From: an uncultured bacterium
GTDB lineage: Bacteria > Bacteroidota > Bacteroidia > Chitinophagales > CAIODY01
DNA length: 40,250 bases
NCBI GenBank assembly: GCA_903857255.1
Contig: CAIODY010000008.1
Coordinates: 1-40,250, forward strand
Direction: 5' to 3'
The notes under the pieces are model-generated. The model saw nothing but the letters and a program-made list of their open reading frames with translations, made no database searches and was not told the origin of the DNA. A program made the position numbers and the translations under genes. Each line of letters opens with the position of its first letter. The first letter of the stretch is position 1. Shown here piece by piece: positions 1 through 40,250 of this stretch.

Positions 1-369
1 ATGAAATTTCATTTTCATCTTTTTGTAACAACATTTTTTTTTGCTGCTATTTTCATGGCTTGCAATCCAACACAATCGCAATTAGCAAAAGAAAAAGAAC
101 GAACTGAAGCATCGGTAAAACAGGGCGTTGAGCCATTACAAAAAGATTTTGATGGCTTAAAAAATGAAATAAAAGCTGCTGAATTAAAATCGGAATTGGC
201 TTTAGCAAAAATAAAATTAGAAAGCATTCAAAAACCAACTGAGTTAAAAACACAAGACGAACAAAACAACGAAATCAATTCGCTTAATTCAAAAATTGAA
301 GAGTTACAAAATTCTATCAATGGTTTGCAAAGTGCAATACCAGCAACCGATTCAACTGCAAAAAAATAA
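1..369 (+). CDS. small coiled-coil lipoprotein, function unknown
   Basis: A 122-residue protein that starts with a lipoprotein signal. It has a short basic and hydrophobic N-terminus and then the lipobox FMAC, with Cys21 as the expected lipidated residue. Residues about 28-110 are rich in Lys, Glu, Gln and Leu with heptad-like spacing, so a coiled coil is likely. No enzymatic motif is visible. The start is the first base of the window; it fits the signal peptide well, but an upstream in-frame extension cannot be excluded. A 60-base gap separates it from the pseudouridine synthase gene. Most likely a small periplasmic-facing or outer-membrane lipoprotein. The role is unknown. Confidence 0.6.
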   Translation: MKFHFHLFVTTFFFAAIFMACNPTQSQLAKEKERTEASVKQGVEPLQKDFDGLKNEIKAAELKSELALAKIKLESIQKPTELKTQDEQNNEINSLNSKIEELQNSINGLQSAIPATDSTAKK

Positions 370-429
370 TTTTTTGCTGACCCAGTTTTCAAATAAATCA
401 AACCATCTAACTTTTTTCAAAACAAATTT

Positions 430-1365
430 GTGAAAGAAAAACCATTCGCTAATAAAAAAACGAAACGTGCTGAAAGTGGCGAAAAACCAGCCTTTCGCAA
501 AAGAAATTCTGCTCCAACATCGGTATCGAAAAAATCTGCTGCACCTCGAACAGCAAAAAAAACTGTTGAAAAAACTATCAATAAAAAGGTAGAAAAAAAA
601 TCTACCAAACAGGTTGTTAGAATAGAAGAACAAGATGCTTTTCAGGATAAAGATTCGATGCGATTGAACAGATACTTGGCGCATGCAGGCGTTGCGGCAC
701 GAAGAAAAGCCGATGTATTAATTGCTTCGGGGCATGTAACGGTGAATGGCGAAGTGATGAAAGAAATGGGACATCGGGTGAAACCTACTGATGTAGTGAA
801 GTTTCAAGGAAAAATTGTGAAACCAAAAACTAATTTCGTTTACATTTTATTGAATAAACCTAAAGACCACATCACCACCAGCAACGATGAAAAGGGAAGA
901 AAAACGGTGATGCAATTAATTGCTGAAGCAACCGAAGAACGTGTGTTTCCAGTCGGAAGATTAGACCGAAATACAACTGGATTATTGTTGCTCACCAACG
1001 ATGGTGATTTGGCACAAAAATTAGCGCACCCATCATTTGAAGTAAAAAAAATCTATCACGTAGTGTTAGACAAACCCTTTACCAAAGCGCATTTTGACGA
1101 GTTGAAAAAAGGAGTGAAATTAGAAGATGGCGAAGCAAAAGTAAATGATATTGGATTTCCAAATCCAGATGATTCGAAAGAAGTTGGCGTTGAAATTCAC
1201 ATTGGTAAAAACCGAATTGTTCGCCGAATGTTTGAGCATTTAGGTTATCATGTAGAAGCATTGGACAGAGTGATGTATGCAGGGTTGACTAAAAAAGATT
1301 TACCCCGAAAAAGATGGCGAATGCTTACACCTATTGAAGTGATGCAATTGAGAAATCTGAAATAA
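430..1365 (+). CDS. rluB: RluB/RsuA-family rRNA pseudouridine synthase
   Basis: Converts a uridine of ribosomal RNA to pseudouridine; by family, probably 23S U2605 (RluB type), acting on the large subunit in the cytoplasm. An S4 RNA-binding domain covers about residues 76-125 (MRLNRYLAHAGVAARRKAD), and the catalytic domain follows. The signature VGRLDRNTTGLLLLTNDG places the catalytic aspartate at Asp179. The C-terminal part has the NRIVRRMFEHLG motif of the family. The first 75 residues are an added Lys/Arg/Ala/Pro-rich tail, longer than in E. coli relatives. The start is GTG at 430. tadA begins 8 bases after the stop, so the two are probably cotranscribed. RluB versus RluE/RluF/RsuA specificity cannot be settled by eye. 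Confidence 0.88.
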   Translation: MKEKPFANKKTKRAESGEKPAFRKRNSAPTSVSKKSAAPRTAKKTVEKTINKKVEKKSTKQVVRIEEQDAFQDKDSMRLNRYLAHAGVAARRKADVLIASGHVTVNGEVMKEMGHRVKPTDVVKFQGKIVKPKTNFVYILLNKPKDHITTSNDEKGRKTVMQLIAEATEERVFPVGRLDRNTTGLLLLTNDGDLAQKLAHPSFEVKKIYHVVLDKPFTKAHFDELKKGVKLEDGEAKVNDIGFPNPDDSKEVGVEIHIGKNRIVRRMFEHLGYHVEALDRVMYAGLTKKDLPRKRWRMLTPIEVMQLRNLK

Positions 1366-1373
1366 TTTTTGCA

Positions 1374-1808
1374 ATGACTGATGAATATTTTATGCAACAA
1401 GCTTTGAAAGAAGCGCAAAAAGCTTTCAAAGAAGATGAAGTGCCGATTGGCGCTGTGGTGGTTTGTCAGAATAAAATAATCGGTAAAGGGTATAATCAAG
1501 TTGAAAGATTGAGCGATGCCACAGCGCATGCCGAAATGATTGCCATCACTGCTGCCGAAAATTATTTAGGCAATAAATATTTACACGATTGCACTTTGTA
1601 TGTAACCATTGAACCTTGTGTAATGTGCGCTGGTGCTATTGCTTGGACACAATTGAGCAAAATTGTTTACGGTGCACCCGAAGAAAAATTTGGCTTTACT
1701 CGAATCGAAAAAAATATTTTGCATCCCAAAACTTTGGTAACTGGATTTGTATTGCAAAATGAATGTACAACTTTGATGAAAGATTTTTTTGCAAGAAAAA
1801 GAAATTGA
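1374..1808 (+). CDS. tadA: tRNA-specific adenosine deaminase
   Basis: Deaminates adenosine 34 to inosine in the anticodon of tRNA-Arg(ACG), a zinc-dependent and usually essential reaction. The cytidine/deoxycytidylate deaminase fold is plain. HAE is at residues 52-54, with His52 as zinc ligand and Glu54 as proton shuttle, and PCVMC at 81-85 has Cys82 and Cys85 as the other zinc ligands. The 144-residue length is normal for the family. It starts with ATG 8 bases after rluB, which fits a two-gene RNA-modification operon. The next gene converges from the minus strand 12 bases beyond the stop, and I see no obvious terminator hairpin there. A guanine deaminase is a weaker alternative. Confidence 0.88.
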   Translation: MTDEYFMQQALKEAQKAFKEDEVPIGAVVVCQNKIIGKGYNQVERLSDATAHAEMIAITAAENYLGNKYLHDCTLYVTIEPCVMCAGAIAWTQLSKIVYGAPEEKFGFTRIEKNILHPKTLVTGFVLQNECTTLMKDFFARKRN

Positions 1809-1820
1809 TTTTTCTCTACT

Positions 1821-4142
1821 TTATTCCTTTACAAACTTTGTATTGAAAACAGTTCCATTGGCATCCGTTGCTTTTAATAAATAAATACCACTGGCTAAAT
1901 TTCCAACATTTAGAACTTTTGATTTCGGATTTTCGATGGCAATAAATTTTCTGCCAACAACATCAAATACTTCAATCATTTTCAAATTTTCAAATTGGCT
2001 AATTGTCAAATTAGTATTGGCTGGATTGGGATAAACTGAAATTTCTTTTTGCATTTCCAATGTTCCAATCCCTGAAAAATAGATGGTGTAGCAACTGCTG
2101 GTATCGCAACAACCACCAGCGCATGCCGCTACTTTATACACACCTGTATGCGTAGGCACATAAGCCTGATTTGTTGCTCCTGCAATCGGTTGATTTGTTA
2201 CACAATTTATCCATTGATATTGTGCATTAGGTGTTGTGCAAACAATGCTATCGCCTGAAATGGCATAAGAAGTTAAAAACTGAAAAGTGGTCAAATGCAG
2301 TGTTACAAATGAATCACAACCAGTGTAACTGGGGTATTTGAAAGTATAATTTCCAGGGTTGGTATAATTATTACCATTATACAAATAGCTTCCACCATTG
2401 CATACCGAAGCAGAAATAGATGTTGAAATTTTTGGAGAAATTGTTAAATGAATACTGAAAATAGAATCGCAAGAACCTGTAATGACTGTATCTGCATAAA
2501 CGCCACTTACAAAATGATGATGACCATGAAACTGAAGCGTATCGCCATAACAAATAGTTTGATGAACAACTGTTGTGATTGGACCAACTGTTAAAGTTAA
2601 TGTTGTGATGGAATCGCAGCCTGCATAATTAGTAAGTGTATCTTTGTAAACTCCTGATTGGGTAAGAATTTGACTGTTGAATGAATAGGCATTACCAGTA
2701 CAAATTAATACCGAAATGCTTTTTAAGATTTGTGGAAGTACAGTTAAATGAATACTCAAATTAGAATCACACGAAACTCCAATGATGGTATCCAAATAAG
2801 TTCCGCTTGAATTATAGGTATGTCCGTGAATTGTGTACGATGTCCCATTGCAAATTGTTTGATTTACCACAACATTAGTTGCCCCTAATGATAAAGTTAA
2901 AGTGATGACCGAATCGCAACCATGTGCATTGGTTAAGGTATCATGATAAGTACCAGCGGCAGTTAACAAAGTGCCATTAAAATTGTACGAAGAACCAGCA
3001 CAAAAACTTTGGCTTAAAGCTGATGCAGTGGGAATGCAGCCAGTTACAGTACCAAATTTGGCTACATAATTTTTAGTATTAGCGTTAGTAAATAAGCCCC
3101 CTGCATAAATATTGCTGCTTGCATCAATAGTAATACAAAGCACATCACTGTTAGCTGCTAAAGCATTCAACCCACCCAATTCACTCCAAGCCGAACCATT
3201 ATATTTTGCTACATAATTTTTTGAATTGGAATTTGTAAATGCACCGCCTGCATAGACATTGTTTGATAAATCGAGGTGCACATTATCAATAATTCCGTTG
3301 GCTGCCAACACATCAAAACCACCTAATTCGCTCCATGAAGTGCCATTATACTTTGCAACATAATGGTCAAAATTGGCGTTGGTAAAATCACCACCTGTAT
3401 AGATATTGCCTGACAAATCAGTGCAGATGCTATAAATAAAACTATTCGCTGCCAACGCATCAAAACCACCCAATTCACTCCAAGAAGTGCCATTGTATTT
3501 CGCTACATAACTATCGAAATTGGCATTGGTAAAAAAACCACCTGTATAGATATTGCCTGATGGGTCGGCGCAAACTGAAAAAATAATATCGTTGGCTGCC
3601 AGAGTATTTGCACCACCCAATTCGTTCCAACTTGTGCCGTTATACTTGGCTACATATTCATTGCCGCTTGAATTAGTGAAAGCGCCTGCTGCATATACAT
3701 TTCCCGATGCATCTACACAAATAGAATTGATTTCAGTATTGGCAGATAAAGCATTTGCGCCGCCTAATTCACTCCAACTTGTGCCATTGTATTTAGCAAC
3801 ATAGCTAAAACTACTTGTATTGGTAAACCATCCTGCTGCATATACATTTCCCAATGCATCTATACAAATAGAAGTGATTTGGTCGTTGGCAGATAAAGCA
3901 TTTGCGCCACCGAGTTCACTCCAACTTGTTCCATTATATTTTGCCACATAATATTTTCCACTGGCATTAGTAAAACTTCCTGCTGCATAAATATTGCCTG
4001 AAGCATCACTACAAACCGTATTTACACCTGCATTTGCAGCTAATGAACTTAAACCGCCGAGTTCGCTCCAAGTTTGAGCAGCCGCATTTTTGCTGCCAAT
4101 GAATAAAAAACAAGCAAAAAACAGTAAAATGTATTTCTTCAT
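1821..4142 (-). CDS. T9SS-secreted protein with seven-unit propeller-like repeat
   Basis: A 773-residue secreted protein. A Sec signal peptide covers residues 1-23 (ending AAAQ). Seven units of 49 residues follow, at about 24-367, with a tryptophan of WSELGG recurring at 25, 74, 123, 172, 221, 270 and 319. Each unit also carries DxSGNxYAxG, FTN and YVAKYNGT. The pattern resembles SBBP-type beta-propeller repeats, and seven units suggest one closed propeller. Residues about 370-630 hold five Cys-containing units ending in CDS plus a beta-strand pattern. The last 80 or so residues are a type A T9SS sorting domain (VYPNPANTNLTI, then GIYLLKATD). Secretion to the cell surface is inferred. The binding target is unknown; an adhesin or ligand-binding role is a guess. 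Confidence 0.85.
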   Translation of the reverse strand: MKKYILLFFACFLFIGSKNAAAQTWSELGGLSSLAANAGVNTVCSDASGNIYAAGSFTNASGKYYVAKYNGTSWSELGGANALSANDQITSICIDALGNVYAAGWFTNTSSFSYVAKYNGTSWSELGGANALSANTEINSICVDASGNVYAAGAFTNSSGNEYVAKYNGTSWNELGGANTLAANDIIFSVCADPSGNIYTGGFFTNANFDSYVAKYNGTSWSELGGFDALAANSFIYSICTDLSGNIYTGGDFTNANFDHYVAKYNGTSWSELGGFDVLAANGIIDNVHLDLSNNVYAGGAFTNSNSKNYVAKYNGSAWSELGGLNALAANSDVLCITIDASSNIYAGGLFTNANTKNYVAKFGTVTGCIPTASALSQSFCAGSSYNFNGTLLTAAGTYHDTLTNAHGCDSVITLTLSLGATNVVVNQTICNGTSYTIHGHTYNSSGTYLDTIIGVSCDSNLSIHLTVLPQILKSISVLICTGNAYSFNSQILTQSGVYKDTLTNYAGCDSITTLTLTVGPITTVVHQTICYGDTLQFHGHHHFVSGVYADTVITGSCDSIFSIHLTISPKISTSISASVCNGGSYLYNGNNYTNPGNYTFKYPSYTGCDSFVTLHLTTFQFLTSYAISGDSIVCTTPNAQYQWINCVTNQPIAGATNQAYVPTHTGVYKVAACAGGCCDTSSCYTIYFSGIGTLEMQKEISVYPNPANTNLTISQFENLKMIEVFDVVGRKFIAIENPKSKVLNVGNLASGIYLLKATDANGTVFNTKFVKE
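3045..4073 (-). repeat. seven tandem 147-bp coding repeats
   Basis: Seven in-frame units of 147 bp (49 codons) lie inside the T9SS protein gene. On the plus strand the recurring block resembling ccacccaattcactccaa appears near 3174, 3322, 3468, 3614, 3762, 3908 and 4055, which shows the period. Copies are diverged but clearly related. Units 2 and 3, and units 5 and 6, look closest to each other. This suggests internal duplication, and such repeats can also expand or contract by recombination. Confidence 0.85.
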
Positions 4143-4160
4143 TTTTAAAATTTAATTACC

Positions 4161-4191
4161 CAAAAGTAACGCAAACTTCAATTATCAGCAA
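4161..4191 (-). promoter_or_regulatory. candidate Bacteroidota-type promoter of the propeller T9SS gene
   Basis: Read on the minus strand, TACTTTTG (4168-4161) matches the Bacteroidota -7 consensus TAnnTTTG exactly. A TTG at 4191-4189 lies 20 bases upstream, where the -33 element is expected. The start codon at 4142 is 18 bases beyond the -7 element, leaving a short leader. Confidence 0.5.
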
Positions 4192-4278
4192 GATTTTTTC
4201 AAGGCAAAAAAAATGAAATGACTAGCATCATTAAAGTAATTGTAGAGAAATATTTATTTTGCCCTCAAATTATTTAGC

Positions 4279-5187
4279 ATGGACGATTTGATTAACAGCA
4301 TCAACGAAAAATACAACGCATTGGGACACGACCCGAATGTTTTTTTGAAAGGACTTTTATTGAGCAAACCTTTGAATTATTGGGATTATATTCAAGTAGA
4401 TACTTTGCTCACTTTGCAAAAACCAAAAACTGATTTTGCTGATGAATACATTTTCATTGTGTATCATCAAATCACTGAATTGCTATTGGCTTTGGTAAAT
4501 CATGAAATGAAACAAGTGATTGAAGCTACTACAATTGACCAAGAAATGATAGCTGAAAAGGTGGGCAGAATCAATCGTTATATGGAAGTGATGGATAGTT
4601 CGTTTGCGGTGATGTTCAGAGGAATGAATTGGGATGACTATAATACTTTCCGTATTGCACTTGCGCCTGCAAGCGGCTTTCAGGCTGTTTCATTTCGCAT
4701 GATTGAATTGATGTGTACTGATTTAATTAATTTAGTAAAACCAAATTTAAGAGCAACTCATTCAACATTCGATGCAGAAAAAATGTTGAAAGATGTGTAT
4801 TGGCAAGATGCAGGCATGGACAGAAAAACTGGAAAAAAAAGTTTGATGCTGCGCCAATTTGAAGAAAAATATTTGTCGCAAATTATTGCACAAGCCGAAG
4901 CTATGAAACGAAAAAATTTGCAGTGCATTGTGCAAAATATTTCTTCAATGACTGATGATTTAAAAAATGCCTTGCGAAAAATGGATTACATTTTTAATGT
5001 AAAATGGCCGCTTTCGCATTTGCGAACTGCCGAACATTATTTGATTTCGAAAGGACAGAAAACAGCCAGCACAGGCATGAGCGATTGGCAAAAATATTTG
5101 CATCCCAATTATCAACGCCGAATGTTCTTTCCATTTCTATGGAGTGAAAATGAATTGAAAGATTGGGGTAATTTTGAAATAGTATAA
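4279..5187 (+). CDS. tryptophan 2,3-dioxygenase family protein
   Basis: A haem-dependent dioxygenase family member of 302 residues that would open the indole ring of tryptophan to N-formylkynurenine. The family pattern is visible: YHQITELLL with His63 in the substrate-contact position, ASGFQAVSFRMIE with Arg140, and WPLSHLRTAEHYL with His247 as the likely proximal haem ligand. The canonical GTGG loop is replaced by KTASTGMSDW (261-270). The whole layout (NYWDYIQVDTLL, NWDDYNTFRIALAPASG, KYLHPNYQRRMFFPFLW) is the form I recall from Bacteroidota. No other kynurenine-pathway gene is adjacent, so the activity is inferred from family only. It is transcribed divergently from the T9SS gene, with a 136-base gap. 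Confidence 0.8.
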   Translation: MDDLINSINEKYNALGHDPNVFLKGLLLSKPLNYWDYIQVDTLLTLQKPKTDFADEYIFIVYHQITELLLALVNHEMKQVIEATTIDQEMIAEKVGRINRYMEVMDSSFAVMFRGMNWDDYNTFRIALAPASGFQAVSFRMIELMCTDLINLVKPNLRATHSTFDAEKMLKDVYWQDAGMDRKTGKKSLMLRQFEEKYLSQIIAQAEAMKRKNLQCIVQNISSMTDDLKNALRKMDYIFNVKWPLSHLRTAEHYLISKGQKTASTGMSDWQKYLHPNYQRRMFFPFLWSENELKDWGNFEIV

Positions 5188-5204
5188 TGAAGTTGTAGAT
5201 GGCA

Positions 5205-6986
5205 TCAATTAAAACATTCCACTATCAAATTTTTTATTTGCATCGAAGTTTCGCTATCAGCATTCCACAATTGAATTTCGCATGTGCTAAAATTTTCAGC
5301 AGGAATTTTTTCATCTAAAAATATTTGATGCCAATTTCCATCGGCATCAAATAATCGACTAAGCCTTATCATTCTTTCTTTCACTACAACATTTTCGTTT
5401 TTAAATCGAATAATCAACTGTGGCATTTTCCAATTATTCCATTCTTTGGCTGATGTATAAAAATTACCTGTTGCTCTTATCCATTTGTAATCGTGGTTGT
5501 TGAAATTTAGAATTATATTTTTTGAAAATTGTTGATTGTGATTTGTTTCAAACACAGTAGAATCAATACTACACAGAATTTTCAATTGTTTTCGTTCGCC
5601 TTTAAATTCTTCTTCTGTATCCAATAATTTCAAATCATTGGTTTGTATATTCCATCTGCCAATTGTTCTAAAGAAAAATCGTTTGGTCATGTTATCACCT
5701 TCAAAATATTTTGCGTAATGCGCCTGCCAAATAAAATTCAAATTGAGGTAAATAAACAATATCAAAATTGCGTAGCCAATAAAAACGAAAAATCGTTTTT
5801 GTAAATTCAACCACTCAATAAATGCTGCTAAAGGAAAAATCATGATGGCATAACTTTGAATCATAGCCCGTTGTCCATAACTGTTGGCATAAGTCCAAAG
5901 CGACCAACTAAACACAACATAAATAGTGCAAAACATGAAAAACAAACACACCCAAAATAAATCTTTATGCTTTTTGAATAAAAAATAAAAGCCGAAAGTT
6001 GCAACAAACATGAGCGGTGTATAAACATACCAACCTTTGCGAATGCTGAATAATCCTAAGTAAATATGAGGTTTCAACCAATCAAAATGTTGGTCGCCGT
6101 AAGAATATACTAACCAATGTCCGCTTACCCATTTCCAATAAAATAATTGACAACTAATTACAGCCAATGCAATTGCAGCCGCAGAAAAATATTTTGAAAA
6201 ATGTTTCTGAATAAATACCATTCTGTTTTTCAATGCTATCCAACTATCAATTTTCCACAACAACGGAATTGCAATTAAAATAAATTCAGTTGGTCTAATT
6301 AATACTGCTAAGCCAATCACAAAGCCGATTGCAAGCGCATGAATAAATTTTTGAGTGTCATAAAATTTAATCGTAAAATAAATTAGCAAGGTGTATAAAA
6401 AGAAAAGTTGGTTGTGTGTCAATCCGCCTGTAATAGCCGAATATTCTAAATAGTTCGTAGCTGTCATCAGCAACAGCAAACAAATTGTAACTGTGCTATC
6501 TTTAAAATAACGCAACAATATTTTTTGCAGCAGCAGTAAAGCCAAAATGGTGTACAATAAACATCCCCATGAAATACAAGCCTGATAAGGCATTGAGAAA
6601 CCATCGGCTTTATAAATATTGCTTTGCAAAGCCCAAGCATGTGCCGCAAAAAAATAAGGCATCATCATCAAAGCATTGCCCATGCTATATTTCATCACAT
6701 AGTTGCCATTGTCAGATTTAAATGCTGTGTAGAAATCACCATCCTGATATTTATTATCAATCGTAAGCTGTTTTGTTTTTTGAAGCGTTGGCAATTCATG
6801 GTAAATAAATGTGGCAGGCAAATAAGCATAGTAGCCTGCTGCATCCCAACTCAAAGTGGCTTGGCTATTGCTTTTTTTCCAAGTTGGATAAAAGAAAATA
6901 TTTACAAGAACCAGAAAAAAACAAACTGACGAAATAAGTATCGAATTTATTCTTTTAGGCTTGTTGGTTTTGTTTTGTAAAAACAT
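5205..6986 (-). CDS. polytopic membrane protein, putative GT-C glycosyltransferase
   Basis: A 593-residue inner-membrane protein with about ten hydrophobic segments and a C-terminal soluble, beta-rich region of about 150 residues. The N-terminal membrane segment (about 17-33) is followed by an exported loop with WDAAGYYAYLPA; Asp48 sits where GT-C enzymes such as the PMT/ArnT group keep a catalytic acidic residue. This points to a lipid-linked sugar transferase acting on the periplasmic side, but the motif is weak and the substrate unknown. It converges with the tryptophan dioxygenase gene, with 17 bases between them. The ATG at 6986 gives a normal positively charged N-terminus before the first membrane segment. 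A different polytopic envelope protein remains possible. Confidence 0.6.
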   Translation of the reverse strand: MFLQNKTNKPKRINSILISSVCFFLVLVNIFFYPTWKKSNSQATLSWDAAGYYAYLPATFIYHELPTLQKTKQLTIDNKYQDGDFYTAFKSDNGNYVMKYSMGNALMMMPYFFAAHAWALQSNIYKADGFSMPYQACISWGCLLYTILALLLLQKILLRYFKDSTVTICLLLLMTATNYLEYSAITGGLTHNQLFFLYTLLIYFTIKFYDTQKFIHALAIGFVIGLAVLIRPTEFILIAIPLLWKIDSWIALKNRMVFIQKHFSKYFSAAAIALAVISCQLFYWKWVSGHWLVYSYGDQHFDWLKPHIYLGLFSIRKGWYVYTPLMFVATFGFYFLFKKHKDLFWVCLFFMFCTIYVVFSWSLWTYANSYGQRAMIQSYAIMIFPLAAFIEWLNLQKRFFVFIGYAILILFIYLNLNFIWQAHYAKYFEGDNMTKRFFFRTIGRWNIQTNDLKLLDTEEEFKGERKQLKILCSIDSTVFETNHNQQFSKNIILNFNNHDYKWIRATGNFYTSAKEWNNWKMPQLIIRFKNENVVVKERMIRLSRLFDADGNWHQIFLDEKIPAENFSTCEIQLWNADSETSMQIKNLIVECFN

Positions 6987-7076
6987 GTGAAACGAAACTA
7001 CATAATTCTTTGATTTTGTTTAAAGCATTTATATACTTCCAATAAACTTTCAATAGTTGATAACATTTAATTCGGG

Positions 7077-7109
7077 TTGAAAAATCAGTTTTCAAATGTT
7101 ATAACTTTA
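7077..7109 (+). promoter_or_regulatory. candidate promoter of the PASTA gene
   Basis: TAACTTTA at 7102-7109 matches TAnnTTTG at seven of eight positions. A TTG at 7077-7079 lies 22 bases upstream. The GTG start at 7131 would follow a leader of about 15 bases. This is a pattern match only. Confidence 0.35.
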
Positions 7110-7130
7110 CGCCTCATAAAATTGTAAACA

Positions 7131-7979
7131 GTGAATTTTTTCAAGTTCATCATCACCAAAATTTTTCTTTACCAAATCGGTATTGCAATTATTGTTTCGT
7201 CGATTTTAGTTTGGTTGTTATTAATTAGCTTAGGTTGGATGACTGACCACGGACAAGCCATTAGTGTGCCAGCCATTAAAGGCTTGCCGATTTCCAAAGC
7301 CCGTGCATTAGCCGAAGACAGAGGCTTGGATGTTGAAATTATGGATAGCACTTTTGTATTAGGCACAAAGCCTGGAACCATATTAGAACAAGACCCAAAA
7401 CCAAAAACACCAGTAAAACCGGGAAGAAAAATTTATGTTTCTATCCAAGTTTTTTCGCCACCATTTATAAAAATGCCTGTCGTAAAAAATGCTTCATTGC
7501 GACAAGCATTATCCATTTTAAAAACTAACAGTTTGAATTTGGGCAAAGTAACTTACAAGCCCGATTACGCCAGCAATGCTGTGTTGTACGCTGAGTTGAA
7601 CGGCAGAGAAATGGAAGCAGGCGCAAAAATTCGCAAAGGTAGTTTTGTTGATTTAATTGTTGCCAATGGTTTAGGTGCTGATGAAATTGCAGTGCCTGAT
7701 TTAACAGGAAATACTTTGGAAGAAGTGAAAATTATTTTGCAAGAAAATCATCTACAATTAGGCGTAGTTTTATTCGACAAAAATGTTTCTGATTCAACAC
7801 AGGCAATGGTTTTCCGCCAATCACCCGAATTATTTGATGAATTAGGCAATGCCAATAATATTCGCTTAGGGCAAAGCATTGATATATGGCTCACCAACGA
7901 TGCCGACAAAATAAATTCAGATAGTTTGCGTTTGATAAATAAAAAAGTAGAAGGTTCGCAATTAGACATCAATCAATAA
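7131..7979 (+). CDS. membrane-anchored PASTA domain protein
   Basis: A 282-residue protein with one N-terminal membrane segment (about 10-36) and three PASTA domains facing the periplasm, at about 42-110, 112-180 and 184-257. Each has the typical start (VPAIKG, MPVVKN, VPDLTG) and an SxxxALxxxxxxxL-type helix. PASTA domains in Gram-positive kinases and penicillin-binding proteins bind muropeptides or dock to cell-wall enzymes; here there is no kinase or transpeptidase domain. A peptidoglycan-binding or scaffold role is inferred. The start is GTG at 7131, chosen because it gives a clean signal-anchor. The gene for a T9SS protein begins 9 bases after the stop in the same frame, suggesting cotranscription. 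Confidence 0.82.
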   Translation: MNFFKFIITKIFLYQIGIAIIVSSILVWLLLISLGWMTDHGQAISVPAIKGLPISKARALAEDRGLDVEIMDSTFVLGTKPGTILEQDPKPKTPVKPGRKIYVSIQVFSPPFIKMPVVKNASLRQALSILKTNSLNLGKVTYKPDYASNAVLYAELNGREMEAGAKIRKGSFVDLIVANGLGADEIAVPDLTGNTLEEVKIILQENHLQLGVVLFDKNVSDSTQAMVFRQSPELFDELGNANNIRLGQSIDIWLTNDADKINSDSLRLINKKVEGSQLDINQ

Positions 7980-7988
7980 TTTTTTTCG

Positions 7989-9911
7989 TTGAAAAATTTT
8001 TGTTCAAAAAATATTCCAATTGGTTTTAGCAGAAAAATATTTCTTCTGTTAATGCTATTATTTGCCCAAATTACCAATGCACAAGAGCGTTTGACGAGTT
8101 ACGATTTTCATGTTCATCATAAAATATCGAACCCTAATGCACGATTGAAAAGTAGTACAACGCTTTTACAATTACCCTTTTTCGATGATTTTGTTCAAAA
8201 CAAAATTTATCCTGTAACTGATGATAATCCGAATCCGAAATTGTGGATTAATTCGGGTGCATTTGTAAATTTTAATTATCCCATCAATGCACCATCGTAT
8301 GGTTGTGTTACGCTGGATGGCTTGGCTGGCAACGGTTCGCCATATTCTTATGTTGCAATGGCAAATGGTGGTGCTGATACTTTAACATCGCAACCGATTA
8401 ATTTATCAAAAAACAAAATTGGTGATTCAATCTATTTAAGTTTCTTTTTTGAACCCGAAGGCAATGGCGATTATCCTGATTTAGGTGATTCATTGATTTT
8501 AGAATTTTATGCTAATGGCAGAAAAGATACAGGCTGGGTGCAGGTTTGGTCGCACGATGGTTATTCCAGTGACCCTAAAATTGATTCATTTACACAAGTA
8601 ATTATTCCTGTTGCTGATTCCATGTATTTAGATTCTTTCTTTCAATTTCGATTTAGAAATTATGCTACATTGAGCGGCAACAACGACCATTGGCACATTG
8701 ATTATGTGAAAATAGATACAGGCAGACGCTACAATAGTTTCGACATTAAAGATGTTGCAATTACTAATATTCCAACCCGACCATTAAAAAATTATTTTCA
8801 CATGCCTTGGAATCAGTTTGAAGCAAACGTTTCGAGCGAAATGGGAAATTCAGTGAGCTATGGTATTTTTAACAGTAATGTAAGTACCCAAAATATTGGC
8901 TCTGGATGCTTGGTTACAAATAGTTTGGGCATTGATTCGTCTTATACGCCTTATTCAAATAACATTCCTACCGATTCAGTATTTACCTATTCTATCGCAC
9001 TACCCTATCGTATTCCAAGCAATTTGCCACAAGATGTTTATTGCAACCGATTTGTGAATGAGCAATTTTACTTCATTTCACCAAGTTCTAATACCAACAA
9101 TTTTTTAGGCAATGACACTTTAAATTATCATCAATTTTTTACTAACTATTTTTCTTACGATGATGGAACAGCAGAAAAAGCTTGGGATGTAAGAGGAACT
9201 TTAAGCGAAGCAGCATTAGAATACAATTTAAATATTCCCGATACTTTAAAGGCAATACAAATACATTGGGCTCACATGAATGTTGACCAGACTACCGAAT
9301 TAATAAATCTAATGGTTTGGCAATCACTCGATTTGGTAAATAGTGTTAATGATGTGGTTTTGCATACCGAAGCATTTGCCAAGCCAATATATGTAGATAG
9401 CATGAATGGCTTTAGTACTTATGTTTTAGATACAGCACAAGCTCTGCCGGCTGGAAAATTCTACATCGGATTCAAACAATTGATTGATTCAGTCAATATT
9501 GGTTTTGATGTGAATGATGTTTCCAATCCTCATTTATATTACAAAACCACAGATGGTTCAAGTAATGATTGGGACACTACTAAATTTGGTCGTAATGGTT
9601 CTATCATGATGCGACCTATGTTTGGCAAATGTATTCCACAAGGCACAGGCGTTGAAAATATTGCAAGCCAGAAAAATAAAATCATTTTGTACCCGAACCC
9701 AACTGATGCGGCAACAACTATTCAAATGCCTTATCAAAGCAATTGGAATATTGCAGTGTTCAATATGCAAGGCGAAATGATTATGCAAAATAATTTTAGT
9801 GAAAACCATGCTACGCTTAGTTTGAATAAGTTTTCAGATGGCGCTTATTTTGTTCGAGCAACTGATTTGATTAAAGGAAAAATATTTTCTGATAAAATCA
9901 TCAAACAATAA
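7989..9911 (+). CDS. T9SS-secreted protein of unknown function
   Basis: A 640-residue secreted protein. A signal peptide with an Arg/Lys start and the core IFLLLMLLFAQITNAQ ends near residue 32. The body is rich in Asp, Asn, Ser and Tyr and is probably beta-structured (phrases such as FFDDFVQN and WHIDYVKIDTG), without an enzymatic motif I recognise. The C-terminal 75-80 residues are a type A T9SS sorting domain (ILYPNPTDAATTI, then GAYFVRATD and a basic end). The start is TTG at 7989, the first in-frame start after the PASTA gene stop; the next Met is inside the hydrophobic core. Related Bacteroidota proteins are usually annotated only by their sorting domain. Surface location is inferred. 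Confidence 0.8.
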   Translation: MKNFCSKNIPIGFSRKIFLLLMLLFAQITNAQERLTSYDFHVHHKISNPNARLKSSTTLLQLPFFDDFVQNKIYPVTDDNPNPKLWINSGAFVNFNYPINAPSYGCVTLDGLAGNGSPYSYVAMANGGADTLTSQPINLSKNKIGDSIYLSFFFEPEGNGDYPDLGDSLILEFYANGRKDTGWVQVWSHDGYSSDPKIDSFTQVIIPVADSMYLDSFFQFRFRNYATLSGNNDHWHIDYVKIDTGRRYNSFDIKDVAITNIPTRPLKNYFHMPWNQFEANVSSEMGNSVSYGIFNSNVSTQNIGSGCLVTNSLGIDSSYTPYSNNIPTDSVFTYSIALPYRIPSNLPQDVYCNRFVNEQFYFISPSSNTNNFLGNDTLNYHQFFTNYFSYDDGTAEKAWDVRGTLSEAALEYNLNIPDTLKAIQIHWAHMNVDQTTELINLMVWQSLDLVNSVNDVVLHTEAFAKPIYVDSMNGFSTYVLDTAQALPAGKFYIGFKQLIDSVNIGFDVNDVSNPHLYYKTTDGSSNDWDTTKFGRNGSIMMRPMFGKCIPQGTGVENIASQKNKIILYPNPTDAATTIQMPYQSNWNIAVFNMQGEMIMQNNFSENHATLSLNKFSDGAYFVRATDLIKGKIFSDKIIKQ

Positions 9912-9947
9912 TTTGCATCGTTTCTTTGCAATCGAAATCTATTTTCA

Positions 9948-11078
9948 ATGAAATTTACTGTAGAAAAAATGGATGCAAAATCCAATGCACGAGCTGGCGA
10001 AATTGAAACAGCTCATGGCAAAATTCAAACGCCAATTTTTATGCCAGTAGGTACAGTTGGCACCGTGAAAGCTGTGCAGCAACAGGATTTGAAAGATATT
10101 ATCAATGCTCAAATAATTTTAGGTAACACTTATCATTTGTATTTGCGCCCAGGCACAAATATTTTGGAACAGGCTGGTGGCTTGCATAAATTTATGAATT
10201 GGGACAGACCAATTTTAACCGATAGTGGCGGTTATCAAGTTTATTCATTGGCGCATCGGCGCAAATTAAAAGAAGAAGGTGTAACCTTTCAATCGCATAT
10301 TGATGGCAGCCGACACATGTTTAGTCCCGAACGAGCGATGGACATACAACGCAGTATTGGTGGCGATATTATCATGGCGTTTGACGAATGCACACCATAC
10401 CCTTGCGAAAAAAAATACGCCGAAAAATCAATGCTCATGACTCATCGTTGGTTAGATAGATGTATCACACAATTCGATTCTACCGAACCAAAATATGGTT
10501 ATGAACAAACTTTATTTCCCATTGTGCAAGGCAGCGTTTACAACGATTTGCGAAAACAATCGGCTGAATACATTGCCTCCAAATGCAGAGATGGCAACGC
10601 CATTGGCGGTTTATCAGTGGGCGAACCTGCTGAAATAATGTATGAAATCACACAACAAGTTTGTGAAATTTTGCCAAAAGATAAACCTCGATACTTAATG
10701 GGCGTAGGCACACCAGCCAATATTTTAGAGTGTATTGGTTTGGGAATTGATATGATGGATTGTGTGATGCCTACCCGAAATGCCCGAAATGGCGGGCTTT
10801 TCACAGCAAATGGCATTATTAATATTAAAAACAAAAAGTGGGAAAATGATTTTTCGCCGATTGATGAAATGTCCGAAAGCCCCATGAGCAGGCAGTTTAG
10901 CAAAGCTTATTTGAATCATCTAAAACGTAGTGATGAAATTTTAGCTGCGATGATTAGCAGTGTTCATAATCTTAGTTTTTATTTGTGGTTGGTTCGAGAA
11001 GCCCGCCAACATATCGTTTTAGGCGATTTTGCCGAATGGAAAAATGTGATGATTCCTCGATTGCAACAAAAACTTTAA
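9948..11078 (+). CDS. tgt: tRNA-guanine transglycosylase (queuine tRNA-ribosyltransferase)
   Basis: Exchanges guanine 34 for the queuosine precursor preQ1 in tRNAs with GUN anticodons. The 376-residue TIM-barrel protein keeps the catalytic parts: LTDSGGYQVYS with Asp92, AFDECTP with Asp146, VQGSVYNDLR, GGLSVGEP, and DCVMPTRNARNG with Asp271 as likely nucleophile. The zinc site is altered. Where other bacterial enzymes have a CxCxxC cluster after DFSPIDE, this one has Ser309, Ser311 and Ser314; the later His (VHN, His340) is kept. I recall Bacteroidota enzymes in general lacking these cysteines, so this is probably a lineage trait rather than damage. The ATG at 9948 gives the normal N-terminus. 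tRNA-Pro lies downstream on the same strand. Confidence 0.92.
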   Translation: MKFTVEKMDAKSNARAGEIETAHGKIQTPIFMPVGTVGTVKAVQQQDLKDIINAQIILGNTYHLYLRPGTNILEQAGGLHKFMNWDRPILTDSGGYQVYSLAHRRKLKEEGVTFQSHIDGSRHMFSPERAMDIQRSIGGDIIMAFDECTPYPCEKKYAEKSMLMTHRWLDRCITQFDSTEPKYGYEQTLFPIVQGSVYNDLRKQSAEYIASKCRDGNAIGGLSVGEPAEIMYEITQQVCEILPKDKPRYLMGVGTPANILECIGLGIDMMDCVMPTRNARNGGLFTANGIINIKNKKWENDFSPIDEMSESPMSRQFSKAYLNHLKRSDEILAAMISSVHNLSFYLWLVREARQHIVLGDFAEWKNVMIPRLQQKL

Positions 11079-11118
11079 TTTTTTTTGAAGAAATATTTTC
11101 AAAACTGATTGTAAATAT

Positions 11119-11126
11119 TACCTTTG
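11119..11126 (+). promoter_or_regulatory. -7 promoter element of tRNA-Pro
   Basis: TACCTTTG matches TAnnTTTG exactly and ends 19 bases before the mature tRNA 5' end. The -33 region has only a weak TTTTC at 11096-11100, 18-19 bases upstream. Together with the terminator after the tRNA, this makes an independent transcription unit. Confidence 0.55.
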
Positions 11127-11145
11127 CAGTCCTTAAAAAAGAAAT

Positions 11146-11220
11146 CGAGGTGTAGCGTAGCTTGGTTATCGCGCCTGGTTTGGGACCAGGAGGTCGCAAG
11201 TTCGAATCTTGCCACCTCGA
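11146..11220 (+). tRNA. tRNA-Pro (anticodon TGG)
   Basis: The cloverleaf can be folded by hand. The acceptor stem is CGAGGTG with CACCTCG, followed by discriminator A at 11220. The D arm includes TAGCTTGGTTATCGC. The anticodon stem is CCTGG/CCAGG around the loop TTTGGGA, giving anticodon TGG. The T arm is GCAAG-TTCGAAT-CTTGC. The length is 75 bases including the discriminator. The 3' CCA is not encoded (CTT follows), so it must be added after transcription. The sequence is close in layout to bacterial tRNA-Pro(UGG), which reads CCN codons. Confidence 0.96.
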
Positions 11221-11225
11221 CTTTT

Positions 11226-11260
11226 AAAAGTTCATCAATATTTGATTGATGAACTTTTTT
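11226..11260 (+). terminator. intrinsic terminator after tRNA-Pro
   Basis: A perfect 14-bp stem (11226-11239 with 11245-11258) around the loop ATTTG, continuing into a T run (11255-11261). It lies 5 bases after the tRNA and fits a Rho-independent terminator. The A-rich 5' arm means it may also work for the minus-strand cvpA-like gene that ends at 11277. Confidence 0.85.
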
Positions 11261-11276
11261 TATGCTGTTTTTTTAC

Positions 11277-11792
11277 TTAATTATTTAATCCTTGCAGATA
11301 ATTTTTCAACTCCATCCACCAAATTTTTAACGGCGGAATTATTTTTCCAAAATTTTCTACTACAAAATGTCCAACCGGTTGAATGAATTTCAACACATGC
11401 GATTCAGCCATAGCAGCAGGTTTGATGATATTCACTTGCATTAGCAACCAAGTGATGCTGCTAAAAATTATTAAACCAACTAACATTCCAATTGCGCCAC
11501 CAATCAGTTTGTTGATGAAATTTATTTGCGCCAATTCCAACAAACTCTCTATCAGTTTCCCAATTAATCTGAATAAAAAAATCACAGCAATGAATAATAA
11601 AATGTAGCAAACGATGGGTGCATAAACACTTTTCCAATTTACCCACTGAATAAATTGTTTGGTAAAAAACATGGTTGCAAAAATTGCAGCAATGTAACCA
11701 ATCAAGCCGAAAACTGCCATCACCAAGCCTTTTGAGTAGCCTCGGTAAAAGCAGTACAAAATAAACAAGCAAAAAAGAATGTCGATTATCAT
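11277..11792 (-). CDS. CvpA family membrane protein
   Basis: A 171-residue inner-membrane protein with four hydrophobic segments, at about residues 3-20, 26-44, 60-82 and 100-122. Family features are the opening DILFCLFILYCFYRGYSKG with the RGYxKG turn and the central GKLIESLLELAQINFINKLIGG. The CvpA family was named for colicin V production in E. coli, but its general job is unsettled; links to envelope or purine metabolism have been proposed. No operon partner points to a specific role. It follows the YdfG-like SDR gene on the same strand, separated by a 15-bp palindrome that may end the upstream transcript. The ATG at 11792 opens directly into the first membrane helix. Confidence 0.75.
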   Translation of the reverse strand: MIIDILFCLFILYCFYRGYSKGLVMAVFGLIGYIAAIFATMFFTKQFIQWVNWKSVYAPIVCYILLFIAVIFLFRLIGKLIESLLELAQINFINKLIGGAIGMLVGLIIFSSITWLLMQVNIIKPAAMAESHVLKFIQPVGHFVVENFGKIIPPLKIWWMELKNYLQGLNN

Positions 11793-11803
11793 AAATGAAG
11801 TTG

Positions 11804-11836
11804 AGGTTAGGCGAACTTTTGAAGTTCGCCTAACCT
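11804..11836. terminator. 15-bp perfect hairpin between SDR and cvpA-like genes
   Basis: AGGTTAGGCGAACTT (11804-11818) pairs perfectly with 11822-11836 around TTG. It abuts the stop codon of the minus-strand SDR gene. The nearest T run is on the plus-strand side (11844-11849), so as a minus-strand terminator it lacks a clear U tract. It could be a factor-assisted terminator, an mRNA end stabiliser or a dispersed repeat. Confidence 0.5.
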
Positions 11837-12598
11837 TTAATTATTTTTTCTTGAATAATGCGAATCAGCTTGTGTAACAGGTGTTACAACCAAATCATTG
11901 ATGCAAACTGCAGCTGGTTGCTGACTGCAAAACCAAGTAATGTCAGCAATATTTTCAGCATAAAGTGGCATAAAACCTGCATAAATTGATTTTGCTTTTT
12001 CCTCATCGCCTTTGAAACGAACTAATGAAAATTCTGTTTCGGCAGCACCCGGATGAATAGCCGTAACTTTAATATTAAACGGTAGCATATCAATTCGCAT
12101 GGCTTCGTTTAATGCGCCCACAGCATGTTTGGTGGCGCAATACACATTACCTCGAGGGTAAACATACTTGGCTGCAATGGAACCAATATTGAAAATATGA
12201 CCTTGTTTGCGTTCAATCATCCAAGGTGAAATGGTTCGTGTTACATACAACAATCCCTTCAAATTGGTATCAATCATTTGTTCCCAATCATCAATATTTC
12301 CGTTTTGAATTTCGCTCAAGCCTGCGGCTAATCCGGCATTGTTGACTAAAATATCAATCGCCTTCCATTCCTTCGGAATGGCTTCCAAAGCAGTTTCTAC
12401 AGCTTTTCTGTTTTGAATATCAAAAGCTGAAATCAAAACTTTGATGCCGAATTTATTTTCCAATTCGGTTTTTAAATTTTGTAAACGCTCTATTCTTCTG
12501 CCACAAGCAATAATGTTATAACCACCTGCTGCAAATTTTTCAGCAATGGCTTTACCAAATCCCGAAGTAGCTCCTGTGATAAAAATGATTTTGTTCAT
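11837..12598 (-). CDS. YdfG-like short-chain dehydrogenase
   Basis: An NAD(P)-dependent short-chain dehydrogenase/reductase of 253 residues, probably acting on 3-hydroxy acids or serine-like substrates, as E. coli YdfG does. The cofactor motif TGATSGFG (residues 8-15) carries the Phe typical of the YdfG group. NNAG is at 86-89, and the catalytic Ser140, Tyr153 and Lys157 are in place. CGRR after the second strand favours NADPH. The length is normal. The ATG at 12598 is used; a -7-like TTATTTTG (12611-12604) with TTG at 12633-12631 lies directly upstream, which would give almost no leader. The exact substrate cannot be told from sequence. Confidence 0.82.
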   Translation of the reverse strand: MNKIIFITGATSGFGKAIAEKFAAGGYNIIACGRRIERLQNLKTELENKFGIKVLISAFDIQNRKAVETALEAIPKEWKAIDILVNNAGLAAGLSEIQNGNIDDWEQMIDTNLKGLLYVTRTISPWMIERKQGHIFNIGSIAAKYVYPRGNVYCATKHAVGALNEAMRIDMLPFNIKVTAIHPGAAETEFSLVRFKGDEEKAKSIYAGFMPLYAENIADITWFCSQQPAAVCINDLVVTPVTQADSHYSRKNN

Positions 12599-12637
12599 GG
12601 CTGCAAAATAAGCACACTGTTTTTTTAAACCAATAAA

Positions 12638-12901
12638 TTATTCAGTAGAATAGGTTTCTAGAAAATATGCAAATAAATCTGGTTCAAAAGAAATTTTATT
12701 CTCTAACAAATTGTTCAACTTGTCAATTGCTTTTTCATCAAGTGGATAAGGGTCGAAAAGCAAAGGGTCGTCTTCTTTCCCTGCAACAATTGTCAAAAGA
12801 AATTCGTCAGAAATTTCATTCAAATTATACTCTCGAATGAATTCATCTGTAGCAATGCTATAAAGTGTAATGGTTCTGATTAGCCTATAATCATGATTCA
12901 C
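12638..12901 (-). CDS. small acidic hypothetical protein
   Basis: An 87-residue acidic protein that I do not recognise. It has no signal peptide, membrane segment or zinc motif. Two halves can be seen: a beta-like start (YRLIRTITLYSIATDEFIREY) with alternating hydrophobic residues, and an acidic, helical C-terminal half rich in Leu, Asp and Glu. The only plausible start is GTG at 12901, since no in-frame ATG exists in the first third. A perfect -7 element lies 4 bases upstream, which supports real expression and suggests a leaderless mRNA. The SDR gene follows 39 bases downstream. An immunity-type or regulatory protein is possible, but nothing shows it. Confidence 0.5.
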   Translation of the reverse strand: MNHDYRLIRTITLYSIATDEFIREYNLNEISDEFLLTIVAGKEDDPLLFDPYPLDEKAIDKLNNLLENKISFEPDLFAYFLETYSTE

Positions 12902-12905
12902 AATC

Positions 12906-12935
12906 CAAAGTTAATCGAATTATCAATCCGACAAA
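12906..12935 (-). promoter_or_regulatory. candidate promoter of the small hypothetical gene
   Basis: On the minus strand TAACTTTG (12913-12906) fits TAnnTTTG exactly, with TTTG at 12935-12932 as -33 and an 18-base spacer. Its -33 region overlaps that of the divergent carboxylase promoter. Confidence 0.5.
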
Positions 12936-12936
12936 A

Positions 12937-12963
12937 TTGTGAATTTCATTTCCCTTACTTTTG
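12937..12963 (+). promoter_or_regulatory. candidate promoter of the acyl-CoA carboxylase gene
   Basis: TACTTTTG at 12956-12963 fits TAnnTTTG exactly. TTG at 12937-12939 lies 16 bases upstream, a little short for a -33 element. The leader to the ATG at 13017 would be about 45 bases and contains the 9-bp direct repeat ACTAATAAC. Confidence 0.45.
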
Positions 12964-12974
12964 CATCTCATTTT

Positions 12975-13004
12975 ACTAATAACCAATAACAAGTAACTAA
13001 TAAC
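12975..13004 (+). repeat. direct repeat ACTAATAAC in the carboxylase leader
   Basis: ACTAATAAC occurs at 12975-12983 and 12996-13004, 21 bases apart (two helical turns), in a low-complexity TAAC-rich stretch. A related sequence in reverse orientation lies after the carboxylase gene at 14664-14678 (13 of 15 bases identical to 12976-12990). Confidence 0.6.
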
Positions 13005-13016
13005 TTTCTTCAAACA

Positions 13017-14645
13017 ATGACCGATTTAACTTTCAATAAAAACGACGATGCGATGCGTTTGCTGATTAGCGAAGCAAAAAAACGATTTGAAAAAATTCAA
13101 TTAGGCGGCGGACAAAAAAGCATTGACAAATTGCACGAAAAAGGCAAACTCACTGCCCGTGAACGTATTGAGGCTTTGCTCGATAAAAACAAACCACAGT
13201 TTGAAATGGGTGCTTTTGTGGGTTATGAGATGTATCCCGAACATGGTGGATGCCCTGCTGGTGGTGTTGTTGTGGTGTTGGGTTATATCGCTGGTCGTCA
13301 GTGTATGGTGGTAGCAAATGATGCTACAGTTAAAAGTGGTGCATGGTTTCCAATCACTGGCAAAAAGAATTTAAGAGCACAGGAAATTGCAATGGAAAAT
13401 CATATCCCGATTATTTATTTGGTGGATAGCGCAGGAATTTATTTGCCCTTGCAGGAAGATATTTTTGCTGATAAAGAACACTTCGGCAGAATGTTTCGCA
13501 ACAATGCAGTGATGAGTAGCAAAGGTATTCCTCAAATTTCTGCCATCATGGGTGCATGTGTGGCTGGCGGTGCATACTTGCCTATTATGAGCGATGAAGC
13601 ATTGATTGTAGAAGGCACAGGTAGTATTTTCTTGGCTGGTCCGTTTTTGGTGAAAGCTGCAATCGGCGAAAACATTGATGTAGAAACGCTTGGCGGCGCA
13701 ACAACTACAACAGAAATCAGCGGTGTTACCGATTACAAAATGAAAAACGATGACGAATGTTTGAAACAGATTCGTAGTCTGGTTAGTAAAATGGGACACA
13801 AAGGCAATGCAGGTTTCGACCGTATTGAAAGTGTAAAACCATTGAAAGACGAAAAAGAAATTTATGGTTTGTTCCCAACCGATGGCAAACCTTATGACAT
13901 GAGAGAAATCATCGAGCGAATGGTGGATAATAGTGAGTTGGATGAATACAAAGAAAATTATGGCAAAACAATTATCTGTGGTTATGCTCGTATTGATGGA
14001 TGGAGTGTGGGCATAGTGGCTAACAACCGCAAGATTGTAAAAAGTGCAAAAGGCGAAGTGCAAATGGGTGGCGTTATTTACAGCGATTCGGCAGATAAGG
14101 CGGCACGATTTATTATGAATTGCAATCAGAAAAATATTCCGTTGGTGTTCTTGCAAGATGCTACAGGCTTTATGGTGGGCAGTCGTAGCGAACATGGCGG
14201 CATTATAAAAGATGGTGCAAAACTGGTGAATGCGATGAGCAATTCTGTAGTGCCAAAATTTACGGTGGTGGTTGGAAACAGCTATGGAGCAGCTAATTAT
14301 GCCATGTGTGGCAAAGCTTACGACCCACGATTGATTGTGGCTTGGCCTACTGCAAAAATAGCGGTGATGGGCGGCGAACAAGCAGCTAAAACTTTATTGC
14401 AAATACAAGTAGCAAGCATGAAAGCGAAAGGAAAAGAAATTACACCCGAAGAAGAAAGGGAAATGCTGAAAACCATTACCGACCGTTACAACAGCCAAAC
14501 AACGCCTTACTACGCTGCCTCACGTTTGTGGGTAGATGCGATTATTGACCCATTGGATACTCGAAAAATTTTGTCGATGGGAATTGAAATGGCAAACCAC
14601 AACCCTGAAGTGAAACGCTATAATGTTGGTGTGTTGCAGGTTTGA
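13017..14645 (+). CDS. acyl-CoA carboxylase beta subunit (methylcrotonyl-CoA carboxylase-like)
   Basis: The carboxyltransferase subunit of a biotin-dependent acyl-CoA carboxylase. It moves the carboxyl group from carboxybiotin to an acyl-CoA. The 542 residues contain two crotonase-fold halves, with GACVAGGAYLPIMSDEA in the first and the acyl-CoA/biotin site GNSYGAANYAMCGKAYDPR in the second. Features such as GAWFPITGKKNLRAQEIA, LQEDIFADKEHFGRMF, NNAVMSSKGIPQ and ETLGGATTTTEISGVTDY match methylcrotonyl-CoA carboxylase (leucine breakdown) better than propionyl-CoA carboxylase. The biotin carboxylase/carrier subunit is not adjacent. The gene stands alone behind its own promoter, with a divergent small gene upstream. 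A geranyl-CoA or broader acyl-CoA substrate is possible. Confidence 0.87.
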   Translation: MTDLTFNKNDDAMRLLISEAKKRFEKIQLGGGQKSIDKLHEKGKLTARERIEALLDKNKPQFEMGAFVGYEMYPEHGGCPAGGVVVVLGYIAGRQCMVVANDATVKSGAWFPITGKKNLRAQEIAMENHIPIIYLVDSAGIYLPLQEDIFADKEHFGRMFRNNAVMSSKGIPQISAIMGACVAGGAYLPIMSDEALIVEGTGSIFLAGPFLVKAAIGENIDVETLGGATTTTEISGVTDYKMKNDDECLKQIRSLVSKMGHKGNAGFDRIESVKPLKDEKEIYGLFPTDGKPYDMREIIERMVDNSELDEYKENYGKTIICGYARIDGWSVGIVANNRKIVKSAKGEVQMGGVIYSDSADKAARFIMNCNQKNIPLVFLQDATGFMVGSRSEHGGIIKDGAKLVNAMSNSVVPKFTVVVGNSYGAANYAMCGKAYDPRLIVAWPTAKIAVMGGEQAAKTLLQIQVASMKAKGKEITPEEEREMLKTITDRYNSQTTPYYAASRLWVDAIIDPLDTRKILSMGIEMANHNPEVKRYNVGVLQV

Positions 14646-14663
14646 TGAAGTGATGAGTTTTGA

Positions 14664-14678
14664 GTGATTGGTTATAAG
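14664..14678 (-). repeat. inverted copy of the TAACCAAT element after the carboxylase gene
   Basis: Read on the minus strand this is CTTATAACCAATCAC, differing at two positions from CTAATAACCAATAAC at 12976-12990. The two copies flank the carboxylase gene in opposite orientation. It lies in the 50-base gap before the next lipoprotein gene. Confidence 0.45.
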
Positions 14679-14695
14679 TTTCTAGTTTTAAAAAG

Positions 14696-15355
14696 ATGAA
14701 AATATTGGTCAAACATTTTTTCGTGATTATTTTTTTTGCTTGTGCGATTTGTTCTTGTACAACAAAAAATGTTATTCCAAATGGAATGATTTCGCAAACT
14801 ATTTATGATTCTATTGATTCAATAAAAATAACTTTTTGCATTGATAAATCTTTCGACACACTTTATAAATGGCATGCAAGCAGCTGCAATAGTTATGATT
14901 CGAAATCAGTTTTTCAATTTCAAAATAAAGGAACAATATTTATTAGAGCACCATATTGCTTTGATACCTTAACAGACTATCAAATTAAACATTTTGCAAT
15001 AAGGCATTTCAGTATTGGAATTCGAAACAAAAAAGAAAAGTTTAGAAGTCCATCAGAAGTTGATTCCCTTTTATGCAGAATTAATAAATTGTCTTTAAAA
15101 AGAGAAAAAGATAATAATTGGAACTTCAATGGTTTTGATTTAGATACAATGCTTTTTAATAATCAGTTAAAATTTGCTGCCAGATTTGTAAAAAAAGATA
15201 CCCGACCAAAGTCTAGCTCAGATATTTCAGCCAACACTTTTTTTGACAATCATGAAATTACTATCAAAATAAGCAATTCAGTAGATGATGATTCTGTTTG
15301 GTTAGCAAAATCTCTTTTTTCAATTCAATCTATGAAATTTGAAAAGTTTAAATAA
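14696..15355 (+). CDS. hypothetical lipoprotein
   Basis: A 219-residue protein with a clear lipoprotein signal: basic start, hydrophobic core, and ICSC with Cys21 as the likely lipidated residue. The mature part is polar, rich in Lys, Asp, Ser and Phe, with no enzymatic motif I recognise. Phrases such as YDSIDSIKITFCIDKSFDTL and IKISNSVDDDSVW suggest alternating beta strands. It lies 50 bases after the carboxylase gene and ends 58 bases before the preferred GTG start of the GH18 gene. Cotranscription with the chitinase is likely but not proven. The function is unknown. Confidence 0.65.
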   Translation: MKILVKHFFVIIFFACAICSCTTKNVIPNGMISQTIYDSIDSIKITFCIDKSFDTLYKWHASSCNSYDSKSVFQFQNKGTIFIRAPYCFDTLTDYQIKHFAIRHFSIGIRNKKEKFRSPSEVDSLLCRINKLSLKREKDNNWNFNGFDLDTMLFNNQLKFAARFVKKDTRPKSSSDISANTFFDNHEITIKISNSVDDDSVWLAKSLFSIQSMKFEKFK

Positions 15356-15413
15356 CTCAAAGATTACAATAAATTATAAAATTGGAATTGATGTTTTTGA
15401 TTTATTTTACATC

Positions 15414-16505
15414 GTGAGAAAAATATACTGTGTTTTATTACTCCTGATTTTTGTTTCATTAAATCCGCTACAAGCCAAACCCAACAAGCATTTCAGGGTG
15501 ATTGGTTATTATTGCGGTTCATCAATTCCTGTTGATAGTTTTGAAATAGAAAAACTCACTCACATCATTTTTTCATTCGGGCATTTGAAGGGCAATCTGT
15601 TTCACATCAACAACAAAACCGATTCACTCACTATTCAACGAATGATAGCAATGAAAGGGCGAAATCCTGATTTAAAAGTAATGCTAACCATTGGTGGCTG
15701 GAGCGGTTGCCCAACTTGTTCGGATGTTTTTAATTCAAAAAAAGGAAGACAGGAATTTGCACAATCCGTAAAAACAAACTTACAATTTTTTAAAGCGGAT
15801 GGAATTGATTTGGATTGGGAATACCCTGCTATCAAAGGCTTTCCGGGTCATACTTTCAGAAAAGAAGACAAACATAATTTTACTTTATTGGTGCAAACAC
15901 TTCGTGAAGTGTTAGGTAAAAAATATGAAATCAGTTTTGCCGCAGGTGGATTTACTACTTACATTGATTCATCCATCGAATGGAATGAAGTGAAAAAATA
16001 CGTTAACTTCATCAATGTGATGAGTTATGATTTGGTGCATGGTTACAGCAAAATTACTGGTCATCACACACCGTTATTTTCTAATTCACAACAAATTGAA
16101 TCAACTGACCATGCTGTTAAAATGCTAATTCAGCAGGGCGTTGAACGAAATCAAATTGTAATTGGTTCAGCATTTTATGGGAGATATTTTCGAGTTGAAA
16201 ACATCAACAATAATGGATTATATCAAGCTGGATATTTTGTGAAATCGGTTAGCCATAAGTTTATTAATGACAGTATCGTAAATCCAATCAACGGCTTCGA
16301 ATTGCATTGGGATTCAACGGCACAAGCACCTTATGCGATTAACAGAAACAGAAAATTATTCTTCACTTACGAAAATGAAAAATCAGTTGCGTTAAAAACA
16401 AAGTATGCGTTGCATGAAAATCTGGGTGGCATTATGTTTTGGCAATTGTATGACGATAAATTACATCATGGGTTGTTGAATGAAATAAATAAACAACTAA
16501 AGTAA
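15414..16505 (+). CDS. secreted GH18 family chitinase
   Basis: A glycoside hydrolase of family 18, expected to cut chitin or related beta-1,4-GlcNAc polymers. The single catalytic domain keeps the strand-3 motif LTIGGWSG and the catalytic DGIDLDWEYP: Asp129, Asp132, Asp134 and the general acid Glu136. Later family landmarks are FINVMSYDLVHGY and the C-terminal GGIMFWQLYDD. I chose the GTG at 15414 because it opens a normal signal peptide (MRKIYCVLLLLIF, cleaved near LQA). An ATG at 15339 in the same frame would put 25 polar residues in front and overlap the previous gene by 17 bases. No chitin-binding or T9SS domain is present, so periplasmic or simple secretion is likely. Confidence 0.85.
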   Translation: MRKIYCVLLLLIFVSLNPLQAKPNKHFRVIGYYCGSSIPVDSFEIEKLTHIIFSFGHLKGNLFHINNKTDSLTIQRMIAMKGRNPDLKVMLTIGGWSGCPTCSDVFNSKKGRQEFAQSVKTNLQFFKADGIDLDWEYPAIKGFPGHTFRKEDKHNFTLLVQTLREVLGKKYEISFAAGGFTTYIDSSIEWNEVKKYVNFINVMSYDLVHGYSKITGHHTPLFSNSQQIESTDHAVKMLIQQGVERNQIVIGSAFYGRYFRVENINNNGLYQAGYFVKSVSHKFINDSIVNPINGFELHWDSTAQAPYAINRNRKLFFTYENEKSVALKTKYALHENLGGIMFWQLYDDKLHHGLLNEINKQLK

Positions 16506-16571
16506 TGAAATAACTATTCACCCTATTTTATTCAAAAAAAACAGAAGGACTATGTTTTTGTGCAATCAAAA

Positions 16572-18974
16572 TCAATTCCGAAGCGGCTTTCCAGTTGTTA
16601 AAATACTTTGCAATCGCTCCATTGATTTTTTAGTGGTAACTAAACTCAAAAATGCTTCCCGTTCCAAATCCAATAAATATTGTTCATTCACTAATGTTGC
16701 AGAAGTCAAATCGCCACCACACATTACGTAAGCTAATTTTTGAGCAATCAATAAATCATGTGCGCTAATATAGCCGCCTTCCATCATCGCATAAGCACCT
16801 GAATACATCGGGCCCAAAGCCGTTCTGCCCAACACTTTGATGTCTTCACGATGTTTGGGTTGCACATAACCTTGTTCCACCATTTTCAAAATTTCTGTTT
16901 TTGCTTCCGCAATTACACGATTTGAATTCATCACGATTTTATCATGTCCTTTTCTTAAAATGCCCAAGCCATAAGCTTCATGTGCACTTGTAGAAACCTT
17001 AGCCATGGCTATATCCATGAATCGTTTTTGAATAGTTGGCAATTGCACATCACCTTCAAAATACGAATCGCTTGCTCTCAAAGCAAACTCTTTTGAGCCA
17101 CCACCAGCAGGAATAATGCCTACGCCAACTTCCACCATACCGATATAAGTTTCGGCTGCTGCAATAGCCATATCACTGTGCATCGTAAATTCGCAAGCAC
17201 CTCCTAACGCAAGCCCATGCGGTGCTACAACCACTGGAATGGATGAATATCTAATTCGCATCGAAGTGTTTTGAAACATTCTGACAGCCATATCTAACTC
17301 ATCAAATTCTTGTTCCAAAGCCAACATAAACATCATTGCTACGTTCGCTCCTGCGCTAAAATTAGCACCATCATTTCCAATAATTAAACCTGCATAATTT
17401 TGCTCTGCTAATTCAATGGCTTTCATCACACCACTTAAAACTTCACCACCAACTGAATTCATTTTTGTAGTGAACTCCACGTTCAAAACCCCGTCACCGA
17501 TGTCTTTCACCAACACACCACTATTTTGCCAAACAATATTTTCTTTAAAATTTTCAAGAATAATAAATGAAGATGTGCCAGGAATTACTTCATATTTTTT
17601 AGTAGAAATGTTGTAGAATTTTCTTTCGCCATTTTCACTTTTATAAAATGATGTGCAACCATTTTGCAACATTTCATTCACCCAATTTGGAATGGTAAAA
17701 TTGAATGCAGCAAACATCGAAATAGTATTTTGCAAACCAATCGTATCCCATATTTCAAAAGTGCCTAAATCCCAGCCAAATCCAGCTTTCAAGGCATCAT
17801 CTACTTGATAAAGATGGTTAGCTATTTCAGGAATTCGGTTGGATGCGTAAGCAAATAATCCGAGATAACTTTCCCGATAAAAATCACCAGCTTTATCTTT
17901 TGCTGCAAACAAAATTTTGATTCTTTCTTTCAAATTATCTTGCTGTTTGGCATCCGCAATCGCTTTGAATTTTGGTTTTGAAGATGATTTGTATTCCAAC
18001 GTATTTGTATCCAAAACTAAAATTTCACTTTTGCCGCTTTCATTTTTTACTTTCTTGTAAAATCCTTGCCCAGTCTTATCTCCCAGCCATTTGTTTTCAT
18101 TCATTTTTGCCACATAAGCAGGAATTTCAAACAAATTTTTCTGTTCATCATTCGGGCAATTTTGTGATAAACCATTCGCCACTTTTATCAATGTATCCAA
18201 CCCAACTACATCACAAGTCCTAAAAGTTGCAGATTTTGGGCGACCACAAACTGTACCTGTGAGTGCATCAATTTCTTCTACATTTAATTGCAATTTCTGC
18301 ATCAAATGAAAAGTCTGCATAATGCCGTAAACCCCGATTCTATTGGCGATAAACGCTGGCGTATCTTTACAATGCACAGTAGTTTTTCCTAAATACAAAT
18401 CGCCATAATGCATTAAAAAATCAACAACTTCTTGTTTCGTTTTAGGCGTTGGAATGATTTCCAATAATTTCAAATAACGTGGCGGATTGAAGAAGTGCGT
18501 TCCACAAAAATGTTGTTGAAAATCTTCGCTTCTTCCATCCAACATTAAATGAATGGGAATGCCCGAAGTATTAGAACTGATAATAGTTCCAGCCTTTCTA
18601 TATTTTTCAACTTCGGTAAAAATTATTTTTTTGATGTCTAAATTTTCAACCACTGCTTCAATAATCCAATCGGCATTGCTGATAGATTTCATATCATCCG
18701 AAAAATTTCCAGTGGTTATTCTGTTCGCAAAATCTTTTTGATACAATGAAGCAGGATTGGCTTTGAACGTGGCTTGCAAAGCATCATTCACAATTCTGTT
18801 CTTCACATTTTTATTGTCCAATGCTAAGCCTTTTGCTTTTTCAACTTCGTTTAATTCCTTTGGTGCAATGTCCAACAACAACACTTCTAACCCAATGTTG
18901 GCAAAGTGGCAAGCAATGCGGCTTCCCATCACTCCACTTCCTAAAACAGCAACTTTTTTTATTGTGCGATTCAT
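16572..18974 (-). CDS. 3-hydroxyacyl-CoA dehydrogenase / enoyl-CoA hydratase fusion (FadN type)
   Basis: A bifunctional beta-oxidation enzyme of 800 residues. The N-terminal dehydrogenase has the NAD-binding GSGVMGSRIACHF (12-24), the catalytic His160 in FCGTHFFNPP and its partner Glu172. The middle part (about 180-480) holds the remaining dehydrogenase helices. The C-terminal hydratase (about 490-720) has the oxyanion-hole FSAGANV (539-545) and two acids spaced as in crotonase, Glu595 (GGACE) and Glu615 (MVEVG). This domain order, dehydrogenase first, is that of Bacillus FadN and the reverse of E. coli FadB. A thiolase gene would be expected as partner, but none is in the window. The divergent gene upstream encodes a membrane glycosyltransferase, which looks unrelated. 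Confidence 0.9.
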   Translation of the reverse strand: MNRTIKKVAVLGSGVMGSRIACHFANIGLEVLLLDIAPKELNEVEKAKGLALDNKNVKNRIVNDALQATFKANPASLYQKDFANRITTGNFSDDMKSISNADWIIEAVVENLDIKKIIFTEVEKYRKAGTIISSNTSGIPIHLMLDGRSEDFQQHFCGTHFFNPPRYLKLLEIIPTPKTKQEVVDFLMHYGDLYLGKTTVHCKDTPAFIANRIGVYGIMQTFHLMQKLQLNVEEIDALTGTVCGRPKSATFRTCDVVGLDTLIKVANGLSQNCPNDEQKNLFEIPAYVAKMNENKWLGDKTGQGFYKKVKNESGKSEILVLDTNTLEYKSSSKPKFKAIADAKQQDNLKERIKILFAAKDKAGDFYRESYLGLFAYASNRIPEIANHLYQVDDALKAGFGWDLGTFEIWDTIGLQNTISMFAAFNFTIPNWVNEMLQNGCTSFYKSENGERKFYNISTKKYEVIPGTSSFIILENFKENIVWQNSGVLVKDIGDGVLNVEFTTKMNSVGGEVLSGVMKAIELAEQNYAGLIIGNDGANFSAGANVAMMFMLALEQEFDELDMAVRMFQNTSMRIRYSSIPVVVAPHGLALGGACEFTMHSDMAIAAAETYIGMVEVGVGIIPAGGGSKEFALRASDSYFEGDVQLPTIQKRFMDIAMAKVSTSAHEAYGLGILRKGHDKIVMNSNRVIAEAKTEILKMVEQGYVQPKHREDIKVLGRTALGPMYSGAYAMMEGGYISAHDLLIAQKLAYVMCGGDLTSATLVNEQYLLDLEREAFLSLVTTKKSMERLQSILTTGKPLRN

Positions 18975-19087
18975 CTTTTGAAAAATTTGAAGTGAAAATA
19001 TTTCAAATCATTTTACCAATACCTGATTTGAGAAAATGATTATAAACAATGAAATTGAAATTGAACAATTATTTAAAATCCAACACC

Positions 19088-19095
19088 TATTTTTG
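19088..19095 (+). promoter_or_regulatory. -7 element just upstream of the GT39-like gene
   Basis: TATTTTTG fits TAnnTTTG exactly and ends 5 bases before the ATG at 19101. The best -33 candidate, TTG at 19061-19063, is 24 bases upstream, slightly far. If used, the transcript would be nearly leaderless. Confidence 0.35.
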
Positions 19096-19100
19096 TTGAA

Positions 19101-20567
19101 ATGAACATTCTAAAAAATAGGAATTGGATTGAATATGGGATTCCACTTTTATTGATAATATTAAATGCAGTTTTAAAATTTGCTTTTGTCAATTCCAATT
19201 CCATAGCCAACGATGAGCCTTTTTCCATCTATCATGCTCAGTTAGATGTGCCTTCAATAATTCAACAATTAACACAAGGCAACAATCCGCCGTTGTTTGA
19301 AATCATGCTTCATTTTTGGATTAAACTTTTTGGAATTGGTGTTTTTTCGGTTAGATTTTTACCTTGTTGTTTTAGCATTGTAACAGTAGTTATTCTTTAC
19401 AAAATTGGCTCAAAATTTTTCAATAAGAATATTGCTATCATTGCTTGCTTATTATTCACTTTTTCCAATGTAAACCTTTATCATGCGCATGAAACAAGAG
19501 TTTACAGTTGGTTAGTTTTATGTACCTGCATTTCGTTTTATCTCTTTTTAAGTCTGCTGCGAAAATCTGATTCAAAAAAATATTTCATTCTACTTTTTAG
19601 TATTAACACCATCATTATTTATAGTCATTACATAGGTTTTGCTATATTGATTTCGCAATGGTTTTGTGTGTTGTTGAATTCACAAATTAGAAAAACAATT
19701 TTGAAAAAATATTTTCTCAATTCAATAATAGTGTTACTGCTTTATTTGCCATTACTTTCAGTTTTTTTTCTTCGATTTTTTTACTCTACTAAAGATGGCA
19801 CATGGATAGCACCGTCAACATTTACAGATGTTTACAATATGCTCTGGAGTTTTTCAAATGCCCCTGTTACAACTGTTTTGTTTATTTCGATATTATTATT
19901 GAGTATAGTTAAATTTTATTTTAACGAAGAAAAAATATCTTCAACAACTTTCGTTATAATGGTTTGGTTTTTATTGCCATTTATCGGAATGTTTTTCGCT
20001 TCATTAAAATATTTTCCAAAAAATATTCCTGTTTTTAATGAGCGATACGTTTTCTTCACTTCAATTGCTTATTATATTATCACAGCACTTGCTATAAATT
20101 ATTTGTTAGAAAAAATAAAATGGAATCGGTTTTTAATTTTTATTCCTGTTTTATTTATGCTATTTTCTTTCGAAATAAAACTTAGTAACAAACGAAATAC
20201 TGAACAAGCAATATCAAGAGTGAAGGCATTGAAATCAGCCAACAGCATAGTTTATATCTGTGCTGATTGGTTTGATATGAATTTTGTATATTACTACAAT
20301 GAGACTTATTTCAGTGATATTAACAATCAGGAAATTAAAAAAAACTTCCTTAGAGATTTATCAAATGAAGGTATCTATCCAATTCAAAACGCAACCCAAA
20401 TAGATACTTTACTTTGCAATAAAGCCGATAAAATTATTTATTTGGATGCTGCTGCTGATTTTGCATACCCTGGAAATAATATTCTCAAAATGCTATCAAA
20501 TAAGTATAAAAAAACTGATGAACAATTTTATCCAGCCATTTACAAAGTGTTTGTTTTTCAAAAATAA
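19101..20567 (+). CDS. GT39/PMT-like membrane glycosyltransferase
   Basis: A 488-residue polytopic inner-membrane protein with about 10-11 hydrophobic segments and a C-terminal soluble part of about 120 residues. After the first membrane segment the exported loop carries ANDEPFSIYHAQ (Asp38, Glu39), the acidic pair of PMT/ArnT-type enzymes, and QGNNPPLFEIMLHFWIKLFG, a loop typical of the PMT_2 family. Such enzymes transfer sugars from polyprenyl-phosphate donors to lipid A, protein or glycan acceptors on the periplasmic side. The acceptor here is unknown. thrS follows after 60 bases on the same strand, and FadN-type beta-oxidation diverges upstream. Confidence is good for the fold, low for the substrate. 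Confidence 0.75.
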   Translation: MNILKNRNWIEYGIPLLLIILNAVLKFAFVNSNSIANDEPFSIYHAQLDVPSIIQQLTQGNNPPLFEIMLHFWIKLFGIGVFSVRFLPCCFSIVTVVILYKIGSKFFNKNIAIIACLLFTFSNVNLYHAHETRVYSWLVLCTCISFYLFLSLLRKSDSKKYFILLFSINTIIIYSHYIGFAILISQWFCVLLNSQIRKTILKKYFLNSIIVLLLYLPLLSVFFLRFFYSTKDGTWIAPSTFTDVYNMLWSFSNAPVTTVLFISILLLSIVKFYFNEEKISSTTFVIMVWFLLPFIGMFFASLKYFPKNIPVFNERYVFFTSIAYYIITALAINYLLEKIKWNRFLIFIPVLFMLFSFEIKLSNKRNTEQAISRVKALKSANSIVYICADWFDMNFVYYYNETYFSDINNQEIKKNFLRDLSNEGIYPIQNATQIDTLLCNKADKIIYLDAAADFAYPGNNILKMLSNKYKKTDEQFYPAIYKVFVFQK

Positions 20568-20627
20568 TCTTCCTCAAAATTCCTCTTCATTCCTTATTTT
20601 CGCCATTCAAAATTTTATAGTATAAAG

Positions 20628-22574
20628 ATGAAAATAACTTTTCCTGATGGAAATATTCGTGAGTATGAAAGCGGTACTTCGGCAATGGATATTGCTAAAA
20701 GTATTTCGCCAAAATTGGCTGAACAAGTGATTGTGGCTAAAGTGAACGGCAATGTGCAAGATGCTTTGCGCCCAATAAATAATGATTCAACATTGCAATT
20801 ATTGAAATGGAAAAACAATGATGATACCTTGGATAAAGATGCGAAATCAACGTTCTGGCATTCCTCGGCACACTTGATGGCAGAAGCGATTGAGGCATAT
20901 TTCCCTGGAACAAAATTTGGTATTGGACCAGCCATCGACCATGGTTATTATTACGATATTGATTTGGGCGATAAAAAATTGACCGAAGAAGATTTGGAAA
21001 AACTGGAAAAGAAAATGTTGGAATTGGCAGCGCAAAAAAATAATTATTTGCGAAAAGAAATTTCAAAAGCAGATGCTGTAAAATATTTCACCGAAAAAAA
21101 TGACCCTTATAAATTGGAGTTGTTGCAAGATTTGAATGATGGTGAAATTACATTTTACAAACAAGGAAATTTCACCGATTTATGTCGTGGACCACATATT
21201 CCAAACACAGGTTTTATAAAAGCTGCTAAGCTTACAACCATTGCTGGTGCTTATTGGAGAGGCAATGAAAAAAATAAACAGCTCACAAGAATTTACGGCA
21301 TCACATTCCCGACTCAAAAAGAATTGGATGAATATTTAGCGTTGGTGGAAGAAGCAAAAAAACGCGACCACAGAAAAATTGCTAAAGAAATGAGCATCTA
21401 CACGATGGATGATGATGTAGGCGCAGGCTTGGTTTTGTGGATGCCCAACGGCACTGTGATTATTGAAGAGTTGGAAAAATTGGCGAAAGAAACCGAAGAG
21501 GCTGCAGGCTACAAACGAGTGGTAACGCCACATATCGCCAAAGAGAGTATGTATTTAAAAAGCGGACATTTACCTTATTATGCCGAAAGTATGTTTCCGC
21601 CAATGGAATTGGATGGGGAGAAATATTATTTGAAAGCGATGAATTGTCCGCATCATCATAAAATTTTTGCAGCCGAACCAAAGAGCTACAGAGACCTACC
21701 ATTAAGGCTGGCAGAGTATGGCACTTGCTATCGCTATGAGCAAAGCGGTGAATTATTTGGATTGATGAGAGTGCGTTGTTTGCACATGAATGATGCACAT
21801 ATTTATTGTACTCGTGAGCAATTTGAGCAAGAATTTAAAGCCGTGAATGAGATGTATTTAAAGTATTTCAAGATTTTTGGCATTGATAAATATGTGATGC
21901 GATTCAGCAAACATGAGCCTTCAAAGCTTGGTCAGAAATATATTAACGAACCTGAATTGTGGAAACAAACTGAAGATATGGTTCGTGATGTTTTAATAAA
22001 ATCAGGAACACCATTTATCGAAGTGGCTGACGAAGGCGCATTCTACGGACCAAAAATCGATGTGCAAATTTGGAGTACAATTGGTCGTGAATTTACTTTA
22101 GCAACCAATCAAGTTGATTTTGCACAAGGCAAAAGATTCAATTTAGAATTTGCTACGAATGATAATTCAACTGATGTTCCACTCATCATACATCGTGCGC
22201 CGTTGGGCACTCACGAGCGATTTATCGGATTTTTGATTGAACATTATGCAGGCAATTTTCCAACTTGGTTAGCACCTAATCAATGTTCTATTTTGCCTAT
22301 CAGCGATAAATTTATTGATTACGCAAAAGAAGTAGAATCGAAATTAAAACAGCATAAAATTCGTTGCACTGTTGATGACCGCAGCGAAAAAATTGGTAAA
22401 AAAATCAGAGATGCAGAAATCAATCGCACACCTTATATGTTGGTGATTGGCGAAAAAGAAATTGCTGCAAATGCAGTAGCAGTGCGTAAAAAAGGCAAAG
22501 GCGATTTGGGAATTATTGCTGTGGATGAATTGGTGAAGCAGATTAGAAAAGAGATTGAGGAACGAATGGGATAA
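20628..22574 (+). CDS. thrS: threonine--tRNA ligase
   Basis: Class II synthetase that charges tRNA-Thr. The full 648-residue domain order is visible. An N-terminal TGS domain covers about 1-62. The editing domain has HSSAH (His78, His82) and the later CRGPHI region. The catalytic core has zinc ligands Cys340 (MNCPHH), His391 (MNDAH) and His522 (IHRAPLG), the motif-2 RYEQSGELFGLMRVR, and motif 3 near GTHERF. The anticodon-binding domain covers about 545-648. The length is normal. The FAH-family gene starts 22 bases after the stop and is probably cotranscribed. I looked for a T-box or leader structure in the short upstream gap and saw none. Confidence 0.96.
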   Translation: MKITFPDGNIREYESGTSAMDIAKSISPKLAEQVIVAKVNGNVQDALRPINNDSTLQLLKWKNNDDTLDKDAKSTFWHSSAHLMAEAIEAYFPGTKFGIGPAIDHGYYYDIDLGDKKLTEEDLEKLEKKMLELAAQKNNYLRKEISKADAVKYFTEKNDPYKLELLQDLNDGEITFYKQGNFTDLCRGPHIPNTGFIKAAKLTTIAGAYWRGNEKNKQLTRIYGITFPTQKELDEYLALVEEAKKRDHRKIAKEMSIYTMDDDVGAGLVLWMPNGTVIIEELEKLAKETEEAAGYKRVVTPHIAKESMYLKSGHLPYYAESMFPPMELDGEKYYLKAMNCPHHHKIFAAEPKSYRDLPLRLAEYGTCYRYEQSGELFGLMRVRCLHMNDAHIYCTREQFEQEFKAVNEMYLKYFKIFGIDKYVMRFSKHEPSKLGQKYINEPELWKQTEDMVRDVLIKSGTPFIEVADEGAFYGPKIDVQIWSTIGREFTLATNQVDFAQGKRFNLEFATNDNSTDVPLIIHRAPLGTHERFIGFLIEHYAGNFPTWLAPNQCSILPISDKFIDYAKEVESKLKQHKIRCTVDDRSEKIGKKIRDAEINRTPYMLVIGEKEIAANAVAVRKKGKGDLGIIAVDELVKQIRKEIEERMG

Positions 22575-22596
22575 TTTAAAACTTAAAAACAACAAC

Positions 22597-23610
22597 ATGA
22601 AATTAGTTTCGTATTTTAATAATGAAGAAGACCGCTTAGGTTTTTTAATAGAAGACAAAGTGTATGATTTGGGAAATTTAGACCCATCATTACCCACCAA
22701 CATGGAGTTCTTTTTGCATGCTTGGGATGAGATGTATGGTTTGGCTAATCATTACTATGAAGAGTTGAAAGCAGACAATTTGCCTCGAGCAAAATTTCAA
22801 TTATTGAGTGATTTGCAATTGTTAGCACCAGTGCCAAAACCTACCAGTTGCCGCGATGGTTATGCTTTTCGTCAGCATGTAGCAGCCGCTCGAAGAAACC
22901 GTAAAGTTCCAATGATTGAAGAGTTTGACCAATACCCGATTTTTTATTTTACCAATCATAATGCCATTCAAGGACCGGGTGAAATTTTGTGTATGCCCGA
23001 CCATTTTCAAAAGTTAGATTTTGAATTGGAAGTGGCTGTGGTGTTGTGTGGCAAAGCCCGAAACATCACTGCTGCCGAAGCTGACCATTACATTGGCGGC
23101 TACATGATAATGAATGACATGAGTGCAAGAACTTTGCAAATGGAAGAAATGCTTCTCAATTTAGGACCTGCTAAGGGCAAGGATTTCAGCACAGTTATCG
23201 GACCAATATTAGTAACGCCTGATGAATTAGAGGCCTTTAAAGTGCCAGCCAAAGAAGGACACACCGGCAACAATTATGATTTGAAAATGCGTTGTTGGGT
23301 GAATGGAAAATTAGTAAGCGAAGGCAACATGAAAGATATGGATTGGACATTTGCCGAAATTATCGAACGCTGTGCTTATGGCGCAGATATTTTGCCTGGA
23401 GATGTGATTGGCAGCGGCACTGTGGGAACTGGATGTTTTTTAGAATTGAATGGAACAGGAAAATTAAACGACCCAAATTATCCTGAACAATGGCTGCAAG
23501 CTGGCGATGAAGTGGTGATGGAAATTGATGGTTTGGGAAAATTAGTAAACACTATTGTGAAAGAAGATTCAGAATTCTCGATTTTGAAATTGAAGAAAAA
23601 TGTTGGGTAA
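22597..23610 (+). CDS. fumarylacetoacetate hydrolase family protein
   Basis: A metal-dependent C-C bond hydrolase of the FAH superfamily with 337 residues. Probable metal ligands follow the family spacing: Asp87 (CRDGYAF), Glu143 and Glu145 (DFELEVAVV) and Asp174 (MNDMSAR). GYAFRQHV, FYFTNHNAIQGPGE and GSGTVGTGCFLE are typical of the branch related to true fumarylacetoacetase (tyrosine breakdown) rather than the short YisK-like members. The reaction could be fumarylacetoacetate to fumarate plus acetoacetate, but substrates vary widely in this family. I chose the ATG at 22597, since the upstream in-frame ATG at 22555 lies inside thrS and adds 14 polar residues. It sits in a likely thrS operon. 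Confidence 0.83.
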   Translation: MKLVSYFNNEEDRLGFLIEDKVYDLGNLDPSLPTNMEFFLHAWDEMYGLANHYYEELKADNLPRAKFQLLSDLQLLAPVPKPTSCRDGYAFRQHVAAARRNRKVPMIEEFDQYPIFYFTNHNAIQGPGEILCMPDHFQKLDFELEVAVVLCGKARNITAAEADHYIGGYMIMNDMSARTLQMEEMLLNLGPAKGKDFSTVIGPILVTPDELEAFKVPAKEGHTGNNYDLKMRCWVNGKLVSEGNMKDMDWTFAEIIERCAYGADILPGDVIGSGTVGTGCFLELNGTGKLNDPNYPEQWLQAGDEVVMEIDGLGKLVNTIVKEDSEFSILKLKKNVG

Positions 23611-23666
23611 ATAAGTTCATTAACATTTTACAAAAACAAATTTCACTCTACAATCGTAAACATAAA

Positions 23667-24632
23667 ATGCGTAAAATTATTCTGCTTGTGATGCTGATGG
23701 TTGTTGCAGGGAAATCATTTTCCCAAACAACATCGCCTCCAACTTTTCATCCTGAAAATTTGAAAAAATTGCAAATGCAGGAAGATTCATTGCGCCAATA
23801 TTCTGATTCAATGACCTTCGGCGATGATGATGGATTGCGTAGCGAAGCTTGTTTTAAGTTTATCAAAAAATTAGTCAGAGCACTTAAAACACCACAATCA
23901 TTTTACTATCATTTTGATAGTTTGAAAACTATCAGTATGGTTTATTCGCCTGATAATAAATTCAGAATTATCACTTGGGGTTTATTACGACATAATGGTA
24001 CATACCGCTACTATGGCGCAATTCAGATGAATACATATAAGCTTGATTTGTTTCCATTGTTTGATTATTCACCATTAATCAGAAATGTGGAAGATACGGT
24101 TTGCACAAAAGATAGTTGGTTTGGTTGCATGTATTATAACATCGTTCCAAAAATTGTTGGCACAAAAACTTACTACACTTTGTTTGGATGGAAAGCTCAA
24201 AACCCACGAGTAGTGAAGAAAGTGATGGATATTTTATATTTTGATAAAACTAAAAAACCAGTTTTTGGCGCACCATTAATTTATTACACTGCATCAACAA
24301 AACCAAAAACGATGAATCGGTTTATCATCGAATTTAATAAATCAGCCACCGTTTCGATGAATTATAATGATGAAATGCAAATGGTTGTTTTCGACCATTT
24401 AGTTACAAAAAGCGAAGCAGATGGCAAGCCTGAAAAATCGTTGAAACCAAAAAGCTATGAATATTTTCCTGATGGAACTTACGAAGCATTTGAATGGAAA
24501 AATGATAGATGGGAATATGTTGAATCGTTGAAAAATATACAATACAAAGCAGCTCCAACGCCTGTTCCGTTTTTTGATAACAAAAAATCAGGGGGCTATA
24601 TGAAAACAAAATCAGTTCAAATCCCAAAATAA
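23667..24632 (+). CDS. exported hypothetical protein
   Basis: A 321-residue protein with a Sec signal peptide (residues 1-20, cleaved after SFSQ). The mature part starts with a charged helix (FHPENLKKLQMQEDSLRQYSDSM) and then a beta-rich body with many aromatic residues (SMVYSPDNKFRIITWGLL, RYYGAIQMN, YYNIVPKIVGTKTYYTLFGW). It resembles a family often seen in Bacteroidota and annotated only as hypothetical; I do not know its function. There is no T9SS sorting domain and no lipobox, so it is probably periplasmic. The phosphoglycosyl transferase gene begins 7 bases after the stop, so the two are probably cotranscribed. Confidence 0.6.
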   Translation: MRKIILLVMLMVVAGKSFSQTTSPPTFHPENLKKLQMQEDSLRQYSDSMTFGDDDGLRSEACFKFIKKLVRALKTPQSFYYHFDSLKTISMVYSPDNKFRIITWGLLRHNGTYRYYGAIQMNTYKLDLFPLFDYSPLIRNVEDTVCTKDSWFGCMYYNIVPKIVGTKTYYTLFGWKAQNPRVVKKVMDILYFDKTKKPVFGAPLIYYTASTKPKTMNRFIIEFNKSATVSMNYNDEMQMVVFDHLVTKSEADGKPEKSLKPKSYEYFPDGTYEAFEWKNDRWEYVESLKNIQYKAAPTPVPFFDNKKSGGYMKTKSVQIPK

Positions 24633-24639
24633 ATTTTTC

Positions 24640-25230
24640 ATGTTGAAGCGAATTTTTGATTTTGTTTTGGCATTCATTGGCTTACTTATTTTATTGCCAT
24701 TTTTTATTGTTATTGCCATTTGTATTAAGCTTTCATCAAAAGGTTCTGTATTTTATTTTCAACAACGAACTGGTAAAAATGAAATTCCATTTCTTTTATT
24801 CAAATTCAGAACTATGGTTATTGATGCCGATAAAAAAGGTTTGCTCACAGTTGGCATGACTGATAATAGAATTACAAAAGTGGGTTATTCTTTACGAAAA
24901 TATAAAATGGATGAATTGCCGCAATTGCTAAATGTATTGAACGGTACGATGAGTTTAGTTGGTCCTCGACCTGAAGTTGAAAAATATACAAAGCTCTACA
25001 ATGCTGAACAGAAAAGGGTTTTGAGTGTGAAGCCTGGCATAACAGATTTTGCCAGCATTAAATACCGAAATGAAAATGAAATTTTAGCTAATTTTGAAAA
25101 TCCAGAAAAAGGCTACATTGAACAAGTGATGCCAGATAAATTAAAATTGAATTTGGAATATATTTCCAACCGAAATATTTGGATGGATATAAAAATAATT
25201 TTCGCAACGCTTTTTAAAATAGCTATTTAA
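24640..25230 (+). CDS. initiating phosphoglycosyl (sugar) transferase
   Basis: A monotopic phosphoglycosyl transferase of 196 residues that transfers a sugar-1-phosphate from a UDP-sugar to polyprenyl phosphate, starting a glycan or capsule repeat unit. It has one N-terminal membrane-embedded helix (about 8-30), then [19 protein letters not shown], the catalytic Asp91-Glu92 pair in [12 protein letters not shown], and [11 protein letters not shown]. The length matches the short PglC-type enzymes, without the extra membrane domain of WbaP. The sugar-modifying dehydratase gene follows 4 bases later, so its product is a likely source of the donor. By analogy with PglF-PglC the donor could be a UDP-diNAcBac-like or UDP-deoxyamino sugar; that is inference. 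Confidence 0.87.
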
Positions 25231-25234
25231 ACCA

Positions 25235-27109
25235 ATGATAAAACAAATTAGAAATCTGCCACGATGGGTGATTTTCACAATTGATGTTTTAGTCATTTTG
25301 GCGGCTTATACTTTTGCTAATTTATTGCGCTTCAATTTTCATATTCCTGACAACGAATTAGCCACCATTTACAAAGCGTTTCCGTATGTGATTGGTGTGA
25401 GAATATTTTTCTTGTTTTTCTTTAAAACCTACGCTGGCATTATTTATTACACCAGCACCGAAGATGCCCAACGCATTTTTATTGCATCCACTTTCGGCAC
25501 TTTAATTTTTGGATTTATCAATTTCATTGCACACCATTTTCAAGGCTATTATTTGATTCCTTTTTCGGTGATGATTATTGATTTAGTGTTGTTAATTTTT
25601 ATGATGACAGCCTTTCGCTTATTTGTAAAAATCATCTATCTCGAAATTTCAAACAGCAAAAAAATAAAGGTAAACTGCTTGATTTACGGCACTTCGGATG
25701 CTGGTGTCATCATAAAAAATATGTTAGATAGAGATGAAGAACATGAGTATAATGTGATTGCATTTATTGATGACAACTTAAAAAAATCAAGATTAAAAAT
25801 TGAAGGTGTTAATATCAGAAGTGGCAATGACATTGAAAAAATTTTTGAAGAACATACTATCAATCAAGTGTTCATTGCTCAAAATATCAGTGCTGAAAAA
25901 AAGAAAAATTTGATTGAGTTGGCATTGAAATACAAATCGCAAGTGTTGCATGTGCCGCCGATGAATAAATGGATTAATGGCGAATTGAGCATCAAACAAA
26001 TCAGGCAGGTGAAGATTGAGGAATTGTTAGAACGCAATCCTATTCGATTAGATGAAGAAGAAATTAAAAAAGAATTATGCGGCAAAATTGTTTTGGTAAC
26101 TGGTGCTGCAGGTAGCATTGGCAGTGAGTTAGCAAGACAAATCATTCAATTTAATCCTAAAAAATTGTATTTGCTTGACCAAGCCGAAACACCTTTGTAT
26201 GAGTTGGAATTGGAACTAAAAGAATTGTGTTCGCAAGAAAAATTTGAAGCCGTTTTAGGTGATGTAAGAAATTATGAGCGAATGGAAAATGCTATCAGAA
26301 CTTTTCAGCCTGATATTATTTTCCATGCTGCGGCTTATAAACATGTGCCGATGATGGAAAGTAATCCATCTGAATCCATTTTAACGAATGTACTGGGAAG
26401 CAAAGTGGTGGCTGATTTGGCAGTGAAATATAAAGTTGGGAAAATGGTGATGGTGAGCACTGATAAAGCGGTGAACCCAACTAGTGTGATGGGCGCAAGC
26501 AAACGGATTGCTGAAATTTATGTGCAAGCATTGGATAAAATTTGTGCAGCAAAAAATGAAACTCGATTTGTAACAACTCGATTTGGAAACGTACTGGGTT
26601 CAAATGGTTCGGTGATTCCATTGTTCAGAAAACAGATTGAAGAAGGTGGTCCGATAACAGTTACACATCCTGAAATCACACGTTATTTTATGACAATTCC
26701 AGAGGCTTCGCAATTGGTGTTGGAAGCAGGTGCAATAGGTAAAGGCGGTGAGATTATGATTTTTGATATGGGCGAAAGTGTAAAGATTGCTGACCTTGCA
26801 AAGAAGATGATACGCTTGAGTGGATTGGAATTAGGAAAAGACATTCAGATACAATTTTCGGGTTTGCGACCTGGTGAAAAATTGTATGAAGAATTACTGA
26901 ACAACAATGAAAATACTTTGCCAACTCATCACGAAAAGATAATGGTAGCAAAGGTTAGAGAATACGAATACACCGAAATTAAACAACACATTGATGAACT
27001 GATTCAGTTGTTTAATACCCAAAACAATATGGCAATTGTTGCCAAAATGAAAGCCATCGTACCCGAATACGAAAGCAATAATTCAGTGTTTGAAAAGTTG
27101 GATAAATAA
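25235..27109 (+). CDS. PglF/WbpM/CapD-type nucleotide-sugar 4,6-dehydratase
   Basis: A membrane-bound UDP-N-acetylhexosamine 4,6-dehydratase of 624 residues for capsule, O-antigen or glycan precursors. Four N-terminal membrane segments cover about residues 12-135. A Rossmann-like CoA-binding-type domain follows (about 145-270), then the extended SDR domain from about 280. The cofactor motif is TGAAGSIGSEL (289-299). The active-site region is STDKAVNPTSVMGASKR, with Met419 in place of the usual SDR tyrosine and Lys423 kept; this substitution is normal for the PglF/CapD group. RPGEKLYEELL lies near the end. It sits between the phosphoglycosyl transferase (4 bases upstream) and uvrC (6 bases downstream), so all three are probably in one transcript. 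Confidence 0.9.
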   Translation: MIKQIRNLPRWVIFTIDVLVILAAYTFANLLRFNFHIPDNELATIYKAFPYVIGVRIFFLFFFKTYAGIIYYTSTEDAQRIFIASTFGTLIFGFINFIAHHFQGYYLIPFSVMIIDLVLLIFMMTAFRLFVKIIYLEISNSKKIKVNCLIYGTSDAGVIIKNMLDRDEEHEYNVIAFIDDNLKKSRLKIEGVNIRSGNDIEKIFEEHTINQVFIAQNISAEKKKNLIELALKYKSQVLHVPPMNKWINGELSIKQIRQVKIEELLERNPIRLDEEEIKKELCGKIVLVTGAAGSIGSELARQIIQFNPKKLYLLDQAETPLYELELELKELCSQEKFEAVLGDVRNYERMENAIRTFQPDIIFHAAAYKHVPMMESNPSESILTNVLGSKVVADLAVKYKVGKMVMVSTDKAVNPTSVMGASKRIAEIYVQALDKICAAKNETRFVTTRFGNVLGSNGSVIPLFRKQIEEGGPITVTHPEITRYFMTIPEASQLVLEAGAIGKGGEIMIFDMGESVKIADLAKKMIRLSGLELGKDIQIQFSGLRPGEKLYEELLNNNENTLPTHHEKIMVAKVREYEYTEIKQHIDELIQLFNTQNNMAIVAKMKAIVPEYESNNSVFEKLDK

Positions 27110-27115
27110 TTTCAA

Positions 27116-28927
27116 ATGACCTTAGATGAATTCAAACTCTTTCAGCCCCAATTGCCCAATCAGCCTGGTGTTTACCGATTTATTAATTCGGAAAATGTGA
27201 TTTTGTATGTAGGCAAAGCAAAGAATTTATGGAATCGTGTGAGCAGTTATTTTGTGAGTTTGAATGAAAAAAGTAGCCGCTTACAATTGATGATTAAGCA
27301 AGCTGTTCGCATTGAATTTACGATTGTGAATTCAGAAAATGAAGCCTTGTTGTTGGAAAACACTTTCATCAAAGAGCATCAACCCAAATACAATATTCAA
27401 CTGAAAGATGGCAAATCGTATCCATGGATTTGCATCAAAAAAGAACCATTCCCTCGTGTTTTTTCAACCCGAAAAATTATTAAAGATGGCTCGGAATATT
27501 TTGGACCTTATCCTTCAGGAACTGCTGTGTTCACAGTGTTGGAGGTGGCTAAACAATTATTTCCATTTCGCAGTTGTGCATTAAATCTTCAGCAAAAAAA
27601 CATTGAGCAGAAGAAATTTAAAGTTTGCTTGGAATATCACATTGGCAATTGCAAAGGTCCTTGCATTGGTGCACAAACTGAAAATGAATACAATGAATTT
27701 ATTCGTCAGTTTAAAAATATTATCAAAGGGCAAACGGCTGTGGTATCAGAGTTTTTGCAACATGAATTAGAAAATCAAGTAGAAAAATTAGAGTTTGAAA
27801 AAGCCGATTGGACAAAGAAAAAAATGGTGGCTTTAAAAACTTTTAAAGAAAAAAGTACGGTGGTTAGTCCAACGATTTCGAATGTGGATGTGTTCAGTTT
27901 GGTACAAGAAAATAATTTTGCTTTTGTCAATTATATGAAAGTGGTGAATGGTGCTATCAATCAAAGTTATAGCATTGAATTGAAAAAATATTTGGATGAA
28001 ACCAAAGAAGAATTGTTGGCTTATGCGATAGAATATTTACGAACAAAATTTGAAAGTCAATCACCTGAAATAGTTGTTCCGTTTGACTTACCCGACTTTG
28101 ACGAAAAAATAATTATCACCGTTCCTATCATTGGCGATAAAAAACATTTGCTCAATTTGAGTGAAAAAAATGCGATTTATTTCAGAGATAAATCGTTGTC
28201 GGCAAATCCTGATAACACCATGAAAACCGAAGATTTTTCGGTGCTGAAAGAATTGCAAAAAGATTTCAGATTGGCTGAGGTGCCATTTCATATTGAGTGT
28301 TTTGATAACTCTAATTTTCAAGGAGATTTTGCGGTGAGTGCAATGGTGGTTTTCAAAAATGGAAAGCCAAGCAAAAAAGATTATCGTCATTTTAATATCA
28401 AAACAGTTGATGGTCCGAATGACTTTGCTTCGATGGAAGAAGTCATCGAACGCCGCTACAGTCGCTTAATTGCCGAAGCTGGTGAATTACCGCAATTGAT
28501 TTTAATTGACGGTGGCAAAGGACAATTATCATCAGCATACAGTGTTTTGAAGAAATTAGATTTGGTGGGGAAAGTTGGTTTGGCTTCCATCGCAAAAAAA
28601 TTAGAAGAAATTTATGTACCCAACGACCCAATACCATTGCATGTTTCAAAGAAATCAGCTTCGCTAAAATTGTTGCAATATTTACGTGATGAAGCGCATC
28701 GTTTTGGTATTACGCATCATCGTAAAAAAAGAGATAAAGCAACTTTACTTCCGCAATTAGAAAAAATAAAAGGCATTGGTCAGTCAACGAATACCAAGCT
28801 ACTCAAGCATTTCAGGTCGGTTGAGAAAATTCGTCAAGCTTCTTATGATGAAGTAGCTGCGATTGTTGGATTTCAAAAAGCACAAGTGGTGGTGGAAGGA
28901 TTGAAAAGACAAGATGGTAGTTTATGA
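27116..28927 (+). CDS. uvrC: UvrABC excinuclease subunit C
   Basis: Makes both incisions in nucleotide excision repair, together with UvrA and UvrB. The N-terminal GIY-YIG nuclease (about 15-95) is seen in QPGVYRFINSENVILYVGKAKN. A UvrB-binding UVR helix region lies near 205-240. The RNase H-like nuclease has IECFDNSNFQG with Asp395 and LILIDGGKGQ with Asp465. A helix-hairpin-helix pair follows at about 555-600 (KIKGIGQSTNTKLLKHF). The 603-residue length is normal. The motif reads FDNSNFQG instead of the common FDISH; Asp395 is unaffected. It starts 6 bases after the dehydratase gene, so it is probably read through from the glycan genes, with which it has no functional link. Confidence 0.94.
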   Translation: MTLDEFKLFQPQLPNQPGVYRFINSENVILYVGKAKNLWNRVSSYFVSLNEKSSRLQLMIKQAVRIEFTIVNSENEALLLENTFIKEHQPKYNIQLKDGKSYPWICIKKEPFPRVFSTRKIIKDGSEYFGPYPSGTAVFTVLEVAKQLFPFRSCALNLQQKNIEQKKFKVCLEYHIGNCKGPCIGAQTENEYNEFIRQFKNIIKGQTAVVSEFLQHELENQVEKLEFEKADWTKKKMVALKTFKEKSTVVSPTISNVDVFSLVQENNFAFVNYMKVVNGAINQSYSIELKKYLDETKEELLAYAIEYLRTKFESQSPEIVVPFDLPDFDEKIIITVPIIGDKKHLLNLSEKNAIYFRDKSLSANPDNTMKTEDFSVLKELQKDFRLAEVPFHIECFDNSNFQGDFAVSAMVVFKNGKPSKKDYRHFNIKTVDGPNDFASMEEVIERRYSRLIAEAGELPQLILIDGGKGQLSSAYSVLKKLDLVGKVGLASIAKKLEEIYVPNDPIPLHVSKKSASLKLLQYLRDEAHRFGITHHRKKRDKATLLPQLEKIKGIGQSTNTKLLKHFRSVEKIRQASYDEVAAIVGFQKAQVVVEGLKRQDGSL

Positions 28928-28949
28928 AGTAAAAGTTTGTCAAATTGTA

Positions 28950-30266
28950 TTACCTCTTCAACTTTACATCCATCGCATCTCTCAAGGCTTCGCCTAAAAT
29001 ATTATAAACCAACACGGTTAAAAAAATACATAAACCTGGAAACACAACCAGCCACCAAGCCTGAAAATTTTCTCTGCCCGAATTAATTAGCGAACCCCAA
29101 GTTACTTGTTCAACAGGCACGCCAACGCCTAAAAAAGACAAACTCGATTCAATTAAAATTGCCGAAGCAATACCAAACGAAATACTTACTAAAGCAGGTG
29201 CAACGGTATTTGGCAGCGCATGACGAAATATGATTTGCAAATGTTTCAGTCCTAAAACTTCAGCTGCCTGAATAAATTCTGCATTGCGCAAACGCAGCAT
29301 TTCAGCCCGAATAAATCTTGCAATTTGTGTCCATTGTACCAATGCGATGATGCAAATCAAATTCAGCATGGAAGGTTTTGCAATAGCAGCTATAGTAATA
29401 ATCAATAATAATGTTGGCAATGAAACTACTACTTCAATAGTTCGTGAAATAATATTGTCTAAAGGAATTGGAATAACTGAATTGAGAAAAGCAATTTTAC
29501 TCAACACTTTTCCGATGAAATAAAAAATACCAAGCACCAATAAAAAAATCAACCCACAAAAAAGCAATTGAGTGAAAAATGAAAATGAATTTTCATCTAA
29601 CAAATTCCAAGAAATATCAAATGCATAAAACCATGCAAAAACCAATCCTATCAATAAACTCAACACGATTCCTTTTTGCAATTTTATTTTATCATCACCA
29701 AAGTAGCCAGCAATTAATCCAATAAATATTCCAATCATCGATGCTATCAACATAGAAAAAACACCACCCAATAATGAAACTGAAGCGCCATAAATCAAGC
29801 CGCTCAAAACATCTTCGCCACGTTTATTCGTTCCTAAAAAATGTCGGAATCGAAATGGCATTTCAACTATTTCACCATTTGCATTTTTAAATTGCTGTTC
29901 CTCATTTGGTGATTTGTAATTTGAATTTAAAATATCCGAAGTATTGGCTGAATAAGCTATTGGAGGAAATATTGCCGATTCATAATTCAAGTGTTTCCAG
30001 TCAATTTGTTCAACATTCATCATCTCACTTTTTCCATTCGCATCAAAAAATTCAACCTGATTTTTCAAACTTAACAATGGAAAATAGGCGTGTTGATTCA
30101 CACTAATATAAAATGGTTTATCATTTGCCAACCAAGGTGCAAAGACAGCCAATGCAACAAAAAAGACTAACAACCAAATTGCAGCAAAAGCAATTTTATT
30201 TTGCTTGAGCTGTTGCCAAGTGTGTCGGCGAAAGCTGAATGGTTTTATGTTTTGAGTTTTGTTCAA
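28950..30266 (-). CDS. oligopeptide-type ABC transporter permease (OppC-like)
   Basis: The second permease of a peptide/nickel-type ABC importer, in the inner membrane. The family N-terminal segment (about 26-44) and the typical GTNKRGEDVLSGLIYGASVSL (144-164) are present, as is the cytoplasmic EAA loop EFIQAAEVLGLKHLQIIFRH that contacts the ATPase. At 438 residues it is about 130 longer than E. coli OppC. The extra length comes from a periplasmic segment at about 48-140 and an insertion at about 195-275 with two added hydrophobic stretches after GYFGDD. Its start is 3 bases from the stop of the OppB-like gene upstream. The ATPase genes are absent here. It converges with uvrC, 22 bases away. 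Confidence 0.85.
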   Translation of the reverse strand: MNKTQNIKPFSFRRHTWQQLKQNKIAFAAIWLLVFFVALAVFAPWLANDKPFYISVNQHAYFPLLSLKNQVEFFDANGKSEMMNVEQIDWKHLNYESAIFPPIAYSANTSDILNSNYKSPNEEQQFKNANGEIVEMPFRFRHFLGTNKRGEDVLSGLIYGASVSLLGGVFSMLIASMIGIFIGLIAGYFGDDKIKLQKGIVLSLLIGLVFAWFYAFDISWNLLDENSFSFFTQLLFCGLIFLLVLGIFYFIGKVLSKIAFLNSVIPIPLDNIISRTIEVVVSLPTLLLIITIAAIAKPSMLNLICIIALVQWTQIARFIRAEMLRLRNAEFIQAAEVLGLKHLQIIFRHALPNTVAPALVSISFGIASAILIESSLSFLGVGVPVEQVTWGSLINSGRENFQAWWLVVFPGLCIFLTVLVYNILGEALRDAMDVKLKR

Positions 30267-30269
30267 AAT

Positions 30270-31445
30270 TTACTTTTCAAATTTTATTCTTGGGTCAACC
30301 ATTGCATATAAAATGTCGCTTACCAAATATCCCAACATCGTTAAAAAACCAGTAATGGTGAACACTGCAACAATCACTGGATAATCATGATTGCCAATTG
30401 CCTGATAAATGCTAAAGCCCATTCCAGGCAATGTAAACACCGTTTCTAAAATCACACTGCCACCAATTGCCATCGGAAAAACGTTGGCAAAAACAGTGAT
30501 AATCGGCAACAAAGAATTTCGGAAAGCATGCTTCCAAATCACAGTTTTTTCTGACAATCCTTTTGCTCGTGCTGTTCGAATAAAATCCATACTTAAAGTC
30601 TCCAACATGCCTACTCTCATAGTTCTTGACAAGAATGCGATGCTACTATAAGTGAAACAAATGATGGGTAAAATCAAATAGGGCAAAGTGATTTTTACTT
30701 TTTCAAACCATGAAATTCCTTCTGTAAATCCTTCCACAGGCTTCACACCTGATGAAGGTAAAACATTGATTACATCTGGGTTTGAAAAGGTCATCATCAA
30801 TAATGTTGCTATCCAAAAAGCAGGCAAAGCTGGCAACATAAAAACTAAAATACTCACTATTTTTTCCAATCGTGTTCCTTTTTTTGAAGCAGCAAATACG
30901 CCCAATGGAATACTAATTAAATAAGCTATGAGAATTGAACATAAGCTGAAAAACAAACTCCATGGCAGTTTCTCACTGATTAAATCAGCTATTTTTTGTT
31001 GTGTAATAATTGAAATTCCGAAATCCCCCCGAAGAATTCCTTTAGTGGTTTCGCCATCACCAAATAACCACCGATGATATTGATTGTGAAAATGAAATGA
31101 AATTTTTGGAATAAATTTTTGAAAACCAGCGTTGCTCAAAATTTTATTTTCTGCAATTTTTCTTTCGTCATTATCTGTGATTTGCTGCAACGAATCAGGC
31201 AATACAGATGATTGCATCGAAAAATAAAATAGTGGCAAATCCAATCCCAGTTTGTGTTTCCAGAATTTCACTAAGTCATTATGATTAGCCGAAGTGGCAG
31301 ATTCTTCGCCGCCACCTTGTGTTGAACTAATAATTCTTTCAACTGGATTTCCCGGCGATTTTACACTAATGACAAACGCTAACAAAGATATTATTATCAA
31401 TGTTGGGATGAAAAACAATAAGCGTTTTAAAATGTAGCGCAGCAT
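30270..31445 (-). CDS. oligopeptide-type ABC transporter permease (OppB-like)
   Basis: The first permease of the same importer, 391 residues. It opens with MLRYILKRLLFFIPTLIIIS, the classic start of OppB/DppB proteins. The core has ISIPLGVFAASKKGTRLEK, LLPSSGVKPVEG-like loops, and the EAA loop DFIRTARAKGLSEKTVIWKH, followed by the typical ending GDHDYPVI-like NHDYPVIVAVFTITG and DPRIKFEK. A periplasmic loop of about 90 residues after the first helix is longer than in E. coli. The gene order binding protein, OppB, OppC, with 6 and 3 bases between genes, makes one operon. The substrate is probably peptides, but nickel or opine-type ligands cannot be excluded. Confidence 0.87.
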   Translation of the reverse strand: MLRYILKRLLFFIPTLIIISLLAFVISVKSPGNPVERIISSTQGGGEESATSANHNDLVKFWKHKLGLDLPLFYFSMQSSVLPDSLQQITDNDERKIAENKILSNAGFQKFIPKISFHFHNQYHRWLFGDGETTKGILRGDFGISIITQQKIADLISEKLPWSLFFSLCSILIAYLISIPLGVFAASKKGTRLEKIVSILVFMLPALPAFWIATLLMMTFSNPDVINVLPSSGVKPVEGFTEGISWFEKVKITLPYLILPIICFTYSSIAFLSRTMRVGMLETLSMDFIRTARAKGLSEKTVIWKHAFRNSLLPIITVFANVFPMAIGGSVILETVFTLPGMGFSIYQAIGNHDYPVIVAVFTITGFLTMLGYLVSDILYAMVDPRIKFEK

Positions 31446-31451
31446 TATTTT

Positions 31452-33326
31452 TTAATTAGCACTTACGCCATTTTTCATTTCATTGCCACCAGAAAACAAG
31501 AGTTTCAAATTGTTCAAAGCCACGTAAGGTTTTTGCAAATAAATATTTGAATTACCAAATCGTTTGTGCAACACTACTCTTCGTGTGTTGGCATTTAAGA
31601 GAATATAAGGTTGTTCATCATACACCATTTTCTGAAAACGTTTTACCATCGGAATTCGTTTGGTATCATCCACCGTAAAGCGACATGAATCAATCAACGC
31701 ATCCGAGTTTGCATCGCCGAACCCGCTGTAATTATCACCATGTTTTTCCCATGCTTCTGTTTTCCAAAGTTGCGAAAAATCATCTGCGCCGCTGTATCCG
31801 CCCCATACGCCCATTGCCAAATCGAAATCATGTGCTCTGCATTTTTCTTTCCAAACCGGTAATTCAACAGCGTTCAAATTTAGCTTGATGCCAGCTTTTG
31901 CATACGATTCAGCAATCATCGTTGCCATATCTTTCCACTCTACTTGGTTGTTTAAAATGTTGATGTCCATTTCCATTTTTACTTTTTTTCCATCCACCAT
32001 TTTATCTCTGAAACCATCACCATCTGAATCTTTCCAACCTGCATCATCCAATATTTTTTTTGCTTTTTCAATGTCGTAAGCAATCAAACTTAAATCAACA
32101 TTATATTCTTTTTTCATCGGCGAAACCACTGATACCATGCGTTTCGGCACACCTTTAAATACCACATTCAAAATATCATCAACAGGCGTAAGCAATGCTA
32201 AGGCACGGCGAACATTTTTATCCGTCATGATTTTTTTATGCTTCACACCATCAGGTTTTGTGTTCAAAGCAACATAAGTATAATTGAAAGTGTTGAGAAA
32301 ATAATTATGATAATTACTATTGAAATTACTATCCGAACGAAGCTGAAACAATTGCCCAATCGAGATGGCAGAACTCACATCCAACTTTTGCGATTTGAAT
32401 TCCAACAAAGTTGAATTTGGGTCTTTATTGATTTTGAAAATGATTTTTTCGGGTAATGCTTTATCATCTAATTTATCTGAATTGGCAGCCCAATAATTTT
32501 TCTTTTTCTCTAAAATGATAGATTGACCATGTTCCCAACTTACTACTTTATAAGGTCCAGCCCCAGTCATGAAAGCCACGTCCATTCCATATTTCGCATC
32601 ATTATACGCTGTAGCCCAAGCAGATAAATTTTTATCATTTTCTGCTTTGAAATTTTTATCGCTGAATTGTGCCAATGAAAATTTATCCAATACATTTTGC
32701 TTATCAAAAAAAGTTTTTTGCAACATTGGATAATCAATCATAAAGTCAGCATTTTGAACATATTCACGAACCATCACCAAAGTAAATTTCAATGGATTGC
32801 TTTTATCTAACACCACATCTTTTAAATTCTCTAAATAACTTTTGCTCTGCGGATTGTTGACCAATGGGCATTTCAACACTTTGAAAGTGAATTCAATATC
32901 TTTAGCAGTGATTGCTTCGCCATTATCCCACTTAGCTTCAGGTCGCAATTCGTAAGTGTATTCTAATTTATTGGCAGAAATTGTAGGGTAATCTTTAGCT
33001 AAATCAGGAACAAAATTTAATTTTTCCAATCCATAGCGCATCAAATATTTTTGAGTGTATTGATTGATAATATTTCTTGGCTCATCGCCACCGTTGGATG
33101 GATGCAGCGTTGCAGGTTCACCGGGAAAATGAACAACCACCATGTTTTCTTTGCTCCAACTTTCTTTCCATTCCGCATCTTCATTATGAATAAATTTTTC
33201 ACCGTTTGCACCAGTGAAAATTTCTTTATTGCTAATTGAATTTTCGATTTTATTTTTTTTTGAACCACAGCCGCAAGAGTAAGCCAACAAAGCAATCGCT
33301 GGTAATAGGAAAAAATATTTTTTCAT
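31452..33326 (-). CDS. peptide ABC transporter substrate-binding lipoprotein
   Basis: A family 5 solute-binding protein (OppA/DppA type) of 624 residues that would capture peptides in the periplasm and pass them to the two permeases encoded downstream. A lipoprotein signal ends in AYSC with Cys18 as the anchor. Family hallmarks include LAKDYPTISANKLEYTYELR, KWDNGEAITAKDIEFTFKVL, PYKVVSWEHGQSIILEKKKN, VRRALALLTPVDDILN and LDDAGWKDSDGDGFRDK. I chose the ATG at 33326; a TTG two codons upstream adds nothing. It is longer than E. coli OppA (543 residues). It is the first gene of a three-gene operon, with a 142-base gap to the divergent LpxD-like gene. Confidence 0.88.
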   Translation of the reverse strand: MKKYFFLLPAIALLAYSCGCGSKKNKIENSISNKEIFTGANGEKFIHNEDAEWKESWSKENMVVVHFPGEPATLHPSNGGDEPRNIINQYTQKYLMRYGLEKLNFVPDLAKDYPTISANKLEYTYELRPEAKWDNGEAITAKDIEFTFKVLKCPLVNNPQSKSYLENLKDVVLDKSNPLKFTLVMVREYVQNADFMIDYPMLQKTFFDKQNVLDKFSLAQFSDKNFKAENDKNLSAWATAYNDAKYGMDVAFMTGAGPYKVVSWEHGQSIILEKKKNYWAANSDKLDDKALPEKIIFKINKDPNSTLLEFKSQKLDVSSAISIGQLFQLRSDSNFNSNYHNYFLNTFNYTYVALNTKPDGVKHKKIMTDKNVRRALALLTPVDDILNVVFKGVPKRMVSVVSPMKKEYNVDLSLIAYDIEKAKKILDDAGWKDSDGDGFRDKMVDGKKVKMEMDINILNNQVEWKDMATMIAESYAKAGIKLNLNAVELPVWKEKCRAHDFDLAMGVWGGYSGADDFSQLWKTEAWEKHGDNYSGFGDANSDALIDSCRFTVDDTKRIPMVKRFQKMVYDEQPYILLNANTRRVVLHKRFGNSNIYLQKPYVALNNLKLLFSGGNEMKNGVSAN

Positions 33327-33412
33327 TTGCAAAAATTTATTCTGAAAAATTAGTTGAATAAAATTTGGAACAACATTTTAATTCGCTTTTACTTTAAACA
33401 AAGGCTTGTGAG

Positions 33413-33447
33413 TTGTTGAGAAAAAGAAATTTTAGGTAGTATGTTTG
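33413..33447 (+). promoter_or_regulatory. candidate promoter of the LpxD-like gene
   Basis: TATGTTTG at 33440-33447 matches TAnnTTTG exactly. A TTGTTG at 33413-33418 ends 21 bases upstream as the -33 element. The ATG at 33469 follows with a leader of about 15 bases. This is one of the cleaner promoter matches in the window. Confidence 0.55.
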
Positions 33448-33468
33448 CCGTATAATTTTTGAAAATTT

Positions 33469-34392
33469 ATGAAATTACAAACACCGATTTCGGTTGTAAA
33501 AATTGCTGAAATGATTTCAGCAAAATTATTGGGTAATGAAAAAAATATGTTGGAAGGCATCAACGAAATTCACATGGTGGAAGCAGGTGATTTAACTTTT
33601 GTTGACCATCCAAAATATTATGACAAGTCGCTAAATTCAGCAGCAACAATAGTTTTGATAAATAAAGAAGTGGAAGTGCCACAAGGAAAAACTTTGTTGG
33701 TGAGCGATGACCCGTTTCGAGATTATATTTTTTTGGTGAAACAATTCCATCCATTTGAAAAATCAACGCAACATATTTCACCATCTGCAACAATTGGCGA
33801 AGGAACACATTTGCAACCGGGTGTGTTTGTGGGCAATCATGTGAAAATTGGTAAGAATTGTTTGCTACATGCCAACGTGAGTATTTATGATTTTTGCGAA
33901 ATCGGCGATAACGTTACCATCCATAGTGGAACAGTTATTGGCGGCGATGCATTTTATTATAAGAAGAGAACTACGCCAAAAACATTTTACGATAAAATGG
34001 AATCATGCGGCAGAGTGATTATTCACGACAATGTTGAAATCGGTGCCGGATGCACGATTGATAAAGGAGTTTCGGGCGATACTGTGATTGGCTGGGGAAC
34101 AAAAATTGATAATCAAGTTCACATTGGGCATGACACCGTGGTTGGAAAAAATTGTTTGTTTGCAGCACAGGTAGGTATTGCAGGCGTTACTAAAATTGAA
34201 GATGGTGTAATTCTTTGGGGACAAGTTGGTGTAAATAAAGATTTAGTGATTGGTGAAAATGCCATCGTGTATGCACAAAGCGGCGTACCTAAAAGCATTG
34301 AAGGCAACAAAGTTTATTTTGGTTCGCCAGTGCAAGAAGCTCGTGAAAAAATGAAAGAGTTGGCGATGTTGAAACAGATGACGAAGAAATAG
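33469..34392 (+). CDS. LpxD-like UDP-3-O-acylglucosamine N-acyltransferase
   Basis: A left-handed beta-helix acyltransferase of 307 residues. LpxD adds a 3-hydroxyacyl chain from acyl-ACP to UDP-3-O-acylglucosamine in lipid A synthesis. The N-terminal uridine-binding domain (about 1-95) includes EAGDLTFVDHPKYY. Hexapeptide repeats run from about 100 to 270. The family motif IHSGTVIGGDAFYY, GRVIIHDNVEIGAGCTIDKG and VHIGHDTVVG place the catalytic His at 221. A C-terminal helix ends the protein. It is shorter than E. coli LpxD (341). It stands alone, without lpxC, fabZ or lpxA. Bacteroidota genomes often carry a second LpxD-like gene outside the lpx cluster, and this may be that copy, in which case its acceptor could differ. 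Confidence 0.78.
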   Translation: MKLQTPISVVKIAEMISAKLLGNEKNMLEGINEIHMVEAGDLTFVDHPKYYDKSLNSAATIVLINKEVEVPQGKTLLVSDDPFRDYIFLVKQFHPFEKSTQHISPSATIGEGTHLQPGVFVGNHVKIGKNCLLHANVSIYDFCEIGDNVTIHSGTVIGGDAFYYKKRTTPKTFYDKMESCGRVIIHDNVEIGAGCTIDKGVSGDTVIGWGTKIDNQVHIGHDTVVGKNCLFAAQVGIAGVTKIEDGVILWGQVGVNKDLVIGENAIVYAQSGVPKSIEGNKVYFGSPVQEAREKMKELAMLKQMTKK

Positions 34393-34417
34393 TTATAGTG
34401 TTAAGAATTTAAAATCC

Positions 34418-35233
34418 CTAAATCGGCGAACCACTCTCTTTCTTAATCAATTTTAAGGTTTGTTTATCAATAAATTTTGGAAAAAATTTGTTCAGCCAAA
34501 AAGTTGCTTTGCCTAGTATTGTCAATACTTTAAAGCTTTCTTTATGTTCGACGGCAAATAAAATTTCTTTGCCAACAGCTTCGGCACTCATCAATTTCGA
34601 TTCATCTAAAGGCGATTCATTCTGAGTTTTCCCTTCATTATTTAATGCAGTATTTCTAATGTTCGAATTGGTGTAACCCGGACAAATAATGGAAACACTC
34701 ACTTTTTTTTCCATCAATTCTAATCGCAAAGTTTCTAAAAAACCATTCATTGCAAACTTGCTTGATGAATAACCCGTTCTCCCCGGCAATCCTTTAAACC
34801 CAGCTACAGAGCTTATTCCAGCAATGGCTCCTTTGTTTTTGATTAATTGTGGCAAAGCATATTTGCAACAATAAACAGTTCCCCAATAGTTCACGTCCAT
34901 CAATTTCTTCAACACACTTAAATCTAAATCAGCAAAAGAAGCTCTCATCGAAATGCCTGCGTTGTTGATTAAAACATCAATTGTTCCAAATTTTTCGATG
35001 GTTTTTTCCATCAGATTTTTGCAATCACTTTCGATGGCTACATCAGTTTTTATCAACAAATATTTTTCTTCCAAAATTTTTCTGCTATTCAATTCTGCTT
35101 TCACAATTTCTAAATTTCGTGCAGCAAAAACAACTCTTGCATTTCTGTTTAATGCTTCTAATGCAGTTTCCAAGCCGATTCCAGACGATGCACCAGTGAT
35201 GACAACAATTTTATTTTCAAAAAAATTACTCAT
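34418..35233 (-). CDS. SDR family oxidoreductase
   Basis: A short-chain dehydrogenase/reductase of 271 residues. The NAD(P)-binding motif TGASSGIG is at 13-20, NNAG at 90-93, and the catalytic Ser142, Tyr155 and Lys159 are all present (GYSSSKFAMNGF). FAARN after strand 2 suggests an NADPH preference. The C-terminus is basic and hydrophobic. I chose the ATG at 35233 because it puts the nucleotide-binding strand at the usual distance from the start; the in-frame start at 35269 would add 12 residues. It converges with the LpxD-like gene, 25 bases away. The general type resembles DltE/SadH-like SDRs. The substrate is unknown. Confidence 0.78.
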   Translation of the reverse strand: MSNFFENKIVVITGASSGIGLETALEALNRNARVVFAARNLEIVKAELNSRKILEEKYLLIKTDVAIESDCKNLMEKTIEKFGTIDVLINNAGISMRASFADLDLSVLKKLMDVNYWGTVYCCKYALPQLIKNKGAIAGISSVAGFKGLPGRTGYSSSKFAMNGFLETLRLELMEKKVSVSIICPGYTNSNIRNTALNNEGKTQNESPLDESKLMSAEAVGKEILFAVEHKESFKVLTILGKATFWLNKFFPKFIDKQTLKLIKKESGSPI

Positions 35234-35300
35234 AATTTTTAGAATGATTTTTGGTTTTGCAAAATACAAATCATTAACTCATCTACTTCTTTAAATTTCA

Positions 35301-35329
35301 TTGAAATAAAAATCAAAGAATTATTTTTG
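35301..35329 (+). promoter_or_regulatory. candidate promoter of the DUF3089 gene
   Basis: TATTTTTG at 35322-35329 fits TAnnTTTG exactly, and TTG at 35301-35303 lies 18 bases upstream. The ATG at 35346 follows 16 bases later. Confidence 0.5.
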
Positions 35330-35345
35330 GCAAAACTTCATTTTC

Positions 35346-36395
35346 ATGAAATCAAAAAGCATTTCGATTGTCGTTCTACTTTCAATTCTACTTTTTAATT
35401 CTTGCTGTTTCAGAATAAAAAAAACTATTGAATTTATGCACCAACCATTTGAACAAGTGGCTGCGCCTGCTACGCCAAATTATGCTGAAAGCAAGAACTG
35501 GGCTGCATTGCCAACCCAAGCATCAACCTGCAATTTTTCGCCTGATGGAAAAATAGATTCTTCTTTGTGGGCAAATGTTGATGTATTTTGGATTCATCCA
35601 ACCACTTATACCCAACGACCCGAAGAAATTTTTTGTTGGAATGCTGATGTGAATGATGAAACTTTAAATGCCAAAACTGACCGTTCTACCATGCGTTTAC
35701 AAGCCAGTGTATTTAATGCAGCAGGCAGAATTTATGCGCCACGTTATCGGCAAGCGCATTTGTATTCTTTTTTCACACCCGATAAATCGTTGAAGAAAAA
35801 AGCTTTGCAAGTAGCATATTCAGATGTGAAAAAATCGTTTGAATATTATTTAGAACACTACAATAATGGCAGACCAATTATTATTGCATCGCACAGCCAA
35901 GGCGGATTACATGCGTATTGGTTGTTGAGAGATTTTTTCGCCAACAAACCTTTGATGAAAAAATTAGTGTGTGCTTATATAGTTGGAATGCCCATTCCTA
36001 AAGACTCTTTGAACTTTTTATTGCCATGTACCGATTCATCGCAAATAGGTTGTTATGTGAGTTGGTACACTTTTAAAAAAGGATTTTATCCGAAAAATTA
36101 TTGGGAATATCAAGTGGCTTACTGTGTCAATCCAATCACATGGAATGCTGATGAATTGTACGTTTCAAAAGAAAAAAATCAAGGTGCAGTGTTACAAGAT
36201 TTTAAAAAAATAAGAACACATTTTGTTGGTGCAGAAGTGCATAAAAATTTGCTTTGGATAAAATCTCCTTTTCCAGTTTTAACATTTTTCAAGCGAATAA
36301 AAAATTATCACATTGGTGATATTAATTTATTTTATGAGAATGTAAAAAACAACGCCAAGCATCGCTCTGAAAGCTATTTACAACAACATCGCTAA
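35346..36395 (+). CDS. DUF3089 alpha/beta-hydrolase-like lipoprotein
   Basis: A 349-residue lipoprotein with lipobox FNSC (Cys20). The body matches DUF3089: VDVFWIHPTTYTQ, NDETLNAKTDRSTMRLQASVFN, GRIYAPRYRQAHLYSFF. It contains the nucleophile elbow ASHSQGG with Ser184, as in alpha/beta hydrolases and lipases. The acid and histidine of the triad cannot be fixed by eye. It is probably a periplasmic or outer-membrane-anchored esterase-like protein with unknown substrate. The gene has its own promoter match and converges with the TonB-type gene, 7 bases away. I am confident of the family, not of the activity. Confidence 0.8.
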   Translation: MKSKSISIVVLLSILLFNSCCFRIKKTIEFMHQPFEQVAAPATPNYAESKNWAALPTQASTCNFSPDGKIDSSLWANVDVFWIHPTTYTQRPEEIFCWNADVNDETLNAKTDRSTMRLQASVFNAAGRIYAPRYRQAHLYSFFTPDKSLKKKALQVAYSDVKKSFEYYLEHYNNGRPIIIASHSQGGLHAYWLLRDFFANKPLMKKLVCAYIVGMPIPKDSLNFLLPCTDSSQIGCYVSWYTFKKGFYPKNYWEYQVAYCVNPITWNADELYVSKEKNQGAVLQDFKKIRTHFVGAEVHKNLLWIKSPFPVLTFFKRIKNYHIGDINLFYENVKNNAKHRSESYLQQHR

Positions 36396-36402
36396 AATGA
36401 AA

Positions 36403-37269
36403 TTATCTATTTCGGAAATTAAAAATTACTGTGCCTGATTCTTCTTCGGCATCTTGCTTAGGGCTAAACTTTATATCTCTTGCCGCTTTCAAGGCTAATC
36501 CCTTTAAATACGAACTAGAAGTAGTAGAGCCTTTTTCAGAATAATTTGCACTTATCACATTCCCATTTTCATCCACTGAAATACTAATGGCTACTTTTCC
36601 TTCTTCTTTTGAATTATCGCTGATGGTTGGAATATGCCTTCTTACTCTTTTGCTAATTTTTCCTTTAAAACTTGGACCACTTCCTGCATCGCCCAACCCA
36701 GTATTTTCACCAGAATAAACTTTTCCATTCGGGTCGCCATCAGGAACACCTTTATCACCAACGCCTTGTCCGTTGCCTTCACTTTTACTATTATTACTTC
36801 GATTTAGCAATCCCCTTAATTTATTTCTTGTTTCTTCTGCTTTAACTTTATTAGCCGCCATTTCCTTTGCAATCCTATCTGCTTCTACTTTTTCAGGGTC
36901 AGGTTTTGGATTATCAATTGGTTTTTTCTTAATCGGTTTTGTTGTTGGATTTGATTTTTTTGGTGTTTCAACTGATGCTGCATCTTCATGGTCTTGCGTA
37001 TTCACAGCATCAGGCAATTGCGTTGCTGATGAAGCAGTTGCATGAGCGTTGGATTGTTCTGTTTTTTCTGCATCGCTTAATGGTTGCACATCTCCGCTAC
37101 CATCAGGACTATCACCTAAATTTACTAACATACCCATTTCTTCTTCGGGCTTACCAATTTTTCCAATTGAATAAGGAATAAAATACAACAACAAAAACAA
37201 CAACACTGCAATGCCAGCAGTAATTGCAGCCGATTGATAACGATATTTTATTTCTGGTTGAATGGTCAT
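36403..37269 (-). CDS. TonB family energy-transducing protein
   Basis: A 288-residue inner-membrane-anchored protein with TonB layout. A short cytoplasmic start is followed by one membrane segment (about 14-33), a long flexible linker rich in Asp, Ser, Pro and Lys (PTTKPIKKKPIDNPKPDPEK), and a C-terminal domain from about 200 (EGKVAISISVDENGNVISA, then ARDIKFSPKQDAEE) like the TonB C-terminus. It would carry proton-motive energy from the ExbB-ExbD complex, encoded just upstream, to outer-membrane receptors; TolA-like use is an alternative. I chose the ATG at 37269; the in-frame start at 37290 adds seven residues. The 35-base gap to exbD fits an operon. Confidence 0.8.
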   Translation of the reverse strand: MTIQPEIKYRYQSAAITAGIAVLLFLLLYFIPYSIGKIGKPEEEMGMLVNLGDSPDGSGDVQPLSDAEKTEQSNAHATASSATQLPDAVNTQDHEDAASVETPKKSNPTTKPIKKKPIDNPKPDPEKVEADRIAKEMAANKVKAEETRNKLRGLLNRSNNSKSEGNGQGVGDKGVPDGDPNGKVYSGENTGLGDAGSGPSFKGKISKRVRRHIPTISDNSKEEGKVAISISVDENGNVISANYSEKGSTTSSSYLKGLALKAARDIKFSPKQDAEEESGTVIFNFRNR

Positions 37270-37304
37270 GTTTTGTGAGATGCTATACAATCAAAATTCC
37301 ACAA

Positions 37305-37706
37305 TTATTTATCCAAAGGTTTTGTAGCCAACACCACTTTTACTTTTAAATTTTTGGCGATGTTCATCACTTTCACCACCTCTTCAATCGGAACAGTTTT
37401 ATCCGCATTGATAACAATAGCTGGGTCAGTTTGATTGCCTAAATAAGATTTCACCGCATCTTCCAAACCCTCGTATGGCGTAAGTTTGGTGGCAACATAA
37501 AAATTCTTTTGAGCATCAATACTTACCACAACAGTTTGTTTGGCTGAAGTATTCGTATCAGCTTTTGGTAATGTTAATTTGATAACATTCGGATTGGCAA
37601 GTGTGGCAGCCAACAGAAAAAAGAACAACAAAAAGAAAAGTATATCCGCCATGGAATGCGTATAAATTTCTGCTTCGTTGTGTTGATGTCTGCGTCTTAA
37701 TTTCAT
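37305..37706 (-). CDS. exbD: ExbD/TolR family proton-channel subunit
   Basis: A 133-residue protein with a cytoplasmic basic start (MKLRRRHQHNEAE), a single membrane segment (about 20-41) and a periplasmic domain. Asp21 in SMADILFFLLFFFLL sits where the proton-carrying Asp of ExbD/TolR lies. The periplasmic part has VVVSIDAQKNFYV and IVINADKTVPIEEVVKVM, both family-like. The ATG at 37706 is preferred; the longer in-frame start at 37739 would use codons derived from an intergenic repeat. It sits between exbB and the tonB-like gene. The 134-base gap to exbB is unusually long for this operon and holds a repeat-like sequence. Confidence 0.87.
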   Translation of the reverse strand: MKLRRRHQHNEAEIYTHSMADILFFLLFFFLLAATLANPNVIKLTLPKADTNTSAKQTVVVSIDAQKNFYVATKLTPYEGLEDAVKSYLGNQTDPAIVINADKTVPIEEVVKVMNIAKNLKVKVVLATKPLDK

Positions 37707-37723
37707 TTTAGTATTTTTTATTT

Positions 37724-37829
37724 CCCACAGATAACACAAATTGCACTGATTTTTTCGCTTGCGAAACTATGTGTTGCTTGTATTTCAAAACTTGTATTCT
37801 ATGTTTTTTATGTGCCTATGTGGTTAATG
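37724..37829. repeat. probable dispersed intergenic repeat between exbB and exbD
   Basis: On the minus strand the sequence reads as a series of ACCACATAGG, CACATAAA, AACATAGAAT and AACACATAG words, then a small hairpin (TTTCGCAAGCGAAA around 37753-37768), then a CAGTGCAATTTGTGTTATCTGTGG-type tail. I recall sequences of this pattern as common intergenic repeats in Bacteroidota genomes. It fills almost the whole gap and has no coding look. Confidence 0.5.
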
Positions 37830-37840
37830 TATTTATCAAA

Positions 37841-38542
37841 TTATTTTTCTGTTGGCTCTTGTAATAAATCTAAAAAATCAGCAGTTGCACTTTCAATTTT
37901 GTTGACGATTCTATCAATCATTCCATTCAACGAGTTATAGCAAATGAAAGCGAAAATCCCAACAATCAAGCCCGAAGCCGATGTTACCATTTTAATATTA
38001 ATACCGCTTGCGATTACGCCGATACTCAAATTGTTATCAGCAGCAATGTCTTCAAACAATTTCATCATCCCTGCAATCGTTCCTAAGAATCCAAACATGG
38101 GCGCAATACCAGCAATGATTTTAAGGATATTTAAAAAACGTTCGAGTTTGTAAATTTCTAATTCAGCTACATTTTCCATGCTGCGTTCAATTTCTTTAAT
38201 TGGTTTTCCAATTCGTGAAACACCTTTTTCAATCACTCTTGCAATGGGTGAAGTGCTGCCTTTGCAATAAGATTTTGCAGCGGCAATATTACCATTGCTA
38301 ATGTGGTCTTTCACAGCAGCCATAAAATTATCTTCAATTTTATTGGCTTTAGTAATGATTAATAGTCGCTCCACGAAAAAATAAATGGTGCCGAAAAACA
38401 ACAACGCAATTGGAATCATTAGCCAACCACCTTTTAAAATTAAATCGAATAAACTGGTGTGTGGCACTTCGGCTGCAGCTTTGGCAGCAGCTTGCACGAT
38501 GGGTTTGGTAGAATCTACAATTTGCAAAATGATATGGAGCAT
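37841..38542 (-). CDS. exbB: MotA/TolQ/ExbB proton-channel family protein
   Basis: A 233-residue inner-membrane protein with three membrane segments: about 37-58 (GGWLMIPIALLFFGTIYFFVE), about 125-147 (IIAGIAPMFGFLGTIAGMM) and about 168-190. The cytoplasmic loop between the first two carries RVIEKGVSRIGKPIKEIERSMEN, and GFLGTIAGMMKLFEDIA is the family signature. It forms the pentameric channel with ExbD inside, energising the TonB-type protein encoded downstream. An Ala/Lys-rich periplasmic stretch (about 12-25) precedes the first helix, which is a little unusual. It is the first gene of the exbB-exbD-tonB set. I found no good -7 element near the ATG at 38542. Confidence 0.88.
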   Translation of the reverse strand: MLHIILQIVDSTKPIVQAAAKAAAEVPHTSLFDLILKGGWLMIPIALLFFGTIYFFVERLLIITKANKIEDNFMAAVKDHISNGNIAAAKSYCKGSTSPIARVIEKGVSRIGKPIKEIERSMENVAELEIYKLERFLNILKIIAGIAPMFGFLGTIAGMMKLFEDIAADNNLSIGVIASGINIKMVTSASGLIVGIFAFICYNSLNGMIDRIVNKIESATADFLDLLQEPTEK

Positions 38543-38643
38543 TTCTTTTGAATTTGGTTAAAGTGTGATTGCCTAAAATTACAAGTGTTGAAATGCTTCG
38601 ATAGAGAAAGTGTTTTGTTTTTATAAACTGAATGAAAGGAGAC

Positions 38644-38672
38644 TGTACAAATCAATGTACAAGCCTTGTACG
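38644..38672. promoter_or_regulatory. operator-like array of three TGTACAA half-sites
   Basis: TGTACAA occurs at 38644-38650 and again at 38656-38662, 12 bases apart. An inverted copy (TTGTACG, 38666-38672) completes a 15-base palindrome GTACAAG-C-CTTGTAC at 38657-38671. It lies 102 bases upstream of exbB and 134 bases upstream of gldF, in a region with no genes. This looks like a binding site for a dimeric regulator, with an extra half-site. The regulator is not known. Confidence 0.45.
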
Positions 38673-38697
38673 AAAAGCATTAGCAAAAGTTTCAACA

Positions 38698-38732
38698 AAT
38701 AATTTTCAACAATTTTCATTTTGAAAATTATT
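38698..38732. repeat. 12-bp inverted repeat with alternative inner hairpin
   Basis: AATAATTTTCAA (38698-38709) pairs perfectly with 38721-38732 across an 11-base loop. The loop itself contains a second copy of AATTTTCA (38711-38718) that can pair with 38722-38729 instead, around a TTT loop. The same right arm therefore serves two exclusive hairpins. No T run follows, so a terminator is unlikely. Confidence 0.5.
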
Positions 38733-38766
38733 AGAAGATAATTTACAAGCGGCTTGCATTAACAAT

Positions 38767-38774
38767 TATCTTTG
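38767..38774 (+). promoter_or_regulatory. -7 element upstream of gldF
   Basis: TATCTTTG fits TAnnTTTG exactly and ends 31 bases before the gldF ATG. The -33 region is weak (ATTTAC near 38741). The two repeat clusters at 38644-38672 and 38698-38732 lie just upstream, where a regulator would act. Confidence 0.45.
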
Positions 38775-38805
38775 TTCACTAAAATAAAAAAACTTAAAGC
38801 AATTC

Positions 38806-39537
38806 ATGTTTCCAATTTATCGAAAAGAGATTACTTTATTTTTCAGTTCACTCATTGGTTATATTTCGATGGGTGTTTTTTTAATTGGCTTGAGCCTTTT
38901 TGTATGGCTGATTCCCGACAGCAATCTTTTACAAATGGGCTATGCCAATTTGAATCCGTTGTTCGATTATGCGCCTATGATTTTATTGTTTTTGATTCCT
39001 GCCATCACCATGCGTTCGATTGCCGAAGAAAATAAAAATGGCACCATTGAATTATTAACTACTCGTCCATTAACCGATTGGCAAATCATTTGGGGAAAAT
39101 ATTTAGCGGCTGTAACACTTTATGCAGTGAGCCTTTTGCCCACCTTAATTTATTATTATAGCATTTACAAATTAGCCAACCCAGTTGGAAATATCGATAA
39201 TGGCGCATTGATTGGCTCTTACTTCGGGTTGTTTATGTTGGGTGCAACTTTTACAGCCATTGGAATCTTTGCATCATCCATCACATCCAACCAAGTAGTT
39301 GCTTTCATAGCCGCTGTGAGTATGTGTTTCATCATGTATATGTGTTTCGATTACATCAGTAAAATGCCAGGCATATTCGGTCAGTTTGATTTTTATGTGC
39401 AGCAGATTGGCATCAACGAACATTACAATGCGGTGAGTTATGGCGTGATTGATACTCGTGATGTGATTTATTTTATTTCAGTAATCGGAATATTTTTATT
39501 TGGAACAAAAACAGTTTTACAAGCAAGAAAATGGTAA
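38806..39537 (+). CDS. gldF: gliding-motility ABC transporter permease GldF
   Basis: The membrane subunit of the GldA-GldF-GldG ABC-2 type transporter linked to gliding motility in Flavobacterium and widely kept in Bacteroidota. The 243 residues have six membrane segments. Characteristic parts are MFPIYRKEITLFFSSLIGY at the start, PAITMRSIAEENKNGTIELL (the ABC-2 coupling loop) and LLTTRPLTDWQIIWGKYLA. The ending LFGTKTVLQARKW is also typical. Its stop codon overlaps the start of the next gene by 7 bases, which implies translational coupling. gldG normally follows gldF, but here a TlpA-like gene does. The upstream region contains an operator-like array and an inverted repeat. Confidence 0.9.
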   Translation: MFPIYRKEITLFFSSLIGYISMGVFLIGLSLFVWLIPDSNLLQMGYANLNPLFDYAPMILLFLIPAITMRSIAEENKNGTIELLTTRPLTDWQIIWGKYLAAVTLYAVSLLPTLIYYYSIYKLANPVGNIDNGALIGSYFGLFMLGATFTAIGIFASSITSNQVVAFIAAVSMCFIMYMCFDYISKMPGIFGQFDFYVQQIGINEHYNAVSYGVIDTRDVIYFISVIGIFLFGTKTVLQARKW

Positions 39538-40250
39538 AGATTTTTCTATTTACATTAGCTTTCTTATGTGGTATTACTGCATTTTCAAAAAGTGAAAAAA
39601 TAAAACTTCACAACAAAGTCAGTGAGTTTTCTCATGATACTTTATTGGTAGGCAGTTTTTTAAATACCAATAGAACATATTCGGTATCCATCTTCTCTAA
39701 TTTGTGGAGTGCAATTTCGTTTTTTAGAAATTCTAAGGATACAATTTTTATGATTGGGATAATTGATAGCGTAAAGAATCAACGAATAATTTTACACAGA
39801 AACAAAGGAACACTTTTCACCTTGTACGGCAATTCTTTTCGCCTTATTGATTTGGATATAGAAAATAGAATTTTAGAAATAGAACAGATTGGGAAGAAAA
39901 TAAAAACCAACCATTTTGACTTAACAGATAGTTTTCCTAATCTATCCCAAACACTTCAAATTGAAGGAGATTTCAAAGAAGTTTTAGGCGATATTAAATC
40001 AAAAAAATACGACCACTATTATCTTAATTTCTGGGCAACTTATTGTGTTCCATGTATCAAACATTTTAGTGAACTTCCAAAATTTGCTTCCTACAATACA
40101 AAGGTGATTAATGTATGCGCTGGCGTTTCCGATACCCTTGCAAGAAGAATTATTACAACAAAAAAACCAGTCGGGTTTAATTTTTATTGTGAAGAAGAAT
40201 TTGTTCATGATTTGAATTTTGAAGGTGGATTTCCTTCTGGAGCCTTATAC
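39531..40250 (+). CDS. TlpA-like thioredoxin-fold protein (3' end outside window)
   Basis: An open frame of 240 codons that runs off the window end, so the protein is partial. It begins with ATG inside the last codons of gldF (ATGGTAA overlap). The N-terminus MVKIFLFTLAFLCGITAFS is a signal peptide with cleavage near AFS. Residues about 25-150 are a beta-rich region of unknown type. The thioredoxin-like domain then starts, with YLNFWATYCVPCIKHFSELP: the redox pair is Cys172 and Cys175 and the Trp is 168. The arrangement is that of periplasmic TlpA/ResA-like disulfide reductases. The target is unknown. The link to gldF is by position only. Confidence 0.75.
   Translation, partial: MVKIFLFTLAFLCGITAFSKSEKIKLHNKVSEFSHDTLLVGSFLNTNRTYSVSIFSNLWSAISFFRNSKDTIFMIGIIDSVKNQRIILHRNKGTLFTLYGNSFRLIDLDIENRILEIEQIGKKIKTNHFDLTDSFPNLSQTLQIEGDFKEVLGDIKSKKYDHYYLNFWATYCVPCIKHFSELPKFASYNTKVINVCAGVSDTLARRIITTKKPVGFNFYCEEEFVHDLNFEGGFPSGALY

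Follow-up and report, generated by a model that had tools for sequence, protein, structure and literature searches.

A conserved inverted repeat upstream of exbB, a predicted activator site of the TonB energiser genes in some Chitinophagales

Bacteroidota rely on the energy delivered by TonB to take up many of their nutrients. Searches limited to open-licence papers brought up no operator described for an exbB promoter in Bacteroidota. Class I sites of the CRP/FNR family are upstream dyads located at helix-phased distances from the promoter, a property that the inverted repeat described here would share, although the sequence of the half-sites differs. For MlrA of Escherichia coli, the reported target is AAAATTGTACA(12N)TGTACAATTTT, which lies ahead of csgD and outside the -35/-10 elements (Ogasawara 2010, quoted in PMC9662190). 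The half-site of that target, TTGTACA/TGTACAA, and its location outside the -35/-10 elements are also those of the exbB dyad, whereas the spacer is of 12 bp instead of 6, the AAAA/TTTT flanks are absent from the dyad, the regulated gene is csgD and the phylum is another one. The TnrA box, TGTNANAWWWTNTNACA, resembles the dyad in its TGT...AWWW...ACA arrangement, in its similar length and in its recognition by a protein whose binding domain is MerR-like, but it measures 17 bp from TGT to ACA, against 18 in the dyad, and belongs to a Bacillus nitrogen regulon of dozens of promoters (excerpts of PMC4475385). MlrA and TnrA both carry MerR-like DNA-binding domains. The structure of MliR superposes on that of TnrA with 1.14 Å over 49 Cα atoms, and deletion of mliR in a marine flavobacterium lowers the expression of metal-uptake genes and of a TonB energy transducer (excerpts of PMC9478572). 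The main sigma factor of flavobacteria has its TAnnTTTG box, here called the -7 box, at -12 to -5 (excerpts of PMC9723704).

The window analysed here, a stretch of 40,250 nucleotides, is one whole contig of a 2.97 Mb genome that is distributed over 134 contigs. Within the named genome collection the closest match to its exbB, 97% identical, is found in the Chitinophagales MAG CANFST010000011.1, followed by an unclassified bin with 90% identity, and the order is accordingly taken to be Chitinophagales. On either side of the intergenic region that contains the inverted repeat, exbB, exbD and tonB point to the left and gldF points to the right (Table 1). The exbB product scores below the cut-offs of the NCBIfam TolQ and ExbB models, and the match of the tonB-type gene to Pfam TonB_C also lies below its cut-off. 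The limits of exbD are those given by its ATG, while the profile searches took 37305-37709. The genes exbB, exbD and tonB would form one operon, and the exbB transcription start referred to below is a predicted one, set by a probable -7 box that lies 61 bp downstream of the dyad and 31 bp upstream of the ATG. A 19-base block sits between the dyad and this promoter. The gene downstream of gldF (39531-40250), thioredoxin-like by eye with a CVPC motif, runs past the end of the contig and is no evident gldG.

Table 1. Features of the exbB-gldF region, in coordinates of the window
Feature	Positions	Strand	Evidence or remark
tonB-type gene	36403..37290	-	TIGR01352 tonB_Cterm above cut-off
exbD/tolR-type gene	37305..37706	-	Pfam ExbD 6.2e-28
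exbB/tolQ-type proton channel gene, first in the putative operon	37841..38542	-	Pfam MotA_ExbB 5.9e-26
Probable exbB -7 box TAATTTTA	38574..38581	-	1 mismatch to TAnnTTTG
19-base block TCAGTTTATAAAAACAAAA (exbB strand; also given as TTTTGTTTTTATAAACTGA)	38613..38631	-	Identical in three genus genomes
Dyad TTGTACA-TTGATT-TGTACAG (exbB strand), putative exbB activator site	38643..38662	-	Kept in G001 and G002; spacing tests
TGTACAA copy 1	38644..38650	+	Its TGTACA is one dyad half-site
TGTACAA copy 2	38656..38662	+	Its TGTACA is the other dyad half-site
TTGTACG, third half-site	38666..38672	+	With copy 2 forms the 15-base palindrome 38657-38671
gldF -7 box TATCTTTG	38767..38774	+	Kept before gldF in G001 and G002
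gldF, divergent neighbour of exbB	38806..39537	+	TIGR03518 above cut-off

We propose that a transcription factor, acting as a dimer, probably binds at positions 38643-38662 and controls exbB-exbD-tonB as an upstream activator of a TAnnTTTG promoter; both the binding of a protein to the dyad and its activating effect are predictions drawn from comparing sequences. The earlier note on this DNA had read TGTACAA as a direct repeat, with starts 12 bases apart at 38644 and 38656, and had also pointed to a perfect 15-base palindrome, GTACAAG-C-CTTGTAC; the letters and coordinates of both are correct. Since TGTACA is its own reverse complement, the direct repeat is also an inverted repeat, TTGTAYA-N6-TRTACAA, and it was the pairing of the copies that had been misread. 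Copies 1 and 2 are kept as a dyad in both relatives of the same genus, reading TTGTATA-AACTTT-TATACAA on the exbB strand of G001, with no mismatch, and TTGTATG-CCTAAT-TGTACAA on that of G002, with one.

Recurrence of the consensus TTGTAYA-N6-TRTACAA was analysed in a set of 109 regions from the order, each covering the 250 bp upstream of exbB (29 of the 30 loci of one exbB set and 80 more; 191 genomes had an exbB match). Locus L027, with six bases upstream, was left out, and its genome was matched in the scan for dyad plus promoter described below; two further loci outside the 109, L061 and L062, have 3 and 5 mismatches at best. With a spacer of 6 bp, 3, 8 and 17 regions match with up to 0, 1 and 2 mismatches, respectively, while the best of the other spacers between 0 and 14 gives 0, 1 and 6. 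The 17 regions with up to two mismatches span 10 families (other spacers, 0-6), and 13 of them carry the dyad 92-118 bp upstream of the ATG, the remaining four at 50, 167, 170 and 172 bp. When the search is limited to 85-125 bp before the start codon, the spacer of 6 yields 13 of the 109 regions, distributed over 8 families, whereas no other spacer yields more than 0-2. Members of the same family are not independent and the counts by family are hence the safer figures. Once the home family is set aside, 14 of 104 regions (9 families) carry the dyad somewhere in their 250 bp, the mean for comparison being 2.2 (Poisson, ~1e-7), or, counted by family, 9 against 2.0 (~2e-4); between 85 and 125 bp the corresponding count is 10 (7 families) against 0-2 for the others. 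Beyond the three sites that defined the pattern, 14 sites read TGTAYA-N-AWWW-N-TRTACA, with an AWWW core that the pattern did not impose. When exact 5-base dyads were counted de novo, TTGTA-N10-TACAA, with 6 loci in 4 families, came out only just above the shuffle maxima of 5 and 4, and by families it was outranked by the AT-only TATTT-N9.

An inverted repeat with fixed spacing, as characterizes the operator of a transcription factor, is found at orthologous exbB promoters in a minority of the order. No dyad with up to two mismatches is present in 92 of the 109 regions, including nearly all of those of families f8, f12, f17, f18 and f20, nor in any of 68 exbB upstream regions of other orders, taken from the 84 matching genomes outside the order and counting L241, a mis-set locus at a contig end. 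At three mismatches, 10 of the 68 match, within the 4-13 given by other spacers. We read the dyad as an order-specific feature of a minority of the order's exbB regions.

The distance from the dyad to a TAnnTTTG-type box clusters at 49-52 and 60-61 bp, two classes that are separated by about one turn of the helix and were named after the data had been seen. At up to two mismatches in the dyad and one in the box, 13 loci of 8 families have distances of 49-52 or 60-62 bp, and six control spacers give 0-2; when the dyad is relaxed to three mismatches, the loci in phase are 18, against up to 7 for the control spacers. Exact -7 boxes support the 49-52 bp class alone (6 loci), whereas the 60-61 bp class, to which the home genome belongs with TAATTTTA, depends on one-mismatch boxes; locus L017 fits both. 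The dyad centres would be placed at -71.5 to -74.5, or at -82.5 to -83.5. In the proposed mechanism, each subunit of the dimer would contact one TTGTAYA half, and the dimer would sit ~72-75 or 83 bp before the transcription start, on one face of the helix, from where it might help RNA polymerase at the TAnnTTTG promoter in the manner of class I activators. A missing -33 element was also considered as a sign of activator dependence and turned out to be uninformative, the counts being 0 of 9 with the dyad and 7 of 37 without it, with a background of 17%. For a flavobacterium, a member of another order, high expression of the TonB-ExbBD genes is reported across all samples, a finding that does not suggest a switch in that organism (excerpts of PMC9723704). 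The conserved site and its preferred spacing from the -7 box provide a direct handle for finding the regulator of exbB.

The dyad had been regarded as placed to control the TonB energising operon, gldF or both; the comparison of relatives favours the exbB operon and speaks against gldF. On the other side of the intergenic region, exbB faces gldF in the home genome, a MerR-type gene in G001 and, by eye, another membrane-type gene in G002; despite these different neighbours the dyad lies 100-102 bp upstream of the exbB ATG in all three genomes of the genus. In four relatives (G001-G004) gldF is located elsewhere, not beside exbB, and the 300 bp upstream of it contain no dyad with up to two mismatches in any of the four (best 3, 5, 4 and 4), and gldF was rejected as the target. 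That no regulator gene adjoins the site holds true for the home genome, where the divergent gene is gldF. In two genomes of family f19, G023 (L195) and G036 (L198), the divergent gene beyond the dyad is the second ExbB paralogue, so that a single dyad is flanked by energiser genes on both sides.

As to the protein that would bind the dyad, a class I activator of the CRP/FNR family is a possible candidate that we hold with little confidence. Such a protein would fit the positions as well as one of the MliR type, since the predicted dyad centres lie near the positions typical of class I activators, and GTAYA-N6-TRTAC shares the 5-N6-5 geometry of TGTGA-N6-TCACA. Against it, the conserved GT/AC bases of the dyad are one base further out than those of CRP or NtcA sites.

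Doubtful to a similar degree is the reading that the dyad is bound by an MliR-type regulator of the MerR superfamily, short and MlrA-like, which would activate exbB from upstream. The half-site identical to that of E. coli MlrA (quoted in PMC9662190), the closeness of TGTAYA-N-AWWW-N-TRTACA to the TnrA box (excerpts of PMC4475385), and the MliR-TnrA superposition together with the lowered TonB energy transducer upon mliR deletion (excerpts of PMC9478572) all point in this direction. In G001 (L048), the nearest relative, a 110-aa MerR-type MliR-like gene and exbB, at 1069-1401 on the minus strand and 1621-2322 on the plus strand, are divergent and share the dyad-bearing intergenic region; the home genome encodes an MliR-like protein with 95% identity; and in G054 (L178) an MliR-like gene is preceded by a two-mismatch dyad 60 bp before TATATTTG, and autoregulation is possible in that one genome. 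On the other hand, the protein is as common without the site, a strong MliR-type match being found in 27 of 30 genomes, the home genome among them, and an MliR-like protein in 29 of the 32 genomes of a set that mostly lacks the site, while G036 has a dyad (two mismatches) and a weak MerR match alone. The recognition helix shows, by eye, no difference between dyad-positive and dyad-negative groups, in a comparison where the dyad-positive label included weak sites and three loci had no readable window. Upstream of the MliR-like genes, 22 of 24 regions (of 26 loci, with start codons roughly set) have no dyad with up to two mismatches. Moreover, the spacer is of 6 bp and not the 12 of MlrA, which gives 0 of 109 regions at up to two mismatches, and the description of MliR concerns a marine flavobacterium, with no dyad present within two mismatches in the 68 exbB regions of other orders. 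If the dyad were bound by an MliR-type protein, it would be the first operator for MliR, for which the excerpted text of PMC9478572 gives affected genes and no DNA site.

Taken at its widest, the order-specific activator site would serve almost solely the TonB energiser operon, would be bound far upstream by a minimal MliR-type member of the MerR superfamily, and would act as one switch for the whole energy supply of the outer membrane rather than as part of an iron regulon; this combined picture is speculative and we regard it as improbable.

The remaining explanations dispense with an activator. Iron-uptake genes often have dyads that serve as repressor sites, and by that precedent the exbB dyad might be a repressor operator; this is unlikely, taking into account that ~50-61 bp separate the end of the dyad from the -7 box downstream, which places it outside the core promoter where a simple repressor would sit. 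Very unlikely is an RNA hairpin, attenuator or terminator, in the exbB leader. The strand does fold better than its shuffles, with z values of -3.5 in the home genome and -5.1 in G001, but the dyad lies upstream of the predicted promoter, there is no terminator-like site and no Rfam match, and there is no covariation: among 16 sites (L020 being omitted as identical to L019) pair 6-15 gives 6 Watson-Crick, 5 wobble and 5 unpaired combinations. That the dyad is a product of chance in AT-rich DNA has an equally small probability. Single genomes do hold 3-17 dyads with up to one mismatch, and reversed controls 0-9, but chance would hardly produce the specificity of the spacer, the recurrence before exbB across families and the absence from the 68 regions of other orders.

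The set of TGTACAA copies had been called unlikely by chance; this stands for the 20-bp dyad, which is kept and recurs at exbB, and fails for the 15-base palindrome, which is near background and lost in relatives. Among perfect palindromes whose arms measure 7 bases and whose centre measures 0-3, 22 are listed for the window, a few of them overlapping, and 5 of the 22 have a one-base centre, as does that at 38657-38671. The genome-wide search with up to two mismatches that the earlier note had suggested gives 15 sites (1 exact, 2 with one mismatch, 12 with two) against 9 for the reversed control pattern. Although perfect in the home genome and slightly above its control, the palindrome as the operator of a trans-acting regulon, perhaps including gldF, is the least probable reading and is largely refuted: when the exbB upstream regions are aligned, the palindrome and the third half-site are absent from G001 and G002, both one-mismatch sites fall within ORFs, and gldF is located elsewhere in relatives, without the dyad. 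A separate pattern, TTGTACANTGTACAA, was wrongly built; its 6 matches, 4.3 being expected, do not include the dyad and say nothing about it.

The suggestion of a trans-acting regulon found no counterpart among the copies of the dyad with up to one mismatch, whose sole intergenic representative is that of exbB in G000 (the home genome), G001 and G002; these genomes hold 5, 3 and 5 such sites and the reversed control gives 0, 9 and 2. A regulon of weaker dyad sites, beyond one mismatch, is possible. In five genomes (G050, G054, G023, G036 and G014) there are 45 sites at up to one mismatch, 15 of them placed in context, against 28 in the reversed control, and the genome counts are not above the control everywhere, G014 having 3 sites against 5. 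A scan of the exact dyad and -7 pattern across the class matched 0 of 395 genomes, and it is too strict, as it misses any site with one mismatch. When 396 genomes of the order were scanned, blind to position, for the dyad followed at 49-64 bp by TAnnTTTG, there were 15 matches, 7 of them beside exbB, and the 8 others compare with 6 in the reversed control. Four of the seven come from one genus, and the box of G054 faces the divergent gene; since five of the seven exbB genomes were already among the 109 (the exceptions being G048 and G060), the scan is mainly a check of specificity. In G001, G050 and G054, which belong to three families, the only perfect dyad match of the genome is the one at exbB. 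G023 has a one-mismatch dyad at exbB and two perfect dyads away from it, one intragenic and one intergenic. In locus L156 of G023, at 1501-1520, a perfect TTGTATA-N6-TATACAA lies between a gene that by eye resembles the ATP synthase gamma subunit and a 301-aa ORF.
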